Assembly: GCF_003610195.1 (NCBI RefSeq)
Contig: NZ_RAPO01000006.1
Span: 1 to 64,000, forward strand
Source of the DNA: Halopiger aswanensis
GTDB taxonomy: Archaea > Halobacteriota > Halobacteria > Halobacteriales > Natrialbaceae
Direction: 5' to 3'
Length of the DNA: 64,000 nucleotides
A program made the translations under genes and the position numbers. This document shows positions 1 to 64,000 of the stretch, in pieces. Numbering within the stretch: position 1 is the first letter of the stretch; each line of letters starts with the position of its first letter. Under the pieces are notes generated by a model. The model did not search any database. It worked only from the letters and a program-made list of their open reading frames with translations, and had not been told where the DNA came from.

Positions 1-446
1 AAAGCGTATAAGGGCGACGGATGAGATTCCTGCCTCCGTGCCGGGTGTCGGCCGGAGGGGACGCGGCGGCGTGCGCCACGTCGTTCGCATTAGTATCGAA
101 GACCGGGTTGATACATAAGGCCGTCGTCTCGAGGACGGTCTGTTCTACGTTGGGCAGTCACGTGGTTCGGTCACTGAGCGGGGTACCAGAGGAATCGGAG
201 TAGGGACGGTAAGAAACGATGTCGGTCGGCTCGAGCGGATGGTACGAACCCGGGTTGACTACGAGCAGCTGGTAGCAGAGCACTTCGTCACGAATACCAG
301 AGCCAGCAGTTGGTGGCGAAGAGCCGATGTTCGAGAGAATGTGTGGTAAGTGATAATTACTCGAGTCTCCTTCGAGAAAGGGACGACTGTCTCCTACCCG
401 TCGGAAAACGTAGGAACACTAAAACCGAGTGTGACGCCGTGAGAAG
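1..446. other. Window start without a supported gene
   Basis: Short frames exist here but none has recognisable protein content. One 36-codon frame (239-349, +) reads through basic and Trp-rich residues without a family resemblance. The stretch may be the 3' flank of a gene outside the window or a decayed sequence. Nothing more can be supported. Confidence 0.5.
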
Positions 447-528
447 CGCCAGGACTGGGATTTGAACCCAGAATCCCGAAAGGGAACACGCTTTCCAGGC
501 GTGCGCCTTACCGTTCGGCCATCCTGGC
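447..528 (-). tRNA. tRNA-Ser (GGA)
   Basis: On the minus strand the sequence folds as a class II tRNA. The acceptor stem GCCAGGA pairs with TCCTGGC, the anticodon arm CGCCTGGAAAGCG carries anticodon GGA, a long variable arm follows (tgttccctttcgggatt), and the T-arm is CTGGGTTCAAATCCCAG. The base after the acceptor stem is G, the usual serine discriminator. No CCA is encoded, as expected in haloarchaea. It decodes UCC/UCU serine codons. Confidence 0.95.
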
Positions 529-555
529 TCACCTCATCCTAACCACGTCCGTCGT

Positions 556-843
556 TTAACTCTTACTTTTACCGTCGCCGCGGTCGTGCGATTCGGTATC
601 GCGGGTCGACCCGTTCGCCGTCCGACGTGCGACTCGAGGCTCGAGGACGTACGTTCCGACCGTCGTGCCGATGCCGACGACGGCAGCGACAGCGACACCC
701 TGCACGATCGTCACGAGCGGGGAGGCGACCAGGGCGTAGCCCTGGACGAGGACCAGAAACGCCAGCGCACCGACCGCGCCCCAGAGGAGTGCAGACGTCG
801 TCCGCGGGTCCAGTCCGAGCATCGCCGCGATCGGCGCAGCCAT
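556..843 (-). CDS. Small two-helix membrane protein downstream of ridA
   Basis: A 95-residue protein with two hydrophobic segments (about residues 15-38 and 42-65) and a polar, charged C-terminal tail (about 70-95). It has no catalytic motif I recognise. Its start lies 2 nt beyond the ridA stop codon, so it is very likely translated from the same ilvA-ridA message. The promoter would be that of ridA or ilvA. Function unknown; the call rests on membrane topology and tight operon spacing. Confidence 0.6.
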   Translation of the reverse strand: MAAPIAAMLGLDPRTTSALLWGAVGALAFLVLVQGYALVASPLVTIVQGVAVAAVVGIGTTVGTYVLEPRVARRTANGSTRDTESHDRGDGKSKS

Positions 844-844
844 C

Positions 845-1225
845 TCACTCGAGGGAGGCGACGGCTTCGATCTCGACGCCGACGCCCTTGGGGAGGGCGG
901 CGACCTCGACGGCGCTGCGAGCCGGCGGTTCGTCGTCGAAGTAGTCGGCGTAGGCGTCGTTCATTTCGTCGAAGTCGTCGATATCGTCGAGGTAGACGGT
1001 CACCTTGAGGATGTCTTCGGAACTCGCGTCCGCCTCGTCGAGGATGGCGTCGAGGTTGTAGAGGGCCTGTTCGGTCTGGGCCGCGATCGGTTCGTCGTCC
1101 AGCAGTTCGCCGTCGGCGGTCAGGGGGATCTGTCCGGCGGTAAAGAGCAGCGAGCCGTTGCTGGTCGCCTGGCTGTACGCGCCGACCGCAGCGGGTGCGT
1201 CGTCGGTTTCGACGATCCGTTTCAT
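845..1225 (-). CDS. ridA: RidA family reactive enamine/imine deaminase
   Basis: A 126-residue protein of full RidA/YjgF length. It contains the family signatures FTAGQIPL (residues 28-35) and PARSAVEV (101-108) with the conserved arginine Arg103, and ends GVEIEA. RidA proteins form cytosolic trimers that hydrolyse 2-aminoacrylate and 2-aminocrotonate released by PLP enzymes, preventing enzyme damage. It lies 42 nt downstream of ilvA on the same strand. IlvA is the classical source of these enamines, so this is a functional as well as physical pairing. Confidence 0.93.
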   Translation of the reverse strand: MKRIVETDDAPAAVGAYSQATSNGSLLFTAGQIPLTADGELLDDEPIAAQTEQALYNLDAILDEADASSEDILKVTVYLDDIDDFDEMNDAYADYFDDEPPARSAVEVAALPKGVGVEIEAVASLE

Positions 1226-1267
1226 GTCCCGTCCATCGACCCGAACCGGCTTAAAAGGGGCGAAGCG

Positions 1268-2479
1268 TTACGCGAGGACGTCGACCTCGTAGCCGGCCTC
1301 CCGGAGATCCGAGAGGAAGGCGTCGACGTGGTCGGGGCCGCGCATCTCGAGTTCGATCTCGACCTCGGTGTCGCTCATCTCGACCTCCCTCGAGGTCCGA
1401 TCGTGGTGGATGGCGTAGATGTTGGCGCGGTGGGCGGTGAAGATCTCGAGCAGTCGCTCGAGCGCGCCGGGCTGGTCGGTGAGGACGGTCCGGATCTTCA
1501 GGTAGCGGCCGGTTTCGACGAGGCCGCGGACGATCACGTTCGTGAGCGTGTTGAGGTCGATGTTGCCGCCGGAGAGGACGGGGACGATCGTCTCGTCGTC
1601 GACGTAGTCGAACTTCTCGAAGAGGACGGCAGCCAGCGGCACCGCGCCGGCGCCCTCGACCAGCGTCTTCGACCGCTCGAGCAGGTAGGTGATCGTGACG
1701 GCGATCTCGGGGTCGGAGACGGTGACGATCTCGTCGACGTACTCCTGGATGTGTTCGAAGGGGCGGTCGCCGATGCTGCGGGTCGCGATCCCGTCGGCGA
1801 TCGTATCGACGCCCTCGAGCGAGACCCGCTCGCCCTTTCGGAGAGAGGCCGCGGCGCTCGAGGCGCCCTCGGCTTGCACACCGATCACGCGTGCGTCAGG
1901 TTTCTCGCCCTTGACTGCGGCCGCGATTCCGCTGATGAGTCCACCCCCGCCGATCGGGACGACGACGGTTTCGACCTCGGGGCAGTCCTCGACGACCTCG
2001 AGGCCGATGGTTCCCTGGCCGGCCATGACCAGTTCGTCGTCGAAGGCGTGGACGTAGGTGCGGCCCTCCTCGCGTTCGATCTCGTGGGCGTGCTCGGCGG
2101 CCTCGGCGTAGTCAGCGCCGTGGAGGACGACCTCGGCCCCGTAGCTTTCCGTCGCCTTGACCTTCGAGATGGGCGCGTGCTCGGGCATGACGATCTTTGA
2201 ATCAACGCCCACGCGCGTGGCCGCGAGCGCGACGCCTTGGGCGTGGTTCCCCGCGCTCGCGGTGACGACGCCCGCCTCTTTCTGCGCCTCGGAGAGCGTC
2301 GCGATCCGGTTCGTCGCGCCGCGGATCTTGAACGCCCCCGTCCGCTGGAACGTCTCGAGTTTCAGGTGCACGTCGGCGCCGGTCATCGAGGAGTACGTGT
2401 GCGAGTACTCGAGCGGTGTGTGTCGAGACGTCTCGCGAACGCGGTCGCGCGCCTCGAGAATGTCGGAGCGGTCGAGCAT
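1268..2479 (-). CDS. ilvA: Threonine ammonia-lyase (threonine dehydratase)
   Basis: A 403-residue fold-type II PLP enzyme. Lys51 in GAFKIRGA is the Schiff-base lysine, and the glycine loop VPIGGGGLISG (about residues 175-185) binds the cofactor phosphate. A C-terminal ACT-type regulatory domain starts at about residue 325 (RTVLTDQPGALERLL). It converts threonine to 2-oxobutyrate and ammonia, for isoleucine synthesis or threonine catabolism. A single ACT domain at about 400 residues matches the shorter catabolic or archaeal form rather than long biosynthetic IlvA with two ACT-like domains. It heads the unit ilvA-ridA-membrane protein. Confidence 0.93.
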   Translation of the reverse strand: MLDRSDILEARDRVRETSRHTPLEYSHTYSSMTGADVHLKLETFQRTGAFKIRGATNRIATLSEAQKEAGVVTASAGNHAQGVALAATRVGVDSKIVMPEHAPISKVKATESYGAEVVLHGADYAEAAEHAHEIEREEGRTYVHAFDDELVMAGQGTIGLEVVEDCPEVETVVVPIGGGGLISGIAAAVKGEKPDARVIGVQAEGASSAAASLRKGERVSLEGVDTIADGIATRSIGDRPFEHIQEYVDEIVTVSDPEIAVTITYLLERSKTLVEGAGAVPLAAVLFEKFDYVDDETIVPVLSGGNIDLNTLTNVIVRGLVETGRYLKIRTVLTDQPGALERLLEIFTAHRANIYAIHHDRTSREVEMSDTEVEIELEMRGPDHVDAFLSDLREAGYEVDVLA

Positions 2480-2790
2480 ACCCCCGACTACGGGGCGCGT
2501 CCCGTAAGGATGTCGGACGAATTACGAACATTCCACTCGACGAGCGAGGCGCTCGGTGGCGTCGAAAACTGTCGGGGAAAGGAAACCGGTCGATCCGGTG
2601 TGGCTATCGCCGTCCCCCAACAGGGAACAGGGATGTGCCGCCGGAGGCGACACGACAGGGAATACACGGCGTGTGACGTGCGAGTGTAGACGGGAACGCA
2701 GACCACATAAAACCCATCCCTCCGAAGTGAAAGTGAAATCGCAAGCAGGCGGCGGGGTGATCGGTCCGTCAGACGGTCGGCAGACGGGTG
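2480..2790. other. Intergenic region upstream of ilvA
   Basis: About 310 nt between the downstream end of the cyclotransferase gene and the ilvA start, both on the minus strand. It must hold the ilvA promoter, but I cannot pick a convincing TATA box. The overlapping frames here give Arg-rich low-complexity translations typical of shadows in GC-rich DNA. I see no tRNA or repeat. Confidence 0.5.
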
Positions 2791-3222
2791 TCATCCGGTC
2801 CGATGGACGGTCACACCGTGGCGAGTCAGGAAGGTTCGAACGCGGTCCGCGAACGAGTCGCCGGCCGGCCAGTCGACCGGTTCGTCGACCGCCAGCCGGA
2901 CGGGGTTACCGACGTACACTGCGGCGCTGTCGTCGCTGCCGTCGCTCCCGCTGCAACCGTCGATCGGCACGGAAACCCGAACGTAGAGGCCGCGATCGAC
3001 GCCCTCGTAGCGGTCCAGCCGCTCGAGTCCCGCTTCGTCTACCGAAAGCAACCGGCCGTCGACGGTGCCGCCGGGAGCGAGGGTCGGATACGCGCCGTCG
3101 ACGCGATGGAGTCCCTCGAGCGTCGCGTCGCCGTCGAACGCGTACTCGCTCCCCGGCAGATCGCCCAGCGCGGCGTCTACTCGGTCGGGATCGGTCAGCG
3201 TCCCGTAGACGAACACGCGCAC
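2791..3222 (-). CDS. Gamma-glutamylcyclotransferase (AIG2/GGCT)-like protein
   Basis: A 143-residue protein that begins VRVFVYGTLTD, the GGCT substrate-loop signature YGTL, and contains LDRYEGVDRGLYVR, whose glutamate is the family catalytic base. The GTG at 3222 is taken as the start because the family begins a few residues before YGTL; a second GTG at 3216 is possible. Members form 5-oxoproline or cleave gamma-glutamylamine-type bonds. Haloarchaea contain gamma-glutamylcysteine, a plausible but unproven substrate source. A short Ser/Asp-rich insert (SGSDGSDDSAA) sits between two strands. Confidence 0.85.
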   Translation of the reverse strand: MRVFVYGTLTDPDRVDAALGDLPGSEYAFDGDATLEGLHRVDGAYPTLAPGGTVDGRLLSVDEAGLERLDRYEGVDRGLYVRVSVPIDGCSGSDGSDDSAAVYVGNPVRLAVDEPVDWPAGDSFADRVRTFLTRHGVTVHRTG

Positions 3223-3355
3223 GGGTATGAAATAGCGCAGCGTGACACTTCGCTGTTCTGCCCTCGGGCGGACGCGTGCGGTCGGACCACTGCCGGCCCG
3301 CGGTTCCGGCCCGTCGTTTGACCCGCCATACTGGTTGCGCGGATTACACAAAGCA

Positions 3356-3361
3356 TTTATA
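3356..3361 (+). promoter_or_regulatory. TATA box of the PGF-CTERM surface protein gene
   Basis: TTTATA inside an unusually AT-rich run (catttatatatttattc), 23-28 nt before the ATG at 3384. This spacing fits a leaderless haloarchaeal transcript and supports that start over an in-frame ATG further upstream at 3276. Confidence 0.75.
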
Positions 3362-3383
3362 TATTTATTCGAGAGTGGCGTCC

Positions 3384-4463
3384 ATGAATCGCGAGTCTGC
3401 CCTGGGGGTCGCCGCGGTCGTCGTCGCGGTTGCCGCCGTCGCGACGCTTGCTCTCTCCGGTGCGATCGCGGCTCCCGAGACCGAAACGGGAGCGGCGGTC
3501 GACCGCGGTCACGCGTCGCTCCAGGAGGTAACGATCGCCGCCGACGAAGTGTCGGGCGAGACGGCCACCCTCGAGGTCGACACCTTCCTCGAGCACCGCG
3601 GCGACCCCGTCGAGAACGTGACAGTGGTCCACCGCGTGACCGATACCGATACCGGCCTCGTGACGACAACGGCCGAACGACCGGTCGGTCGACTCGCCGG
3701 GGCGAACGAGACCACCGTCCCGGCGACGATCGACGTTCCGCGGGCGGGGCAACACCGCATCGAGACGTTCGTCTTCGTCGACGGGACCCGACGGGAGTCG
3801 ACGACCCACCGCGTCTCCGGCCTCGAGTCGCTGACGCCAGCCTACGCCGACACCGGCCTCGAGTTTCACCGGTTCGGCGGGGACGGGTCACTCGCGGGCG
3901 TCCCCGCGATCGAGTACTCGGTCAAATCCACGAACGACGAAACGGCGACGCTCGAGGTGACGAGCTACCTGACGAACGCGGGCGACGAGGCGACCGACTC
4001 GCTCGAGGTCGAACTGAAGGCCCGGCAAGCGGGCTCGAACATCGTCGCCGACGCGGAGACCGTCTCCGTCTCGAACGTCGACCCCGGCGAGACCGCGACG
4101 CCGACCGCCGAACTCGAGGTGCCCGACGAGTACCGGTACAACCTCGACGCGATCCTGTGGCTCGACGGCACGATCGTCGCCACGGATCGCGCGGGAGCCG
4201 ACCTCCGGCCGAATTCGACGGCCGGGGACAGCCCTGACGGCAACCTCGAGACGAGTGACTTCGACGAGGAGCCGACGATCGAAGAGGCCGACGACAGCAG
4301 TAGCAGCGACGGAATGTCCGGAGCCGACGATACCGGAGGAATGGACAGCGATGGCGCGGAGGATAGCGCTGACGGGACCCCGGGCTTCGGTCCCCTGGCC
4401 GCAGCAATCGCACTGGGCACAACGTTCGCGCTCGTCGTCGCACGGAAGCGCGACCACAACTGA
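3384..4463 (+). CDS. Secreted Ig-like surface protein with PGF-CTERM anchor
   Basis: A 359-residue exported protein. Residues about 6-28 form an Ala/Val-rich signal helix, followed by two beta-rich repeats of about 130 residues with the pattern GETATLEVD(T)FLEHRGD / DETATLEVTSYLTNAGD. It then has an acidic Ser/Asp linker and a C-terminal tripartite sort signal: PGFGPLAAA, a hydrophobic helix, and a basic end (ARKRDHN). The PGF motif marks it as an archaeosortase A (ArtA) substrate, processed and lipid-anchored at the S-layer. It resembles haloarchaeal DUF7490-type proteins, recalled without a search. The next gene starts 6 nt downstream. Confidence 0.85.
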   Translation: MNRESALGVAAVVVAVAAVATLALSGAIAAPETETGAAVDRGHASLQEVTIAADEVSGETATLEVDTFLEHRGDPVENVTVVHRVTDTDTGLVTTTAERPVGRLAGANETTVPATIDVPRAGQHRIETFVFVDGTRRESTTHRVSGLESLTPAYADTGLEFHRFGGDGSLAGVPAIEYSVKSTNDETATLEVTSYLTNAGDEATDSLEVELKARQAGSNIVADAETVSVSNVDPGETATPTAELEVPDEYRYNLDAILWLDGTIVATDRAGADLRPNSTAGDSPDGNLETSDFDEEPTIEEADDSSSSDGMSGADDTGGMDSDGAEDSADGTPGFGPLAAAIALGTTFALVVARKRDHN

Positions 4464-4468
4464 AACCG

Positions 4469-4816
4469 ATGACCGAGACAGCATCCACATCGACCGAGAC
4501 GCCAGCCGAATCGAACGCCGAACGAGATGTGATCCGCGGCGACGCCGACTCGAGCGACGAGACCGAGCCGGCGTCCGCTCCGCAGTCGAACCGCCTCGAG
4601 CGCGAGACCATCCTGCGGTATCTCACCTGGACCGCGCTCGGGGTCTGTTCGCTGCTCGCGATCTACGCGCTGTTGCAGTTTTACGGCAGCGTCACCGAGA
4701 CGATCGACCTCTGGGTGAAACCGCGCCACCAGCCGCTGATACACGCTGCGTTCAACCTCGTCGTCCTGCTCGGGTCGCTGATCGGGATTTCGCTGCTCGT
4801 TCGCGAACTCGACTGA
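4469..4816 (+). CDS. Small two-helix membrane protein in operon with the surface protein
   Basis: A 115-residue protein with an acidic, Ser/Thr/Glu-rich N-terminal half (residues 1-45) and two predicted membrane helices (about 50-70 and 88-110). It starts 6 nt after the upstream PGF-CTERM gene, so the two are almost certainly co-transcribed. No family recognised. It could help membrane placement of the surface protein, but that rests on operon context only. Confidence 0.75.
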   Translation: MTETASTSTETPAESNAERDVIRGDADSSDETEPASAPQSNRLERETILRYLTWTALGVCSLLAIYALLQFYGSVTETIDLWVKPRHQPLIHAAFNLVVLLGSLIGISLLVRELD

Positions 4817-4888
4817 AACGACCGTCGAAAGAAGCTGAATCGAACTGCGGTGTGTCGCTGCTGTCGGCTGTTTCGTGCGGCCGCGTCG

Positions 4889-6037
4889 TTACCGTTCCTC
4901 GAGGGGCACGAACTCCTGGCTTTCGGGCCCGGTGTACCGTGCGCGCGGGCGGATGAGACGATTATCCTCCTGGTACTCGAGGACGTGGGCGATCCAGCCG
5001 CCGGCGCGGCTCATCGCGAAGATGGGCGTGTACATGTCGATCGGGATGCCCAGCTGGTAGTAGACCGAGCCGGAGTAGAAGTCGACGTTCGGGGCGATTC
5101 CCTTGGCGACGAGGCCCTTCTCCTCGGTGAGGTACTCCTCGATGGTCGTGGTGATGTCGTACCACTTCGAGTCGCCCTCGGCGGCGAGTTCCTTGCTGCG
5201 CTCCTGGAGGATCTTCGCGCGGGGGTCCTTGACGTTGTAGACGCGGTGGCCGAACCCGGGAATGCGCCGGCCCTCGTCGGTGGCCTCCTCGACCCACTCG
5301 AGGGGGTCCTTGTTGCTCTCGTCGATCTCCATCAGGACCTCCATGACGTCCTGGTTCGCGCCGCCGTGAAGCGGCCCCGAGAGGGCGCTGACGCCGCCGG
5401 TCACGGCGCTGTAGATGTCGGCCATCGTCGAGCCGATGACCATCGACGTAAACGTCGAGGCGTTGAGCCCGTGGTCCGCGTGCAGAATCAGCGCTTGGTC
5501 GAAGGTTTCGGCGGCGACGTCGTCCGGCCGCTCGCCGGTCAGCATGTAGAGGAAGTTCGCGGCCAGCCCCAGGTCGGGATCGGGGTCGATCGGCTCCTCG
5601 CCGAGCCGGTAGCGCTCGAAGGCCGCCAGCGCGGTCGGGATCTTGGCGGTGATGCGCCGGCCCTTGCGCAGTGACGCCTCGAGGTCGTCGGGCTCGGCGT
5701 CGGATTCGGGCTCGGAGGCGGAGAACATCGAGACCGCGGTCCGGAGCGCGGCCATCGGCCGCTCGTCGGCGTCGGCGAGTCGCTCCATCGTCGCGAGCAC
5801 GTCGTCGCTGACCTCCCGCTCCTCGTTGAGCGCCGCGGTGAACGACTCGAGTTCGTCTTCCGCGGGGAGGTGACCGTGCCAGAGGAGGTAGAGGACTTCC
5901 TCGTAGCTCGCGCCGCGAGCGAGGTCTTCGATCGTATAGCCGCGATAGATCAGTCGACCCTCGTCGCCGTCGATCGAGCTGAGTTCCGACTCTGCGACCA
6001 GAACACCTTCCAGCCCTTTCTTGAGGTCGTCAACCAT
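4889..6037 (-). CDS. citZ: Citrate synthase
   Basis: A 382-residue type II citrate synthase condensing acetyl-CoA with oxaloacetate, the entry step of the TCA cycle. Catalytic residues are visible: His224 in PLHGGANQ, His264 in PGFGHRVY and Asp319 in APNVDFYSG. The C-terminal substrate arginines lie in RPRARYTGP. Length and N-terminus (GLEGVLVAESELS) match haloarchaeal enzymes. It is a monocistronic gene converging with the small membrane protein gene at 4469. The closely related 2-methylcitrate synthase cannot be fully excluded by motifs alone. Confidence 0.95.
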   Translation of the reverse strand: MVDDLKKGLEGVLVAESELSSIDGDEGRLIYRGYTIEDLARGASYEEVLYLLWHGHLPAEDELESFTAALNEEREVSDDVLATMERLADADERPMAALRTAVSMFSASEPESDAEPDDLEASLRKGRRITAKIPTALAAFERYRLGEEPIDPDPDLGLAANFLYMLTGERPDDVAAETFDQALILHADHGLNASTFTSMVIGSTMADIYSAVTGGVSALSGPLHGGANQDVMEVLMEIDESNKDPLEWVEEATDEGRRIPGFGHRVYNVKDPRAKILQERSKELAAEGDSKWYDITTTIEEYLTEEKGLVAKGIAPNVDFYSGSVYYQLGIPIDMYTPIFAMSRAGGWIAHVLEYQEDNRLIRPRARYTGPESQEFVPLEER

Positions 6038-6206
6038 ACACGCAATTTCGCACCCCGATGGAAAAGTATTGTCGTTTGTTCGCTCGTGACGGCCGAACGC
6101 GTCCGATGTGCCGTTTCAACTCCCGGACGCGGAGTGCTGCGAGGAGTAACCGGACCTGACGGTAGACATTTGTATAAATATCGGTCGAGAAAACGGTCTG
6201 TAGTGG

Positions 6207-6878
6207 TTATTTGTCAATGATCTCGTCCATCAGTTTCGTCTGGGCGGCGGCCAGGTGCTCGGTGAACGTCGAGCGCGCGACGCCCAGTTCCTCGGCGACG
6301 TCGGTCGCGTTCGCGCCCTTGGGATACTCGAAGTAGCCCATCTCGTGGGCCGTCTCGAGAATCTCCTGCTGGCGCGCGGTCAGCACCTCCCGATCGACGA
6401 TCACCGGGTCGGTCGAACTGTCCTCGTGATCCTGCGTGAGGTCCTCGACGAGGACGCCGTCGAACCGCTCCCGGAGTTCGTCGACGATCGCGGCGATCTC
6501 CTCGAGTTCGAAGGTTCGGAACGAGAGCAGCAGGGAGCCGTCCTGCGCCCGGACCGACGAGATCGGCGTCCCCGTTCCCTCGACGATCTCGCAGGCGCAG
6601 TCGTTCGTACTCTCCCGTTCGAATCGGTACACCGCCTCGCGGTCGTTCGACTGGACCGGTTCCAGGTCGACGTTCGCCGTCAGTCCGGCGTCGTCATCGT
6701 CCGCCTCGGCGGCGACGTCGGCCGGGACGCCGAACTCCTCGACGACCGTCTCACCCGTCGCTCCCGTCCCGCGAGTGCGGGTGACCGAATCGATCGCCTC
6801 ACCGACGTCGGACGACACGGTGGCGACCGGGCAGTCCTGCGGGTCGTGGACCACGACGGTTGCGCGAAAGCCCGTCAT
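6207..6878 (-). CDS. HTH-10 (Bat-like) transcriptional regulator
   Basis: A 223-residue regulator. An N-terminal alpha/beta sensor-like region (about 1-155) is followed by a C-terminal HTH-10 domain (about 165-223) beginning LTARQQEILETAHEMGYFEYP and ending TFTEHLAAAQTKL. This is the bacterio-opsin-activator type helix-turn-helix common in haloarchaea. It has no PAS or GAF domain, so the input signal is not evident. Its nearest co-oriented neighbour upstream is the siroheme reductase unit, starting 75 nt away, which makes sulfur or nitrogen metabolism a possible target, by position only. Confidence 0.88.
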   Translation of the reverse strand: MTGFRATVVVHDPQDCPVATVSSDVGEAIDSVTRTRGTGATGETVVEEFGVPADVAAEADDDDAGLTANVDLEPVQSNDREAVYRFERESTNDCACEIVEGTGTPISSVRAQDGSLLLSFRTFELEEIAAIVDELRERFDGVLVEDLTQDHEDSSTDPVIVDREVLTARQQEILETAHEMGYFEYPKGANATDVAEELGVARSTFTEHLAAAQTKLMDEIIDK

Positions 6879-6953
6879 AGCTTCTAGTACGGGACGTTCC
6901 GGTCATAACGGGCACCGGGAATTCCCGCGCCGTGAAAATTCTCGGGCCGCCGG

Positions 6954-8207
6954 CTAACACCACTCCTCGTACTGGTGGACCCGCGCCGGGTTCAGCGGCT
7001 GTGGCTCGCGGTCGGTGCCGTCGTAGACCTCGCGGTGATGCTCGTACGCGATCCCGATCTCGCCCTCGGGGTCGAACCCGCGGGGTAGGATCGACTTCGC
7101 GCGCCGCTCGTTCCAGGCCGCGATCTTCTCGAGCGCTTCGGGCCGGTCGATTTCGGTCGTCTCGAGCCCGCCGGCGGCCGCCGTCCAGGCCTCGCGACCG
7201 GTCTCGGTGCGGACGACGACCGTCGAGTAGCCCTCGTCGCTGCCGACGTTGCCGGCGCTGATGTCGGCCGCGCCGCCGACGAAGTCCGCACACTCGTCGC
7301 AGCCCCGAAGCCCGGCGGCGTCGAACTCGGAGACGTCGGTCTCGAGCAGGGACTCGCCACCGTCGTCGTAGGCGTAGAGGGTCCCCGCTCGGATGTCGAG
7401 CTTCTCGACCGCCTCGGGGTCGACGTCGTACGATTCGATCTGCGAGAGGAGCCGCTCGTGCTCGAAAGTGCGGGTACACATCAGCGCGACCGTCAGCGCG
7501 ATCGGATCGGCCGGTTCGTGGCCGTAGCGATCGAGGGCGGCCGCACCCTGGATCACGCAGGGCGTGCCGACGAGCGCGAGGTCCGGGTCGTCCCCCAGAT
7601 CCGCATCGGCGAGCAGGTCGTCGATCTGCCCCAGTCCCATCGTCTGCGTGTAGCTGCTGCCGCCGGCCTCGAGCAGGTCCTCGCGGGAGGTCGCGAGGAA
7701 CGCCTCGCCCCGCAGCGGCTCCTCGTCGCTCTCCCTGGCGACGACCGCACCGTCGATCTTCCCGGCCTCGAGCAGTTCCGCCAGCAGTGCAGTCACGGCG
7801 CCGCCGTCCTGGCCGGCCTCTGCGGCTTCGTCAGCCGCTTGCGCGGCGTACGTTTCGGGTTCCGCGAGGGATCGCTCGTCCTCGAGCAACTCGAGGGCGC
7901 GCTCGTAGCGGAGCCCGCTGCGGGGACAGAAGTCCCAGCAGCGCGAGCAGCCGGTACACATCTTGACCAGCGTGGGCCGCTTCTCCTCGGCGTCGATGCC
8001 GATGGAGTCGGACGGACAGGCCGCGACGCAGGAGGCACACTGGATGCAGCGGTCGGCCTCGATGACGGCTTCGTCCAGATCGCGGAACCAAATCTTGCCC
8101 GGCGCTTCCGCAACGTCGGGATTCTGCTCTCGCGGGTCGTTGCCGACGCCCTTCGGCTCCGTCGCCGCCTTCGGGTCGGGGACGCCCGGCTGATTCGCTT
8201 CCGACAT
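6954..8207 (-). CDS. Ferredoxin/FrhB-like iron-sulfur flavoprotein (F420 hydrogenase beta family)
   Basis: A 417-residue protein. A di-cluster ferredoxin module carries Cys54-57-60-64 and Cys84-87-90-94, both CxxCxxCxxxC sets. It is followed by the FrhB N- and C-terminal domains of the coenzyme F420 hydrogenase/dehydrogenase beta family (about 120-400), including a C-terminal Cys-containing segment (GLRGCDECADFVGG). The family passes electrons between F420 or another flavin donor and Fe-S proteins. The gene begins 1 nt after the siroheme reductase stop. I therefore infer it is the electron donor module of that reductase. The donor (F420H2, ferredoxin or NAD(P)H) cannot be read from sequence. 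Confidence 0.85.
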   Translation of the reverse strand: MSEANQPGVPDPKAATEPKGVGNDPREQNPDVAEAPGKIWFRDLDEAVIEADRCIQCASCVAACPSDSIGIDAEEKRPTLVKMCTGCSRCWDFCPRSGLRYERALELLEDERSLAEPETYAAQAADEAAEAGQDGGAVTALLAELLEAGKIDGAVVARESDEEPLRGEAFLATSREDLLEAGGSSYTQTMGLGQIDDLLADADLGDDPDLALVGTPCVIQGAAALDRYGHEPADPIALTVALMCTRTFEHERLLSQIESYDVDPEAVEKLDIRAGTLYAYDDGGESLLETDVSEFDAAGLRGCDECADFVGGAADISAGNVGSDEGYSTVVVRTETGREAWTAAAGGLETTEIDRPEALEKIAAWNERRAKSILPRGFDPEGEIGIAYEHHREVYDGTDREPQPLNPARVHQYEEWC

Positions 8208-8208
8208 C

Positions 8209-10620
8209 TTAGCTCACCTCCGTCCCGATCGCCGGCGGATCGCGAGCCGGCTGCTCGGTGATGAGTTCGCGCAGGTCCGCGTTTGCAGTGCGGCGCGTCC
8301 ACTCGGCGAACGACTCGTCGGGCTCGCGGTCGTCCTCGTAGGCCCGTACCGTCGCCTCGATGACGCTCGGCACGTCCTCGATCGGAATCTTGCCGACGAG
8401 CCAGTCGATGAACTCGTCGTTGCCCAGATCGCCGCCCAGGCCCACGTCGGCTGCGCGACCGGACTCGAAGTCGTCGCGGTAGACCTCGCCGCGCAGGCCG
8501 AAGTCGCCGAGTTGGGGCTGCGCACAGGAGGCCGCACAGCCGGACATGTGGACGCGGATGGCGTCGTGGTCGTCGGCGATGCCGACGTCCTCGGCCCACT
8601 CGTCGAGTTGCCGGGCCCACCTGATCGCCCGATTCTTCGTCTCGATGATCCCGTAGTTGCAGAACTCCCGGCCCGTGCAGGTGACGATCCCGCGGGTGAA
8701 CGGCCCCGGATCGGGGCTGTACCGCTCGAGCAGCGGGTGCTCGAGGAAGTGCTCGAGGTCGCCGTCCTCGAGGTGGGGCACGAGGACGTTCTGGTTGGGC
8801 GTCAGGCGCAGTTCGCCGTCGCCCAGTTCGTCGGCGAGGGCCGCGAGTTGGGCGAGCTCGTCGCCGCCCATCCGCCCCGTCGGGACGTTCAGGCCGACGT
8901 AGGAGCGGCCGTCAGCTTGTTCGTGGACGCCGACGTGATCGCCGCGGTAGTCGGTGGTCAGCCGTTCGGCGCCCGCGGCGGACTCGAGTTCGAAGTCGGC
9001 GTAGGTTGCGAGCTCCTCACGGAACGTCTCGGGGCCGAGTTCCTCGACGAGGAATCGCAGCCGGTTGACGGCCGTGTCGAGGTAGCTGCCGTGGTCCATG
9101 AACAGGTCGGCCATCGCGGCGACGAGGTCGTCGACGTCGTCGGGGTCGACGAACAGGTCGATGTCGCTGGCGATGCGCGGCCCGTCGGAGAGGCCGCCGC
9201 CGACCTGCGCGACGAACCCCTCGCGACCGTCCTTTCGGGCGGGCGTCAGCCCGAGGTCCTGGATCTGCGCGCGGGCGCAGTTCTCGTGACAGCCCGTGAC
9301 GCTGACCTTGAACTTCCGCGGCAGGTTCGCGTAGTGGTGGTCGCCGAGGAATCGCTGGCTGACTCGCTCGACGACGGGTTGAACGTCGACGCTCTCGTGC
9401 GGATCGATCCCCGAGGCGGGACAGCCGACGACGTTGCGCACCGAGTTGCCGCAGGCCTGCATCGTCTCGAGGCCGACCTCGTCGTAGCGGTCCCAGATCT
9501 CGGCGACGTCCTGGATCTCGACCCAGTGCATCTGGACGTCCTGCCGCGTGGTCACGTCGAGGAAGCCGTCGCCGAAGACGGGGTTCTGGTCGGCGCCGCC
9601 GTACTCGTCGGGGGCGCGGGCGAACTCGTCGGCGACTTCGCCGATCGTCCGGGCCTGTTCAGCGGTCAGCCGGCCGCCCGGCGCCCGCGTCCGGAGCATG
9701 AAGTAGCCGCGCTGCTTCTGGTGGTAGAGCCCGATGAGCTTCAGGCGATTGAGGGCGTCCTCGCCTAACTCCTCGACCAGCGCCTCGAAGCCGCCGTTGT
9801 TCGAGTAGGCCCGGACCTGCTCTTTGAGTTCGACGGGGTCCCACTCGGGCGCCTCCGCGCGGACCCAGTCGGTCAGGCTGCCCTCGTAGAATTCGACGTT
9901 CTCGTACCCGAGATCCCGAAGGACGACGTACGTGTGGCTGAGCCGCCGCGCGGTGTTACAGTAGAGGACGATCCGCTCGTCTCGCGTAATGCCGCGGTCG
10001 GCGAGCAGGGTCTCGAGTTCGGCCTCGGATTTCAGCCGTCCCGACCCCTCGAGCAGATCCTCCCACCCCAGTTGGACCGCGCCGGGGATGTGGGACTGAT
10101 CGTACTCGGCGACCGTCCGGGTGTCGACGACGACCGCGTCGCCGTCGACGGCCGCCTCGACGCCCTCGCGGTCGATCAACGGCGCGTCGCCGGCCAGTTC
10201 GGCCTCGTAGTCGGTCGATTCGAGGGCGGGTTCCGCGTCGGCCAGGTCCCCGCCCGCCTCGAGCCAGGCCTCGAGTCCGCCGTCGAGCAGATAGAGCGGA
10301 CCGTCGTGGCCGTAGACGACCGCCGTAAGCATGAACCGGGCCGCGTTGACGCCGTTCGACCCGTCGACGGCGACGATGGCGTCGTCTTCGGCGATCCCGG
10401 CCTCGCGCATGAGCGCGGCGAAGTCCGCAGCCGCGGGGAGTTTCCCGGCGGCGACGCTGCTCGGATCGCGGAACGCGTCGGCCGGCACGTTCACGGCGCC
10501 CGGAACGTGGCCCAACTCCGCGTAGTCGCGGGCCTCCCGGACGTCGACGACGACCACCGAGTCGTCCGCGTGGTGCGTCTCGAGCCAGTCGGGGGAGACG
10601 ACCGTCGGGTCGTCGCTCAC
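8209..10620 (-). CDS. Rhodanese-rhodanese-siroheme nitrite/sulfite reductase fusion
   Basis: An 803-residue fusion. Residues 1-130 form a rhodanese domain with Asp86 where the catalytic cysteine should be. Residues 140-265 form a second rhodanese with Cys221 (LYCNTARR). Residues about 280-770 form a full ferredoxin-type nitrite/sulfite reductase with both pseudo-repeat halves. The C-terminal half carries the siroheme-[4Fe-4S] ligands Cys648, Cys654, Cys695 and Cys699 (CTGREFC, GCAASC). The first half also has Cys390/400 and Cys444/448. A rhodanese fusion favours sulfite reduction with sulfane-sulfur handling over nitrite, but both are possible. It is co-transcribed with the FrhB-like gene 1 nt downstream. 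Confidence 0.9.
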   Translation of the reverse strand: MSDDPTVVSPDWLETHHADDSVVVVDVREARDYAELGHVPGAVNVPADAFRDPSSVAAGKLPAAADFAALMREAGIAEDDAIVAVDGSNGVNAARFMLTAVVYGHDGPLYLLDGGLEAWLEAGGDLADAEPALESTDYEAELAGDAPLIDREGVEAAVDGDAVVVDTRTVAEYDQSHIPGAVQLGWEDLLEGSGRLKSEAELETLLADRGITRDERIVLYCNTARRLSHTYVVLRDLGYENVEFYEGSLTDWVRAEAPEWDPVELKEQVRAYSNNGGFEALVEELGEDALNRLKLIGLYHQKQRGYFMLRTRAPGGRLTAEQARTIGEVADEFARAPDEYGGADQNPVFGDGFLDVTTRQDVQMHWVEIQDVAEIWDRYDEVGLETMQACGNSVRNVVGCPASGIDPHESVDVQPVVERVSQRFLGDHHYANLPRKFKVSVTGCHENCARAQIQDLGLTPARKDGREGFVAQVGGGLSDGPRIASDIDLFVDPDDVDDLVAAMADLFMDHGSYLDTAVNRLRFLVEELGPETFREELATYADFELESAAGAERLTTDYRGDHVGVHEQADGRSYVGLNVPTGRMGGDELAQLAALADELGDGELRLTPNQNVLVPHLEDGDLEHFLEHPLLERYSPDPGPFTRGIVTCTGREFCNYGIIETKNRAIRWARQLDEWAEDVGIADDHDAIRVHMSGCAASCAQPQLGDFGLRGEVYRDDFESGRAADVGLGGDLGNDEFIDWLVGKIPIEDVPSVIEATVRAYEDDREPDESFAEWTRRTANADLRELITEQPARDPPAIGTEVS

Positions 10621-10899
10621 GGTCGCTCACCCGTTTTCGGTCGCTCGATTCGTGTCGGTCGGCGTTGCGGCCGCCGCGGGGTCGAGGCGCGGCCCGACGA
10701 TACTGCGGGCGTGGCCCCCGTTCGGCGGCGTGTCCGTCGCGTAGTCATCCGTACCCCCGGATTGGCAGTCTTCCCCCTTTCACCTGCGCGTACGGGTAAG
10801 TCGTACCGTGGCTCCGGGACGACGGCAGCGAGACGACGCCACTTCTGACAGAACCCTTACCCGTTATGCGAACCGCCTTTATGGAGCGCTCGAGACGCG
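10621..10899. other. Intergenic region upstream of the siroheme reductase unit
   Basis: About 280 nt with no credible protein frame. It should contain the minus-strand promoter of the reductase operon. The run ttcccccctttcacctgcgcgtacgggtaag near 10770-10800 is a plausible place, but no TATA box stands out. Together with the low-confidence small ORF after it, this is a 460-nt gap between firm genes. Confidence 0.45.
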
Positions 10900-11058
10900 A
10901 TGACCGGTACGGCCGACGTCCAAGCGGTTTGGCAGTTGACGCTCTCGTCACCGCATCCGGCAACATTTGCTTCAGCGGTTGTTTTTATTCTGTCAGCTCT
11001 GTCGATCAGTAGTTCTCGAGCGGAAACGGAGCGACAGCTACAAGCTGCCATATCCTGA
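10900..11058 (+). CDS. Possible 52-residue single-helix membrane protein
   Basis: The frame reads MTGTADVQAVWQLTLSS, then a hydrophobic stretch (FASAVVFILSALSI) and a polar tail with RAETERQLQAA. A CTTTAT box lies about 17-23 nt upstream (10877-10884), slightly close for a leaderless start. Codon use is less GC-biased than in neighbours, which argues either for chance or for a recently acquired or non-coding stretch. No family recognised. Treat as tentative. Confidence 0.3.
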   Translation: MTGTADVQAVWQLTLSSPHPATFASAVVFILSALSISSSRAETERQLQAAIS

Positions 11059-11061
11059 CAC

Positions 11062-11069
11062 TTTAGATA
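11062..11069 (+). promoter_or_regulatory. TATA box of the PH-like membrane protein gene
   Basis: TTTAGATA lies 15-22 nt before the ATG at 11084, following the stop of the tentative small ORF. It is the best AT-rich element in the gap and supports the short start rather than an in-frame ATG at 10967. Confidence 0.5.
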
Positions 11070-11083
11070 CAAGACTGATCGCG

Positions 11084-12079
11084 ATGTCCTCGAGCACAGC
11101 CGTCGATCCCGGCGTCGAATACCAGGCAGCCGTCGGCGCGTACGTCGGCGCGCTGCTGACCGGCGTCCTCGGGATCGCGCTGGTCGTCGGCGACGTCTCG
11201 GGCGGGACGCTCCTCTCCCTGCTGCCGAGCGTCTTCACCGCCGGGCTTCTGATCGGCGCGATCGTCGCGTGGTCGCACCCGGAGACGGCGGTCCGGCTGG
11301 GGTCGCTGCGGTGGCCGATCACGCTGTGCTGTCTGCCCGCGATCGCGTTGGGAGCCGCGGTCTGGCTGCTTTCACGAGCCGAAATCGTCGGCACGGACTG
11401 GCGGTTGCTCCCGGCCGCCCTCGCGGCGATCGGTGCCGCGCTCGCCGGCTGGATTCTCGGCGCGAGCGCTCGCGACAGCTACGTGGAGTCGCTCGTCGAC
11501 GAGCCCGTCGCGAGCTGGACGCGGGAGCCGAGCGGCCCGGAGTACGCGATGCTCGGCTGGGGGCTCGCCTGTTTCGTCGCCAGCACGGCGTCCTACCTCG
11601 TACTCGGTAAACTCTCCGTGATGCTCGTCATCGCCGGGTGCATCCTTCTCGTGCAGGGGCTTCCGATCGAGTTCGGAGACGGCGACACCGTTCGCGTTCC
11701 GATCAGTATCATCCCCTTCGCCTACGAAACCGAGACGCCCGACTTTTCGCGCGGCGAATTCCGCGTCGCCGACGCGGGGCTGGTCGTCGCTCCCTCGATG
11801 CAACCCGCGTACAAGAGCCGCATTCCCTGGGATCGCATCGGAGACGTTCGGCTGACCGACGACGAACTCGTCCTCGAGCGGCGGCGCCGGTGGAAACCGG
11901 CGATCCGCTGCGATCGGTCGGTAATCGACGACCCGGCGGCGCTCGAAGCGACCCTTCAGCGGTACGTCCACGGGGCTGGGGACCGCGTGGACTCGACGGA
12001 CTCGGTGGACTCGAGTCGGGAATCTGACGAGGAGTCGAAACCGGGAGCGAAAAGAGAACGAAATCGAACCGGCCGGTGA
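11084..12079 (+). CDS. Four- to six-helix membrane protein with C-terminal PH-like domain
   Basis: A 331-residue protein. Hydrophobic helices occupy about residues 20-150, with further segments at about 168-207. A soluble beta-rich domain follows (about 210-305) with the pattern GLVVAPSMQ, SRIPWDRIGDVRLTDDELVLERRRRW, like bacterial PH/YdbT-type domains attached to membrane helices. The tail is Ser/Asp/Glu-rich and ends in basic residues. The start at 11084 follows a TATA-like box and gives MSSSTAVDPG. Function unknown. It converges with sepF, with a 20-nt gap. Confidence 0.75.
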   Translation: MSSSTAVDPGVEYQAAVGAYVGALLTGVLGIALVVGDVSGGTLLSLLPSVFTAGLLIGAIVAWSHPETAVRLGSLRWPITLCCLPAIALGAAVWLLSRAEIVGTDWRLLPAALAAIGAALAGWILGASARDSYVESLVDEPVASWTREPSGPEYAMLGWGLACFVASTASYLVLGKLSVMLVIAGCILLVQGLPIEFGDGDTVRVPISIIPFAYETETPDFSRGEFRVADAGLVVAPSMQPAYKSRIPWDRIGDVRLTDDELVLERRRRWKPAIRCDRSVIDDPAALEATLQRYVHGAGDRVDSTDSVDSSRESDEESKPGAKRERNRTGR

Positions 12080-12099
12080 TCGGGCGCAGGCCGGTCAGT

Positions 12100-12462
12100 T
12101 CAGGCCGACTGCCCGAGCTTTTCCCGGCTGACGCGGACCCCGGTCGGCGTGATGATCATCTGATCGTCGCCCTTCCGGACGATGTCGCCGTCGACCTCGC
12201 GGGCGACCTGCCGGAGTTCGTCGATGATGTGCTCGACGGTGCTATCTTCGGTACGCAGGCGGGTGATGTCGGCGATGACGATGTCACCGTCGTAGACGGC
12301 GTCTTTGATGTCGATCGCGTCGGTCTGGTTGGCGACCTCCGCGATGCGAACCTGCATCGATGCGTCGGCCGACTCCGCCGCAACGTCGTCGAGGTTCAGT
12401 TCGACGTAATCCTCGGTCGTCCGGGACTGCTCCCCGCCGAGGATTTTGCTCATGAGTCCCAT
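12100..12462 (-). CDS. sepF: Cell division protein SepF
   Basis: A 120-residue archaeal SepF. It has an N-terminal membrane-targeting amphipathic segment (MGLMSKILGG), an acidic linker, and the SepF core (about 38-115) with DAIDIKDAVYDGDIVIADITRL and ITPTGVRVSREKLG. SepF anchors FtsZ to the membrane and is essential for division in Haloferax. Length and both segments match the archaeal family. It is a single gene, oppositely oriented to both flanking genes. Confidence 0.93.
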   Translation of the reverse strand: MGLMSKILGGEQSRTTEDYVELNLDDVAAESADASMQVRIAEVANQTDAIDIKDAVYDGDIVIADITRLRTEDSTVEHIIDELRQVAREVDGDIVRKGDDQMIITPTGVRVSREKLGQSA

Positions 12463-12618
12463 TGGCGTTATCCACCGGGGCCGTCAGTATAGTTCTTACG
12501 TCAGACGCTACCAGTCAATTAACTGATGTTCTCGAGGAAACTGCGCCGCTCGAGCGCAGCGGTCGGTCCGAACAGCACCGAGGAGACGAGACCGACACGC
12601 GTTGCTGCCATCCGAGGA

Positions 12619-12627
12619 ATTTTATTC
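12619..12627 (+). promoter_or_regulatory. TATA box of the DUF1028 gene
   Basis: ATTTTATTC stands out in GC-rich DNA 27-35 nt before the ATG at 12654. It supports a leaderless start there and not the in-frame ATG at 12462. Confidence 0.65.
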
Positions 12628-12653
12628 CTCATCCTCCCCCACGAAAACGAGCG

Positions 12654-13418
12654 ATGACCTTCAGCATCTGCGTCCACGAGAGCTACGAGACGCCCGACGG
12701 AACCGAGCACGAACGGTTCGGCGTCGCCGTCACGACCCGGCTGCCCGGCGTCGGCACGCTCTGTCCGTTCGCCAGCGAGAACGGCGCCGTCGCGACCCAG
12801 AGCCTCGTCAACGTCGATCTGGGCCGGCGCGGCGTGCAGTACATCGACGACGGGCTGGCCGTCGAGGACGCTCTCGAGGCGCTCATCAACGCCGACGACG
12901 GCGCGCCCCAGCGCCAGCTCCACGGCGTCGATAGCGAGGACACCTACGCGTTCTCCGGCGAGGAGTGCGTCGACTGGTTCGGCCACCGCGAGGGCGACCA
13001 TTTCACCGTCGCCGGGAACATGCTCACCGGCGAGGCCGTGATCGACGCCGTCGCGGAGGCCTACGAGGCGAACGCCGTCCACGAGACGACCGACCCCGCG
13101 ACGGGGCCCGCGGGCGTCACCGAGGACACCGACACCGACCCGCTCGCGAAGCGATTGATCGACGCCTTGGCCGCCGGCCACGTGGAGGGCGGCGACAAGC
13201 GCGAGGAACTGCCGATCCAGAGCGCGGCCGTCGTCGTCGAATCGACCGAATCCCACGACGTCGTTCCGCCGTACAACGACCTGCGGGTCGACGCGACCGA
13301 GACGCCGATCGCGGACCTGCGCGAGACCTACGACCTCGCGGCCCAGGGGTATCGCGACACGCTCGCCCGCTACGAGGGCGCCTTCGAGGACGATTCGCTC
13401 GAGGACGTCGACGACTGA
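12654..13418 (+). CDS. DUF1028 family Ntn-hydrolase-like protein
   Basis: A 254-residue protein. It shows the DUF1028 pattern: an N-terminal TFSICVHE strand, the core AVTTRLPGVGTLCPFA, GAVATQSLVN, GLAVEDALEALINAD, and FTVAGNMLTGEAVI. The family has an Ntn-hydrolase fold and an unknown substrate; some bacterial members sit near peptide or purine degradation genes. The exposed nucleophile Thr or Ser after the initiator is Thr2 here, as the fold would require. No operon partner. Product assignment to the family is firm, activity is not. Confidence 0.88.
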   Translation: MTFSICVHESYETPDGTEHERFGVAVTTRLPGVGTLCPFASENGAVATQSLVNVDLGRRGVQYIDDGLAVEDALEALINADDGAPQRQLHGVDSEDTYAFSGEECVDWFGHREGDHFTVAGNMLTGEAVIDAVAEAYEANAVHETTDPATGPAGVTEDTDTDPLAKRLIDALAAGHVEGGDKREELPIQSAAVVVESTESHDVVPPYNDLRVDATETPIADLRETYDLAAQGYRDTLARYEGAFEDDSLEDVDD

Positions 13419-13524
13419 GTGAGCCGAGGGACGGGTAGGGCGGAAAAGCGGACCGGCGCGATCGTTCGCCGCCGGTGCACAGTCGCGCAACCGTTTACAC
13501 CGACTCGAGGCGTACGACGAGTGA

Positions 13525-13791
13525 ATGGGGCCAGCCGAAACGCTCGCCGAGACGCCGCCGAGCGCCAAACTCGTGTTCAAAGCCCTCGAGTACGACGGGT
13601 CGCTCACGCAAGCGGAGATCGCCGAGGAGACGCTGCTGCCGCGCCGGACGGTCCGGGACGCCCTCTCTCGGCTGAACGACGCGGGACTGGTCGAGGGACG
13701 GGTTTCGTTCAGGGACGCGCGCCAGTCGGTCTACTCGCTGACCGACGACGGCGAGCGCGCGACGCCGACGGCGGCCGATCCGCGCCGTTGA
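13525..13791 (+). CDS. MarR/TrmB-type winged-helix regulator (small)
   Basis: An 88-residue single winged-helix domain. The DNA-binding core reads LTQAEIAEETLLPRRTVRDALSRLNDAGLVE, and a wing follows (RDARQSVYSL). It matches small haloarchaeal MarR/TrmB-like regulators. It is monocistronic, and its target cannot be inferred. The upstream ~100 nt contain no clear operator. Confidence 0.82.
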   Translation: MGPAETLAETPPSAKLVFKALEYDGSLTQAEIAEETLLPRRTVRDALSRLNDAGLVEGRVSFRDARQSVYSLTDDGERATPTAADPRR

Positions 13792-13842
13792 GCGCCGACG
13801 GCCGGAACTAGACAACGCCGCTCTTTTCGGCGACGGTTCGCC

Positions 13843-14703
13843 TCAGTCCGCCAGGAACGCCGCGAGCCGTTCCGCGTACGCCTCCGGCCGATCCTCCGGG
13901 ACCCAGTGGGTCGCCTCCTCGAGGCCGACGACCTCGGCATCGGAAATGTCGTCCGCGAGTCGCTCGGCGTACTCGATGGGCTGGAACTCGTCCTCCGCGC
14001 CCCACAGCAGGAGCGTCTCGGCCTCGATGTCGGCGGGGTCGATCTCGGTCGTGTGGCTCGTGTTCGTGCCGATCGCGTTTCTCGAGAGCGAAATCTTCGC
14101 CGCCTCGGAGTCCCACGGGGCGAGCATGCCCTCGACGAACACCTCGTCCGGATCGTCGCCGTACAGCGTGTTTCGGTAGAGTTTCCGGAGCATGTCCTGC
14201 AGGTCGTCGACGCTCATGTCGGCGACGGTGTCCGGCAAGCCGAGTTCGAGGATCGACTCGACCGGCCACGAGTCGTAGCAGACGGCGTTCGAGAGCACCA
14301 GTTTCGACACCGCGTCGGGCTCGTGGGCTGCGTACCGGAGGCCGACGCCGCCCCCGAGGTCGTGGCCGACGAACGCGACGGTCTCGAGGCCCAGTTCCGC
14401 GAGCAGGCCGTCGATCATCGCCTCCTGGGCGCGGATCGAGCGGTCGAACCCGTCGTGCATGGCCGAGTTGCCGTAGCCGACCATGTCGGGCGCGATGACC
14501 CGATGCCGGTCGGTCAGTTCGGACGCGGCGTGGCGCCAGAGGAACGACGAGGTCGGAATGCCGTGACAGAGCACGACCGGGTCCGCATCTGCGTCCGCGT
14601 CCCCCGAATCCGGCCCCTCGTCGTAGTAGGCGACCTCGAGGTCGTGGCCGTCGACGGTGACGGTCGTCGCAGTCTGTCGATCGGACCAGGTGTCGTAGTC
14701 CAT
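13843..14703 (-). CDS. Alpha/beta hydrolase, haloalkane dehalogenase/epoxide hydrolase type
   Basis: About 286 residues. It has the oxyanion HGIPTSSFLWR motif and an aspartate nucleophile in FVGHDLGGG, in place of serine, which groups it with haloalkane dehalogenases and epoxide hydrolases. A cap region (about 140-215) follows, and a C-terminal histidine in EATHWVPEDRP. The ATG at 14703 (MDYDTW) is chosen; a start 15 nt upstream at 14718 is also open. Substrate unknown: the halide-binding tryptophan next to the Asp nucleophile is replaced by Leu, which weakens a true dehalogenase call. Confidence 0.85.
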   Translation of the reverse strand: MDYDTWSDRQTATTVTVDGHDLEVAYYDEGPDSGDADADADPVVLCHGIPTSSFLWRHAASELTDRHRVIAPDMVGYGNSAMHDGFDRSIRAQEAMIDGLLAELGLETVAFVGHDLGGGVGLRYAAHEPDAVSKLVLSNAVCYDSWPVESILELGLPDTVADMSVDDLQDMLRKLYRNTLYGDDPDEVFVEGMLAPWDSEAAKISLSRNAIGTNTSHTTEIDPADIEAETLLLWGAEDEFQPIEYAERLADDISDAEVVGLEEATHWVPEDRPEAYAERLAAFLAD

Positions 14704-14829
14704 GTGCCGGCATCCCACGGCGAGGCGGAAAGCAGTTGGCGTGGAACGGGCGCGGGTGTGAGCGGGCGTACGGGTCGCGGCGCGGGACCGCTCCTCGATC
14801 TCGGACCGACCGGGCGCGAGCGGCGCCGC

Positions 14830-15357
14830 TCACTCGTCCCGTTCGACGATGACGGGTCCGCTATCGGGGTCGCTCTCGCCGGCGACCAGCCGCTCGATCT
14901 TGTCCTCGCTGAGGTCGTCGACGATGTCGGCGGCCTCGGTCATCCACGCGTACAGTCCGAGCTTGAACTGCCGCCGGACCGCCTCGGCCGAGCGGTGCGC
15001 GTAGACGTTCACGCGGCCGCCGTCCGCGAGCACGCGCGAGCGCTTCTCGATCATCCCCAGCTCCGACAGGTGATTGAGGTGTCTGGTGACGACGCTTCGA
15101 TCCCGATCGACCAGATCGGTCAGTTCCTTGACCGTGAGTTCCCCCTCGGACATCAGGTGCCGGCAGACCTCGAGTTCGGTTTCGGAGATGTCGAACACCG
15201 CGCGCATGAGGAGAGCTTCGTCGGGCGACTCGACGGGGACCGAGTCGTCGACGGCGGTCATCGGGTCGCCACAGCACGTCGGCGGCGCGGACGCGAACTG
15301 ATACTCGCCGCAGGATCGACAGGCGTACACCGCGAGGTCGGGATCGGACGCTGTCAT
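14830..15357 (-). CDS. Zinc-ribbon plus winged-helix transcriptional regulator
   Basis: A 175-residue protein. An N-terminal zinc-ribbon-like motif CRSCGEYQFASAPPTCCGDPM (about 12-33) precedes a winged helix (about 55-125) containing LTVKELTDLVDRDRSVVTRHLNHLSELGMIEKR. A helical C-terminal part (about 130-165) may dimerise. The start at 15357 was chosen because TTTTACT lies about 30 nt upstream on this strand. The Cys pairs could sense metal or redox state. It is divergent from the GH15 gene, which starts 220 nt away, so control of that gene is possible but unproven. Confidence 0.8.
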   Translation of the reverse strand: MTASDPDLAVYACRSCGEYQFASAPPTCCGDPMTAVDDSVPVESPDEALLMRAVFDISETELEVCRHLMSEGELTVKELTDLVDRDRSVVTRHLNHLSELGMIEKRSRVLADGGRVNVYAHRSAEAVRRQFKLGLYAWMTEAADIVDDLSEDKIERLVAGESDPDSGPVIVERDE

Positions 15358-15576
15358 CGGCCGTGCTACAGCGGCGTCCCAGTAAAACCTTTCAACGGCG
15401 GCAGCCTCCGCTCCCGCCGACCGATCGGCCACAGAGTCGGCCGTTACAAGTGCGATCACGCGTCGCCGGTGGCGGCTTTTTCTCGCTGGAGCGCGAACGG
15501 ACGGTCGTGCTTTCAGGAGGTTCGTGTGCCCGATCCGGCCCCGTTCAACCGCCGATCTGCGCCGACGGTGATTCCG

Positions 15577-17457
15577 ATGCCATCTGACGCGTACCCGCCG
15601 ATCGAACACTACGGCGTCGTCGGCAACCTCGAGACGTGCGCGCTCGTCGGGCCCGACGGCTCGATCGACTGGTTCCCGTTTCCGCACCTCGAGTCGCCGA
15701 GCATCTTCGCGGCGATCCTCGACGCCGACCGCGGCGGCCGGTTCCGGATCGCGCCGACCGATTCCGTCGAGACGCAGCGGCGGTACGTCGACGCGACGAA
15801 CGTCCTCGAGACGACCTTCCGAACCGACGGCGGCGACGTGACGCTGACGGACTTCCTGCCGCCGGCCGACCGGATCGACCACCCGAAGAAGGTCCTCTAC
15901 CGCAAGCTCGCCTGCGCCGACGGCGGCGTCGACCTCGCGATCGAGTTCGAACCGCGGTTCGAGTACGGCCGCGCGGCCACGACGATCGACCGGGTCGACG
16001 ACGGGATTCTCGCCGACGGCGAGGACGAGCGGACGCTGCTCGAGTTCCCCGCAGACGCCGCCCTCGAGATTCGAGACGGCGGGGGAGCGGAACCGAGCCG
16101 AGTAACCGGGACTCTGTCGCTCGAGGCCGGCGACGAGGCCTGGTTCCTGCTGCGGTGTACGGGCGCCGAAGACGCGAACACGGATCCGGACGCCGCGCTC
16201 GACGAGACGGTGCAGTTCTGGACCGACTGGGCCCACGACTGCGGTCCCGAGGGCGACTGCGCCTTCGCGGGGCCGTGGCACGACGCGGTCGTCCGGTCCG
16301 AACTCGTCCTCAAACTGCTGACCCACGCCGAGTCGGGCGGGATCGCGGCCGCACCGACCACTTCGCTGCCCGAGGATATCGGCGGCGTGCGCAACTGGGA
16401 CTACCGGTTCAACTGGCTTCGGGACGCCGGCTTTACCGTTCAGGCGCTGATGAACCTCGGCACCGCCGCGGAAGCAAACGATTACTTCGACTGGTTCATG
16501 GACCTCTGTCAGGTCGACGAGCCCGCGTCGATCCAGCCGCTGTACGGACTCCACGGCGACTCGGATCTCGAGGAGCGGGAGTTAGAGCACTTCGAGGGAT
16601 ATCGCGGTTCCAGCCCGGTCCGGATCGGAAACGGCGCCGCCGACCAGCGCCAGCACGACACGTACGGGGAACTCCTGCTGGCCGTCGACGAGATGCGCCG
16701 ACACGGCCGAGAACTGGACGCCGACGAGTGGGACCGGATCCGCGCCATCGTCGAGTACGTCCGCGAGATCTGGACGGATCCCGACGCGGGCATCTGGGAG
16801 GTCCGCGGCGGCGACAGACACTTCGTCTTCTCGAAGGCGATGTGCTGGGCCGCCCTCGACCGCGGGATCGCGATCGCAACCGACGGCGACCACGACGCGC
16901 CGGCCGAGGCGTGGCAGGCGACCCGCGAGCGGATCAGGGCGGACGTCCTCGAGAACGGCTACGACGAGGACGTCGGCGCGTTCGTCCAGTCGTACGGCTC
17001 GACGGCGCTGGACGCGACCGGCCTCCTGCTGCCGATCGTCGGCTTCCTGCCCTTCGAGGACGACCGCGTGCAGGGGACGATCGAGGCGATCGACGACCGG
17101 CTGGTCGACGACGAGATCTTCGTCCAGCGGTACGACGGCGACGACGGCCTGCCGGGCGAGGAAGGCGCCTTCGTCCTCTGCTCGTGCTGGCTGATCGACG
17201 CGCTCGCGCTCTCCGGGCGCCTCGAAGAGGCCCGGACCCGCTTCGAGACGCTGCTGTCGTACCTGAACCCGCTCGGACTGATCGCGGAGGAGCTCGACCC
17301 CGAGAGCGGCGCCCACCTGGGGAACTTCCCGCAGGCGTTCAGCCACGTCGGGATCGTCAACAGCGCCCTGTATCTGGGCTACGCTCGAGGGCTCGAGACG
17401 CCCGGCCCGGCGCCGATGGGGATCCGGCTCGGCGAGCCGATCCCGGGCGACGACTAA
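15577..17457 (+). CDS. Glycoside hydrolase family 15 (glucoamylase/trehalase-like)
   Basis: A 626-residue cytosolic protein with the bacterial/archaeal GH15 layout. An N-terminal beta-sandwich (about 1-230, starting IEHYGVVGNLETCALVGPDG and SIDWFPFP) is followed by an (alpha/alpha)6 barrel. Signature segments are WDYRFNWLRDAGFT (about 273-287), the general acid Glu in GIWEVRG (about 407), the candidate base in AEELDP (about 570), and LGNFPQAFSHVG. These enzymes release glucose from maltodextrins or split trehalose; the two cannot be separated by motifs. There is no signal peptide, so the substrate is intracellular. The frame stays open far upstream, but no conserved sequence precedes MPSDAYPP. 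Confidence 0.9.
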   Translation: MPSDAYPPIEHYGVVGNLETCALVGPDGSIDWFPFPHLESPSIFAAILDADRGGRFRIAPTDSVETQRRYVDATNVLETTFRTDGGDVTLTDFLPPADRIDHPKKVLYRKLACADGGVDLAIEFEPRFEYGRAATTIDRVDDGILADGEDERTLLEFPADAALEIRDGGGAEPSRVTGTLSLEAGDEAWFLLRCTGAEDANTDPDAALDETVQFWTDWAHDCGPEGDCAFAGPWHDAVVRSELVLKLLTHAESGGIAAAPTTSLPEDIGGVRNWDYRFNWLRDAGFTVQALMNLGTAAEANDYFDWFMDLCQVDEPASIQPLYGLHGDSDLEERELEHFEGYRGSSPVRIGNGAADQRQHDTYGELLLAVDEMRRHGRELDADEWDRIRAIVEYVREIWTDPDAGIWEVRGGDRHFVFSKAMCWAALDRGIAIATDGDHDAPAEAWQATRERIRADVLENGYDEDVGAFVQSYGSTALDATGLLLPIVGFLPFEDDRVQGTIEAIDDRLVDDEIFVQRYDGDDGLPGEEGAFVLCSCWLIDALALSGRLEEARTRFETLLSYLNPLGLIAEELDPESGAHLGNFPQAFSHVGIVNSALYLGYARGLETPGPAPMGIRLGEPIPGDD

Positions 17458-17464
17458 CGCGTCG

Positions 17465-18916
17465 TCACCCCGCGATTTCGATCGTCCCGCGCATGTTCTG
17501 CGGGTGGACCTGACAGTAGTACTCGCTCATCGCCTCGCTCGCGGTGAACGTGACCGTCTGCGTGGCCCCTTCCTCGCCGACGAGGTCGGTGGCCAGCAGG
17601 TCCGCTCCGCTTTCGTCCGCGATCGCGAAGTTGTGCTGCAGACCGTCGCCGTTCTCCCAGACCAGCGCGTACTCGGTCCCCGCCTCGAGTTGCAGCGTCG
17701 GGTTTTCCGCGTCCGCGATGGCGTCGGGAGCGGCGCCCTGCCAGGCCGACGCCTCGCCGATCAGGCGGACGTCGGCGTCGGCGGTTCCGTCGGCCGAGTC
17801 CGATTCGCCGTCGCTCGACTCGCCGTCCGCTCCCTGCCCCGGGAACTCCCACTCGGCGAACGGCCCCTCGACCAGCTCCTCTTGCTCCCACATCGCGTGG
17901 ATGAACGGCTGGGTCCGGCCGTCGGGCAGCTCCATCGCGGTCGGCACCGGGTCGTAGACCGGTCCCTCGGGCGTCGGCCTGATCGGCAGGACGACGCCGT
18001 GCGTGTGGTGGATCTGTCCCGCGATCGTCTCCTCGGGCGCCAGCGGCAGCTCCTCGTCGATCGCCAGCCGGTAGCGCTCGTCGCGGACGGTCTGGGTCGT
18101 CATGAAGTGAAACACCCGGAACCCGTCCGTCGTGGCTCGCTCCCCGTTTACGTAGACGTCGCCGACACCCCAGCAGGCGGCGTAGTCGTACAGTTTGGCC
18201 ATCAGCGGCGACCCGGTGCCGGTCTGCCCGTGGTGCCACGCGCCGACGCGGACGCCGCCGCCGGTCTCGTAGCCGGGAATCGGCGGTTTGACGACGTGAT
18301 CGAAGTCGAGTTCGTACTCGTTGCCCGCCGGATCGGTGAACTGCGCCGCGAGGTCGACCGCGTCGGCCGTGTCCCCTGGCTCGCCGGGCGTGTCGTACGG
18401 CTGGCGGTCCCGATACGTGATCTCGAACGCGCCGCTCGTGACCTCCGCCTGATCGCTGAAGATGTTCGGCTCGACGTACTTCTGCTCGGCGACGCCGGCG
18501 TTCTCGTCGTCCTCGATCGGCTCGCGGCCGCTCTCCGGCGCCGCCACCAGCGGCGGCAGGTCCTCGAGCAACTGCGGGACGGCGTTCCCGAGCGGTTCCG
18601 GCAGCCCCTTCGCCTGTTCGATCCGGGACTCGAGCAGGTCGCTCCCGAACCGCGGGTTCTCCGCCGTGCCGAACACCTGGGGGCTCAGCCGTCGCTCGCC
18701 CGGCAAGATCCAGTAGAAGGCGTTTCCGGGCTCCTGTCGTACGACGACGTCGCGACTCGAGTCGGCCGTATCGCCGTTATCGTCGTGCTGCTCGAGTGCC
18801 GTGCCGTTCGATTCCGCGCCGACGCGTCCCGCGACGGCGCCGAGCGTCGTCGCGCCGGTCGCCGCGAGCAGCGACCGGCGGGTCCAGCGGCCGTCCGCTC
18901 CGTTCATATTTGTCAT
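17465..18916 (-). CDS. Tat-exported two-domain protein with C-terminal cupredoxin
   Basis: A 483-residue protein. A twin-arginine signal (WTRRSLLAATGATTLGAVAG, residues 12-31) sends it folded across the membrane. A large N-terminal region (about 50-365) is unrecognised and His/Trp-rich (GAWHHGQTGTG, GQIHHTHGVVLP, HAMWEQE). After an acidic Ser/Asp linker comes a plastocyanin-type domain (about 385-483) with ligands His428, Cys468, His471 and Met475. The copper site implies electron transfer or redox chemistry at the outer surface. The partner may be the respiratory oxidases encoded elsewhere in this window, an inference. The N-terminal histidines may bind a second metal. Confidence 0.85.
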   Translation of the reverse strand: MTNMNGADGRWTRRSLLAATGATTLGAVAGRVGAESNGTALEQHDDNGDTADSSRDVVVRQEPGNAFYWILPGERRLSPQVFGTAENPRFGSDLLESRIEQAKGLPEPLGNAVPQLLEDLPPLVAAPESGREPIEDDENAGVAEQKYVEPNIFSDQAEVTSGAFEITYRDRQPYDTPGEPGDTADAVDLAAQFTDPAGNEYELDFDHVVKPPIPGYETGGGVRVGAWHHGQTGTGSPLMAKLYDYAACWGVGDVYVNGERATTDGFRVFHFMTTQTVRDERYRLAIDEELPLAPEETIAGQIHHTHGVVLPIRPTPEGPVYDPVPTAMELPDGRTQPFIHAMWEQEELVEGPFAEWEFPGQGADGESSDGESDSADGTADADVRLIGEASAWQGAAPDAIADAENPTLQLEAGTEYALVWENGDGLQHNFAIADESGADLLATDLVGEEGATQTVTFTASEAMSEYYCQVHPQNMRGTIEIAG

Positions 18917-19231
18917 ATGGTGTCACACCGAATCGGCGGTAGCGAGCCGGGCGGATAAGTCGGGCCATCGTTGGTGCACGCTAGCTGCCCATTCACCCAA
19001 TCTTTTAGTAGGAGATCGGTCGGCGGCCGACGAGATGCGGCGGATCGTCCAGCGAGTACCGTTCGAACGCGGTCGGTAAAACGAGATTAGCGGGACACGG
19101 AGCGTTTCGGTCACAGTGGAACGCTCGCACGTCTCCGGTACGCGCGCCGTTCGATCTGTGTGTTACTCGAGACGCGTCGCTCGAGCGCCACACGCACCTC
19201 GAGAAACGAAAATCGACCGTCGAAATCCGGT
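18917..19231. other. Intergenic region upstream of the cupredoxin gene
   Basis: About 315 nt. On the minus strand, CTTATCC near 18955 could be the TATA box of the cupredoxin gene. Translated frames show no family. The 3' end of dsrE-like adjoins it. Confidence 0.45.
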
Positions 19232-19588
19232 TTAGAAGGTGATGATCTCGTAGTCGTCGCTGACGAGCGATCGGATACTCGGGTGGCCTTCGTTCTCGTC
19301 GATGCGGACGATGCCCTGGTCTTCGACGGCGTCGTCGACGTCGAAGGCGCTGGCGCAGTAGTCGCAGACGGAGGCTTCGTCCTGAACCGACTGGTAGAGG
19401 CCGTGGTAGTCGTGCGCCTCGTCTTCCAGTTCCGCGATCCACTGCGTGCCGGCGCCGTCGAAGATGAGTTCGAGGTCGTCCTCCTCGTTCGCGGCGAACT
19501 CCCTGGCGGCCTCGAGGCCGTTGACCATGCGTCCGGTGTCGGCGTGCGATTCGGTGCCGGCGAGAATGATGACGGCTGCGTTGACCAT
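19232..19588 (-). CDS. DsrE/DsrF-like sulfur-relay family protein
   Basis: A 118-residue DsrE-fold protein. It opens MVNAAVIILAGTESHAD, with an ELIFDGAGTQWI strand and a CDYCASAF segment with a Cys pair at the position where DsrE/YchN proteins often carry the functional cysteine. The start at 19588 is 30 nt downstream of TTTGTATA on the minus strand. Such proteins form small oligomers that carry or bind sulfur. Company here includes OsmC nearby and a sulfite reductase fusion 9 kb away, consistent with sulfur or redox handling. Confidence 0.85.
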   Translation of the reverse strand: MVNAAVIILAGTESHADTGRMVNGLEAAREFAANEEDDLELIFDGAGTQWIAELEDEAHDYHGLYQSVQDEASVCDYCASAFDVDDAVEDQGIVRIDENEGHPSIRSLVSDDYEIITF

Positions 19589-19707
19589 TGCAGTCGTACG
19601 CAGGAGACAGGTATACAAAACGGGCCGGCGACCGTGTGCCCGCAGTGCACGACCGCCGAGAGGACGGATGACGCGGCGGCCGTCGACCGCGATTTGGCCC
19701 GCTTGGA

Positions 19708-19994
19708 TCAGTGGTCGTGCTCGTGGCTGTGGCCGTGATCGTGACGGTGTCCGCGGGCGTGCTCGTGTCCGCAGCGCTCGAACTCCCCGGAAAACGCCCG
19801 CTGGACGACTTCCGAGAGCGCGGGGTGGATAACATCTTCGAGGGAATGCAGCCCCGGTTGAGACACGCGCCGCCGAGTCGTCCCTTCTCGACGACCGCAA
19901 CCGACTGCCCGCGGTTCGCCGCCGCGTTCGCCACCTCGAGTCCCGATCCCGAGCTGATAGCCAGAAAGTCGTACTCCGTGGGGTCGCACGACAC
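19708..19994 (-). pseudogene. Deletion remnant of a dihydrolipoamide dehydrogenase-like flavoprotein
   Basis: Reading down the minus strand, residues typical of the N-terminus of class I pyridine nucleotide-disulfide oxidoreductases appear: EYDFLAISSGSGLEVANAA, then VEKGRLGGACLNRGCIPSKML with the redox CxxxxxC motif. Immediately after, in another frame, comes the family's C-terminal end, IHPALSEVVQRAFSGEF, then a His-rich tail (GHRHDHGHSHEHDH) and a stop. The join lies near 19828-19835. About 400 central codons (NAD domain and most of the interface domain) are gone and the frame shifts by one, so the product cannot be an enzyme. The original start codon is also unclear; GTG 19994 is the best candidate. 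Confidence 0.85.
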
Positions 19995-20199
19995 GCCGAG
20001 CGTAACGAACAGCAGGCCGGAATGCCCAACACGATGGAGACGACCGACTGCTCGATCTCCGCCGCGAACGCCGGTCACGCGTCGCGGTGCAGGGGAGGTC
20101 ACACCTCGCGGTCCCGCAGTTTTATCCCGGTGTTCGGTGACACGCCTCGTAGGCGGCCGACGGCGCGACGCGGCCGCACGATACCACGGTGACTACGCT

Positions 20200-20652
20200 A
20201 TGAGCGAATCCGAAAACGTCCTTCCCGTCGAGGTCGAGGCGGATCGCGAGACACCAACGAAATCGACGGTCACGGCACGAGGCTTCGAACTGGTGATCGA
20301 CGAACCCGAAGACATGGGCGGCCAGGACGACGGGCCGAACCCCCTCGAGTACCTGCTGGCCGGGCAGGCCGGCTGTCTCAACGTCACGGCCTCGCAGGTC
20401 GCGAAGGATATGGACCTCGCGCTCGAGGATCTCGAAATCGAGATTTCGGGCGAGTTCGACGTCGCAACGTTCCAGACCGAACGACCGGACGACCACACCG
20501 GCGTCCGGAACATCGAGGTCCGGATGGATATCGAGGCCGACGCGGACCGGGAGACGCTCGAGGAGTTCGGCGAGCGCGTCGAGAAGCGGTGTCCTGTCTC
20601 CAACAACATCGCAGAGGCGACGGATATCGGGCTCTCCGTCGAGCGATCGTAG
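20200..20652 (+). CDS. OsmC family protein
   Basis: A 150-residue OsmC/Ohr-superfamily protein. It has a mostly beta N-terminal part (STVTARGFELVIDEPEDMGG), GPNPLEYLLAGQAGCLNVTA with the conserved active cysteine, and a second conserved cysteine in KRCPVSNNI. OsmC/Ohr proteins use the Cys pair to reduce organic hydroperoxides; the wider YhfA branch is less well defined. The ATG at 20200 gives the standard family length. It stands alone between the flavoprotein remnant and the amphi-Trp gene. Confidence 0.9.
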   Translation: MSESENVLPVEVEADRETPTKSTVTARGFELVIDEPEDMGGQDDGPNPLEYLLAGQAGCLNVTASQVAKDMDLALEDLEIEISGEFDVATFQTERPDDHTGVRNIEVRMDIEADADRETLEEFGERVEKRCPVSNNIAEATDIGLSVERS

Positions 20653-20805
20653 CGCGGCGCTCGTTCGGTTCCGCTCGCGGCGATCAGTCGCCGCGTCCCG
20701 TCTCGGTGACCCGCTGTCGATCCCGGTGAAAGGTATCGGGCGCGATGACTGACAAACCGGCCAATATCCAACGTTTACGGTCGGGAGCGTGGAAGCCGCT
20801 CCCGC

Positions 20806-21132
20806 ATGACGGACGACGAATCGGCGAACGGCGAGGAATCGGCGCCCGAAGAAGCGGAGGCAGACGAGGAAGAAGAGTCCGAGGGACGAGAACTCGAGTA
20901 CGAACACTACCACGCCCGCGAGGAGGTCGTCGCCCACCTCGAGTCGTTCCTCGAGGGATTCCGCGAGGGCGATACCGTCTCCCTGACCATCGGCGAGGAG
21001 ACGATCGAACTCGAACCGCCGGAACACCTGAACTTCGAAGTCGAGTACGAAGAAGAGGACGACACCCGCGAACTCGAGTTCGAACTCGAGTGGGAGGAAC
21101 GGACCGAGGACCTGGAGATCGGGAGTTCGTAA
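20806..21132 (+). CDS. Amphi-Trp domain-containing protein
   Basis: A 108-residue, extremely acidic protein. A disordered Glu/Asp/Ala tail (about 1-30) is followed by an amphi-Trp domain (about 33-102), recognised from REEVVAHLESFLEGFREGDTV, alternating strands (TIELEPPEHLNFEVEYE) and the closing LEFELEWEE. The family is of unknown function. It converges with the FNT transporter gene (21-nt gap), and nothing ties it to neighbours. Confidence 0.85.
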   Translation: MTDDESANGEESAPEEAEADEEEESEGRELEYEHYHAREEVVAHLESFLEGFREGDTVSLTIGEETIELEPPEHLNFEVEYEEEDDTRELEFELEWEERTEDLEIGSS

Positions 21133-21153
21133 CGTCGCAGTCGGCAGCGGCGG

Positions 21154-22128
21154 TCAGTCGTCGCGGTCCGCTGGACCGTCGCTTCGAGCGTCCCTGCTGA
21201 ATAGTATCTCGCGGAGCGAAAGCGTGGTGTGTTGTGCCTGGTACGTGCGTTCGACCGCCTGGAAGTAGTTGACGACGGTGACCAGGACCACGCCGCCGAT
21301 CGTGTTCCCGAGCAACACCGGAAGCACGAACTCGACGGCGCCGGTCGCGAGCGCCACCTCGCCGCGGAAGACGAGGAACATGACCTCGGTCGCGGAGACG
21401 ACGACGTGATAGAGGTTGCCGAGCGGGATCGCGAGGAACGCGATATAGATCAACACCAGGCGGGCGACCGTCTCCTGTGACGCGTAGTCGAGCCAGACGA
21501 CGCCGGCGACGATCAGCCCGGCGAACGCCCCCTTGAAGAACGTCGGCCACCAGGCCGTCTCGAGCCCCGCGTTGGAGATTCCGACGGCCGTCTCCATCAC
21601 GTCCGGGGAGAAGACGCCCGTCGACGCGAGGAAGAAGGCGCCGAGGGTACCGCCGGCGAAGTTGCCGATCAACACGATCGCCCAGACGGAGAGCAAGGCG
21701 GGGACGCTCGTCAGCCGCTCGAGTACGAGCGCGACGGGTGGAAGCGTATTCTCGGTGAACAGTTGGTAGTCGCCGATGATGATGTAGGCGAACCCGAGGG
21801 GATAGAGCAACGCGCCCGCGATCGGCGCGCCCCCGCTGGCCTCGGTCAGCGACGCGTAGAGCATGAACGTCAGCGTGATCGCAAAGCCGGCGGCGAGCGC
21901 GCTGAAAAACAGCTCTCGAGTACCGGTCGTGATCTCGTCGTCGGCGGCGGCGACGATCCGGTGGAAGATCTCGTCGGCCGAGAAGCGATCGCGAACGACG
22001 GCGCCGGCCGCCGGAACGCCCTCGCGGGATTCTTCGACGGCTTCTCGAAGCGATTCGTCCGCGTCCGACCCAACGGCGACAGTTGCGTCGTCCGTCGTCG
22101 GCTCGACGCGGCGCTTACCGTCGGTCAT
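21154..22128 (-). CDS. Formate/nitrite transporter (FNT) family channel
   Basis: A 324-residue membrane protein. After an 80-residue acidic N-terminal extension come six hydrophobic helices with FNT features: LYPLGFAYIIIGDYQLFTENT, the NFAGGTLGAFF half-helix and its inverted-repeat partner GNTIGGVVLVTVVNYF. FNT pentamers pass small monovalent anions such as formate, nitrite or hydrosulfide. The long N-terminal arm is more typical of the haloarchaeal branch. Substrate not readable; the nearest relevant gene, the siroheme reductase fusion, is 10 kb away. Confidence 0.88.
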   Translation of the reverse strand: MTDGKRRVEPTTDDATVAVGSDADESLREAVEESREGVPAAGAVVRDRFSADEIFHRIVAAADDEITTGTRELFFSALAAGFAITLTFMLYASLTEASGGAPIAGALLYPLGFAYIIIGDYQLFTENTLPPVALVLERLTSVPALLSVWAIVLIGNFAGGTLGAFFLASTGVFSPDVMETAVGISNAGLETAWWPTFFKGAFAGLIVAGVVWLDYASQETVARLVLIYIAFLAIPLGNLYHVVVSATEVMFLVFRGEVALATGAVEFVLPVLLGNTIGGVVLVTVVNYFQAVERTYQAQHTTLSLREILFSRDARSDGPADRDD

Positions 22129-22315
22129 GACAGCGATAACGGGTTCGGAGAGATGCGACTACCTGATTCAGCACGCTTCGACCTGCGTACAGGCGGCTGA
22201 TACGTGTTTCGTTACGCGGACCAGACGGTTCGGCGGCGATCGAGACATCGCCGATTGCACCGGTGGCGCCGCGGGACTGAGGGAGTGACGGGGAAGGGAC
22301 CGTCCGGACGCCGGC

Positions 22316-22441
22316 CTACGGCGGGATCGTTGCCCCGGTGAAGACGACGAGGTAGACGATCGCGGCGACGAGCGCGAGGCCGAGCGCGGTCAGCATGAAC
22401 GCGAACGTCCCCTCGGGCGTGTAGATAGAGGGACCGGGCAT
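22316..22441 (-). CDS. 41-residue single-helix membrane protein near the cox genes
   Basis: The frame reads MPGPSIYTPEGTFAFMLTAL, continues as one membrane helix (LALVAAIVYLVVF) and ends TGATIPP. Codon choice is typical of this genome, with GC in third positions. It lies 97 nt downstream of the DUF6684-type gene on the same strand, next to coxB. Very small helical subunits are common in haem-copper oxidase loci, so an accessory cox subunit is a reasonable inference. No homologue is recalled by name. Confidence 0.6.
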   Translation of the reverse strand: MPGPSIYTPEGTFAFMLTALGLALVAAIVYLVVFTGATIPP

Positions 22442-22538
22442 ACAGCGGTCGTCCGTACGAGTTCCGGCGGGTTAAACGCTCCCGTGGCAACGGCCGTGCG
22501 GGTGTCGTGCGCTCGGGCGTTCGAGCGCCCGAGTCGGC

Positions 22539-22766
22539 TCAGGATTTGTCGGCGTCCCGCTCGATCACCCGCGCGACGACGTACGTCGCGATCAACAGGA
22601 GGACCAGCGGGAACAGCGTCAGCGTGTGCGTGAGGACGACGGGGAGCGGATCGAACGACCACGGCGAGGCGGCTTCGAAGAGCACGGCGAAGTACGCGAG
22701 GATCACCAGCGGCACCACGTTGATCGAGGCGTCGACCGCCGTGTCTCGAGAGAGCCAGTCGAGCAT
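22539..22766 (-). CDS. DUF6684-like small membrane protein (cox-associated)
   Basis: A 75-residue protein with two hydrophobic helices (about 14-35 and 41-65) and the N-terminus MLDWLSRDTAVDASINVVPL. This resembles the haloarchaeal DUF6684 family, which sits beside cytochrome oxidase genes (family recalled, not searched). It is transcribed away from coxB, whose start is 127 nt off, so the two may share a divergent promoter region. Confidence 0.72.
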   Translation of the reverse strand: MLDWLSRDTAVDASINVVPLVILAYFAVLFEAASPWSFDPLPVVLTHTLTLFPLVLLLIATYVVARVIERDADKS

Positions 22767-22893
22767 GTCTCCGTCTTCGATCGCGAGGGGAATAAACCGT
22801 ATTCACGAGCGCTGATAGGCGCGGCATTCGGCGCCGCTAGCGCAGTATTTCGGACAAACCCTTATCACGGGGGTTATTGTAGCCACCCCGTAG

Positions 22894-23682
22894 ATGAGGG
22901 GCGCACGTCGCACCGCCGTCATCGTCGCGTTCCTAGCCGCGCTGGCGATCGGTGCAGTGCCGAGCGTCGCCGTCGCCGCGTCGGTGACGGAGCAAGTCAT
23001 CAGCCGCCTCAACCGGCAGTTGCTCTACCTCGCCGTCCCGATCGCGGTCCTCGTCGAGGCGATCCTCGCGTACACGGTCTGGCGGTTCCGCGACAACGAC
23101 GAACCGGAGCCGACCAAGGAGAACCGCCAACTCGAGATCACGTGGACGATCGCGACGGCGCTCGTGTTGCTGTTCGTCGGCACGGCCTCGTTTTACGTGC
23201 TGGCCCAGCCGACGGTGTCGACGGTGCTCGACGATCCGCAGCGGAACGCCGAACCCGGCAACGCTCCCGAAGACGCGGTCGAAGCCCACATCGTCACGGA
23301 GCAGTGGAACTACACGTTCGAGTACCCGGAGGAGAACGTGACGACCTCGGAGTCGCTGGTTCTCCCCGAAAATCGGACGGCCTACCTCTATATCACCTCC
23401 GAGGACGTGATCCACTCCGTTCACGTCCCCGAACTCGGCTTGAAACAGGACGCGCTGCCCGGCCAGTACAACCTCCTGCGGACCGAACCGACCGAGAAGG
23501 GCGAGTACCGCCTCTACTGTGCGGAGCTGTGCGGTCGCGGCCACCCCGAGATGCTCTCGACGGTACAGGTCGTCAGCGAGGACGAGTACGAGCGGTGGCT
23601 CGAGAACCCGGAGTCGGCGCTGAACGAATCGGAAGCGAACGAGTCGTCGGCGAACGGATCGGCGACCGACGGCGGCCCATGA
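22894..23682 (+). CDS. coxB: Cytochrome c oxidase subunit II (aa3 type)
   Basis: A 262-residue subunit. It has a signal-like first helix (about 8-28), two membrane helices (about 43-63 and 83-104) and a periplasmic CuA domain (about 125-232). The binuclear copper ligands are His174, Cys209, Glu211 (backbone), Cys213, His217 and Met220 in YCAELCGRGHPEM. It accepts electrons from a small redox carrier, in haloarchaea probably halocyanin, and passes them to subunit I. The tail is Asn/Ser/Glu-rich. Its stop overlaps the next gene's ATG (ATGA), showing translational coupling. Confidence 0.95.
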   Translation: MRGARRTAVIVAFLAALAIGAVPSVAVAASVTEQVISRLNRQLLYLAVPIAVLVEAILAYTVWRFRDNDEPEPTKENRQLEITWTIATALVLLFVGTASFYVLAQPTVSTVLDDPQRNAEPGNAPEDAVEAHIVTEQWNYTFEYPEENVTTSESLVLPENRTAYLYITSEDVIHSVHVPELGLKQDALPGQYNLLRTEPTEKGEYRLYCAELCGRGHPEMLSTVQVVSEDEYERWLENPESALNESEANESSANGSATDGGP

Positions 23683-24095
23683 AGCGGTTCCCGAGCGCGG
23701 TCGCCGGCGGCGTCTCGGCGACCACCGTTATGACGCTCCTACTTCTGTTGCTCGAGGTCGAGACCCGCTCGGCGATGGACATCTTCTACGTCATCGCCCG
23801 GTTCATCGGGACGCCGAACGATCCCGCCGTCGGCTTCGCCCTGTTCGTCGTCGCCGGCGTCGTCGCCTGGCCGCTCCTCTTTCTCGCGCTCGAGCCGTAC
23901 CTTCCCCGCGGCCCGGATCCGGCCGCCCGCGGCGTCGTGTTCGCCTCCCTGCTGTGGGTGCCGTTCGTGATTACGGGGCGCGGGGATATCGGCGGTCCGC
24001 TGCTGGTCCTGTTCAGCGCGTACACGCTGTTCGCCCACTGGGCCTACGGGTTCACTCTCGGGGCCGTCTACGGTCGCTTGCTCGATCGTCCGTAG
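23679..24095 (+). CDS. DUF6789-like membrane protein (cox operon)
   Basis: A 138-residue four-helix membrane protein starting MKRFPSAVAGGVSATTVMTLLLLLLEV and ending with HWAYGFTLGAVYGRLLDRP. It overlaps the coxB stop by 4 nt and precedes coxA, so it belongs to the oxidase transcription unit. A second member with the same ending (HWVYGYVLGQVMERL) is encoded at 26127. Function unknown; assembly factor or minor subunit are both possible. Confidence 0.8.
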   Translation: MKRFPSAVAGGVSATTVMTLLLLLLEVETRSAMDIFYVIARFIGTPNDPAVGFALFVVAGVVAWPLLFLALEPYLPRGPDPAARGVVFASLLWVPFVITGRGDIGGPLLVLFSAYTLFAHWAYGFTLGAVYGRLLDRP

Positions 24096-24268
24096 TGTCG
24101 ACCCGCCGGCATCACTCGAGCCGGGGTACTGTCAGAATCGGAGCCGTAACCGCCGATTTCGATCGACGCCGACACAAACCTTTACCTCGCGTTCGTTGAA
24201 GACGGCGGTGACCGCGGAGGCGGGCGCCGTCGCGCGATCCGCTTCCCGATAGGTGCACACGATACACG

Positions 24269-26080
24269 ATGCTGGATACGATACCGGGAGTCGCGCTCGC
24301 CGCGATCGGATTGGCCGTGCTCGCAGCCTACTATCGCCTCCGGAGCGACCGTCCGGCGATGTCGTTCGCGGACGGCGGCACCGCCTCCGTGACGGTCGGC
24401 CTGACGGGCACGGAGAAACCGGCCGGCATCCTGCGGTGGTTCACGACCGTCGACCACAAGGACATCGGGCTGCTGTACATCCTGTTCGGGACCGCCGCCG
24501 CGCTGTGGGGCGCGACCGACGCGATGATGATCCGCACCGAACTGCTGGTCCCCGAGAGCGCCGTCTGGAACGTCGAAACCTACAACGCCGTGTTCACGAC
24601 CCACGGGTTCACGATGCTGTTTTTCTTCGTGACGCCGGTGTTCACCGGTATCGCGAACTACGTGTTGCCGCTGTTACTCGGCGCCGACGACCTCGCCTTC
24701 CCCCGGATCAACGCGATCGCGTTCTGGCTCCTCCCGCCCTCGCTCGTAATGGTCCGGGGCGGCCTGATCACGGACGTTATCGGCATGGTCGTCGGCGTGC
24801 TCCCGGTCGACGTGACCCTCTTCGAGGCGCTCGAGCCGGTCGCGATGGGCTGGACCATGTACACGCCGCTGTCGGTCGAGATGGCGAACCCGCAGATCAG
24901 CGTCGCCCTCCTCGGGCTTCACCTGAGCGGGGTCGCGACGACGATGGCGGCGATCAATTTCATCGTCACCGTCTTCACGGAGCGGCCGCCCGAACTGGGC
25001 TGGGACAAACTGGACATCTTCTCGTGGAACATCCTCGTCACGAGCGCGCTGATCCTGCTCGCCTTCCCGCTGCTCGGCAGTACGCTGATCATGCTGCTGC
25101 TCGATCGGAACTTCGGGACGACGTTCTTCGCGATCGAGGGCGGCGGGCCGATGCTCTGGCAGCACCTGTTCTGGTTCTTCGGCCACCCCGAGGTCTACAT
25201 CCTCGTGCTGCCGGCGTTCGGGCTCGTAAGCCTCATCCTGCCGAAGTTCTGCGGCCGGCGGCTGTTCGGCTTCCGCTTTATCGTCTACTCGACGATCGCG
25301 ATCGGTATCCTTTCGTTCGGCGTCTGGGCCCACCACATGTTCGCGACCGGGATGGATCCCCGGCTGCGCGCGAGTTTCATGGCCGTCTCGCTGGCGATCG
25401 CGATTCCCAGCGCCATCAAGGAGTTCAACTGGATCGCGACGATGTGGAACGGCCGGCTCCGGCTCGACGCGCCGCTGATCTGCATCATCGGCGCCATGAG
25501 CACCTTCGTCGTCGGCGGCATCACGGGCGTCTTCCTCGCCTCGGTGCCGGTCGATCTGGTGCTCCACGACACCCACTACGTCGTCGGTCACTTCCACCTC
25601 ATCGTCGTCGGCGTCATCCCCCTCGCGATGATCGCGGCGAGCTACTACTGGTTCCCGCTGATCACCGGCCGGATGTACAACCAGCGGCTCGCACGGGCAC
25701 AGACCGTCCTGCTGATCATCGGGACCTTCGTCACGTTCATTCCGCTGTTGATCCTCGGCTACATGGGGATGCCCCGCCGCTACGGGATCTATCCCACCGA
25801 GTTCATTACGCTCAACCAGATCGCCTCGCTGGGCGCGTTCCTGCTCGGCGTGAGCGTCTTCCTCTGGCTCGTGAACATGATCCAGTCCGCTCGCGTCGGC
25901 CCGGTCGTCCGCGACGCCGACGTCTGGAACCTGAAAGAGACCGGCCAGTTCACCCGCGAGTGGCAGTGGTTCGAGGACCGACTCGAGGAACGTCGCGGAA
26001 AGGTAGAACCGGAGGGCGACCCGGGTTCGGAGTCGGAAACGACTCGAGCGGTCGACCCGGATGACGACGCCGAGTCGTGA
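24269..26080 (+). CDS. coxA: Cytochrome c oxidase subunit I (aa3 type, A family)
   Basis: A 603-residue, 12-helix catalytic subunit. Haem a/a3 and CuB ligands are all visible: His112 (THGFTML), His306 with cross-linked Tyr310 (GHPEVY), His355/His356 (WAHHMF), His441 and His443 (VGHFHL). GHPE puts it in the A family with D-channel type proton transfer. It reduces oxygen to water and pumps protons. An N-terminal 50 residues include one extra helix and a Gly/Thr linker, and the last 45 residues are polar and acidic. It begins 173 nt after the DUF6789 gene. Confidence 0.96.
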   Translation: MLDTIPGVALAAIGLAVLAAYYRLRSDRPAMSFADGGTASVTVGLTGTEKPAGILRWFTTVDHKDIGLLYILFGTAAALWGATDAMMIRTELLVPESAVWNVETYNAVFTTHGFTMLFFFVTPVFTGIANYVLPLLLGADDLAFPRINAIAFWLLPPSLVMVRGGLITDVIGMVVGVLPVDVTLFEALEPVAMGWTMYTPLSVEMANPQISVALLGLHLSGVATTMAAINFIVTVFTERPPELGWDKLDIFSWNILVTSALILLAFPLLGSTLIMLLLDRNFGTTFFAIEGGGPMLWQHLFWFFGHPEVYILVLPAFGLVSLILPKFCGRRLFGFRFIVYSTIAIGILSFGVWAHHMFATGMDPRLRASFMAVSLAIAIPSAIKEFNWIATMWNGRLRLDAPLICIIGAMSTFVVGGITGVFLASVPVDLVLHDTHYVVGHFHLIVVGVIPLAMIAASYYWFPLITGRMYNQRLARAQTVLLIIGTFVTFIPLLILGYMGMPRRYGIYPTEFITLNQIASLGAFLLGVSVFLWLVNMIQSARVGPVVRDADVWNLKETGQFTREWQWFEDRLEERRGKVEPEGDPGSESETTRAVDPDDDAES

Positions 26081-26126
26081 GGCAGCCGCGGTGACCGAGA
26101 CCGATCACGCGGAGCGGACACGGCGG

Positions 26127-26669
26127 TCACACCGAGTGTTGAGGCACGTACGCGAGCCGCTCCATCACCTGCCCGAGGACGTAGCCGTAGACCCAGTGGG
26201 CCGCCAGCGACAGCCCCAGGAAGAGCACGCCGGCGTACTCGCCCGGCCAGAAGGCGATGATAAAGCCCGTCCACATGATCGTCGCGAAGGTGATCGCGCG
26301 CGCGAAGCGGGGCTCTCGCGGCGGCAGGAAGGCACCGGCCACGACGAACAGCAGCGGTAGGGCAACCGCCCCGCCGGCGGCGAACACCAGGAGGCCCAGC
26401 AGGAGGTTCGGCTCGAGGCCGAGCACCCGCCCGAGTTCCGCGACGTCGACGAGCGCGCCCGCCTCGAAGAGGTTGAAAAACGCCGGCGGCACGAAGAGAA
26501 TCGGTACCATCGCGACCAGGCCGAGGGCGCCGCCGACGAACGCCGAAAGGACGACCCGCAGGGTGATGTCGAGTTCGGCGCCGAGGTCGTCCCGGTCCAG
26601 CGGCGCCCCCGAGACCGCCTGCGCTTGCTCCGCGGTCGCGTCCGATCCCGTCTCGTCGCGCTCGCTCAT
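26127..26669 (-). CDS. Second DUF6789-like membrane protein
   Basis: A 180-residue paralogue of the protein at 23679 with an acidic 30-residue N-terminal arm and four helices. The shared ends are AFLPPREPRFARAITFATIMW and AAHWVYGYVLGQVMERL. The ATG at 26669 (MSERDETG) is chosen because TTATTAG lies about 35 nt upstream on this strand; an ATG at 26765 is open but its product start is basic and unlike the family. It converges with coxA, so it is placed in the oxidase locus but not in its operon. Confidence 0.78.
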   Translation of the reverse strand: MSERDETGSDATAEQAQAVSGAPLDRDDLGAELDITLRVVLSAFVGGALGLVAMVPILFVPPAFFNLFEAGALVDVAELGRVLGLEPNLLLGLLVFAAGGAVALPLLFVVAGAFLPPREPRFARAITFATIMWTGFIIAFWPGEYAGVLFLGLSLAAHWVYGYVLGQVMERLAYVPQHSV

Positions 26670-26775
26670 CGTCGGTGTCGGGCCGTACAACGGACCGGCT
26701 AATAACTGTCGGGCAGGCCGTCGCCGCCACCGCTGCGTCTCGAGTTGAACCGACCCCGACGACACCCGGCGATTC

Positions 26776-26782
26776 GTTTTAG
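26776..26782 (+). promoter_or_regulatory. TATA box of the 28-residue ORF
   Basis: GTTTTAG lies 24-30 nt before the ATG at 26806, the spacing of a leaderless haloarchaeal promoter. This raises the likelihood that the tiny ORF is expressed. Confidence 0.5.
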
Positions 26783-26805
26783 TTCGGCGGCGTTGGAGCG
26801 CCGGT

Positions 26806-26892
26806 ATGGCTCGAAAGGAGTTGTTCGCCCTGCTGCTGGCCGCCGTCTCGCTCGGCGTCTTTCTGACCGGGTTCGCCGTCGTACTGGTCTAA
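26806..26892 (+). CDS. 28-residue single-helix membrane peptide (cox locus)
   Basis: The frame reads MARKELFALLLAAVSLGV then FLTGFAVVLV and stop. It is a positively charged N-terminus followed by one transmembrane helix, with clean genome-typical codons and a TATA box at the right distance. It lies between the second DUF6789 gene and the 26923 membrane protein, within the oxidase locus. Peptides of this size are known as subunit IV-like or CydX-like parts of oxidases; that role is inference. Confidence 0.55.
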   Translation: MARKELFALLLAAVSLGVFLTGFAVVLV

Positions 26893-26922
26893 CCGGCAGT
26901 CCGCGCGTCGGCGTCAGTCCGG

Positions 26923-27372
26923 TCAGTGCTCGAGGTTCCGACCGCCCGTCCGCCCGCGACTCGAGACGACGGGCCCTGCGAATCCGGCGAGAATCAGCAA
27001 CGCGGCCGCGCCGACGACGACGGCCGCTCGGACGGCGACGCCGTCGGTCGCCGCGGCGTCGACGAGCGCAGTCGGCGTGACCGCGGGCGCGACGGCGAGC
27101 CAGACCGCCGCGCTGGCGACGGCGACGACCGCGCCGATGAGCCGCAGCGGTCGCCACGGCGTCGCCGCGTAGCCGGCTTCGTGGAGCATCGCGGCGAAAC
27201 TCGCGCCGACCGCGAGGACGCCGGCGACGGCGATCACCACCAGCCCGAACAGGACGCCGGCCTCGGCCGCCACGATTCCGAGCGCGGCGACCAGGGGCCA
27301 CGCGCTCGAGCGGTTCGGGTCGGGCTCCCGCGCGGATTCGGACGCCGGGTCGGACTCGCGCTCGCGTTCCAT
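26923..27372 (-). CDS. Four-helix membrane protein of the cox cluster (DUF7541-like)
   Basis: A 149-residue protein. An acidic/basic N-terminal arm (MERERESDPASESAREPDP) is followed by four hydrophobic helices between about 22 and 140, ending SSRGRTGGRNLEH. I recall similar proteins called cox cluster protein or DUF7541 in haloarchaea, unverified. It is divergent from coxC, which starts 187 nt away. Confidence 0.7.
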   Translation of the reverse strand: MERERESDPASESAREPDPNRSSAWPLVAALGIVAAEAGVLFGLVVIAVAGVLAVGASFAAMLHEAGYAATPWRPLRLIGAVVAVASAAVWLAVAPAVTPTALVDAAATDGVAVRAAVVVGAAALLILAGFAGPVVSSRGRTGGRNLEH

Positions 27373-27526
27373 GCGTCGGCCGTCCACGCCGACCGGCATG
27401 AAGGTACTGACGGCTCTCGCCCGGGACGAGCGGCACCCGCTCGAGCGCGTGCGGCTGGTCCGTCTCGAGGGGCGAGGGAGGTCCGTCGGCGGCGCGAGCG
27501 GTGCAGCGAGTGACTCGCTGGGTGGG

Positions 27527-27534
27527 TATTTTTG
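27527..27534 (+). promoter_or_regulatory. TATA box of coxC
   Basis: TATTTTTG, 25-32 nt before the ATG at 27559. It decides the start: an in-frame ATG at 27532 would overlap the box itself, so the shorter protein MGSAVDGD is preferred. Confidence 0.7.
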
Positions 27535-27558
27535 CGAGCGGCCGTCGTACCGCGGGAT

Positions 27559-28446
27559 ATGGGGTCCGCCGTCGACGGCGACTCGAGCGCGCAGGCCGCA
27601 CACGAAGACGGGCACGGCGACGGAAACGGCCACAGTCCGCCGGCACCCGAAGACTGGCCGCGCGGGTTCGGCGAGGCGAGCTGGTGGCCGCTGGTCACCG
27701 CCGTCGGGATCGCCGGACTCTACTTCGGCGCCGCGCTCGTGCTCCTCTCGCGCGGCCAAGAGCCGCTCATCGGGCAACGGCTCCCGCCCGTCGTGCTCGT
27801 CGGCGGCGTTACGATCTTTCTCGCCGGACTCTACGGCTGGACGTACCACGGCTTCGTCAGCGCCTACTGGGAGCGGGCCAGAGAACGGGCCGGAAGCGGG
27901 ATCGATCTGCGCTGGGGCATGGTCCTCTTTCTCGCCACCGACGTCATGACCTTCAGCGCGGGCTTCGTCTACTACTTCTTCATCCGGACGGGCTCGTGGC
28001 CGCCGGGCGAGCTTCCCCACTTGCTCTCGTCGCTCGTCCTCGTCAACACCGCCGTCCTGATCGCGAGCAGCGTGACGCTGCACATCGCCCACGAGGGGAT
28101 CCGCGACGGCCACCGGCGGCGGTTCCTCGGCCTGCTCGGCCTCACCGTGGTGCTCGGACTCGTCTTCGTCGGCGGGCAACTGTTCGAGTACTACGAACTG
28201 CTGGTCGTCGAGGGGACCGGCGTCACCGACGTCTTCGGGAGCGCCTTCTTCGCCCTGACGGGGCTGCACGGACTTCACGTCGCGCTGGGCGTCGTGATAC
28301 TCGCCATCGTGTTCGTCCGCGCGCTCGCCGGGCAATTCGACGCGGATCGACACGTCGCGGTCGCGACGGCGTCGATGTACTGGCACTTCGTCGACCTCGT
28401 GTGGGTCATCCTGGTCGTGATCCTGTACGTCGGGTCGGTGGCGTAG
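27559..28446 (+). CDS. coxC: Cytochrome c oxidase subunit III
   Basis: A 295-residue subunit. A His/Gly-rich soluble arm (HEDGHGDGNGH, about 12-35) precedes seven helices. Family features are LRWGMVLFLATDVMTFSAGFVYYFF, the Glu in GGQLFEYYEL, FFALTGLHGLHVALG, and the ending SMYWHFVDLVWVILVVILYV. Subunit III stabilises subunit I and may guide oxygen or protons. It is transcribed from its own promoter, separated from coxA by three small genes, so the aa3 genes form a locus rather than one operon. Confidence 0.94.
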   Translation: MGSAVDGDSSAQAAHEDGHGDGNGHSPPAPEDWPRGFGEASWWPLVTAVGIAGLYFGAALVLLSRGQEPLIGQRLPPVVLVGGVTIFLAGLYGWTYHGFVSAYWERARERAGSGIDLRWGMVLFLATDVMTFSAGFVYYFFIRTGSWPPGELPHLLSSLVLVNTAVLIASSVTLHIAHEGIRDGHRRRFLGLLGLTVVLGLVFVGGQLFEYYELLVVEGTGVTDVFGSAFFALTGLHGLHVALGVVILAIVFVRALAGQFDADRHVAVATASMYWHFVDLVWVILVVILYVGSVA

Positions 28447-28509
28447 CGGGCCGGCCGTCGGGGTCGTAACGGAACCGGCGGCAGGTTACCCGCCCCTCGC
28501 GAGGCGGAG

Positions 28510-28518
28510 TTTCTATAG
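28510..28518 (+). promoter_or_regulatory. Probable TATA box of the first copper ATPase gene
   Basis: TTTCTATAG lies 34-42 nt before the ATG at 28552, so a leader of about 10 nt is expected. Confidence 0.5.
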
Positions 28519-28551
28519 CCCCCGCGTGGTAGGCGAGCCAACTCCCTCGCT

Positions 28552-31164
28552 ATGACCGAGTGTACCCTCTGCGGATTGCCCGCCGGCGATCGACCGGTCC
28601 GCGACGACGCGGTCGAGGGAACGTTTTGTTGCCGGGGCTGTCTCGAGGTACACCGCGCCGTCGAAGGAGCGGAGGGACAGGGTGAGCCAACGGATCCTGA
28701 CGACGCCGCCCATTCCGACGCGATCGACGCCCTCGAGCAAGCCGGTGCGGACGAGTCGCTCGAGGCGGTCGGGGGCGATTCCGAGATGGGCAGCGGGATC
28801 GACGAGATCGAGGACGACGACCTCGAGACCGCGTTCCTCGAACTCGAGGGGATGCACTGCACGACCTGCGAGCGATTTCTCGAGGCCGTCGCGACCGGGA
28901 CCGAGGGCGTCCGCGGCGCGCAGGCGAGCTACGCCACCGAAATGATCCGGCTGCGGTACGATCCCGACGCGATCGACCGCGAGGACCTGCCGGCAGCGAT
29001 CAGCGGCGTCGGCTACCGGGCGCTCGAGCCCGATTCCGACGCGGACGACGCGGGGAGCGGCTTCGATCTCGCCCTGGGCGAGTACCGGACGATCGTCGCC
29101 GTTCTGCTTGCGATGCCCGTCATGGCGCCGTATCTGCTGTTCGTCTACCCGACCTACCTCGGGATCTACCCGGAGTCGTTCCTCTACGGCTCGACGATCC
29201 GGATGATGGTGTTCGTCCCGCTGGTCGTCTGGAGCACCCTCATCGTGCTCGGACTGGGGTATCCGATCTTCAGGAGCGCCGCCGTCAGCCTCGCCGTTCG
29301 GCGACCGAACGTCGACGTCCTCGTCTCGATCGCCGTGCTCGCGGCCTACGCCTACTCGCTGGCGGCGTTCGCCGTCGGCTCGCGGCACCTCTACTTCGAC
29401 GTCGCGGTGATGGTCCTGGTCGTCGTCACCGTCGGCAATCGCCTCGAGACCAGCGTCAAGCGGCGGGCGATCGACACCCACGCGGCGCTGGCCGCGGCCC
29501 GGGAGACGACCGTCCAGGTGGTCGATGAGGACGGCTCGCTCGAGGATGTCCCGCGCGAGGCCTGCGAACCCGGCGATCGGGTGCTCGTCACCGCCGGGGA
29601 TCGGATCCCCTTCGACGGGACGGTCCGCGAGGGGACGGGCACGGTCGACGAGTCGTTCATGACCGGCGAGTCGATCCCGCGGGCGGCGTCGGTCGGCGAT
29701 CGGGTCGTCGGCGGGGCCGTCCTCACCGACGGCACGTTGACCGTCGAAATCGACGCGGACTCGAGCACCCTGGATCGGCTCGTCGAACTGCTGTGGGAGG
29801 TCCAGAGCACCGAGAGCGGCGCCCAGCGGCTCGTCAACGCCTTCGCCGTGGCCTTCGTCCCGTTGGTGGTCGTGCTCGCGGGGACCGCGGCCGCGTTCTG
29901 GCTCTTCGCCGGCCACCCGGTGAGTTCGGCGCTGCTGATCGGGCTCTCCGTACTGGTGGTCTCGTGTCCGTGTTCGCTGGGGATCGCGACGCCGCTGGCG
30001 CTGGCCGCGGGGAGCGAGCGCGCGGCCGAGCACGGCGCCGCCGTCCTCTCCGCGAACGTCTTAGAGCGGATCACGGATTCGGAGATCGTCGTCTTCGACA
30101 AGACCGGGACGCTGACCACCGGCGAGATGACCGTCGAACGCGTCGTCGCGGACGATTCGGAGCGAGGGCAGGAGCAGGTTCTCGAGTACGCGGCGGCCGT
30201 CGAATCGCGGTCGAACCACCCGATCGCGACGGCGATCGTCGACGCGGCACCGGGGGACGGTGGGGATGACGGGGCGCTCGAGGTCACTGATCTCGAGCGC
30301 GAAGCGCGAGCCGTTTCGGGGGCCGTCGACGGCAAGCGGGTTCGCGTGGGCCACCCGGCGGCGTTCCCTGTTAGCTCAAAATCGCCGGACGAATCCACGA
30401 GCGACCCTCGAGCGTGGACGGTTCCCGACCGCCTTGCGGATGCGGTCGAATCCGCTCGAGAGCGGGGCTGTCGACCGATCGCCGTCGGCTGGGACGGCGC
30501 CGTCCGCGGGATCGTCGCGGTTCGAGACCGGCCGCGGGAGAACTGGGAGCGCGTCGTCACCGAGGTGGCCAGCGCGGACGAGGCGCGGCGGGTAGTCGTC
30601 CTCACCGGCGACGACGAGCGCGCGACGGGGTGGCTCCGAGACCATCCGGCCGTCGACGACGTCTTCGCCGGCGTCCGCCCGGAATCGAAGGAGGCCATCG
30701 TCCGCCGGCTTCGCGACGAGGGGACGACGGCGGTGATCGGCGACGGGACCAACGACGCCCCGGCGCTGGCCCGCGCCGACATGGGCATCGCCCTCGAGAG
30801 CGGGACCGACATCGCGATGGACGCCGCAGACGTCGTCGTCCGAGACGACGATCTCGAGTCGATCCCCGCGGTGTTCGCGGTGTCCCGCGCGACGCGCCGG
30901 CGGATCCGCCAGAACCTCGCGTGGGCGGCCGGCTACAACCTCGTGGCGATTCCGCTGGCGATGGCCGGCGCGATCAACCCGCTGATCGCCGCCGCGATGA
31001 TGGGCGCGAGCAGCCTCATCGTGGTGTACAATTCGGGCCGCGGGGCGGTTCGCGGTCGCAGCGCCGGGGCAGACGAGCGGTCCCGTCAGTGGGGCCCGCG
31101 CCGGAGTGACGGCGCTCGAGACGGTCGATCCCCCGACGGCCCGCGGGACGAGGCGGCCGGGTAA
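28552..31164 (+). CDS. CcoI/CopA-like heavy-metal P-type ATPase beside the aa3 oxidase
   Basis: An 870-residue P1B-type ATPase. An N-terminal Cys-rich module (Cys4/Cys7, FCCRGC at 25-30) is the CcoI/FixI-type metal-binding domain, and an HMA domain follows with MHCTTC (Cys103, Cys106). The membrane region carries the ion motif SCPCSLG (about 470) and the phosphorylation site DKTGTLT (about 516), with TGES, ATP-domain HP and GDGTNDAP. CcoI-type pumps export Cu(I) for oxidase assembly more than for resistance. The position 105 nt after coxC supports copper supply to the aa3 CuA/CuB sites. CPCS instead of CPCA is unusual. Confidence 0.9.
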   Translation: MTECTLCGLPAGDRPVRDDAVEGTFCCRGCLEVHRAVEGAEGQGEPTDPDDAAHSDAIDALEQAGADESLEAVGGDSEMGSGIDEIEDDDLETAFLELEGMHCTTCERFLEAVATGTEGVRGAQASYATEMIRLRYDPDAIDREDLPAAISGVGYRALEPDSDADDAGSGFDLALGEYRTIVAVLLAMPVMAPYLLFVYPTYLGIYPESFLYGSTIRMMVFVPLVVWSTLIVLGLGYPIFRSAAVSLAVRRPNVDVLVSIAVLAAYAYSLAAFAVGSRHLYFDVAVMVLVVVTVGNRLETSVKRRAIDTHAALAAARETTVQVVDEDGSLEDVPREACEPGDRVLVTAGDRIPFDGTVREGTGTVDESFMTGESIPRAASVGDRVVGGAVLTDGTLTVEIDADSSTLDRLVELLWEVQSTESGAQRLVNAFAVAFVPLVVVLAGTAAAFWLFAGHPVSSALLIGLSVLVVSCPCSLGIATPLALAAGSERAAEHGAAVLSANVLERITDSEIVVFDKTGTLTTGEMTVERVVADDSERGQEQVLEYAAAVESRSNHPIATAIVDAAPGDGGDDGALEVTDLEREARAVSGAVDGKRVRVGHPAAFPVSSKSPDESTSDPRAWTVPDRLADAVESARERGCRPIAVGWDGAVRGIVAVRDRPRENWERVVTEVASADEARRVVVLTGDDERATGWLRDHPAVDDVFAGVRPESKEAIVRRLRDEGTTAVIGDGTNDAPALARADMGIALESGTDIAMDAADVVVRDDDLESIPAVFAVSRATRRRIRQNLAWAAGYNLVAIPLAMAGAINPLIAAAMMGASSLIVVYNSGRGAVRGRSAGADERSRQWGPRRSDGARDGRSPDGPRDEAAG

Positions 31165-31351
31165 CTACCGGTTGCGAGGTCCCGGGAATCGTACAGCAGG
31201 GGCCGGAACGTCTGAGCGCGATCGGAGTACTTCGGGCGCGCGCTCGAGCGAACCCGCGACGCAGAATCGGTGGTTGACCGCCTTCAAGCGGCGACTCGAG
31301 CGGGGCGCGTCTGTCGGGCGTCAGACGCGCGTCAGAAAAGGACCACCGATC

Positions 31352-31357
31352 TTTATA
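31352..31357 (+). promoter_or_regulatory. TATA box of the HalOD1 gene
   Basis: TTTATA, 25-30 nt before the ATG at 31382, in GC-rich surroundings. It fixes the short start against a longer in-frame reading beginning at 31106, inside the 3' end of the ATPase gene. Confidence 0.8.
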
Positions 31358-31381
31358 CGTCAGAATGTGGCAGCGGTGTGC

Positions 31382-31648
31382 ATGGATGGGGAGCAATCCA
31401 TAAGTTTCAGCGTTATCGCAGCAGTCGCAGCGTACGAAGGCGTCGAACCCGAGGAGATCCGAGCGCCGCTACACTCAGCGGTCGATCCGGAGGCCCTCGA
31501 CACGCTCTTTCAGTCGGCCGACGGCGGACAGGGCGCCGTTTCGGTCGAGTTCACGTACAACGGCTATCGAATTCAGGTCGACGGGCCGGACGCGATCACC
31601 GTCAGCGAGCCTGCTCGAGAGGTCGACCCGCGAAAGGAAGCCGTTTGA
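31382..31648 (+). CDS. HalOD1 output-domain protein
   Basis: An 88-residue stand-alone HalOD1 domain: SISFSVIAAVAAYEGVEPEEI, PLHSAVDPEALDTLF and SVEFTYNGYRIQVDGPDAITV. HalOD1 usually caps haloarchaeal signalling proteins, and free-standing copies are common with unknown roles, possibly adaptor or dimerisation modules. It is monocistronic with a strong TATA box. Confidence 0.88.
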   Translation: MDGEQSISFSVIAAVAAYEGVEPEEIRAPLHSAVDPEALDTLFQSADGGQGAVSVEFTYNGYRIQVDGPDAITVSEPAREVDPRKEAV

Positions 31649-31703
31649 ACTCTCGTCGCGTCACGTGACGCGATTGGTGGCTGTCCTGTCGATGAACGAG
31701 GGC

Positions 31704-32780
31704 TCAGCGGCTATCCGACGGTGACAGGTCGTCGGCCCACGCCGCAGGGAGGACGCGTAGCAGGCCGTCAGCCGCGAGCTCGTCGGTCGTCACGAATAGA
31801 ACGTTATCGCCGCCGGAGACGGCAGTTCCGCCGCCGAATACGTCGTCCCAGTGGTTGAGGACGGCATCGGGGATCGGTAGCTCGCGGACGTCCGCGCCGA
31901 TTTCGCTGCTGGCGATGTACTGCACTCCGTCGCGGTTCTCGAGCGCGTCGTAGTCCAGAGAGACCAACACCCCGTCGTCTCGTGCGCGGATTCCCCAGAA
32001 CGCCTCGGTCGAGTGGGCCAGCAAGCCCTGGTTGAACGCCCGCTGTGGCGCCGGCACCTCCCGACTCTGTCTGTCGAAGGCCGCCTCGCCCAGCCGGTCG
32101 ATAGCCTCGGTTTCGGTGCCGTCGCCGGCGTCGGTGTCATCCTCGGCTGTCGGCTCCTCACTCGTTCCTTCCTCGCCACCGATATCTCCCGTTTCGCGCT
32201 CGGTCGCCTCCGTCAGGTCCTCGCTGTCGACGCCGGTGTCGGCGATCTCGCGCTGGCCGACCGACGTCGATTCGGCGCCAGCTTCGGACTCGAGCCCCGA
32301 CCCCGCGTCCTCGACGGTCGGGGACGTATCCGCGACGTCCGCGGCCGCGTCGCCGGCAGCGCGGTCGTCTTCCCCGACGCCGCCGGCCTCGTCGGCGATC
32401 GCACCGACGTCGGGCCGAGTATCTCCCACGTCGGTTTCCTCGACCGCGGACTCCCCGCCGCGGCTGCGGGACCGCCGCTGGCCGATCGCGGCTCCGACGA
32501 ACCCCGCACCCAGGATGAGCCTGCCGAACCCGCGCTCGCGTTCGCCGCCCAGGAGCGCTCGGACGCCGCTGAGGAGGCTTGCCCCACCGATGATCGCCGT
32601 CACCGTGCCCGATTCGATGCCGCGCCGGAGCGGCGACGCTACCCTCGAGACGTATTTACGGCCGCGTTTCGCCGCGGTCCGCGCGGTATCGGTTGCTGAC
32701 TCCGGCTCCGCTTGTGCGCTGGGATCGGTCTGGTTCACACCGACCGATTCGGTCGCGACGCACAAATCCTCACTGCGCAC
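31704..32780 (-). CDS. Acidic membrane protein with C-terminal globular domain
   Basis: About 358 residues. A basic region (AAKRGRKYVSRVASPLRRG) precedes two short hydrophobic helices (about 57-98), then 130 residues of Glu/Asp/Thr/Ala linker, then a folded C-terminal domain (about 240-355) with FWGIRARDDGVLVSLDYDAL and DNVLFVTTDELAADGLL. No family recognised. The GTG at 32780 is the longest start; GTG at 32738 (VNQTDPSAQ) is equally plausible. No operon partner. The linker suggests a tethered cytoplasmic domain. Confidence 0.7.
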   Translation of the reverse strand: MRSEDLCVATESVGVNQTDPSAQAEPESATDTARTAAKRGRKYVSRVASPLRRGIESGTVTAIIGGASLLSGVRALLGGERERGFGRLILGAGFVGAAIGQRRSRSRGGESAVEETDVGDTRPDVGAIADEAGGVGEDDRAAGDAAADVADTSPTVEDAGSGLESEAGAESTSVGQREIADTGVDSEDLTEATERETGDIGGEEGTSEEPTAEDDTDAGDGTETEAIDRLGEAAFDRQSREVPAPQRAFNQGLLAHSTEAFWGIRARDDGVLVSLDYDALENRDGVQYIASSEIGADVRELPIPDAVLNHWDDVFGGGTAVSGGDNVLFVTTDELAADGLLRVLPAAWADDLSPSDSR

Positions 32781-32915
32781 CTGCCATAGAGATGAAGGGA
32801 ATTACATCCAGCCGCCGCTGGATCGACTCTCCGTGTGTAGCATCCACCAGTTAGTACGGACTGTCGATCTCAATAGATTCTCTCGTCGTCGGCCACAGAA
32901 CGTCGAGTAAGTTGA

Positions 32916-32990
32916 TGGGCCCTAACGGATTCGAACCATTGACCACTCGGTTATGAGCCGAGCGCTCTAACCAGACTGAGCTAAGGGCCC
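32916..32990 (-). tRNA. tRNA with CAU anticodon (elongator Met or Ile2)
   Basis: The minus strand folds as a complete cloverleaf: acceptor GGGCCCT with AGGGCCC, D-arm TAGCTCAGTCTGGTTAGAGC, anticodon arm CTCGGCTCATAACCGAG with anticodon CAU, T-arm AATGGTTCGAATCCGTT, and discriminator A at 32916. It is not the initiator type. Whether it is elongator Met or the Ile2 tRNA whose C34 is modified to agmatidine to read AUA cannot be settled from this sequence alone. Confidence 0.93.
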
Positions 32991-33152
32991 GCTCGCACCC
33001 GGAAAAAAACGTGGCCGGCAGTTAACCCTTACTCTCTGCCGGTCTGGGTTCGCTCGCCGCCCTCCCAAACCACCCCCGCGACCACCCAGTGCCACCTGCA
33101 ACCGACTGCCGCCGGCGACGGGCCTATGTGGCAGCCGACCGAACGACCGGTA

Positions 33153-33464
33153 ATGGCGGATCGGCGTCGGCTCGAGCGATTCCTCCGATCGAAACTGCAG
33201 GAGGCGGGCGAGCAGTACGAACAGCTGCGCGAATCGACCGACGGACAACTCGAGGAGGCCCGCGAGGCCTACGAGGTGGCGAAAAACGCCCGCGGCCTGC
33301 CCTCGGACGAGGAGGGCCGGGCGAAGATCGTCTGCCGGCGCTACGCCGAGCGCCGGGCGGCGATGCTCGACGATCAGTTCCGGCCGGCCTGTTACGAAGC
33401 GGGCCACCCCGACTGCGAGGGGTGTGCCGAAGACGTCCGCGAGGGACGGATCGAGACCTGGTAA
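33153..33464 (+). CDS. Small helical protein with Cys cluster (DUF7091-like)
   Basis: A 103-residue soluble protein. A charged helical N-terminal part (RRRLERFLRSKLQEAGEQYEQLRE) is followed by CRRYAERRAA and the Cys/His cluster CYEAGHPDCEGCAEDV, which looks able to hold a metal. I recall DUF7091 for this haloarchaeal pattern, without a search. The ATG at 33153 (MADRRRLERF) begins the conserved part; an ATG at 33126 is open. It flanks the tRNA, with no other context. Confidence 0.72.
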   Translation: MADRRRLERFLRSKLQEAGEQYEQLRESTDGQLEEAREAYEVAKNARGLPSDEEGRAKIVCRRYAERRAAMLDDQFRPACYEAGHPDCEGCAEDVREGRIETW

Positions 33465-33692
33465 GGCCTCGAGTTTCCAGTTCTCGGGCGTGCGATATCC
33501 TTCTGCTCGTTCTCGGACTCGGGACAGGTCGTAGTTACGGCGCCGGCAGGACTGTGTGCTGTGGCGCTGTCGCGCTGTCACGTGGCGAAGCCACAACTCG
33601 AGAACACGCAGCTATCGCACCGTCACCCGATTCGGAAACGCAATCGCCGCCCGACTACTGGCCGGACGACGTCGTACCCCGGCGGGTGACGG

Positions 33693-33908
33693 TTAGTCGT
33701 GACCCGCGGGGTCGGTCTCGGCGTTACCGTCTCCGTCGGACGGCCACACCGCCCAGACGACGATCGCGAGGACGATCGCGACGGCAAGGACAACCCCCTC
33801 GAGGACCGAGAGTTCGATTCCGAACCACGAGAGCGCGGTACGGAGTTCGACGACGATCGGGATCACGATCGCTGCGACGACGAGGAGGCCGGCCTTGGAG
33901 ATGCGCAT
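33693..33908 (-). CDS. cbaC: Cytochrome ba3 oxidase small subunit CbaC
   Basis: A 71-residue protein with two membrane helices (about 7-25 and 36-57) and a short acidic tail. Its start follows the cbaA stop without a gap, closing an operon in the order cbaD-cbaB-cbaA-cbaC described for the four-subunit ba3 oxidase of Natronomonas pharaonis. Identity rests mainly on size, topology and position. Confidence 0.75.
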   Translation of the reverse strand: MRISKAGLLVVAAIVIPIVVELRTALSWFGIELSVLEGVVLAVAIVLAIVVWAVWPSDGDGNAETDPAGHD

Positions 33909-35660
33909 CTACGGTATCACCTCTTGAACGGTCTCGAAGACGGCCGTGGTATCGGGGACGAGCGTGAGGTGGCGCCCCTCGATACCGGGACCGAAGAGGC
34001 CGCCGGTCTCGACGATGCTCGCGAGCGGGAGCGTGTACGCGAAGATCACGAGGACGATGGCGATGGCGGTCCAGAGTTTGAGGTTGTCGAGGATCTCCGG
34101 GGCGTCCTCGGGACCCGAGAGCGTTCCGGCGTAGGTGTTGTCCGGGATCGCGTCGCTGGACCCGTTGAACGACGTCAGGACCATGTTCAGGAGGAACAGG
34201 CCCAGCGAAAGGGTCAGGATGACGGCGCCGAGGGCGACCTGCGCGTTGATTTCGCCGACGGTCCCGGCAGCGGGTTCGAACGCGAAGTTCTCGTACTGCG
34301 GTTCGGCGGTCCGGCGGGGCATCCCGAACAGCCCCGAGCGGTGCATCGCGTTCGACATGAACGTCATGCCGATAAACCACAGCAGGACCTGCCCGAGCGC
34401 GACCGAGCGGTTCCACAGCGCCTTGCCGGTCATCTGCGGGATGAACCAGTAGGCCGCGGCCATGAACGTCAGCGCGACCGCGGTGCCGACGGTGAGGTGG
34501 AAGTGACCGACGACCCACCAGGTGTTGTGGACGAGGTAGTTGATGTTCATCCCCGCGTTGATCATGCCGGAGAAACCGGCCGCGGCGAACATCAGCCCCG
34601 CCAGCGCCATGCCGGTAAAGACCGGATCGCGCCACGGGAGCGCCTTGAGCCAGCCCAGATAGCCCTCGCCGCCGCGCTGGCGCGCGCCGTGTTCCATGCT
34701 CGCGACGACGGTGAAGGCCGTCAGCAGACTCGGCAGCAGCAGGAACATCGTGTTCGTCATCGCGATGAACTTGTACCCCTCGGCGATGCCGGGGTCCAGA
34801 TACTGGTGGTGGATGCCCAGCGGCGTCGAGAGCAGCAGGAACAGCACGAAGACGACGCGCGCGAGCGGGTCGCTAAAGAGCTTCCCGCCGGAGAGCTTCG
34901 GCAGCATGATGTACCACATCATGTACGCCGGCATCAGCCAGAAGTAGACGACGGCGTGGCCGAAGTACCAGAACAGCGTCCGGGTCAGCAGCGGGTTCAC
35001 GGAGTCGACGATGCCCATCGACCACGGCAGCAGGAACACGAGGATCGACAGGGCGACGCCGAACGTACAGATGTACCAGAACAGCGTCGTCGTCAACACC
35101 ATAAACGTCGGCAGCGGGATCCGCTCGTCGGGGTTCTCCGCCCGCCAGGCCCACCACGTCCGGAACCAGTCGACGCCGGCCAGCCAGGAGCCGACGACGA
35201 ACAGCACCAGCCCGATGTAGAAGAACGGGTGGGCTTGCAGCGGGGCGTAGAACGTAAAGAGCACGTCCGCGTTCAACGGCGCGCCGAGGAATTCCGGCGC
35301 GTCCTCGAGGAAGCCGGCGAAGATCGTGACGCCGACCAGCACCGTGCCGACGACCATCATGGCGTACCACGACCACGTGAATCGGGTGTCGACGACGCCC
35401 CGATCGAGGCTGGTCGTCACCGCCCAGGTGAAAACGCCCACGAGGAAGAAGATCGTGAACGTGATCGCCAGCAGGACCCCGTGGGCGGTCAACACGGTGT
35501 AGTAGTCCGCCGAATCGATAAACCGGAGGACGTCCGTTCGGTGGAGCGCCTGCACGAGGCCGAGCAGGCCGCCGACGGCCAGCGCGAGGAACGAACTCCA
35601 GAACGCGGCCTTGATCACCTTCGCTTCAGCGGGGAACCGGTCGAGGTAGGCGTTACGCAT
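33909..35660 (-). CDS. cbaA: Cytochrome ba3 oxidase subunit I (B-type haem-copper oxidase)
   Basis: A 583-residue, about 13-helix catalytic subunit. Ligands: His60 (TAHGVLL), His235 with Tyr239 (FGHAVVYF), His284/His285 (IHHQY), His386 and His388 (VGHFHL). Ala236 in GHAVVY replaces the GHPE of A-type enzymes, placing it in the B (ba3) family with a single K-type proton path. Such oxidases have high oxygen affinity and may serve at low oxygen. The ATG at 35660 overlaps the cbaB stop by 8 nt; an upstream ATG at 35693 lies inside cbaB. Confidence 0.94.
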   Translation of the reverse strand: MRNAYLDRFPAEAKVIKAAFWSSFLALAVGGLLGLVQALHRTDVLRFIDSADYYTVLTAHGVLLAITFTIFFLVGVFTWAVTTSLDRGVVDTRFTWSWYAMMVVGTVLVGVTIFAGFLEDAPEFLGAPLNADVLFTFYAPLQAHPFFYIGLVLFVVGSWLAGVDWFRTWWAWRAENPDERIPLPTFMVLTTTLFWYICTFGVALSILVFLLPWSMGIVDSVNPLLTRTLFWYFGHAVVYFWLMPAYMMWYIMLPKLSGGKLFSDPLARVVFVLFLLLSTPLGIHHQYLDPGIAEGYKFIAMTNTMFLLLPSLLTAFTVVASMEHGARQRGGEGYLGWLKALPWRDPVFTGMALAGLMFAAAGFSGMINAGMNINYLVHNTWWVVGHFHLTVGTAVALTFMAAAYWFIPQMTGKALWNRSVALGQVLLWFIGMTFMSNAMHRSGLFGMPRRTAEPQYENFAFEPAAGTVGEINAQVALGAVILTLSLGLFLLNMVLTSFNGSSDAIPDNTYAGTLSGPEDAPEILDNLKLWTAIAIVLVIFAYTLPLASIVETGGLFGPGIEGRHLTLVPDTTAVFETVQEVIP

Positions 35661-36474
35661 CGCCGTCACCTCCGTCGCCGCCGTCAGAGCCACCGGTCCC
35701 GTCGTCCGACCCGTTCACCACCGAGACCGTGCCGCTTTCCTCCTCGTCGTCGACGGTCACCGTCCAGTCGTGGTCGCCTTCGCCCAGTTCGTCGGCGGCG
35801 ACCGCGAACTCGACGGACTCGCTGCCGGCACCTTCGATCGCGACGTCTTCTTCGTACTGCTGGTCGCCGACCTCGAGGGTCACGGTCGTCTCGAGGTCGG
35901 TCTGCAGTCCGTCGCTGACGGTCGCGTTGATCGTCGTCTCGTTGCCCGCCGCGACTTCGTCGGCGGCCTCGACGTCCAGTTCTGTCATGTCGAACTCGTC
36001 CTCGGGAACGACGTTCAGTTTGCCTTCCATGTCGTGGTGACCTGCGCCGCAGTACTCGTTACAGAGAATGCCGTACTCGCCCGGCTCGTCGAACTCGACG
36101 GTCATCTGCGAGACCTCGCCGGGGATGACCATCGTGTTGATGTTCGTGCCGACGACGGAGAAGCTGTGAGTCACGTCTCGACTCGTCACGTAGAACGTCA
36201 CTTCGCTGTTTGCCGGCACGGTGATTTCGTCGGGGAAATACGACCACGCCTGCGCGACGACGGCGACCTCGTACTCGTTGCCGCCGACGTGTTCGACGCC
36301 GGTGTCGCCGAATCGCTCGTGGTCGCCGATCGCGTCGGGGTCGATCGAGCCGCCATCGTCGTCGACCATCGCGATTCCGGGACCGACCGCGCCGTAGGTG
36401 ATCGTCGCGATGAAGCCGACGATCAACACCATCGCCGCGACCAGCCAGATCTTCTCGTAGGTGTGGATGTTCAT
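35653..36474 (-). CDS. cbaB: Cytochrome ba3 oxidase subunit II (CuA) with extra C-terminal domain
   Basis: A 273-residue subunit. One membrane anchor (about 9-30) precedes a CuA cupredoxin domain with His103, Cys138, Glu140, Cys142, His146 and Met149 (CNEYCGAGHHDM). After about residue 165, where ba3 subunit II normally ends, an additional beta-rich domain of about 80 residues follows (TTINATVSDGLQTDLETTVTL, GDHDWTVTVDDEEES), like CARDB/Ig folds, then a Gly/Ser/Asp tail. The ATG at 36474 overlaps the cbaD stop (ATGA). The added domain may bind the electron donor or the S-layer, which is inference. Confidence 0.93.
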   Translation of the reverse strand: MNIHTYEKIWLVAAMVLIVGFIATITYGAVGPGIAMVDDDGGSIDPDAIGDHERFGDTGVEHVGGNEYEVAVVAQAWSYFPDEITVPANSEVTFYVTSRDVTHSFSVVGTNINTMVIPGEVSQMTVEFDEPGEYGILCNEYCGAGHHDMEGKLNVVPEDEFDMTELDVEAADEVAAGNETTINATVSDGLQTDLETTVTLEVGDQQYEEDVAIEGAGSESVEFAVAADELGEGDHDWTVTVDDEEESGTVSVVNGSDDGTGGSDGGDGGDGDA

Positions 36475-36707
36475 GCCAGCCCCACCACCGTCGTGAGCGC
36501 CCCGACGACGGTCGGTCCGTTGCCGAGGAATTCGACGAAGTACATGAACAGCCACAGCAGTACCAGTATCGTGAAGTAGATCCCGATCAGGATCAGCGTC
36601 CCGATCGGATCGTACTCGTCGTGACCGAGCTCGCGCACGATATCGGGATCATCGGCGCTGATATCGTGTGCCCGATCGGTTTCCGTCGATTCTGTCGCCG
36701 AACTCAT
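36471..36707 (-). CDS. cbaD: Cytochrome ba3 oxidase small subunit CbaD
   Basis: A 78-residue protein with an acidic soluble N-terminus (about 1-30, ELGHDEYDPIGTL) and two hydrophobic segments (about 35-60 and 64-77), LWLFMYFVEFLG in the first. It is first in the cba operon and translationally coupled to cbaB. Matches the size and position of CbaD in haloarchaeal ba3 operons. Confidence 0.78.
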   Translation of the reverse strand: MSSATESTETDRAHDISADDPDIVRELGHDEYDPIGTLILIGIYFTILVLLWLFMYFVEFLGNGPTVVGALTTVVGLA

Positions 36708-36777
36708 ACAGAGGGATAGGGAAGGGGGAATACTTACGATCCGACCGAAGTTCCCACGGACCGGGAAGTACGACGGG

Positions 36778-36784
36778 TTTTTAG
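36778..36784 (+). promoter_or_regulatory. TATA box of the 75-residue gene, in the cba divergent region
   Basis: TTTTTAG, 26-32 nt before the ATG at 36810. The cbaD start is only 102 nt away on the other strand, so this short region drives both directions. Confidence 0.6.
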
Positions 36785-36809
36785 GTAGTCGACACCCCCA
36801 CTGAGCAGT

Positions 36810-37037
36810 ATGACTCTCGAGACCGCCACGCCGCGACGCGTGGCCGCCGTCGCCTTGCTCGCGATCGTTCCGGTGTTCGTCTACGGGAGCACCCACTCCG
36901 CGGTGGCCGGCCTCGTCAGCGCGATCAACGTCCTGCTCATCTACGGATCGCTGTACGTGGCCTTCTCGCCGGTCGAGGAATCACAGGGCCACGAACACGG
37001 ACACGGACCCGCCGAAGGGAACGGAACCACCGGCTGA
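36810..37037 (+). CDS. Small His-rich-tailed membrane protein beside the ba3 operon
   Basis: A 75-residue protein with two helices (about 11-28 and 31-53) and a C-terminal GHEHGHGPAEG segment. It is divergent from cbaD, sharing a 102-nt promoter region. Histidine-rich tails can bind copper, so a role in metal delivery to the oxidase is an attractive guess, supported by the copper ATPase gene that starts 123 nt downstream. No family known to me. Confidence 0.7.
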   Translation: MTLETATPRRVAAVALLAIVPVFVYGSTHSAVAGLVSAINVLLIYGSLYVAFSPVEESQGHEHGHGPAEGNGTTG

Positions 37038-37160
37038 GTTCGAGCGTCGCCACTCGGCGTCGCCGTCCTCGCGCTCGGCACCGTCCCGCACCAGTGCGGG
37101 CTGCTGTCGTAGGGCGTTGACCCGCCGGACCCGCCGTTACCGTTCACACGAGCCACCGAC

Positions 37161-39782
37161 ATGAGTCGAGAACCAGACCGTCATTCGGAATCACCCGCCC
37201 GCGCGTCCGCATCGGCTCCCGGTTCGATGCGCGACGCCTCGAGTCGACAGTCGAATTCGGCTGCAGATTCGGATTCGAATTCAGACTCTAGCGCAGCCGC
37301 CGAAGCGGACACCGCCGCCTGCGACCTCTGTGACCTCCAAACGCCGCCCGAGCCGATCACCGCGTCCGACGTCGACGGCACCTTCTGTTGTCGGGGCTGT
37401 CTCGAGGTCGCGCGCGCCCTCGAGCAGCACGACGACGCCCCCGACGAGTCGGCGGTGCGGTCGCGAGCGGCCGGGGACGGGACCGATGCGGGCGGTCGCG
37501 ACCTCGACGAGCTCGACGGCGAGGACGCCTTCCTCGCGGTCGAGGGCATGCACTGTTCCACCTGCGAGGCGTTCCTCGAGACGACCGCCGAGCGCGAGGC
37601 GGGCGTGCTGGGTGCGACGGCGAGCTACGCGACGGACACGATCCGGATCGTCTACGACCCCGATCGGCTCGCGGCCGACGACCTCCCCGACCTCGTCTCG
37701 GGCTACGGCTACACCGCGGCCGACCGATCGGCTGTCGACCGCGACGCGGGCGACGACGACGGGCTCGCTCGACTGCTGCTTGGCGGCTTCTTCGGCATGA
37801 TGGTCATGGTGTGGTACGTCCTCTTTCTCTACCCGACCTACTTCGGCCTCGAGCCGGTCGTCGCCTTCGGCGGCTACGAGCGGGCCTTCCTGTCGGCGAA
37901 CATCTGGCTGTTCACGTCCGTGATCCTCTTCTACACCGGGTATCCGATCCTCCGGGGCGCGTACGTCAGCCTTCGGGCGGGGCAGCCGAACATGGACCTG
38001 CTGGTCGCGACGGCCGCGCTCGGCTCGTACGCCTACAGCGCGGTCGCGATCGTCCTCGGCGCGGGCCACCTCTACTTCGACGTCACCGTCGCCGTCGTCC
38101 TCGTCGTCACCGCGGGCACCCGCTACGAGCGGGCGGTCAAACGCCGCGCGACCGGCCTGCTCTCGGATCTCACCGAACGCCAGGTCGACGAAGCCCGCCT
38201 CGAGAGCGGCGAGACGGTCCCGCTCGAGGCCGTCGACCCCGGCGACCGACTGCTCGTGCGCCCCGGCGAGCGGGTGCCCCTCGACGGCGAGATCGTCGAG
38301 GGGACCGCGGCGGTCGACGAGTCGCTGGTCACCGGCGAGTCCCTGCCCGTTCGGAAGGCCCCCGGAGACGAACTCCGCGGCGGCACCGTCGTCACCGATG
38401 CGCCGATCGTCCTCGCGGTCGGCGACGAGGCCGAGAGCACCCTCGACCGGCTCGTCTCGCTGCTCTGGTCGATCCAAAGCTCCCGGCCCGGCGTCCAGCG
38501 GCTCGCGGACAAACTGGCGACGGTGTTCGTTCCGCTGGTCGTCGCCCTCGCGGTCTGTACGACCGGTATCCTGCTCGCGACCGGCTCGAGTCCGTCGACC
38601 GCCCTCCTGATCGGGTTGACGGTCGTCATCGTCTCCTGTCCCTGCGCGCTCGGGTTGGCGACGCCGCTGGCGATCGCCGCGGGCGTCCAGGCCGCCGCGA
38701 AGCGCGGGATCGTCGTCGCCGCGGAGACGATCTTCGAGGACGCTCCGGAGGTCGACATCGTCGTGTTGGACAAGACGGGGACGCTGACGACCGGGCGGAT
38801 GGCCGTCGAAGACGTCCAGACCGTCGACGGGGTCGCTTCCGACGAACTGCTCCGGCGGGCCGGCGCGGTCGAATCCCTGTCGGAGCACCCGATCGCCGCC
38901 GCCGTCGTCGAGGCGGCGCCCGGCGCCGCAGCCGACGGGGGTACGCTCGAGACCGAAAGTAACGGCGAGCCCGCAGCCAGCGGCAGGACCGATACCGAGA
39001 CCAACGGCGGCGGTGATACCGGGACCGGCAGCGACGATGCCGTCGCCGTCGAATCGTTCGAACGAACCGATCGCGGCGTCAGCGGCGTCGTCGAGGGCGA
39101 GCGCGTCGTCGTCGGTCATCCCGACTTCTGTCGCGAGCGCGGGCTGTCGGTTTCCGACACCCTCGAGTCCCCGATCGACGACGCCCGCGCGGCCGGTCGG
39201 GTCCCCGTCGCCGTCGGCTGGGACGGCCGAACCCGCGGCATCATCGCGGTCGGCGACTCGGAACGCGAGGAACTCGACGCGGCGCTCGAGACGCTCTCGG
39301 CGGGCCGCGAGGTCGTCGTCCTCACCGGCGACGAGGGGGCGGCCGCCGATCGGTTCCGCGCGGTCGACGGCGTCGACGACGTCTTCGCGGGCGTTCCGCC
39401 GGCGGCAAAAGCCGAGACCGTCGACCGTCTCCGGACGCGGGGGACGGTCGCGATGGTCGGCGACGGGAGCAACGACGCGCCCGCGCTGGCCGCCGCCGAC
39501 GTCGGGATCGCCATGGGCGGCGGGACGGAACTCGCGACCGAGGCGGCCGACGCCGTGATCGTCGGCGACGACCTCGAGGCGGTCGCGGCGACGTTCGACA
39601 TCGCCGCGGGAACCCACCGGCGGATCCGGCAGAACCTCGCGTGGGCGTTTTGCTACAACGGGGTCGCGATTCCGTTGGCGATCGCCGGGCTGTTGAACCC
39701 GCTGTTCGCGGCCGTCGCGATGGCGGGCAGTAGCGCCCTCGTCGTGGCGAACTCCGCGCGGTCGCTCGGCTCGAGCGAGTGA
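37161..39782 (+). CDS. CcoI/CopA-like heavy-metal P-type ATPase beside the ba3 oxidase
   Basis: An 873-residue P1B-type ATPase, paralogous to the one at 28552. A 50-residue Ser/Asp/Ala arm precedes the CcoI-type module (CDLCDL at about 54-59, FCCRGC at about 75-80). An HMA domain with MHCSTC follows, then the ion motif SCPCALG (about 492), DKTGTLT (about 536), TGES and GDGSNDAP. The ATP-binding region carries a Thr/Gly/Glu insert. It follows the ba3 locus as its paralogue follows the aa3 locus. Copper export for oxidase assembly is inferred from family and position. Confidence 0.9.
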   Translation: MSREPDRHSESPARASASAPGSMRDASSRQSNSAADSDSNSDSSAAAEADTAACDLCDLQTPPEPITASDVDGTFCCRGCLEVARALEQHDDAPDESAVRSRAAGDGTDAGGRDLDELDGEDAFLAVEGMHCSTCEAFLETTAEREAGVLGATASYATDTIRIVYDPDRLAADDLPDLVSGYGYTAADRSAVDRDAGDDDGLARLLLGGFFGMMVMVWYVLFLYPTYFGLEPVVAFGGYERAFLSANIWLFTSVILFYTGYPILRGAYVSLRAGQPNMDLLVATAALGSYAYSAVAIVLGAGHLYFDVTVAVVLVVTAGTRYERAVKRRATGLLSDLTERQVDEARLESGETVPLEAVDPGDRLLVRPGERVPLDGEIVEGTAAVDESLVTGESLPVRKAPGDELRGGTVVTDAPIVLAVGDEAESTLDRLVSLLWSIQSSRPGVQRLADKLATVFVPLVVALAVCTTGILLATGSSPSTALLIGLTVVIVSCPCALGLATPLAIAAGVQAAAKRGIVVAAETIFEDAPEVDIVVLDKTGTLTTGRMAVEDVQTVDGVASDELLRRAGAVESLSEHPIAAAVVEAAPGAAADGGTLETESNGEPAASGRTDTETNGGGDTGTGSDDAVAVESFERTDRGVSGVVEGERVVVGHPDFCRERGLSVSDTLESPIDDARAAGRVPVAVGWDGRTRGIIAVGDSEREELDAALETLSAGREVVVLTGDEGAAADRFRAVDGVDDVFAGVPPAAKAETVDRLRTRGTVAMVGDGSNDAPALAAADVGIAMGGGTELATEAADAVIVGDDLEAVAATFDIAAGTHRRIRQNLAWAFCYNGVAIPLAIAGLLNPLFAAVAMAGSSALVVANSARSLGSSE

Positions 39783-39933
39783 GGAGATTGAGCAGTGTTG
39801 AAAGCCTAAACAGTGGCGGGGTCCAGGAGCCGTGCTGAATACAGGGTGCGTATCTCGCAACGAGAAGGAGGAACGACAGCGTACGAAGCCCATTGTACTG
39901 TCCGAAACGCGAGGTCCGTGGCGCGGTACCGGT

Positions 39934-40212
39934 TTACTCGGTGTTCGTTCCTAGTTTGTCCGCGCCGGCTTCGGCTCGGTCCTTCCAGACGATGGTCCGC
40001 TGGCTGCCGGTGAAGTACCGGTACGCGGCATACAGCAGGTTCGGGACGCCCATCGCCCACCAGATCGTCAAGATGGCGATGATGAGGTGGATGCCCGGAT
40101 TACCGAACTCGCGTCGCACGAGCGTGACTCGGTCCTGAGTCTCCTCCTCGATCTTCCATCCGGATTCGACCTTCGCGGTGACCTCGCGCCGATAGGAGTC
40201 GGAACGATCCAT
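39934..40212 (-). CDS. Small membrane protein
   Basis: A 92-residue protein. A charged N-terminal part (REVTAKVESGWKIEEETQDRVTLVRREFGN) resembling a short SHOCT/PH-edge sequence precedes a hydrophobic segment (IHLIIAILTIWWAMGVPNLLYAAYRYF, residues 41-67). No firm family. It lies 150 nt downstream of the ATPase on the other strand and 81 nt beyond the start codon side of the CDGSH gene's 3' end. Confidence 0.7.
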   Translation of the reverse strand: MDRSDSYRREVTAKVESGWKIEEETQDRVTLVRREFGNPGIHLIIAILTIWWAMGVPNLLYAAYRYFTGSQRTIVWKDRAEAGADKLGTNTE

Positions 40213-40293
40213 ACGGCCCCTACGGTACCGAACCGAAAAGGGGTTGCGCCAACGTTCGTTTAGACGGCCGTATTGAAACCCGTAACCGGTGAT

Positions 40294-40578
40294 CTACGTA
40301 TTCGTTGCCGCGTCCTCGGACCCATCTTCACCCGTACCATCGTCTCCATCGGTGTCGCTGGCCGTTACGATCCGTTCGACCCGCCGCCGCTCGCCGTCCT
40401 CGTAGACGTACGTTTCGTCGTCGGCTTCGCCCTCGGTTTGCCGGTGGCTGCCGTCGCAGAACGGAAACGAGTCCGAGAGTCCGCACCGACAGACTGCCAC
40501 GTCGCCCTTTTCGTCGTCGATATCGTCCGGGTCGAGTTTCCGCGGGCCGGTACCCTCGAGTTCGACGAGTCGCGTCAT
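40294..40578 (-). CDS. CDGSH iron-sulfur domain protein
   Basis: A 94-residue protein with CRCGLSDSFPFCDGSH, the CDGSH [2Fe-2S] motif with its three Cys and one His ligands. The His-ligated cluster is labile and redox-active; relatives transfer clusters or sense redox. The last 25 residues are Asp/Gly/Thr-rich. The ATG at 40578 (MTRLVELEGTGPRKL) is the family start. Near neighbours include RIC/ScdA, which fits a stress and cluster-repair setting. Confidence 0.9.
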   Translation of the reverse strand: MTRLVELEGTGPRKLDPDDIDDEKGDVAVCRCGLSDSFPFCDGSHRQTEGEADDETYVYEDGERRRVERIVTASDTDGDDGTGEDGSEDAATNT

Positions 40579-40748
40579 AGAGGCTACTCGGGGTCGGAGC
40601 GTCAAAAACGGTCGCTCGAGCGAGCGGCGACGGCCGCCGCGTGCGCGTCCGGGGACAGTCCGAACGACACCCGTCGCTGCGGGGCGTTCGGCCGCGTGAA
40701 CGGCAAGATTCTTGGTCGTCGTCGCGCATTCCGAACGTGACAACAGCT

Positions 40749-41042
40749 ATGAGTTCCTACGCCGTGGAGACCCCGACCACGATCGCGCTCGCCGTCGTCA
40801 AGACCCTCGTACTGGTCGTCGGCGGGGTCATCACGTACTTCGCGTACAAGGCCTACCAGCGGACGCGCCAGCGACCGTTGGGCTACCTCGCGGGCGGGTT
40901 CGGCCTCGTGACGCTGGGCCTGTTCCTCGCCGGCCTGCTGACCGAACTGCTCGGCGTCTCGCTGATGGTGGGGATCCTCCTCGAGAGTCTGCTGGTGCTC
41001 GCTGGCTTTCTCGTGATCGCCTACTCGCTGTACGCGACGTAA
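40749..41042 (+). CDS. Three-helix membrane protein (DUF7521-like)
   Basis: A 97-residue, almost wholly hydrophobic protein with three helices (about 12-30, 44-67 and 70-95) and the conserved loop YFAYKAYQRTRQRPLGYLAGGFGLVTLG. I recall DUF7521, a haloarchaeal family often encoded beside ArsR-type regulators (not seen here). It is monocistronic, with function unknown. Confidence 0.75.
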   Translation: MSSYAVETPTTIALAVVKTLVLVVGGVITYFAYKAYQRTRQRPLGYLAGGFGLVTLGLFLAGLLTELLGVSLMVGILLESLLVLAGFLVIAYSLYAT

Positions 41043-41112
41043 CGTCGGCGTTCACGTTGCTTTCTGCATCCCGCACTATTTTACTCCGCGGCCACGGACC
41101 GTGAACTAGACG

Positions 41113-41457
41113 ATGGGCTACAACACCGCGACGAAGACCGATCCGGAATCAGTCGTTCCCGAAGAGGCCGGCGGCATGTGGTTCCTCAAGGAAGAACTCG
41201 ACAGCGACCACGTCGGGTTCTCGATCCTCGAGCTCGAGCCGGGCGCCGACGGGATGGAACACGACGAGACCGAGAGCGGCCAGGAGGAAATCTACTACGT
41301 CGTCAGCGGGACGGTCGAGGTCGCGCTGACCGACGCCGACGAGACGGTCTCCCTCGAGGCCGACGAGCTCATTCGCATCGATCCCGAGGAGAGCCGCCAG
41401 ATCTCCAATACGGGCGACGAACGGGCGAAGCTCGTACTGGTCGGCGCGCCGCTGTAA
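41113..41457 (+). CDS. Cupin domain protein
   Basis: A 114-residue single-domain cupin. It has motif 1-like sequence GMEHDETESGQEEIYYVVSG, with metal-ligand positions H-E-E, and motif 2-like DELIRIDPEESRQISNTG. The usual second-motif histidine is absent (Arg/Gln region), so metal binding may be partial. Enzymatic role not inferable. Start as given follows the AT-rich CTATTTTACTCC (about 41077) by roughly 30 nt. Confidence 0.88.
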   Translation: MGYNTATKTDPESVVPEEAGGMWFLKEELDSDHVGFSILELEPGADGMEHDETESGQEEIYYVVSGTVEVALTDADETVSLEADELIRIDPEESRQISNTGDERAKLVLVGAPL

Positions 41458-41749
41458 GCCGCCGATTCCCGCCTCGAGGTGGCGCGACGAGACCGACACC
41501 ACCGAGCCGATTTCTCGAGTCCCTCCGAGCGAACAGCCGTCGGTTCGGGTGATCGTCACGGAGCAACGTCTCCATCGGGAGCCCGCTCGGACGCTGGACG
41601 CTAGATGCGATCATGTTCGGGGCGGAAGCTTTCGGCCGGGAGTCACTTCGTTCGAACACGCGGTTTAGGATGGCCTAAAACCGGCCGTCTGGCAGCAGTC
41701 ACAGGGCTGCCGGCCGACCGCTGCAACGGCCGTCTCGAGGTGACTACCG

Positions 41750-42472
41750 ATGGAATCCGTACAAATCGACCCGGACGCACAACTCGGCGAACTCGTCGCA
41801 TCGAACCCCGAATACGCCCGCGTTTTCGAATCGCTCGACATCGACTACTGCTGCGGTGGCGCCACGTCGCTGGCGACGGCCTGTGAGGAGGCCGACCTCG
41901 CGCTCGAGCGGGTCGCCGAGCGCCTCGACGCCGCCGAAGCGGCCGACGATGGAGCGTCCGACCGCGAGTACGAGTGGGACTCCCCGACGCAGCTCGCGAA
42001 CGTCATCGTCTGGGACCACCACCGGCCCCTGCGGCGGAACCTTCCCGACCTCGAGGCCCTCGTGGAGAAAGTCGCGGACGTCCACGGCGACTCCCATCCG
42101 GAGCTACGGGACGTCGAGCGCGAGGTTACGGCACTCGTCGACGACATGTTCCACCATATCGACGACGAAGAGCAGAACGCCTTTCCCATCGTCAAGAAGC
42201 TCGATACGGGGACCGAACTGACGGCCGCCGAACGAGCACACATCGAGGACGAAATCGAGCACTTAGAGGAAGAACACGCCGAAACCGCGGATCGGCTCGA
42301 GCGGATCAACGACCTCACCGACGGCTACGCGGTGCCCGAGGACGCCTGTGCCAGCTACCGCAGCATGCTCGAGCGATTGGAAGCGCTCGAGCGCGAGACG
42401 CACATGCACGTCCACCGGGAGAACAACGTCTTGTTCCCGAAGGCGGAAGCGCTGTTGGCTGAGCGACGATAG
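41750..42472 (+). CDS. ric: RIC/ScdA-type di-iron repair protein
   Basis: A 240-residue protein. An N-terminal ScdA_N domain (about 1-62) has the redox IDYCCGG motif, and the hemerythrin-like domain (about 80-235) has iron ligands in DHHRPLRR, HHIDDEEQNAFP and HMHVHRENNVLFP. RIC proteins (YtfE/ScdA) repair iron-sulfur clusters damaged by oxidative or nitrosative stress. It fits the neighbourhood of terminal oxidases and CDGSH protein. It converges with the first four-paralogue membrane gene, with only 15 nt between stops. Confidence 0.9.
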   Translation: MESVQIDPDAQLGELVASNPEYARVFESLDIDYCCGGATSLATACEEADLALERVAERLDAAEAADDGASDREYEWDSPTQLANVIVWDHHRPLRRNLPDLEALVEKVADVHGDSHPELRDVEREVTALVDDMFHHIDDEEQNAFPIVKKLDTGTELTAAERAHIEDEIEHLEEEHAETADRLERINDLTDGYAVPEDACASYRSMLERLEALERETHMHVHRENNVLFPKAEALLAERR

Positions 42473-42487
42473 CCGCCCGCCGCTACC

Positions 42488-43528
42488 TCATTCCCACTCG
42501 ATTTCCTCGCCGCGGCTCGACTCCCGCAGGATGAACGGGCCGATCGCGAGGGTCCGCTTCGCCACCGTCGCGATACGGAGGACGAACGCGATCAACAGGA
42601 GAAACGGCGTCACGGCGATCGTCGACGCGACGACGACGATCCAGACGAGCGTATCGATCCCGAGGACGGTCCCCGTCACGGCGTTCGCATCGAAAAACAG
42701 CAGCATCGACATCGTCACGACCAGTGCAGGGACGGCGACGTACATCATCGCCCGCGAGAGGTTGATCAACTCCCACTGGAAGTACAGCGTCTTGAAGTGC
42801 TCGCGGGCGAGGCCGAAGAACTTCAGCGACTCGAGCAGCCCGTCGTAGGCCTCGCGGGCGTCGTCGGTAAACGAGTCGGCGTGGGCGTTCTTGATCCGGC
42901 GCGCCCGGAAGATCTTCCAGGAGTAGTTGTAGTCGAGCGCGGCCTTGAGAACGCCGTAGGTGCCGAACTGGGCGTCCTCGAGTTCGGCCTCGATCGCCTC
43001 GGCGTGCGTCGACAGGTTGTCGACGAACTCGTCGACGCGCTCGATCAGTTCGTCGTCCTGACTCGCCGAGACGGCCGCCCGAAAGTCGGTCCCGCGCTCC
43101 GCGGAGGTTGCGACGATCGCCCGGAGGAACGAGGACGGTTCCGGCGGGCTAACCGGCGCATCGATGGCTTGCTCGATGTCCGCGCGAAAGTCGAGCGCCC
43201 CCTCGAGGCGCTCGCGCTGGTCCTCGACGGCGCCGAGTTCCTGCGAGAGCACGAGCGAGTTGATCGTGACGACGAGCGTGACGCCGGTGATCAGCGCGGT
43301 GGTCAGCGCCTGAAACAACGTGTGAACGGGAGTTTTCGTGCCGAGGAGCGCCCGCAGGGAGACGGGACTGAGTTCGCTCGCGAGCAACAGCCCGACGAAG
43401 ATAAACGCCATCAGGCCGGCCGTCACGAGCCAGCGGTTGGCGTTCAACAGCAGGCGGTGTTTCCACGCCGGATCCGCGCTGCGCTCGGCCATCGTGTCGC
43501 TCGGCTCACCGCCGTCGCTCGCGCTCAT
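42488..43528 (-). CDS. Four-paralogue membrane family, member A
   Basis: A 346-residue protein of an unrecognised family. Helices lie at about 33-52, 72-96, 238-260 and 275-300, with a 140-residue helical soluble domain between the second and third. Family blocks: NSLVLSQELGAVEDQRERL (after TM2), DFRADIEQAI..PPEPSSFL, ALDYNYSWKIFRARR, REHFKTLYFQWELINLSR (before TM3), and VAKRTLAIGPFILRESS at the C-terminus. The arrangement is unlike any transporter I know. It is adjacent and parallel to member B, with 82 nt between them. Confidence 0.8.
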   Translation of the reverse strand: MSASDGGEPSDTMAERSADPAWKHRLLLNANRWLVTAGLMAFIFVGLLLASELSPVSLRALLGTKTPVHTLFQALTTALITGVTLVVTINSLVLSQELGAVEDQRERLEGALDFRADIEQAIDAPVSPPEPSSFLRAIVATSAERGTDFRAAVSASQDDELIERVDEFVDNLSTHAEAIEAELEDAQFGTYGVLKAALDYNYSWKIFRARRIKNAHADSFTDDAREAYDGLLESLKFFGLAREHFKTLYFQWELINLSRAMMYVAVPALVVTMSMLLFFDANAVTGTVLGIDTLVWIVVVASTIAVTPFLLLIAFVLRIATVAKRTLAIGPFILRESSRGEEIEWE

Positions 43529-43610
43529 CGCTCGAGGACGACGATACCAGTCCGCGAGGGAAATAGCTACGGCAGGCGTCGCCGACGCCTGACCTTGCCT
43601 TCGAGGCGAG

Positions 43611-44639
43611 TCATCCGAGATCCTCGTCGCGCTCCGACTCCCGCAGGATAAAGGGTCCCATCGCGAGGGTCCGCTTCGCGACCGTCGCGATCCGGAGGAT
43701 GTAGACGATGAAGACGACGAACGGCGCGATGCCCACGACGAAGCCCGCGCTGGTGATCCAGACGAGGTTGTCGACCCCCAGCGTCGTCCCGGGAAGCGCT
43801 TGCCCGTCGATGTACATCATCAGCAGCGCCATCGCGCTCAGTGCGGGGACCGACACGTACAGCAGCGCCCGCGAGAGGTTGATCAACTCCCACTGGAAGT
43901 ACAACGTCTTGAAGTGCTCGCGGGCCGGCCCGAAGAATTTCAGCAGCTCGATCATCTCGTCGAGTTCCGCGTCCGCGTCGTCGGAGAACTCGTCCCCGTG
44001 GTCGGCCCGAAGCTTGCGCGCGTCGTAGATCTTCCGCGAGTAGTTGAAGTTCAGGGCGTTCCAGATCACGTCGAAGGTGCCGAACTGCGCGTTCTCGAGG
44101 TCGTCCTTGACGACCTGTGCGTTCTCGACGGCGTCGTCGACGTAATCCGCGACCTTCGCCTGAAGCTCGTCGCTGTGATCGCCCGCGATCGTCTCCTCGA
44201 GGTCGTTCGCCTCCTCCTCGACCCCGTCCACGAGTTCGTAGAGGAAGGCGGCTGGTTCGGGCGGCGTGACGTCCTCCTCCTCGAGCGAGTCCTCGAGATC
44301 CTGCCGGAAGTCCATGGCATCCTGCATGCGGTCGCGCTGCTCGCCGACGGCGCCGAGTTCCTGCGAGAGGACGAGTTGGTTGATTGTGACGACGATCGAC
44401 GTGCCCGTGATGATCGCGCCGATGAACCCCGAGAAGATCCAGAACGTGCCGTTGTGCTGTTCGACGATCGTCCGCAGGGGCGTCAGCCCGAACTGACTGG
44501 CCCCGACCAGCGCGACGAAGACGATCGCCAGCACGGCCGCCGTGAAGAGCCACCGATTCAGTCGAAGCAACACCCACAGTCGCGGGCCGCCGACGCCGGC
44601 TCGCTGGCTCAACACGCCGCTCGAGTCCGAATCGCTCAT
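43611..44639 (-). CDS. Four-paralogue membrane family, member B
   Basis: A 342-residue protein, closest in pattern to member A. It has the same four-helix plan, with INQLVLSQELGAVGEQRDRM, an Asp/Glu-rich PPEPAAFLYELVDG segment, NALNFNYSRKIYDARK, REHFKTLYFQWELINLSR and TVAKRTLAMGPFILRES. The ATG at 44639 gives MSDSDSSG, matching the short acidic starts of the others. It is divergent from member C over 198 nt, so shared control is possible. Function unknown. Confidence 0.8.
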   Translation of the reverse strand: MSDSDSSGVLSQRAGVGGPRLWVLLRLNRWLFTAAVLAIVFVALVGASQFGLTPLRTIVEQHNGTFWIFSGFIGAIITGTSIVVTINQLVLSQELGAVGEQRDRMQDAMDFRQDLEDSLEEEDVTPPEPAAFLYELVDGVEEEANDLEETIAGDHSDELQAKVADYVDDAVENAQVVKDDLENAQFGTFDVIWNALNFNYSRKIYDARKLRADHGDEFSDDADAELDEMIELLKFFGPAREHFKTLYFQWELINLSRALLYVSVPALSAMALLMMYIDGQALPGTTLGVDNLVWITSAGFVVGIAPFVVFIVYILRIATVAKRTLAMGPFILRESERDEDLG

Positions 44640-44837
44640 TGCGTATACACGAACGGACCACGGCGCCGAACAAAAGCCCTGTCCGGGAGTGAGCAACCCG
44701 AGAACCGCGCCTCCCGGCCAGTCGCCGGGTTACAACTGCTCGCAAAGCAACCGCAGGGGGAGAGACGGCGATTGACGCCCGTGCAAACCACGGAAACACT
44801 TGTCCGGACGACCGTGATACAACGGCACTACGAACCA

Positions 44838-45890
44838 ATGAGCGAGTCACGCGAGCGCGCGAGCGACGAGACGTCGGACACGATGGTCGATCGCGTCCAC
44901 GGCGGGCGGCCAGTGCTGTGGTTTCTCGTCAAGGGCAATCGGGTCCTCGTAGCTGCCGCGATGCTCGCCGTCGCCTACGCCGTGCTCGTCGGACTCGGTC
45001 AGTTCGGTCCCGGCTCGATCACGAAGCTGTTCGAGCCCGATCCGGTCTTCGCCCTGTTCACCCCGATCATCATCGGGATTATCATGGGCGTTAGCCTCGT
45101 GTTGACGTTCAACCAGCTCGTCCTCTCGGAGGAGCTGGGGCCGGTCGGCGATCAGCGCCGGCGGATGGACGACGCGATGGCCTTCCGCGAGGACGTCGAG
45201 GACGCCGTCGGCCGCAACACCAGTCCGCCCGAACCCTCCGTCTTCCTCCGCGGGCTCGTGGAATCCACCGGCGAACGCGCGCGCTCGCTCCTCGAGGCGC
45301 TCGAGGACGACCCGCACCTCGACGATGCCACGTGCGAAGACATCCGCGAGTACGCCGACGGAATCGTCGCCGACGCCGAGCGGGTCGCCGGCGACCTCGA
45401 GGGCCAGCAGTTCGGCCAGTTCGAGGTCGTCGAGTCCGCCCTCGAGTACAACTACTCCTGGAAGATCTACACCGGCCGTCGCGTCCGCAATCGACACGCG
45501 GACGCGCTGCCGAACGCCGTCGCCACGGAGTTCGACGAACTGCTGAACGTGCTCGAGTTCTTCGGGCCGGCCCGCGAGCACTTCAAGACGCTGTACTTTC
45601 GGTGGGAAATCATCAACATCTCGCGGGCGCTGGCGTACATCGCCCTTCCAGCGCTGGCGGTCGCGGCCTACATGATCCTGATCTTCGAGACGGGCGACGT
45701 GGCCGGGACGACGGCGGGGATCGACCACGGGCTGCTGGTCGTCGGCCTGGGGTTCGCCGTCGGCGTGACGCCGTTCGCGATCTTCCTGTCGTACATCCTC
45801 CGAATCGTCACGATCGCGAAGTGGACCCTCGCGATCGGGCCGTTCGTCCTCCGCGAGACCGATCGCGGTTCGGACGTGGAGTGGGAGTAA
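44838..45890 (+). CDS. Four-paralogue membrane family, member C
   Basis: A 350-residue protein. The N-terminal arm contains VDRVHGGRPVLWFLVKGNR. The blocks are FNQLVLSEELGPVGDQRRRM, FREDVEDAVGRNTSPPEPSVF, ALEYNYSWKIYTGRR, REHFKTLYFRWEIINISR and IAKWTLAIGPFVLRETD. The start at 44838 is taken because nothing conserved precedes it, although the frame is open far upstream. It is on the opposite strand to A, B and D. Function unknown. Confidence 0.8.
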   Translation: MSESRERASDETSDTMVDRVHGGRPVLWFLVKGNRVLVAAAMLAVAYAVLVGLGQFGPGSITKLFEPDPVFALFTPIIIGIIMGVSLVLTFNQLVLSEELGPVGDQRRRMDDAMAFREDVEDAVGRNTSPPEPSVFLRGLVESTGERARSLLEALEDDPHLDDATCEDIREYADGIVADAERVAGDLEGQQFGQFEVVESALEYNYSWKIYTGRRVRNRHADALPNAVATEFDELLNVLEFFGPAREHFKTLYFRWEIINISRALAYIALPALAVAAYMILIFETGDVAGTTAGIDHGLLVVGLGFAVGVTPFAIFLSYILRIVTIAKWTLAIGPFVLRETDRGSDVEWE

Positions 45891-45927
45891 GCGCTCGATC
45901 CGGGTGTCATCCTCGCCGTGGCCCGGC

Positions 45928-47004
45928 TCAATCGTCTCGCTGCGACGACTGCTCGTCGCCGTACTCCACGCTGAAGGGACCCTCGTCGGGGTCCTTTTGT
46001 GGAATCATCGGCCCGACCGAGGCGGTGCGGCGCGTGACCGTCGCGGTCCGCAGAATGTAGGAGACGAGCAACGCGAGCGGCGAGAGGACGACGACGATCA
46101 GCGCGCTCACCACGTAGGGAAGTAGGGCCGTGCTGATGCTCGGCCCGGTGACATCGGCGTACAGGAGCCCGACGAGGATCGCCGACAGGATCGAGGGCAC
46201 CCCGCAGTAGATCGTCAGTTGCGAGAACCGAGTTAGTTCCCGCTGGAGGTAGGTCGTCTTGAACTGCTCGCGGGCGACGCTGAACAGCTTCAGGGAGCCG
46301 ATCAGCTCGTCGAGTTGGTCTTTCGCCGTCGGCGACAGCGAGTCGTCGTACTCGTTTCGCAGGTGCGTCGCGACGTACAGCTGCCAGGCCTCGTCGTAGT
46401 TGATCGCCGCCGACACGGCCGAGAACGTGCCGAACGACGACTGCTCGAGCGTTTCGTCGACCCGGTCGGCCCGCTCCTGGACGCTGTTGGTGTATCGGAT
46501 GACCGTCTCGCGGACGTCGCGGTCGTCGTGGTCCGCGACGGTGTCGGCCAGTTGCGCGGCCTCGTGTCTGATCGAGTCGACGATCAACTCGAGTACGCGC
46601 GCGGGTTCGGCCGGAGCGGCCGGGATGGCGGCCTCCGCCGCGACGTCCTCGCGGAAGTCCACGACGCTCTCGAACCGGTCGCGCGCTTTCCCCGCCGAAC
46701 TGAACTCCTGAGAGAGGATGAGCTGGTTAACTGAGACGACCAGGGTCACGAGCGAGAACGTCCCGGCGATCATGCCGCTGGCAACCCGCGTGACGGAGTT
46801 CGGGTTGAGGAAGTTGACGATGCCGAGTTCGTGTAACCCGACGATCAGCGCGAAGATGGCGACCGAGACCAGTGCCGTGACGGCCAGCCGGTTCCCCTGA
46901 ATCAGGAACCACTCGTAGAACTGCGTCAGCGGTCCTGCCTGTCTCCCGACGTCAGCCCCGTAGGACTCGAGCGTCTCGTCTGTCTCGGTCTCGGACGACC
47001 CCAT
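45928..47004 (-). CDS. Four-paralogue membrane family, member D (divergent)
   Basis: A 358-residue protein, the most diverged member. It keeps NQLILSQEFSSAGKARDRF, FREDVAAEAAIPAAPAEPARVL, AINYDEAWQLYVATH, REQFKTTYLQRELTRFSQ and the C-terminal ATVTRRTASVGPMIPQK. The ATG at 47004 is preferred because TTATTG lies about 22-28 nt upstream on this strand; a GTG at 47019 is also open. It converges with member C, with 37 nt between stops. It keeps the fold but loses the LAIGPF motif, which suggests a specialised partner. Confidence 0.78.
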   Translation of the reverse strand: MGSSETETDETLESYGADVGRQAGPLTQFYEWFLIQGNRLAVTALVSVAIFALIVGLHELGIVNFLNPNSVTRVASGMIAGTFSLVTLVVSVNQLILSQEFSSAGKARDRFESVVDFREDVAAEAAIPAAPAEPARVLELIVDSIRHEAAQLADTVADHDDRDVRETVIRYTNSVQERADRVDETLEQSSFGTFSAVSAAINYDEAWQLYVATHLRNEYDDSLSPTAKDQLDELIGSLKLFSVAREQFKTTYLQRELTRFSQLTIYCGVPSILSAILVGLLYADVTGPSISTALLPYVVSALIVVVLSPLALLVSYILRTATVTRRTASVGPMIPQKDPDEGPFSVEYGDEQSSQRDD

Positions 47005-47218
47005 ACTGATACGGTCCACGGTGTTGACAATAAGGGCCTGCGTTGCATACGGCCACGCGGGGTCGATTCCGGTGCGAACTGAGCGGCCGGTCGCTGGAGT
47101 CGGTCGGCGGACCGCCGTCGAGGTGCAATGTTCAGGGCTTACACTGAAATGCGTCGGCGGTGTCGCGCTAGTACATGCTCGGTGAGGGAACCGACCTGTC
47201 CACGAGGGATCGAGGGCG

Positions 47219-47737
47219 ATGACGCGCTCGGAGTCGACGAGCCGGTCACGCCGCCGCCTCCTCGCGTCGCTCGGTGCGGGCGCCGTCGCGGTAGCCGGAG
47301 CCGGCTGTACCGGCAGCGGCGGTCTCGACGGCGAGCCGTCCTACGAGGAAGGCAACGTGGGCGACGTCAACGCCAGCAGCGACGCCAACCGCTCCGCCGA
47401 GGAGATGGTGACGGCCGAGGCGCTGGCCCAACAGGAACCGAACAACTCGGTGACGCCGCTCGAGTCGCTCTCGCTGGTCGACCACGAGTTCGTCGTCGAG
47501 GACGGCTACCTCGGCTCGACGATCCAGGGGACGGTCCAGAACACGGGCGGCGACCGAGTCCAACTCGTCGAAGTCCGGACCCGGATCTACAACGGCTCCG
47601 GTAATCTGATCGGTCGCTACTTCGCGAGTACGGGCGATCTCGACGCCAATGCGGCGTGGGAGTTCCAGGTGGTCGTGCTCGAGGCGCCGGCCGACGTCGC
47701 GGCGTACGATATTACGGTGCTGGGAACGCCGTCCTGA
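47219..47737 (+). CDS. Tat-exported lipoprotein with FxLYD-like domain
   Basis: A 172-residue protein. The twin-arginine signal RSRRRLLASLGAGAVAVA is followed by lipobox AGAGC (Cys about 30), so it should be lipid-anchored outside. The C-terminal half (about 80-172) reads VVEDGYLGSTIQGTVQNTGG and YNGSGNLIGRYFASTGDLDANAAWEF, the FxLYD pattern. The middle is Asn/Ala/Glu-rich. Ligand unknown. Confidence 0.85.
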   Translation: MTRSESTSRSRRRLLASLGAGAVAVAGAGCTGSGGLDGEPSYEEGNVGDVNASSDANRSAEEMVTAEALAQQEPNNSVTPLESLSLVDHEFVVEDGYLGSTIQGTVQNTGGDRVQLVEVRTRIYNGSGNLIGRYFASTGDLDANAAWEFQVVVLEAPADVAAYDITVLGTPS

Positions 47738-47876
47738 CCGTTGTTTGAACGCCGTTCCCGCGGCTGTCCGATCCGTGATCGGCTATTCGGTCGCTAAAAT
47801 CACAGGTGAAACCTAGTCGCGTCGCTCGCCACTCGTCGTCTCGGCAACCGAAACGGGATGGTCCAAAACCGGCTAC

Positions 47877-48755
47877 TCAGGCGTTCTCTTCGTCCTGCAG
47901 CTCCGCGAGTTCGGCTTCGACGTCCGCTTGATCGTCCTCCTCGAGTTCGGTCAGCTCCGCGTCGTCGACCTCGGTTTCGGATTCGGCCTCTGTCTCGGTT
48001 TCGGCGTCCGCGTCGGCCGTCTCGGCGTCGGCAGCCTGGGCCTCCGTTTCCGCCTCGCCCTCGCCGACCTCCGATTTGAGCGTCTCGAGTTCGGCCTCGA
48101 CGCCGCTGTCGGTCGATAGCTGCTCGAGTTCGCGGTCGATGTCGTCCTTGTCCGAGAGGACGTCCTCGAACGCGCCGGACTCGTGGAGTTCGTCCATCGC
48201 GGCGGCGCGGGCCTCCATGTCCTCGGTCTGTTCCTCGGCGCGCTCGATGGCGCGGCCGACGTCCTCGAACTCGTCGCCGGTCGCCGTGATCGCCTCCGAG
48301 ACCTGTGAACTCGCCTTGGCGGCCTCGTGGCGGGCCTTCATCGTCTCCTTCTTGGTGCGGAACTCCTCGATGCGGCTCTGGAGTTCGTTTTTCTGCTCGA
48401 TTAGTTGGTCCTGCTGGCTCTGCAGATCGGAGATCTGGCGCTCCAGATCCTCGATCTGGTTCATCTTCGTCTTCTTCTTCTCGAGCGCACGCCGCGCCAG
48501 GTCCTCCCGGCCCTGCTGGACCGCGGTGCGGGCCTGTTCGTTGTGCTTCTCGACGTTCTCCTCGAGCCGGCGCTTTTGCATCTCGAGGCGTTTTTTCTGC
48601 GTCGTGAGGTCGGCGATACCGCGTTTGACCTCCTGAAGCTGGTCTCGCATCTGCTCGTAGGAATAATCGAGCGTCTCGGTCGGGTCCTCAGCCCGGTTGA
48701 GCAGCGAGTTGATCTTCGACCGGATGACGTAGGAGGTCCGAGAGAGGATGCCCAT
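47877..48755 (-). CDS. pspA: PspA/IM30 (ESCRT-III-like) family protein
   Basis: A 292-residue protein. The first 225 residues are the PspA coiled-coil core, opening MGILSRTSYVIRSKINSLLNRAEDP and then DYSYEQMRDQLQEVKRGIADL. The rest is a haloarchaeal Glu/Ala/Asp-rich tail (about 230-292). PspA/Vipp1 proteins polymerise on membranes and protect them under stress. It is monocistronic. Confidence 0.94.
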   Translation of the reverse strand: MGILSRTSYVIRSKINSLLNRAEDPTETLDYSYEQMRDQLQEVKRGIADLTTQKKRLEMQKRRLEENVEKHNEQARTAVQQGREDLARRALEKKKTKMNQIEDLERQISDLQSQQDQLIEQKNELQSRIEEFRTKKETMKARHEAAKASSQVSEAITATGDEFEDVGRAIERAEEQTEDMEARAAAMDELHESGAFEDVLSDKDDIDRELEQLSTDSGVEAELETLKSEVGEGEAETEAQAADAETADADAETETEAESETEVDDAELTELEEDDQADVEAELAELQDEENA

Positions 48756-49093
48756 AGTCGTACGTATCGCTCGTCATCCTTAAAAACATCACATCAATAA
48801 CAGACAACGAACGGATCCGGCGAGTTGGACCGAGAGCGCGGGGATAGCGTCGATTCCACCTCGGACGTCCCCAATCGCCACCGCGGCGACGTACGGCGGA
48901 CCGCACGGCATGTCCCGGGATCTGTCACCGACCGACGGCGCGTCGGGCTCCCGGACGGACGATCGCGACGGCGGCGTACTGAACTTCGCGGTCGCCGCCG
49001 GACTCGAGAAGGCGACCGCGGTGCACGCGCCTCACAGCATCGGCGTTTCTCAGCACTGAATACTAATACCGGTCGCTGAGACAGTTCCCACGA
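48756..49093. other. Divergent intergenic region between pspA and an alpha/beta hydrolase
   Basis: About 340 nt. The AT-rich part near 48778-48805 (cttaaaaacatcacatcaataacag) includes the likely pspA promoter. The hydrolase promoter is likely gaatactaatacc near 49056-49070. A 49-codon frame (48910-49059, +) starting MSRDLSPTDG lies between but resembles nothing known. Confidence 0.5.
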
Positions 49094-49951
49094 ATGACGA
49101 TCGCCGATACGCTCGACGGCTGGTCCGAAGGCGATCTCGAGGTGGACGACGCGTCGCTTCACTACTACCGCAGCGGCGGTGGCGGGCGTCCGTTCGTGGT
49201 CGCACACGGCATCACCGCGGACGGCCGCTCGCGGATCCCGCTGGTCGAGCCGCTCGCCGACGCCGGCTACGACGTCGTGACCTACGACGCTCGCGGCCAC
49301 GGGCGCTCGGGCGCCCCCGCGGACGGCTACGAGTACGCCGATCAGGCGGCCGACCTCGTCACCCTCGTCGACGCGCTCGAGCTCGAGGAGCCGGTTTTGT
49401 ACGGCCACTCGATGGGTGGTACGACGGTCGCAGTCGCGGCGGCGACCCGGCCCGACCTGCCGCACGCGGTCGTGCTCGAGGATCCCGAACTGCTGCTCGG
49501 ACTGGACGCGGGCGACTCCGCGGCCGACGACGTCGACGCGGACGGCGAGAACGGATTCCTCGAGACGATTACCGAACGGATCCGCGGACAGCCGGCCGCG
49601 TCTCGGGAGGAGTTGCTCGAGACCGACGCCGGGCTTCGGACGCTCGCCGACGCCGGTCGCGACCGCCTCGCGACGCTGCTGGCCGACGCGTACCTGCGCG
49701 TCGATCCGAACGCCGAGGGGGTCCTCGCGGCCGATCGCGTCGACGTCGCCGAGGTCTTTCCCGCTATCGAGGCGCCGACGCTGATCCTCAAAGCCGACGC
49801 CGGCCCGGCGGCCCGCGAGCGCCACCGCGAGGCCGCGTCGCACCTTGCCGACGGTCGACTCGTCCACGTCGACGGCGCCGGCCACTGCGTCCTCCGAGAC
49901 CGACACGAGCGGGCCGTCGACGAGATTCAATCGTTCCTCGAGGAGCGCTGA
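49094..49951 (+). CDS. Alpha/beta fold hydrolase (serine type)
   Basis: A 285-residue hydrolase with VVAHGITADGRSRIPL (oxyanion), DARGHGRSG, the nucleophile elbow YGHSMGGTT and a late His in GAGHCVLRDRH. The triad is Ser-Asp-His, typical of esterases or lactonases. An insertion with many charged residues (about 150-200) forms the lid. Substrate unknown. Spacing to the next hydrolase is 40 nt in the same direction, so an operon is likely. Confidence 0.88.
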   Translation: MTIADTLDGWSEGDLEVDDASLHYYRSGGGGRPFVVAHGITADGRSRIPLVEPLADAGYDVVTYDARGHGRSGAPADGYEYADQAADLVTLVDALELEEPVLYGHSMGGTTVAVAAATRPDLPHAVVLEDPELLLGLDAGDSAADDVDADGENGFLETITERIRGQPAASREELLETDAGLRTLADAGRDRLATLLADAYLRVDPNAEGVLAADRVDVAEVFPAIEAPTLILKADAGPAARERHREAASHLADGRLVHVDGAGHCVLRDRHERAVDEIQSFLEER

Positions 49952-49991
49952 CGGCCCCGAATTGATTATCCCGCGGCCGGAACGCTCGAGC

Positions 49992-50633
49992 ATGACCGAC
50001 GTTCTCGTTCCCGGCGGGCGCGACGTCCGCGGGACGCTCGAGGAACCCGCGGACGGCGAGCCGGATGCGATCGTGGTCGCCTGCCCGCCCCACCCACAGC
50101 AAGGAGGGTCGCGAAGCGACCGCCGCCTCGTCGCCGTCGGCGACGTCCTCACGGACGCGGGGATCGCCTGCCTCCGATTCGACTACGGCGAGTGGGACGA
50201 GGGCTACGGCGAACTCGCCGACGCCCGAAACGCCGTCCGCTGGGCCGCCGACCGCTACGAGCGCGTCGGCCTGTTCGGCTACAGCTTCGGCGCGACACTC
50301 GCGCTGCTGGCCGCCGCCGAGTCCGAGACCGTCGACGCCGTCGCCGCGCTCGCCCCGACGGCGCGACTGGCCGACGACCTCGACGCCGTCGCGGCCCTCG
50401 AGTCGATCTCGTGTCCGGTGCAGGTGTGCTACGGCGAGCGGGATCGGACGGTCGAGTGGGAGCCGATCGTCGAGTCCATCCGGGAGACAGCCGCTGAAGC
50501 AGAACGAGACGGTGACAAAACCCTCGTCGCCCTTTCGGGCGACCACTTCTTCGTCGGCCAGCAGACGTCGATCGCCGACGATGTCGTCGCGTTTTTCGAA
50601 TCGAGACTCCGCGAGTCGGGCGACCGGCGGTAA
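49992..50633 (+). CDS. Small alpha/beta hydrolase (dienelactone hydrolase-like)
   Basis: A 213-residue protein with ACPPHPQQGGSRSDRRLVAV near the oxyanion, RFDYGEWDEG, the nucleophile elbow FGYSFGATLAL, CYGERDRTV before the acid and GDHFFVG with His. It resembles KANL3/Tex30- and DLH-type archaeal hydrolases. It begins 40 nt after the preceding hydrolase. Confidence 0.86.
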   Translation: MTDVLVPGGRDVRGTLEEPADGEPDAIVVACPPHPQQGGSRSDRRLVAVGDVLTDAGIACLRFDYGEWDEGYGELADARNAVRWAADRYERVGLFGYSFGATLALLAAAESETVDAVAALAPTARLADDLDAVAALESISCPVQVCYGERDRTVEWEPIVESIRETAAEAERDGDKTLVALSGDHFFVGQQTSIADDVVAFFESRLRESGDRR

Positions 50634-50682
50634 CGACGCGTGTGAGCGACTCGAGCCCGATCGCACCCCTCGAATCAGTTGC

Positions 50683-51072
50683 TTACTGCTCTCGAAGCCA
50701 CCCTCTGGCGTCGTCGCGGTCGTCGAAGATGCGCGAGGTCGTGTTCGAGCCGACTTCCTGGACGAGATCCTCGACCGAGAGGTTCGCGACGACGCTCTCG
50801 GGCTGGACGATCGCCATATTCGACAGCGAACTCTCGAACGCTCGCGGGTGCCACTCCTCTTGGGTCCACTGCTGGTCGTCCTCCGACAGGGTTCCGAGAT
50901 CCCGCAGGTCCGCGAGCCAGTTGGCAGCGCCCTTCTCGATCGCCAGATCCAGCCCGGCGTTCAGCCCCTCTCGATACGTTTCGCCCGTCGCGAAGTCGTG
51001 CCAGTTCATGACGACAGCCTCGAGGGACGAGTCCCATTCGACCGTCAAGACGTCGGATTCGTAGTGTGCCAT
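50683..51072 (-). CDS. STAS/SpoIIAA-like domain protein
   Basis: A 129-residue protein. The order of predicted strands and helices (VEWDSSLEAVVMNWHDFATGETYREGLNAGLDLAIEK, ANWLADLRDLGTLSEDDQQW, LSNMAIVQPESVVANLSVEDL) looks like SpoIIAA-like/STAS proteins. No phosphorylatable serine motif stands out. Function unknown. Opposite strand to the neighbours. Confidence 0.7.
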   Translation of the reverse strand: MAHYESDVLTVEWDSSLEAVVMNWHDFATGETYREGLNAGLDLAIEKGAANWLADLRDLGTLSEDDQQWTQEEWHPRAFESSLSNMAIVQPESVVANLSVEDLVQEVGSNTTSRIFDDRDDARGWLREQ

Positions 51073-51221
51073 GGGGCAGATTTGGTTATGCCGGTACCGT
51101 AAGGATTTTTGCCAGTTGTTGGGTCGCTGACTGCATTCGTGGCAACGGAAAATGTCGTTCGCTGCGTCTATTCACCCATCGCCCAATACGCATATCCGAC
51201 GCGCGGTGGAATCGGCTTGCA

Positions 51222-51980
51222 ATGGACCTACTCGAGGAGCAAGTCGCAGTCATCACCGGTGCGGGTTCGGGAATCGGACGGCAGACGGCGAAGACCTTCG
51301 CCGAAAACGGCGCCGCCGTCGTCGTCGCCGACGTGGACGTCGAGGGCGGAGAGGCGACCGTCGAATCGATCGCCGACGCCGGCGGCGAAGCGACGTTCGT
51401 CGAGGCGGACGTCTCCGATCCGGAAGACGCCGAAGCGATGATCCAGACCGCCGTCGAGGAGTACGGCGGGTTGGACGTCCTCTACAACAACGCAGCGATC
51501 GAGGGGCCGGTCGCCCGCCTCGACGAGTACGATAACGACGACTTCGAGCAGATTATCGAGGTGAACCTGAAGGGCGTCTGGTACGGGATGAAGTACGGAA
51601 TCGAGGCGATGCTCGAGGACAGCGGCGGCTCGATTATCAGCGCTTCCTCGATCGCCGGCGAGGTCGCGGTGCCCCAGTACAGCGGCTACGGAGCCGCGAA
51701 GGCGGCCGTGAGCCAGCTCACGAAGTACGCGGCGATCGAGTACGCCGAGGACGGCATTCGCGCGAACGCGATCGCGCCGGGGATCGTCCGCACCGAGATG
51801 ATCGAGCGCAGCATCGAGGACCACCCCGAGATGGAAGAGCAGTTCCTGAACACCGAGCCGATGCCGGGATTGGCCGATCCCGAAGAGATCGCGAACGCGG
51901 TGCTCTTCCTCGGCTCCGACCTCTCCTCGCGCGTGACCGGCGTCACGCTGCCCGTCGAGGGCGGCTACCTCGCGCAGTAG
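51222..51980 (+). CDS. Short-chain dehydrogenase/reductase (classical SDR)
   Basis: A 252-residue classical SDR. The NAD(P)-binding TGAGSGIG is at residues 12-19, with acidic DVDV (37-40) suggesting NAD preference, NNAA at 89-92, Ser142/143 and the YxxxK pair Tyr156-Lys160. The C-terminal ending VTLPVEGGYLAQ is standard. The ATG at 51222 follows AATACGCATAT (51185-51195) at leaderless spacing. Substrate not inferable; the closest bacterial labels are glucose 1-dehydrogenase or 3-oxoacyl-ACP reductase type. Confidence 0.92.
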   Translation: MDLLEEQVAVITGAGSGIGRQTAKTFAENGAAVVVADVDVEGGEATVESIADAGGEATFVEADVSDPEDAEAMIQTAVEEYGGLDVLYNNAAIEGPVARLDEYDNDDFEQIIEVNLKGVWYGMKYGIEAMLEDSGGSIISASSIAGEVAVPQYSGYGAAKAAVSQLTKYAAIEYAEDGIRANAIAPGIVRTEMIERSIEDHPEMEEQFLNTEPMPGLADPEEIANAVLFLGSDLSSRVTGVTLPVEGGYLAQ

Positions 51981-52064
51981 CGGGACCCAGTTGGCCCACT
52001 TTCGGACAGGCGGGAAGCCAGATCCGGCGCGACCGCGATCGCGATCGATACCGAGAGCAAATCG

Positions 52065-52610
52065 CTACGCGCGTTCGGTATCCACGTCCCGACTCGAATT
52101 CGGACTGGTCGTCGGTCCCTCGAGGACGCGGTCGGGTTCGGCGCCGGGTCGTCCCGTCGACTCGGTTTCGGAGCCGATCCCTCTCGTCCCCTCGGTCTCG
52201 ACGAGACGCTCGAGTCGCCGCTCGAACTCGTCGTCGCCGAGTTCGCCGGCTGCGTACCGTTGCCGAAGCGTTTCGATCGGATCCGCGGGCCGGTTTCCGT
52301 GGTTTCCGCGACCACCGCGACCTCCGGGAACGGTGTCAGCGTCGGCGGCCCGAGCGACGGAGCGGCGATCCGCGGGCGACGCCGAGTCAGGTGCGGCGTT
52401 CGCCTCTCGAACGACGCCGACCGTCAAACACCCGGCGATCGCGAAGAGGACGGCGCCGAGGAGGAGATACGGCGGGGCCGCCGGAACGTCGCGAGTTAAC
52501 TCCCACACCCCCTGTATCGTCGTCGGAACGGCGATCGAGGCAGCCACGATCGCGACGACGGTCCGACCGGCAGGACTCCGCGGCGCGTACCGGTGGAGCA
52601 GGTCGTACAT
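52065..52610 (-). CDS. SHOCT domain membrane protein
   Basis: A 181-residue protein. Two helices (about 17-36 and 47-66) are followed by an Asp/Ser/Arg linker and a SHOCT motif DPIETLRQRYAAGELGDDEFERRLERL (about 109-135), then a disordered tail. SHOCT modules mediate oligomerisation. Function unknown. Confidence 0.85.
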   Translation of the reverse strand: MYDLLHRYAPRSPAGRTVVAIVAASIAVPTTIQGVWELTRDVPAAPPYLLLGAVLFAIAGCLTVGVVREANAAPDSASPADRRSVARAADADTVPGGRGGRGNHGNRPADPIETLRQRYAAGELGDDEFERRLERLVETEGTRGIGSETESTGRPGAEPDRVLEGPTTSPNSSRDVDTERA

Positions 52611-52816
52611 CGCTCGAGTAATGTCATTCGAATGTGAAAAAGTTAGGGTGAACGCGCGGCGGACGCACAGCCGATAGCTCCGTCACCGTCGAGCAGTAGG
52701 ACAACCGCAGTCGCGGTCCGTCACGCAGCACACTCGCGGACAATCGTTTTCCGCGCTCGCGGGGTACTCGTCGCCGTGAGCCGAACGACCGACCGACGGC
52801 GCGACCGAGCGCAGCG

Positions 52817-53719
52817 ATGACCGCCGACCGTTCGCCGCCGGTTCATCGCGCCGAGACGTGGAGCGAACTGCAAGAACTGCTCACCGCGGAGATGTGGATG
52901 CCGGACATCGGCCGCCACCGCTCCCCGTACGTCTTCCGGGGCGTTCCCGACAGCAACCACGCCCTCGAGACGTCGATCAAACGGTTCGTCGGCGACTCCG
53001 GCGAGTGGAAACTCGAGTCGCTGCTGCTGCGGAACTTCCTCCAGTACGCCTTAAACGAGATCGAGGAGCCGGAGTCGGTCTGGCACCTCCTCTCGATCGC
53101 CGAACACTACGGGCTGCCGACGCGGCTGCTCGACTGGTCGTTCTCGCCGCTGGTCGCGACGTACTTCGCGGTCCGGGACGGCGACACCGCCCACGACGGG
53201 GCGATCTGGGCCGTCGACTACCGCAAACTCCACGAGAACCTGCCGGATCCGTATCGACGCGTGCTCGAGCGGACGCCGACGGACGTGCTCGACGTCCACC
53301 TCCTCTCGAACGCGACGCTCGAGTCCGACGCGGCCGACGCGGCCGCCGCAGGGTCGGAGCCGGCGCGGAACCTGGACGACGTCGCTCGACTGGACGACCT
53401 CTGGAGCGAGCGCTGGGCCGTCGACGCCGACGCGGATCCGGACGGCCAGTACGTCCTGTTCTTCAGGCCGCCCGCGATCGACGACCGCATCGCGAACCAG
53501 TCGGCCGTCTTCTCGTTCCAATCCGATCCGCGGCTGGCGCTCGACGCGTGGCTCGCGGATCGTCCCGACTGCTACCGAAAGATCGTCGTGCCGGGCGATC
53601 GCAAGCTCGAGTACCGCGACAAACTGGACCAGATGGGCGTCAACCACCGGACGCTGTTCCCCGATCTCGAGGGGTTGACGACGTGGTTGAAGCAGTACTA
53701 CCGGCCGGCGCCCGACTGA
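52817..53719 (+). CDS. FRG domain protein
   Basis: A 300-residue protein with the FRG hallmarks YVFRGVPDSNHALETSIKR (about 38-56) and HYGLPTRLLDWSFSPLVATYFAVRD (about 97-121), then QYVLFFRPPAIDDRIANQSAVFSF (about 215-238). The FRG domain (named after F-R-G) is found in plasmid-, phage- and defence-related proteins, and its biochemistry is poorly known. The arginine-rich core resembles ADP-ribosyl-transferase-type active sites by position only. It ends immediately before the stop of an antisense small ORF. Confidence 0.85.
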   Translation: MTADRSPPVHRAETWSELQELLTAEMWMPDIGRHRSPYVFRGVPDSNHALETSIKRFVGDSGEWKLESLLLRNFLQYALNEIEEPESVWHLLSIAEHYGLPTRLLDWSFSPLVATYFAVRDGDTAHDGAIWAVDYRKLHENLPDPYRRVLERTPTDVLDVHLLSNATLESDAADAAAAGSEPARNLDDVARLDDLWSERWAVDADADPDGQYVLFFRPPAIDDRIANQSAVFSFQSDPRLALDAWLADRPDCYRKIVVPGDRKLEYRDKLDQMGVNHRTLFPDLEGLTTWLKQYYRPAPD

Positions 53720-53857
53720 TTACCGACGCAGCGCGGCGACGGCCAGTTCGAGGTACTCCAGAAACGAGGCGGTCGGCGTTCCGGGCATGTAGATCGGGGG
53801 CTCGGGCCGCTCGAGCCGAACGCCGGTGATCGGATCTTCGAATTCGGGTGCGTCCAT
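53720..53857 (-). CDS. 45-residue small protein convergent with the FRG gene
   Basis: The frame reads MDAPEFEDPITGVRLERPEP, then IYMPGTPTASFLEYLELAVAALRR. It is amphipathic at the C-terminal helix and has genome-typical codons. Its stop abuts the FRG stop codon tail to tail with no gap. No family is recalled. It could be a small partner of the FRG protein or an independent conserved peptide. Confidence 0.55.
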   Translation of the reverse strand: MDAPEFEDPITGVRLERPEPPIYMPGTPTASFLEYLELAVAALRR

Positions 53858-54044
53858 GGACTCGCTTTGGACCGGAGGTATTTACGAATTCGCAGTTATC
53901 GTTTGCAGATCCTCAATCAATAATAGACATAGGAAAAACCGCGCACGGAACTGTGAGTCGCGACCGGCGACGCTCGAGGAGTGCAGCGCGGAAGGAAGGT
54001 GACGTTCGGGGTAGTGAAGCGGGCTGTCCCGAGTGCGGCGACGG

Positions 54045-55958
54045 TCAGTCCCGGCCGTGCCGGGTCAGACACTTCGAGAGCCCGATCAACTCGACGGGTT
54101 CGGAGTTGTCCGGCGAGTAGACGACCATCTGGCCCTTCTCCATGTAGGGCACCTTGGACTCGAGGTTGCTCGGGATGTTCACGCTCTTGATAGCGTCCTC
54201 GTCGCCCAGATTCAGCACGACGGTCGTGTTGATCTGCTTGAAGACCGCGTCGTCGATGTCCTGCGGGTCCTGCGTGATGAGGAAGAGGCCGAGCCGTTCC
54301 TTGCGGCCCTGCTTGGCGGCTTCGGTGAACTTCGTGATGACCTTGCCTGCCTGCACCGAGTCCGCGTCGGTCAGGAAGTTGTGGGCCTCGTCCATCCCGA
54401 GCACGAGCGGCGTCTCCTTGATCCGGTCGTAGGTCGGATCGTTCGAGAGCTTCTGGTCGATCAGCAGCGAGGAGAGCGCGAGGACGACGGTTTCGGCGGC
54501 CCGCGTATCGTTGATGTGGTAGGTCGGGACGACCGAGAGCCCGCCGGGGCGGACGAACTCGTGGACGAGGTCGGTGATCGGCCGCGCGTCCTGGTCGAAG
54601 ACGTGGTCGAACCCCAGCACCCGGCGGCGAACGGCGTCGAACGTCGCCTCGTGGACGCGCCCGGACTCGTCGAGTTCCTCGCGCAGGGCGGGGTCGTCGA
54701 GGAAGGTCGTGAACTCCTCGTAGGTCGCGTCGGCGCCGTACTGCTTGCGGAACCGCGGCAGGAGGACGCTGACCAGCGCCCCGTACTGGTTGTCGTTCAG
54801 ACCGCTGCCGGCGACCAGCCACGGGTTCTCGTGGACCATCGAAAACGGGATCGTGAACTCGACCTGCTCCGCGCGGTGGTGGCCCGCAGAGTACGAGGCC
54901 GACCCCACCTTCGGGACGAACGCCGTCGTGTCGTCGATCCCGCCGTAGGCGACCCCCTCGCGCTCGAGGCGTCGCGCGAACTCGTCGTCCAGATCGGGGT
55001 TGTCGTCGTGCATCTGGGCGTACTCGTCCTGCGGGTCGAACTGGACGACCGCGGGCTGGACGGAGCGGCCGTCCTCCATCGGATACGTCCGTTCGTCGGC
55101 GAGGTACTGCCGGAGAATGTTCTTCGCGCCGTGGGTCTTCCCCGACCCCGTGCCGCCGGCGATCAGGGTGTGCCGGAAGACGAGCGGATCCCCCGAGTCG
55201 TAGTCGTCTTTCAGCCGGTAATCGATGGTGGGCGGCGACGCCGCGGTCTTTACTTTCTCGCCGCCGACCGAGAGGTGGCCGAGGAAGACGCCGTCCTCGG
55301 GCATCTTCAGCCCGGTCTTGATCTCCTCGGAGTCGGTCGCCTGCTCGACGACGGTCTGGGGTTTGGGCACGCGGTCGGTCATCCGTCGCTTGAGTTCGCC
55401 GTCGTCGTCGTAGAGCACGGCGACCGGCTCGAGTTCGGCGACGAACTTGTAATCGGCCTCCTCGACGCCGTCGGTCCGCATCGCGCGACGGGCGTGGATC
55501 TCCGTCGCGTCGTCGGCGTGGTACTGCTGGGCGTACTCGAGTCCCGTGATCCGGCAGAACAGGGTCTCGCCGTCGGGGTAGGGCGCCACGAGGTAGCTCC
55601 CGATGCGGATCGAGGAGCGGTTCCCTCGCGTGATGTACGCTCGCAGCGACGTTTCGTCGCCGTCCTCGGCGATGCGCAGTCCCTGGGAGACGCAGATCGC
55701 GCCGATGCCGACGTCCTCGCCGCGCGGCTCGACGCTGGTCGGCTCGAACTCGTCGCCGGCGCCGGCGTCGCCGTTCGATTCGGGGCTCGAGGCTGCGGGC
55801 GAGGTCGAAGTCGCGTTCGTGGATGCGTCCGTGTGCATTCCATCGGAGTCCGGCGGGGACGCCGATGCGCTCGCGTTCGCACCGGTCGCCTCGTCGGCCG
55901 CCTCGGAATCGGCGTCCGAATCGGCGTCGAAATCGCCGAAGTCTCCCAGATCGGTCAT
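54045..55958 (-). CDS. HerA-like FtsK/DUF87 ATPase
   Basis: A 637-residue protein. An acidic disordered arm (about 1-70) precedes a HAS-barrel-like region (about 85-190), then the ATPase: Walker A GGTGSGKT at 268-275, Walker B LVLGMDEAHNFL (about 520-532), and a late Gln motif (FLITQDPQDID). The arginine finger lies near the C-terminus. HerA works with the nuclease NurA in double-strand break end resection; NurA is encoded about 6 kb downstream on the same strand. Haloarchaea have several HerA-like ATPases, so this may not be the sole one. Confidence 0.87.
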   Translation of the reverse strand: MTDLGDFGDFDADSDADSEAADEATGANASASASPPDSDGMHTDASTNATSTSPAASSPESNGDAGAGDEFEPTSVEPRGEDVGIGAICVSQGLRIAEDGDETSLRAYITRGNRSSIRIGSYLVAPYPDGETLFCRITGLEYAQQYHADDATEIHARRAMRTDGVEEADYKFVAELEPVAVLYDDDGELKRRMTDRVPKPQTVVEQATDSEEIKTGLKMPEDGVFLGHLSVGGEKVKTAASPPTIDYRLKDDYDSGDPLVFRHTLIAGGTGSGKTHGAKNILRQYLADERTYPMEDGRSVQPAVVQFDPQDEYAQMHDDNPDLDDEFARRLEREGVAYGGIDDTTAFVPKVGSASYSAGHHRAEQVEFTIPFSMVHENPWLVAGSGLNDNQYGALVSVLLPRFRKQYGADATYEEFTTFLDDPALREELDESGRVHEATFDAVRRRVLGFDHVFDQDARPITDLVHEFVRPGGLSVVPTYHINDTRAAETVVLALSSLLIDQKLSNDPTYDRIKETPLVLGMDEAHNFLTDADSVQAGKVITKFTEAAKQGRKERLGLFLITQDPQDIDDAVFKQINTTVVLNLGDEDAIKSVNIPSNLESKVPYMEKGQMVVYSPDNSEPVELIGLSKCLTRHGRD

Positions 55959-56014
55959 ATCACTCCCATCCGGCCCATCCCTAAAACGCGTTTCCCTCCC
56001 GCTCGGGAGAGTGT

Positions 56015-56842
56015 CTACCGTTGCGATCGGTTCCGACGGACGGCGAGCCCGCTCAAAACGATGAGTACGGCACCGACACCGGCCGTTCCGACGATCGTAA
56101 ATCCGGGAATCGACTCGGTTGCGTCGGCCGTCTCGGCTGACCCCGATCCGGCCGACTCGGTTGCGTCATCGCCGTCTGCGCCGTCGCCGGTCGTCGAATT
56201 AGTATCGGCCGTCTCCTCGAGGTCGAACTCGTCGGGATCGGGATGATCGAACTCGTCGGGCGCCACTCGCTCGCCGCCGCCGTCGATCTCGATCGTCGTC
56301 GGCTCGTCGACGACGGGCGTCGGCCACTCGCTCGTGAGGGAGACGTCGGTCGCGTCGAACGCGATGTCGGTCGTCGCGGCCGGCGCGTCCTCGGCGACTT
56401 CGACGGTCACCGTCGCGATCGTCCCGACGCCGCTGACGCCGCCAGCGTCGGGGTCGCGGCGCTGCTCGAGGATGGCCGTCCCGTTCTCGTCGGCGATGGT
56501 CTCAGCGGTCTGGACGTCAACGCCGCTGTCGTTGCCGCTGCCGTCACCAGCGAGCCACGGCCCCTGTTCGACGTCGACGACCGAGAGGTAGTCGGGGTGG
56601 TACTGTGCGACCAGCCGCACGGCCTCGACGCCGGCGTCGTGGCTGCCGGCGCTCTGGAGGACGACCTCGAGTTCGACCGTCTCGCCGGGGGCGACGGTAA
56701 CTGTGTCCGGCTCCGACCAGACGATCGCGGTCTGATCGCCGGCGGCGACGGGTCCGATCGCGGTCGTCACACAGAGGGCAATAACGAGCGTCGCGAGGAC
56801 GACAAGCGAGACGGCGCGCCGCGCTCGAGTTGGGCCGGTCAT
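56015..56842 (-). CDS. Cohesin-like surface protein with PGF-CTERM-type anchor (1)
   Basis: A 275-residue exported protein with a signal helix (about 9-34). A cohesin-like beta domain (about 40-185) has VTVAPGETVELEVVLQSAGS, VRLVAQYHPDYLSVVDVE and GTAILEQRRDPDAGG. A Thr/Asp/Gly linker and SIPGFTIVGTAGVGAVLIVLSGLAVRR follow, a variant PGF-CTERM-type sort signal. A paralogue with the same order occurs at 58544. It may scaffold surface enzymes, but no dockerin is seen in this window. Confidence 0.83.
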   Translation of the reverse strand: MTGPTRARRAVSLVVLATLVIALCVTTAIGPVAAGDQTAIVWSEPDTVTVAPGETVELEVVLQSAGSHDAGVEAVRLVAQYHPDYLSVVDVEQGPWLAGDGSGNDSGVDVQTAETIADENGTAILEQRRDPDAGGVSGVGTIATVTVEVAEDAPAATTDIAFDATDVSLTSEWPTPVVDEPTTIEIDGGGERVAPDEFDHPDPDEFDLEETADTNSTTGDGADGDDATESAGSGSAETADATESIPGFTIVGTAGVGAVLIVLSGLAVRRNRSQR

Positions 56843-57057
56843 GGGTAGCTGGCGGGCGAGGCGGTTAGTGGTCGCGGTTTCGGTTGGGGATTCGGGTCCA
56901 GATCCGGGTCAGCCTGGGAGTCCGCGTGCTCACTGCGGCGCCGAATCGACTGCATTCGACAGTCCATTCGTTGACGAGCGGCTTAGTCCCTCGGTGCAAA
57001 GCGTTCGGACGCGAAAAGGGGTCGGCGACGGATCGGGATCGGAAGCGCTCTGCTCGG

Positions 57058-57081
57058 CTCGGTCTCGGTCTCGGTCTCGGT
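57058..57081. repeat. Four tandem copies of CTCGGT
   Basis: A perfect 24-nt run of hexamer repeats between the cohesin-like gene and the DUF7344 gene. It is short and probably slippage-derived, with no regulatory meaning shown. Confidence 0.7.
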
Positions 57082-57106
57082 GGTTGCTTCCTCGGCGCGG
57101 CAGCGA

Positions 57107-57799
57107 TTACGGGATCAGCGAGACGGCGTCGGTCTTCGGGGTAGCATCGACCAGCCCGGCGTCGGGGTCGTACTCGAGGACGTCGACCGCATCGAGGGCG
57201 GGCAGGTGGGCGTGGTGGAGTTCGATCTTCGCGGTTTCCGTCTCCGCGGGCGCGATCGAGTCGCGGGCCGCGAGCGCGGTGGCGAGTCGGTCCAGCGACA
57301 GCGAGCCGTCGCTCTCGTGGACGAGTCGGGCTACGCGAAGGCGGGTCGGATCGACGACCCGCTGGAGCAGTTCGTCGTCAGCGGGGGTATCGGTCTCATC
57401 GCTGTCGGCGTCGGCGTCACCGTCGGCAGTCTCCTCGAGCAGCGATGCGAGCGCCGCCGGGCAAAGCTGCGGTTCGGTGACGAGTTCGACGCCCGTCTCG
57501 GCGTCCCACTCGATCAGGCCGCAGTCGGCCAGCCGCGGGAGGTGGTTGTGAAGGAGGCTGAGCCGAACCTCGTGGCGAGCCTGGCCGTTCGGAACGTCGA
57601 GGTCCTCTCGCTGGATCAGTTCGGTCGTGAGATCGAACAGCGAGTAGCGGTCGGCACCGCTCTCGCCGTCCGTACCGCTGGTCAGGATTTCCAGCAGGTA
57701 CACCCGCCGCGGATGGCTGCAGGCCTCGTACTGTTCCGGTGGGACGTCGTAGAGCGGGTCCCGCTCGCTGGTGTCGCCGAGGTGAGCGTCCGAACTCAT
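57107..57799 (-). CDS. Two-domain DUF7344 winged-helix regulator
   Basis: A 230-residue protein with two DUF7344-type winged helices. The first, at about 14-108, contains PPEQYEACSHPRRVYLLEIL and RLSLLHNHLPRLADCGLIEWD. The second, at about 136-228, contains LLQRVVDPTRLRVARLVHE and IELHHAHLPALDAVDVLEYD. An acidic stretch joins them. DUF7344 proteins are haloarchaeal one-component regulators. The start at 57799 is leaderless after a TATA box at 57825-57830, with a palindrome in between. Confidence 0.82.
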   Translation of the reverse strand: MSSDAHLGDTSERDPLYDVPPEQYEACSHPRRVYLLEILTSGTDGESGADRYSLFDLTTELIQREDLDVPNGQARHEVRLSLLHNHLPRLADCGLIEWDAETGVELVTEPQLCPAALASLLEETADGDADADSDETDTPADDELLQRVVDPTRLRVARLVHESDGSLSLDRLATALAARDSIAPAETETAKIELHHAHLPALDAVDVLEYDPDAGLVDATPKTDAVSLIP

Positions 57800-57803
57800 T
57801 ACA

Positions 57804-57817
57804 CTATGCAAGCATAG
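57804..57817. promoter_or_regulatory. 14-nt palindrome between TATA box and start of the DUF7344 gene
   Basis: CTATGC-AA-GCATAG is a perfect inverted repeat located 5-18 nt upstream of the ATG at 57799, between it and a CTTATC TATA box. This is where a bound protein would block transcription initiation. Autoregulation by the DUF7344 protein is the simplest hypothesis. Confidence 0.55.
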
Positions 57818-57824
57818 CAAGGGG

Positions 57825-57830
57825 GATAAG
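57825..57830 (-). promoter_or_regulatory. TATA box of the DUF7344 gene
   Basis: On the minus strand, CTTATC lies 26-31 nt before the ATG at 57799, fitting a leaderless haloarchaeal promoter. Confidence 0.5.
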
Positions 57831-57841
57831 CCCGTTTCCAA

Positions 57842-58138
57842 AACGATTTGGGTACAGAATGTGATATTACTTCCGTAAGTCGCTCGTAACCGACCCAGGC
57901 ACGAGAAATACCGCGATAGACGGTTTCTTCAGCATTATCCGACTGTACGATTATCCAAATAGTATCTAATTACGGATAGTTCCGGAAGTCGGCCGATCGA
58001 TCGTCCGCGGCGCGTAGCAGCGGATTACTCCGACTCGTGGCGCGGGCGAGCGGGGAGCACGGTCGCGGTCGTACGGCGCGTTTCACCGCGCTCGCCAACG
58101 AGGACGGTCTTTTTGCGTCTGCGCCCCGTAACAGCGGT
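57842..58138. other. AT-rich divergent promoter region
   Basis: About 300 nt with no gene. Its 57842-57990 part is distinctly AT-richer than the window (gtgatattacttccg, gattatccaaatagtatctaattacgg) and may carry further regulatory sites for the DUF7344 gene. TCTTTTTGC at 58109-58117 is the probable TATA box of the gene at 58139. Confidence 0.5.
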
Positions 58139-58480
58139 ATGATCATGGTCCGCGGTCGCGCCGGCGGCACCGAACTCACCGGAACGCTGTACGAACGCGG
58201 TGAGCGAGCGCCGTCGTTCCGCGGCGCTCCCGATCAGGACGCCGCGTACGTCTGGGTCTGCGACGAGTTCTACGAGGTCGATACCGGCGGCTCGACCCAG
58301 CGCGTCGACGACCGGGAGGTCAACGTCGCCTTCGAGTCCCCGATGCCCCGAGGGTTCGACACCCGCGAGCAGGCCCTCGAGAACGCCAAGGAGCACATCC
58401 GAACCCAGTTCGCCCGAATCGGGGTCGACCCGGCCGACGTCGACCTCGAGGTCGAGAAGGCGGAACGGCCGACCGAGTAA
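58139..58480 (+). CDS. DUF7113-like conserved haloarchaeal protein
   Basis: A 113-residue soluble protein beginning MIMVRGRAGGTELTGTLYERGE, with YVWVCDEFYEVDTGG, VNVAFESPMPRGFDTREQALE and a C-terminal helix pair. I recall this pattern as DUF7113, without a search. The start at 58139 follows a T-rich TATA-like box by about 25 nt. Function unknown. Confidence 0.78.
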   Translation: MIMVRGRAGGTELTGTLYERGERAPSFRGAPDQDAAYVWVCDEFYEVDTGGSTQRVDDREVNVAFESPMPRGFDTREQALENAKEHIRTQFARIGVDPADVDLEVEKAERPTE

Positions 58481-58543
58481 TCGCTGACTAGCCCGCTACC
58501 GATTCGTTTCGTCGCCGGAGACAGAAGCGTTCCTCCCGTCGTT

Positions 58544-59434
58544 TCAACTGTGCCGCAGCGTCCTGACGAGGCAGAAACCGAGGGTCAATCCGGCGATGAT
58601 GGCGGTAAAGCCCGGTATCTCGTCGCCAGCGCCGACGGGCTCGTCGGTCGCTCCGTTTTCCGAGCCGCTGTGGGTATCGCTCGAGTTCGAATTCTCGCTC
58701 GAGTCTGCGTCGTCGTGGTTCGCATCACCGGTGCTCGCCCCATCATCTGCTGTAGTCTCGAGCGCGTCGGGATCGGGGTCCGGATGGTCGAAGTCCGAGG
58801 CCGGAACCGACTCGCCGCCGCCGTCGATTTCGACGGTGACATCCTGCGCGTACAGGGCCAGCGGCCACCCGCGGGCGGGTTCGACGCCGGTTTCGCTGAC
58901 GTTGATCGTCGTCGTCGCCGGCGGCGCGTCGTCGGCGACGCGAACCGTCATCGTCGCGAGCATCGCGTTCCCGGTCGCGCCGCCGGCGGGCGGATCGCGT
59001 CGCTGCTCGAGGACGGCCGTCCCGTCGGCGTGCGCGAGCGTTCGCTCGGCGCGGACGGTGGTCTCCTCGCCCTGCTCGAGCCACGGCCCCCGCTCGAGGT
59101 CGGTGATCTCGAGGTAGTCGGGATGGTACCGTGCGACGAAATCGACGGTCCCGACCCCGACGCCGCCGTGGCCGCCGTCGCTCTGGAGTTCGATCTCGAC
59201 GGAGAACGTCTCGCCCGGATCGGCTTCGACGGTCGACGGCGAGGGTCTGATGACGGCGCTTCGATCACCGGCGCTGACGAGCGCCGGGACGGCGAGCGCG
59301 GTCGCCGCGACGAGGAGGAGCGCGAGGGCCACCGCACGACCGGCGACGATAGCTCTCGAGTCGGGATGCGCGGCGGGCAGACCGCCGTCGCTCGAGCTGT
59401 CGCGATCTCGCTGGGTTCGTGCTGGGGGACTCAT
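58544..59434 (-). CDS. Cohesin-like surface protein with PGF-CTERM-type anchor (2)
   Basis: A 296-residue paralogue of the protein at 56015. A longer basic/polar N-terminus precedes the signal helix (about 30-55). The cohesin-like domain (about 58-195) contains VEADPGETFSVEIELQSDGG, VDFVARYHPDYLEITDLERG and GTAVLEQRRDPPAGG. A Ser/Asn/Asp linker and EIPGFTAIIAGLTLGFCLVRTLRHS follow. The two copies flank the DUF7344 regulator and DUF7113-like genes, suggesting a duplicated unit. Confidence 0.83.
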   Translation of the reverse strand: MSPPARTQRDRDSSSDGGLPAAHPDSRAIVAGRAVALALLLVAATALAVPALVSAGDRSAVIRPSPSTVEADPGETFSVEIELQSDGGHGGVGVGTVDFVARYHPDYLEITDLERGPWLEQGEETTVRAERTLAHADGTAVLEQRRDPPAGGATGNAMLATMTVRVADDAPPATTTINVSETGVEPARGWPLALYAQDVTVEIDGGGESVPASDFDHPDPDPDALETTADDGASTGDANHDDADSSENSNSSDTHSGSENGATDEPVGAGDEIPGFTAIIAGLTLGFCLVRTLRHS

Positions 59435-59491
59435 GGTAACCTGGATTCGTGGGTCGAGGGTCGAAATCGGCGCCGTCTCGCGGCGAGGCGA

Positions 59492-61714
59492 TTACTCGTC
59501 GGTTGGCGACTTCGATTGTTTGCCCCGACCGTCGGAGTCACTGCTGCGTCCGCGAGCGTAGAGGTACGCGCCGGCACTGCCGCCGGTAACCGCGGCGAGC
59601 GGTCCGAAGCCGGGGACGCTATCGCCGTCCGCGTCCTCGGTACCGTCGCTGGAGGACTCGCCGCTATCATCGTCATCACTGCTCGAGTCGTTGTCGCTCT
59701 CGTCACCGGACTCGTCCGTCTGCGCCCCCTCGAGCACCGCGGCCGCGTCGACGGGCGCCTTGAACCGGAACCGATCGTAGCCGCTCGAGTTCGGCACCTC
59801 GTAGTCGTACGCCCAGTCGTCCTGATCCGGGTCGTAGCCGCCGAACAGCCGCAGCGCGGGGTCGTCGACCCCTTCGACGAGAGCAGTTAGGGACGCCGCG
59901 TCGAAGATCACGTCGATAGTGTCTCCCTCGGCGTTCACGGCCGTCGGCTCGAGGTCGTCGCCCGTGCGAATCACGGCCCGATAGTCGGCAGGGTCGGTCC
60001 CGACCTCGGCGGCGCCCTCCGGAACGGGGGCGGTGAGCGTGATCTCGTCGCCGTCGCGGGCGACCGAGGCCGCGTCGACGGTCTCGTCGACGCGAATCAT
60101 GCGGTTCTCCCGCTCGGGTGCGACGGTGTCGCGCTGCTCGAGTTGCTCGAGGACGAACGGCCCCTGGAACTGGCCGGATTCGAGGACGACCTCGGCTTCG
60201 GAGAGCACCTCTGAGTTGCCGATCGAGTAGTCGTTGTGCGCGAACGTGTAGGTCGCCTCGGGGTCGATCGGTTCGCCGCCGACGAAGACGTTCTCGACGC
60301 CCGCGTCGTCCCCGTGGCCGGTCCACTCGTAGGAGAGGCCCGACACCTGGATCGCCGGCTGCGCGCCGAAGTCCGGCGCCGGGTGGGGTCGGAGCGCCTC
60401 CTCGAGGTAGTCGATCACCTGCTGGCCGGTCGCTTCGACGACGAGGATCTCGTTGGGGAACGGGAGGATGTCCATCACGTCCGCGCCGGTGATCTCGCCG
60501 GGGCCGTAGGTCGAGTCGCTGCGGATGCCGCCGGCGTTGTTGGCGGCGATGTCGACCTCTATGTCGCCGATCTCGCCCACATTCCGCATCGCGTCGGTCA
60601 TGAGGTTGCCCCAGTTGGTCTCGATCGCGTAGTTGTTGAACGTCGCGTCGAGTTCGACCTCGCTCTCGAAGGCCGGTTGGCCGAGTCGCTCCTCGAGGTC
60701 GGCGAGCCACTCGTCGGCCAGATCGGCGAGGCCCTCGTCGGGTTCGATCTCGTCGGTGTAGCGGACGTTGATCTGGTCGTACTCCTCGACTTCGGGATCG
60801 GGATCCGAGTCGGGTAGCAGGAGGTCGGTCCGCCGCCAGTCGACCAGTCCGCCCTCGGCGTCGAGCGTGATCGCGCCGACGTGGTCGAACTCGTCGCCAA
60901 ACTCGCTGATGACCGTCCCGTCGACGATGTCGGGTTCGTCGAAGACGACGCCGGAGTGGGAGCCGACGATCGCGTCGAGCCCGTCGACCTCCCGGGCGAG
61001 GGTCTCGTGGACGCCCGTCGAGACGTGCGAGGCGCAGACGACGACGTCCGCGCCGTCCTCGCGGAGCGACTCGACCGCCTCCTGGGAGGCCTCGACGTAG
61101 CCGAGCACCTGCCACTCCGCGGGGTAGTCGGTCAGCGAGTGGAAGTTCTCGGAGACGAGCCCGAAGACGCCGACCGTCAGGCCGCCCGCCTCGAGCGTGG
61201 TCCACCGCTCCGTCCCCGGAACGGGGTCGCCCGCGTCGTCGAGCAGGTTCGCGACGACCCACGGGAACTCGCTCTCCTCGAAGCGGGTCGTCGCGACGTC
61301 GGCGCCGAAGTCGAACTCGTGGTTGCCGACGCCGTCGACGGCGAGGTCCGTGTGGTTCAGTGCCTCGACCATGTGTTCACCCTCGTACTCGAGACCGAGC
61401 ATCGACGGCGCGAAGTCGTCGCCGTTGCCGACGAACAGTCCGTTGTCGGCGTCGGCGAGCAGCTCCTCGACGACCGAGTAGTAACGGGCGAGGCTCAGTT
61501 CGTCCGCCGAGGCGTCGCGGAAGCGACCGTGAAAGTGTGTGTCGTGGACGAGCGTGACGGTTCCGTCGGTCGTGCTCGCCGCACGCGTTCGGTCCGTGGC
61601 GGGGAGCAGCGCGGCCGCCGACGCACCCGCGGCCGCGCCGAGGAAGCGGCGGCGACTCCGGTCGACGTCGTCGTTCGTCCCGTTTCGAGTCCGACTCGCT
61701 GACTCTCGAGCCAT
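59492..61714 (-). CDS. Tat-exported 5'-nucleotidase/UshA-type metallophosphatase with PGF-CTERM
   Basis: A 740-residue protein. A Tat signal (SRRRFLGAAAGASAAALLP, about 20-40) precedes the calcineurin-like metallophosphatase domain with Asp58/His60, GNGDD (96-100) and GNHEFDFG (130-137). The 5'-nucleotidase C-terminal domain (about 345-520) has NNAGGIRSD and DILPFPNEI. Then come an extra beta domain, a Ser/Asp/Glu linker, and SVPGFGPLAAVTGGSAGAYLYARGR as an archaeosortase signal. It should dephosphorylate nucleotides or related phosphoesters at the cell surface to recover phosphate or nucleosides. The stop lies 57 nt upstream (5' side on this strand) of the cohesin-like gene, so the two could share a message. 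Confidence 0.92.
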   Translation of the reverse strand: MARESASRTRNGTNDDVDRSRRRFLGAAAGASAAALLPATDRTRAASTTDGTVTLVHDTHFHGRFRDASADELSLARYYSVVEELLADADNGLFVGNGDDFAPSMLGLEYEGEHMVEALNHTDLAVDGVGNHEFDFGADVATTRFEESEFPWVVANLLDDAGDPVPGTERWTTLEAGGLTVGVFGLVSENFHSLTDYPAEWQVLGYVEASQEAVESLREDGADVVVCASHVSTGVHETLAREVDGLDAIVGSHSGVVFDEPDIVDGTVISEFGDEFDHVGAITLDAEGGLVDWRRTDLLLPDSDPDPEVEEYDQINVRYTDEIEPDEGLADLADEWLADLEERLGQPAFESEVELDATFNNYAIETNWGNLMTDAMRNVGEIGDIEVDIAANNAGGIRSDSTYGPGEITGADVMDILPFPNEILVVEATGQQVIDYLEEALRPHPAPDFGAQPAIQVSGLSYEWTGHGDDAGVENVFVGGEPIDPEATYTFAHNDYSIGNSEVLSEAEVVLESGQFQGPFVLEQLEQRDTVAPERENRMIRVDETVDAASVARDGDEITLTAPVPEGAAEVGTDPADYRAVIRTGDDLEPTAVNAEGDTIDVIFDAASLTALVEGVDDPALRLFGGYDPDQDDWAYDYEVPNSSGYDRFRFKAPVDAAAVLEGAQTDESGDESDNDSSSDDDDSGESSSDGTEDADGDSVPGFGPLAAVTGGSAGAYLYARGRSSDSDGRGKQSKSPTDE

Positions 61715-61809
61715 GGGGAGAGTCCGTCAGAAGAGTAACTAATACGTTTACAATTCAGTAGCATTTGGTAATAGTCGTCACAGTACCGGACCGGATATCG
61801 TCGTCCGCG

Positions 61810-63111
61810 TCAGTAGCCCGCGGCCGCGTCTCCGTCTCCATCCCCGTTCCACCGGTGGTCGTCGTAGGTCCGGTCCTGACTCGTGTCGAAGGCCGTCTCG
61901 AAGGACTCGCGGAGCGACCGCTTTTCCGAGCGGCTGATCCGCGCGAGTTCGTCGGCTTTCTCGACGATGGTCGGCGGGCCGTGCGCGACCGCGACGTCCT
62001 GCAGCACCTGCATCGTCAGCGCCTCGCGGGTCTCCGGATCCCGCGTGAAGGCGTAGGGCGCCTCGACGCGATAAATCAGGTCGTCCCGGGGGTCGTAGAC
62101 GACGAAGAAGGTCACCTCGTAGTCCTCGAGCGAGCGGTGGCGCTCGACGCCGAGCGCGTCGCCGTCCGCCGAGAGCGCCTGATCGACGCCGCCGCGCGAG
62201 CGGAACCAGTTGGTGTAGGTCAGCGCCGAGGTGTCGCGCTCCCAGCGCTCGCCCTCGACGTCGTCGACGTACTCGCCGCGCTCGAGCAGCCGGGTGAAGA
62301 GCGCCGAGTCGTCGGCCCACGGGACGCTCAAGTCGGCGTCGTGTTTCCCCTTCAGCGTCCGCGTGATCACGCGGGTTGCGGGGTTCTTGACGAAGCCGAT
62401 CAGCGGGACACCGCGGTCGACGAACTCCTCGACCAGCCGGACGTAGTTCTCGAGCACCGTCGTCGGCCGCGGATCCTCGAGCAGGAAGTCGGCGAGGTCG
62501 GGGTGTTGGTCGGCCCAGCGGAGCAGGCCGCGCGGGTAGAGGGGGCCGTCGAGGACGAGCAGGTCCTCGACCTCGTCGGCGTGGTCGCGGGCGTGGGTGC
62601 TCTCGGCGAGGTAGAGCGCCAGCGCGTGGACGACGCCCTCGGCGAACCGCGGCAGCGGCGGAATCTTCACCGCGCGGGATCGGCTGTAGCCCTCGTCGAA
62701 CTTCCCCCACGTTTCGTCGACGGTCATCGTCTCGTCATTGGAGTGGACCGTCGCGACGACCGTCCGCGCGCGGTGGAGGTCCAGATCGGAGGGCGTCGCG
62801 CTCATGGCCGCCTGCGCGATGTCGATGACGAGCCCGTTCTTGAACGTCGTCGGGTTGATCGTCCCCGCGTCGAGGCCGTGCTCGGTGGGGAACTCCCGGT
62901 CCCGCAGCGCGACGTCCTCGCAGTCGACGAGCCGGCGGGCCCGCTCGTCGACCGGTTCGACGATCCGCCGGCCTTCTCGAGAGACGAGCGGATCGAGGAA
63001 CTCCTCCCAGACCGTCTCGGCGAACGCGCGGCGGTCGTCGGCGTCGGCGCCGTGGTCGATCCGCCCCGCCAGCCGCGCGATGCCGTCGAAGTGGACCGGA
63101 TCGAGCGTCAT
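61810..63111 (-). CDS. nurA: DNA repair nuclease NurA
   Basis: A 433-residue NurA-domain protein. RNase H-like fold residues appear in EDLLVLDGPLYPRG (Asp of the metal site), VPLIGFVKNPATRV and DPRDDLIYRVEAPYAF. NurA is the 5'-3' nuclease that with HerA resects double-strand breaks for Mre11-Rad50-dependent repair. The ATG at 63111 (MTLDPVHFDG) is the conserved start; an ATG at 63138 is open. Usually it adjoins herA; here a HerA-like gene is about 6 kb away on the same strand. Confidence 0.87.
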   Translation of the reverse strand: MTLDPVHFDGIARLAGRIDHGADADDRRAFAETVWEEFLDPLVSREGRRIVEPVDERARRLVDCEDVALRDREFPTEHGLDAGTINPTTFKNGLVIDIAQAAMSATPSDLDLHRARTVVATVHSNDETMTVDETWGKFDEGYSRSRAVKIPPLPRFAEGVVHALALYLAESTHARDHADEVEDLLVLDGPLYPRGLLRWADQHPDLADFLLEDPRPTTVLENYVRLVEEFVDRGVPLIGFVKNPATRVITRTLKGKHDADLSVPWADDSALFTRLLERGEYVDDVEGERWERDTSALTYTNWFRSRGGVDQALSADGDALGVERHRSLEDYEVTFFVVYDPRDDLIYRVEAPYAFTRDPETREALTMQVLQDVAVAHGPPTIVEKADELARISRSEKRSLRESFETAFDTSQDRTYDDHRWNGDGDGDAAAGY

Positions 63112-63222
63112 GAGAGGTGGCTCCCGCCCCACTGGCAAAAAGCCAGTGGTCGGGACCGTCCGGCCCGTTGACTCCTCGAGATGCTGGTATCGGGAGTCAG
63201 TGACCGCGAAACGGGAAGGCAG

Positions 63223-63639
63223 CTACTCGAGAAAGCGGGAGCGAACGTCGCCGGTCGGCATCATACACTGCTCTTTCTTGCCGAACAGGCGATAGCGGTT
63301 GGCGGCGACCAGATCGTACGCCAGATCGCGGATCGGACGCGGCAGGTACCGGAACGGGCCGAGCAGGGCGTACACGCCGCCGAGCAACTGCGCGATGCGG
63401 AGGACCGCGGCCGATTTCACGTAGCAGTCGTCGCCTTCGATCAGGACGATCGACTCGAGGTCGTCCGTCGGGAGGTCGTGCTCGGCGAGCAGTTCGGTCG
63501 CGACGTCGGACTGCAGCGAGGCGAAGTAGAACTGCTCGTCGGTGTCCCGCGGGACGAGAAACTGGACGAAGCCGTTACAGAGGTTGCAGACGCCGTCGAA
63601 GAGGACGATGGGGGCTTCGTCTGGGACGTCGGCGCTCAT
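63223..63639 (-). CDS. DCC family (DUF393) thiol-disulfide oxidoreductase-like protein
   Basis: A 138-residue protein with the DCC motif FDGVCNLCNGFVQF (Cys18, Cys21) and the later YLPRPIRDLAYDLVAANRYRLFG. DCC proteins are thioredoxin-like. They are often encoded beside HTTM (vitamin K-dependent carboxylase-like) membrane proteins, and such a gene starts just 173 nt away on the other strand. Confidence 0.9.
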   Translation of the reverse strand: MSADVPDEAPIVLFDGVCNLCNGFVQFLVPRDTDEQFYFASLQSDVATELLAEHDLPTDDLESIVLIEGDDCYVKSAAVLRIAQLLGGVYALLGPFRYLPRPIRDLAYDLVAANRYRLFGKKEQCMMPTGDVRSRFLE

Positions 63640-63811
63640 CGGGTATCGACCGTTGGGAGCGGCGGCAATTCAGGGTTCCGGTCACAACGCGGGTCGTCGT
63701 TCACCGCCGAAGGTGAGCGGTTTCGGTCGCCGGCGCAGCGTGAAACGATTCTTTCAGCGTTCAACAAACTTATGCCGGTCTACACGAGAGTCGCCACAGA
63801 CGACTCTAGTA

Positions 63812-64000
63812 ATGGTCCGCTCCCGTCCTTCCTCCGTTGCGCGATCCACGCTGTCGGCCGTACTGGATCGACTCTCGATCGCGATCCAGCGCCGCGTCGC
63901 GATCGACCCGCGTGCGCTCGCCACGTTCCGGATCGCGATCGGCGCGCTGCTCATCCTCGATCTGGCGCTCCGGGCGCGAAACCTCGGGACCTTCTACACG
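63812..64000 (+). CDS. HTTM domain protein (partial, cut by window end)
   Basis: The first 63 codons of a gene running past the window end. It begins MVRSRPSSVARSTLSAVL. The segment RVAIDPRALATFRIAIGALLILDLALRARNL matches the N-terminal first membrane helix of HTTM (gamma-carboxylase-like) proteins. The divergent DCC gene supports this, since the two families often occur together. Confidence 0.8.
   Translation, partial: MVRSRPSSVARSTLSAVLDRLSIAIQRRVAIDPRALATFRIAIGALLILDLALRARNLGTFYT

Follow-up and report, generated by a model that had tools for sequence, protein, structure and literature searches.

A 64,000-nucleotide stretch of the Halopiger aswanensis genome (contig NZ_RAPO01000006.1, positions 1 to 64,000; hereafter the window) carries four neighbouring genes, A to D, which encode homologous proteins with a predicted four-helix membrane architecture. 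The family to which they belong occurs in nine of ten haloarchaeal genomes, no curated model was found for it, and its genes are linked to that of PspA, a membrane-repair protein whose conserved proximity suggests a role in membrane protection under stress. We put at about even the chances that these proteins belong to a haloarchaeal membrane-stress module as lineage-specific, membrane-embedded partners of PspA. The family is a specific, genetically testable candidate for coupling an ESCRT-III-like protein to the archaeal membrane.

Four homologous membrane proteins and their predicted architecture

Window translations and their alignment identify A-D (42488-47004) as four complete open reading frames encoding membrane proteins that are homologous over their full length (Table 1). 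A, B and C share 45-47% identity with one another and D about 30% (identity to A: B 47%, C 45%, D 30%), and ~50 columns are invariant across all four. A and D form the most distant pair, yet their similarity lies far beyond chance (E=1e-47 over 309 columns); that between B and C reaches E=4e-100. Gene B lies 82 bp upstream of gene A on the same strand, and D is the copy nearest PspA in the window. Three conserved blocks are present in constant order in A, B, C and D, although D, which retains REQFKTTYLQRELTRFSQ, has its last block altered to TRRTASVGPMIPQK. The initial annotation had described four related membrane proteins of 342-358 residues with three ordered blocks, the fourth keeping the blocks and changing its terminal motif, and both the reading frames and the alignment agree with that description.

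Table 1 Coordinates of the four-TM family genes, their conserved blocks and associated features. Positions refer to the window unless a locus (L) is named.
Feature	Coordinates	Strand	Description and evidence
Gene A	42488..43528	-	346 aa, four-TM family; ORF; own-genome profile match E=1.3e-175; subfamily A in tree
Gene B	43611..44639	-	342 aa, four-TM family; ORF; AlphaFold pLDDT 85
Gene C	44838..45890	+	350 aa, four-TM family; divergent from B; subfamily C, conserved inverted orientation
Gene D	45928..47004	-	358 aa, divergent four-TM family member; AlphaFold pLDDT 81; subfamily D
Block 1 in A (LVLSQELGAVEDQRER)	43208..43255	-	End of TM2; alignment and conservation
Block 2 in A (REHFKTLYFQWELINLSR)	42752..42805	-	Charged segment into TM3; alignment and conservation
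Block 3 in A (AKRTLAIGPFILRE)	42521..42562	-	Directly after TM4; alignment and conservation
FxLYD-domain lipoprotein	47219..47737	+	Between D and PspA; NCBIfam FxLYD E=2.4e-22
PspA/Vipp1 (ESCRT-III superfamily)	47880..48755	-	Pfam PspA_IM30 E=3.5e-35; conserved neighbour of four-TM family
Alpha/beta hydrolase (dienelactone-hydrolase type)	49992..50633	+	Divergent from PspA; Pfam DLH E=2.1e-9
Nanohaloarchaeal copies	L115 8001-9002; L072 7980-8927; L122 1465-2490		Four-TM family
DUF4177-linked subgroup	L123, L124, L125, L126, L130, L133, L134, L135		Four-TM family

AlphaFold models of B and D, built from alignments of 118 and 70 family members, both display the four-helix plan that had been read from the sequence: two membrane helices at the N terminus, a soluble helical bundle, a long helix that continues into TM3, and finally TM4. 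Mean lysine plus arginine per member amounts to 3.1 in the N-tail, 3.3 before TM3 and 3.4 in the C-tail, and to 0.9 and 0.1 in the outer loops. This charge distribution follows the positive-inside rule, and therefore the bundle between TM2 and TM3, together with the N and C ends, is predicted to be cytoplasmic.

Among 118 members, the near-invariant positions (B numbering) include R29, N87, S92, E94, F111, R112, P126, P129, F186 and G187. They also include R240, E241, F243, K244, T245, Y247, E251 and S256, all in the charged segment before TM3 and each at least 90% conserved, as well as P265, P306, R316, T319, T324, G328 and P329. The conservation of this charged segment, to which the initial annotation had drawn attention, is thus borne out. 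The three stretches with the strongest conservation are all situated where the membrane is predicted to border the cytoplasm. Many near-invariant residues fall at the junctions between membrane helices and cytoplasm, which suggests that those at the cytoplasmic helix ends may form one functional face.

We found no curated family model for these proteins, in keeping with their earlier description as an unrecognised family. A-D returned chance-level matches only against Pfam, NCBIfam, PHROGs, PADLOC and PDB sequences, and PspC and LiaF-TM profiles were without a match when A-D were compared with Pfam and NCBIfam at E up to 1. Foldseek searches of the PDB with the B and D models gave nothing at E below 0.2; no match was obtained among BFVD viral structures, and the family was not found in IMG/VR viral contigs. 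Generic four-helix bundles, PilJ/HBM-type sensor domains and tweety homologues were recovered by VIA-align with Z up to 12, which is within the background for helical models (rmsd 11-19 in the tweety rows), and were rejected as relatives.

Distribution and history of the array

A survey of haloarchaea for copy number, as had been proposed at the outset, finds the family widespread. A profile search of the haloarchaeal class detected it in 133 of 145 genomes, at 1-11 copies apiece, and these cover 55 of 59 genera. The H. aswanensis genome holds ten copies by own-genome profile search, six of which are distant from PspA. Apart from the array, two divergent copies stand in tandem on a small 150-kb contig of the same genome (G000:C5:127303-129712; loci L006, L010 and L143), which is perhaps a plasmid. 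Among the matches listed from 72,556 plasmid records, all are haloarchaeal and either annotated as hypothetical protein or unannotated. Internal stop codons were flagged in some distant copies by the first profile; most of these flags disappear with a wider profile, so they mostly reflect the first profile overrunning the natural end.

Phylogenetic analysis assigns A, B, C and D to different subfamilies, all four of them well supported and all with orthologues elsewhere in Natrialbaceae. The array order D, C (inverted), B, A is repeated in Haloterrigena and Halopiger, and the opposite orientation of C relative to PspA is conserved at loci of Haloterrigena, Halopiger, Halobiforma, Natronoglomus and Halovivax. 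From the mixed strands, the initial annotation had concluded that the cluster arose by local duplication with inversion; as a recent event, this is contradicted by the separate old subfamilies and the conserved inversion of C. Rather, separate subfamilies and a recurring order point to an old, maintained array, and on sequence comparison A-D are old paralogues of one haloarchaeal four-TM family.

Outside the haloarchaeal order, the sole strong match among 295 genomes sampled from the phylum came from a genome of another class (G162), a methanogen according to its methyl-coenzyme M reductase and probably a hypersaline one. Its single copy (L121, 10037-11086) is of haloarchaeal type and lies in a region with several transposase-like genes; acquisition by horizontal transfer is suggested. 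Nanohaloarchaea are obligate DPANN symbionts, and when the phylum of a nanohaloarchaeal genome was searched, the family was present in 3 of 28 genomes. The copy of Nanohaloarchaea M3_22, on a chromosome labelled complete genome, clusters with Halorussus (identity up to 62%, SH-aLRT 97) and is flanked by genes that share its lower G+C content, which makes transfer from haloarchaea likely. In the tree, the copy at L115 nests with Halorussus, that at L072 falls in another haloarchaeal group and that at L122 is very divergent, which suggests that the three may be separate acquisitions from haloarchaea. That nanohaloarchaeal symbionts and a methanogen have taken up the family suggests that it is useful for life at very high salt.

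Gene linkage to PspA

The cluster recognised in the initial annotation is real, but the nearby PspA gene had been overlooked. Because loci were otherwise chosen by the four-TM family itself, we used PspA as the anchor and sampled one genome per genus (56 genera, up to 19 kb each). A family gene lies at most 4 kb from PspA in 38 of the 56 genera, representing eight families, and in 35 of these 38 it lies downstream of PspA in the same orientation. In families other than Natrialbaceae, usually ~50-260 bp separate the modelled end of PspA from the modelled start of the family gene. Genera share ancestry and the linkage probably arose once, so they are not independent tests, and the other genes of the block provide a fairer control. 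Within the same 4 kb, pyrG was found in 18 genera, the enolase-superfamily gene in 16, guaA in 15 and DUF1611 in 15, each under half of the 38 for the four-TM family. Where the family gene is missing, the next block gene can directly follow PspA (e.g., in genomes G075 and G081). Across the 145 genomes, 81 of the 128 that hold both genes have them within 10 kb of each other, for which random placement would give ~2 by our own estimate (~3 copies in 3.6 Mb). Gene calls around relatives placed PspA in 50 of 82 family-bearing loci (the named loci, the window and two further loci).

PspA and the four-TM family are not strictly interdependent, since each occurs without the other. Seven family-bearing genomes (three from haloarchaea, three from Nanohaloarchaea and that of the methanogen) show no PspA above the Pfam cut-off; conversely, eleven haloarchaeal genomes carry PspA but no family gene. 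At three haloarchaeal loci that are Halobacterium-like by position (L147, L148 and L149), the usual place of PspA is empty and the family gene still adjoins the hydrolase.

The divergent hydrolase is the most conserved neighbour of PspA (at most 4 kb away in 41 of 56 genera) and could belong to the same module, for example by acting on membrane lipids. The FxLYD lipoprotein gene is found at most 4 kb from PspA in 14 of 56 genera, all Natrialbaceae; because it stands on the opposite strand between D and PspA, these two genes do not form one operon in this window. In a second subgroup, distant from PspA, a small DUF4177 gene precedes the family gene on the same strand in eight genomes. The DUF4177 stop and the family start overlap or are ~10 bp apart in the cases inspected, suggesting translational coupling, and we regard the two as a probable coupled pair.

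A proposed membrane partner of PspA and its alternatives

PspA is a membrane-remodelling protein of the ESCRT-III superfamily (PMC8281802), and in Haloferax volcanii it increases at unfavourably high salt (reviewed in PMC3235422). Its bacterial membrane partners are thought to sense membrane state and to regulate or anchor PspA (PMC11237479, PMC9239133). Like the four-TM family, PspB/PspC and LiaI-LiaF-TM are integral membrane proteins encoded beside pspA (PMC11237479, PMC9239133); unlike them, the family is haloarchaea-centred and multi-copy, has no sequence match to the bacterial partners and is much larger (~345 aa, four TM helices plus a cytoplasmic helical bundle). A survey of Psp systems found archaeal Psp networks largely unknown and reported one transmembrane protein, Hvo2637, downstream of pspA in H. 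volcanii (PMC9239133). There, Hvo2637 appears as a single gene with weak bPH_4/EphA2_TM matches and is not described as a family; it probably belongs to the four-TM family.

Were the family the membrane partner of PspA/Vipp1, the locus would represent a lineage-specific membrane-stress (Psp-like) module. Most likely, the conserved cytoplasmic face at the membrane surface, to which the TM2 end, the REHFKTLYFQWELINLSR helix and the stretch following TM4 contribute, would sense or mark a stressed membrane and, through a physical interaction that we infer, would dock or regulate PspA there, a role that may be likened to that of PspB/PspC or other membrane anchors in bacteria. The subfamilies that stand side by side in Natrialbaceae might be tuned to different cues, in a division of labour. 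A bolder version, which we offer as speculative and rather doubtful, would make the family the dedicated membrane receptor of the ESCRT-III-like PspA in haloarchaea, expanded into several co-located subfamilies and transferred horizontally to a halophilic methanogen and to obligate nanohaloarchaeal symbionts, giving them a portable means of keeping membranes intact at saturating salt.

The gene linkage might also reflect passive retention of an ancestral haloarchaeal pyrG-guaA-hydrolase-PspA order, with a family function unrelated to PspA. The order of the whole block (pyrG, guaA, hydrolase, PspA, family gene, enolase-superfamily gene, DUF1611) is indeed conserved, presence of the family does not require PspA, and a Halobacterium-type genome without PspA (L148) has its family gene beside the hydrolase. 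Such an explanation nevertheless seems somewhat unlikely to us, as the family gene is near PspA ~2x as often as pyrG, guaA, the enolase-superfamily gene or DUF1611, and its downstream, same-strand position recurs in 35 of 38 linked genera. Slightly less probable still, and in our judgement unlikely, is that the family is an ion or osmolyte channel (bestrophin-like or mechanosensitive-like) protecting halophiles in salt shock, with PspA adjacent for no other reason than that both serve the envelope. The predicted succession of TM1-TM2, cytoplasmic helical domain and TM3-TM4 resembles that of bestrophins, in which membrane and cytoplasmic helical parts follow one another in broadly the same order; prolines are near-invariant in TM3 and TM4, and the family, at one to eleven copies, is found mainly in extreme halophiles. 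However, bestrophins (PF01062) gave no profile match and no significant fold match. Bestrophin, MscS and MotA/ExbB (PF01618) profiles were all without a match to A-D in Pfam, for bestrophin at E up to 1; bestrophins and MotA/ExbB had both been named as candidates in the initial annotation. PF01062 was not among the 25 Pfam families most often matched by 118 members; its profile had no matches in 120 genomes of the phylum, where the control likewise matched nowhere, which makes that scan uninformative. Bestrophin (BEST1) ranked 28 in the Foldseek PDB search (E=0.87, TM-score 0.18) and was absent from the VIA list, and the membrane helix cores are without a near-invariant charged residue.

A further possibility, which we consider quite improbable, is that the family derives distantly from DUF2254-type membrane proteins (PF10011), having expanded and gained a helical domain between TM2 and TM3. 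It draws on hhalign, which aligns a loop-TM2 segment of 29 columns with a probability of 38-46% (pairwise P ~2e-4 to 3e-4), compared with P ~0.2-0.3 for reversed sequences used as controls. Against this, the profile-profile similarity is below accepted thresholds, TM3-TM4 are out of register in the alignment and the remainder is unaligned, and DUF2254 is absent from the reported Pfam matches of A-D and of 118 members. The weak TM2 similarity may serve as a lead, not as a classification. The reading of the family as a membrane partner of PspA is the one that we favour. Counting against it are the genomes in which only one of the two genes occurs, the interrupted D-PspA pair of this window, the location of most copies at a distance from PspA and the pairing of the second subgroup with DUF4177.

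Two other genes near the array merit mention. An FRG-domain protein (52817-53719; Pfam FRG E=3e-24) has as its best PADLOC match PDC-S15, a candidate defence family (E=3.7e-48), and is possibly a phage-defence gene. At 41750-42472, a RIC/ScdA/YtfE-type di-iron repair protein (ScdA_N plus hemerythrin) adjoins a cupin and lies near apparent cytochrome oxidase and copper-ATPase genes.
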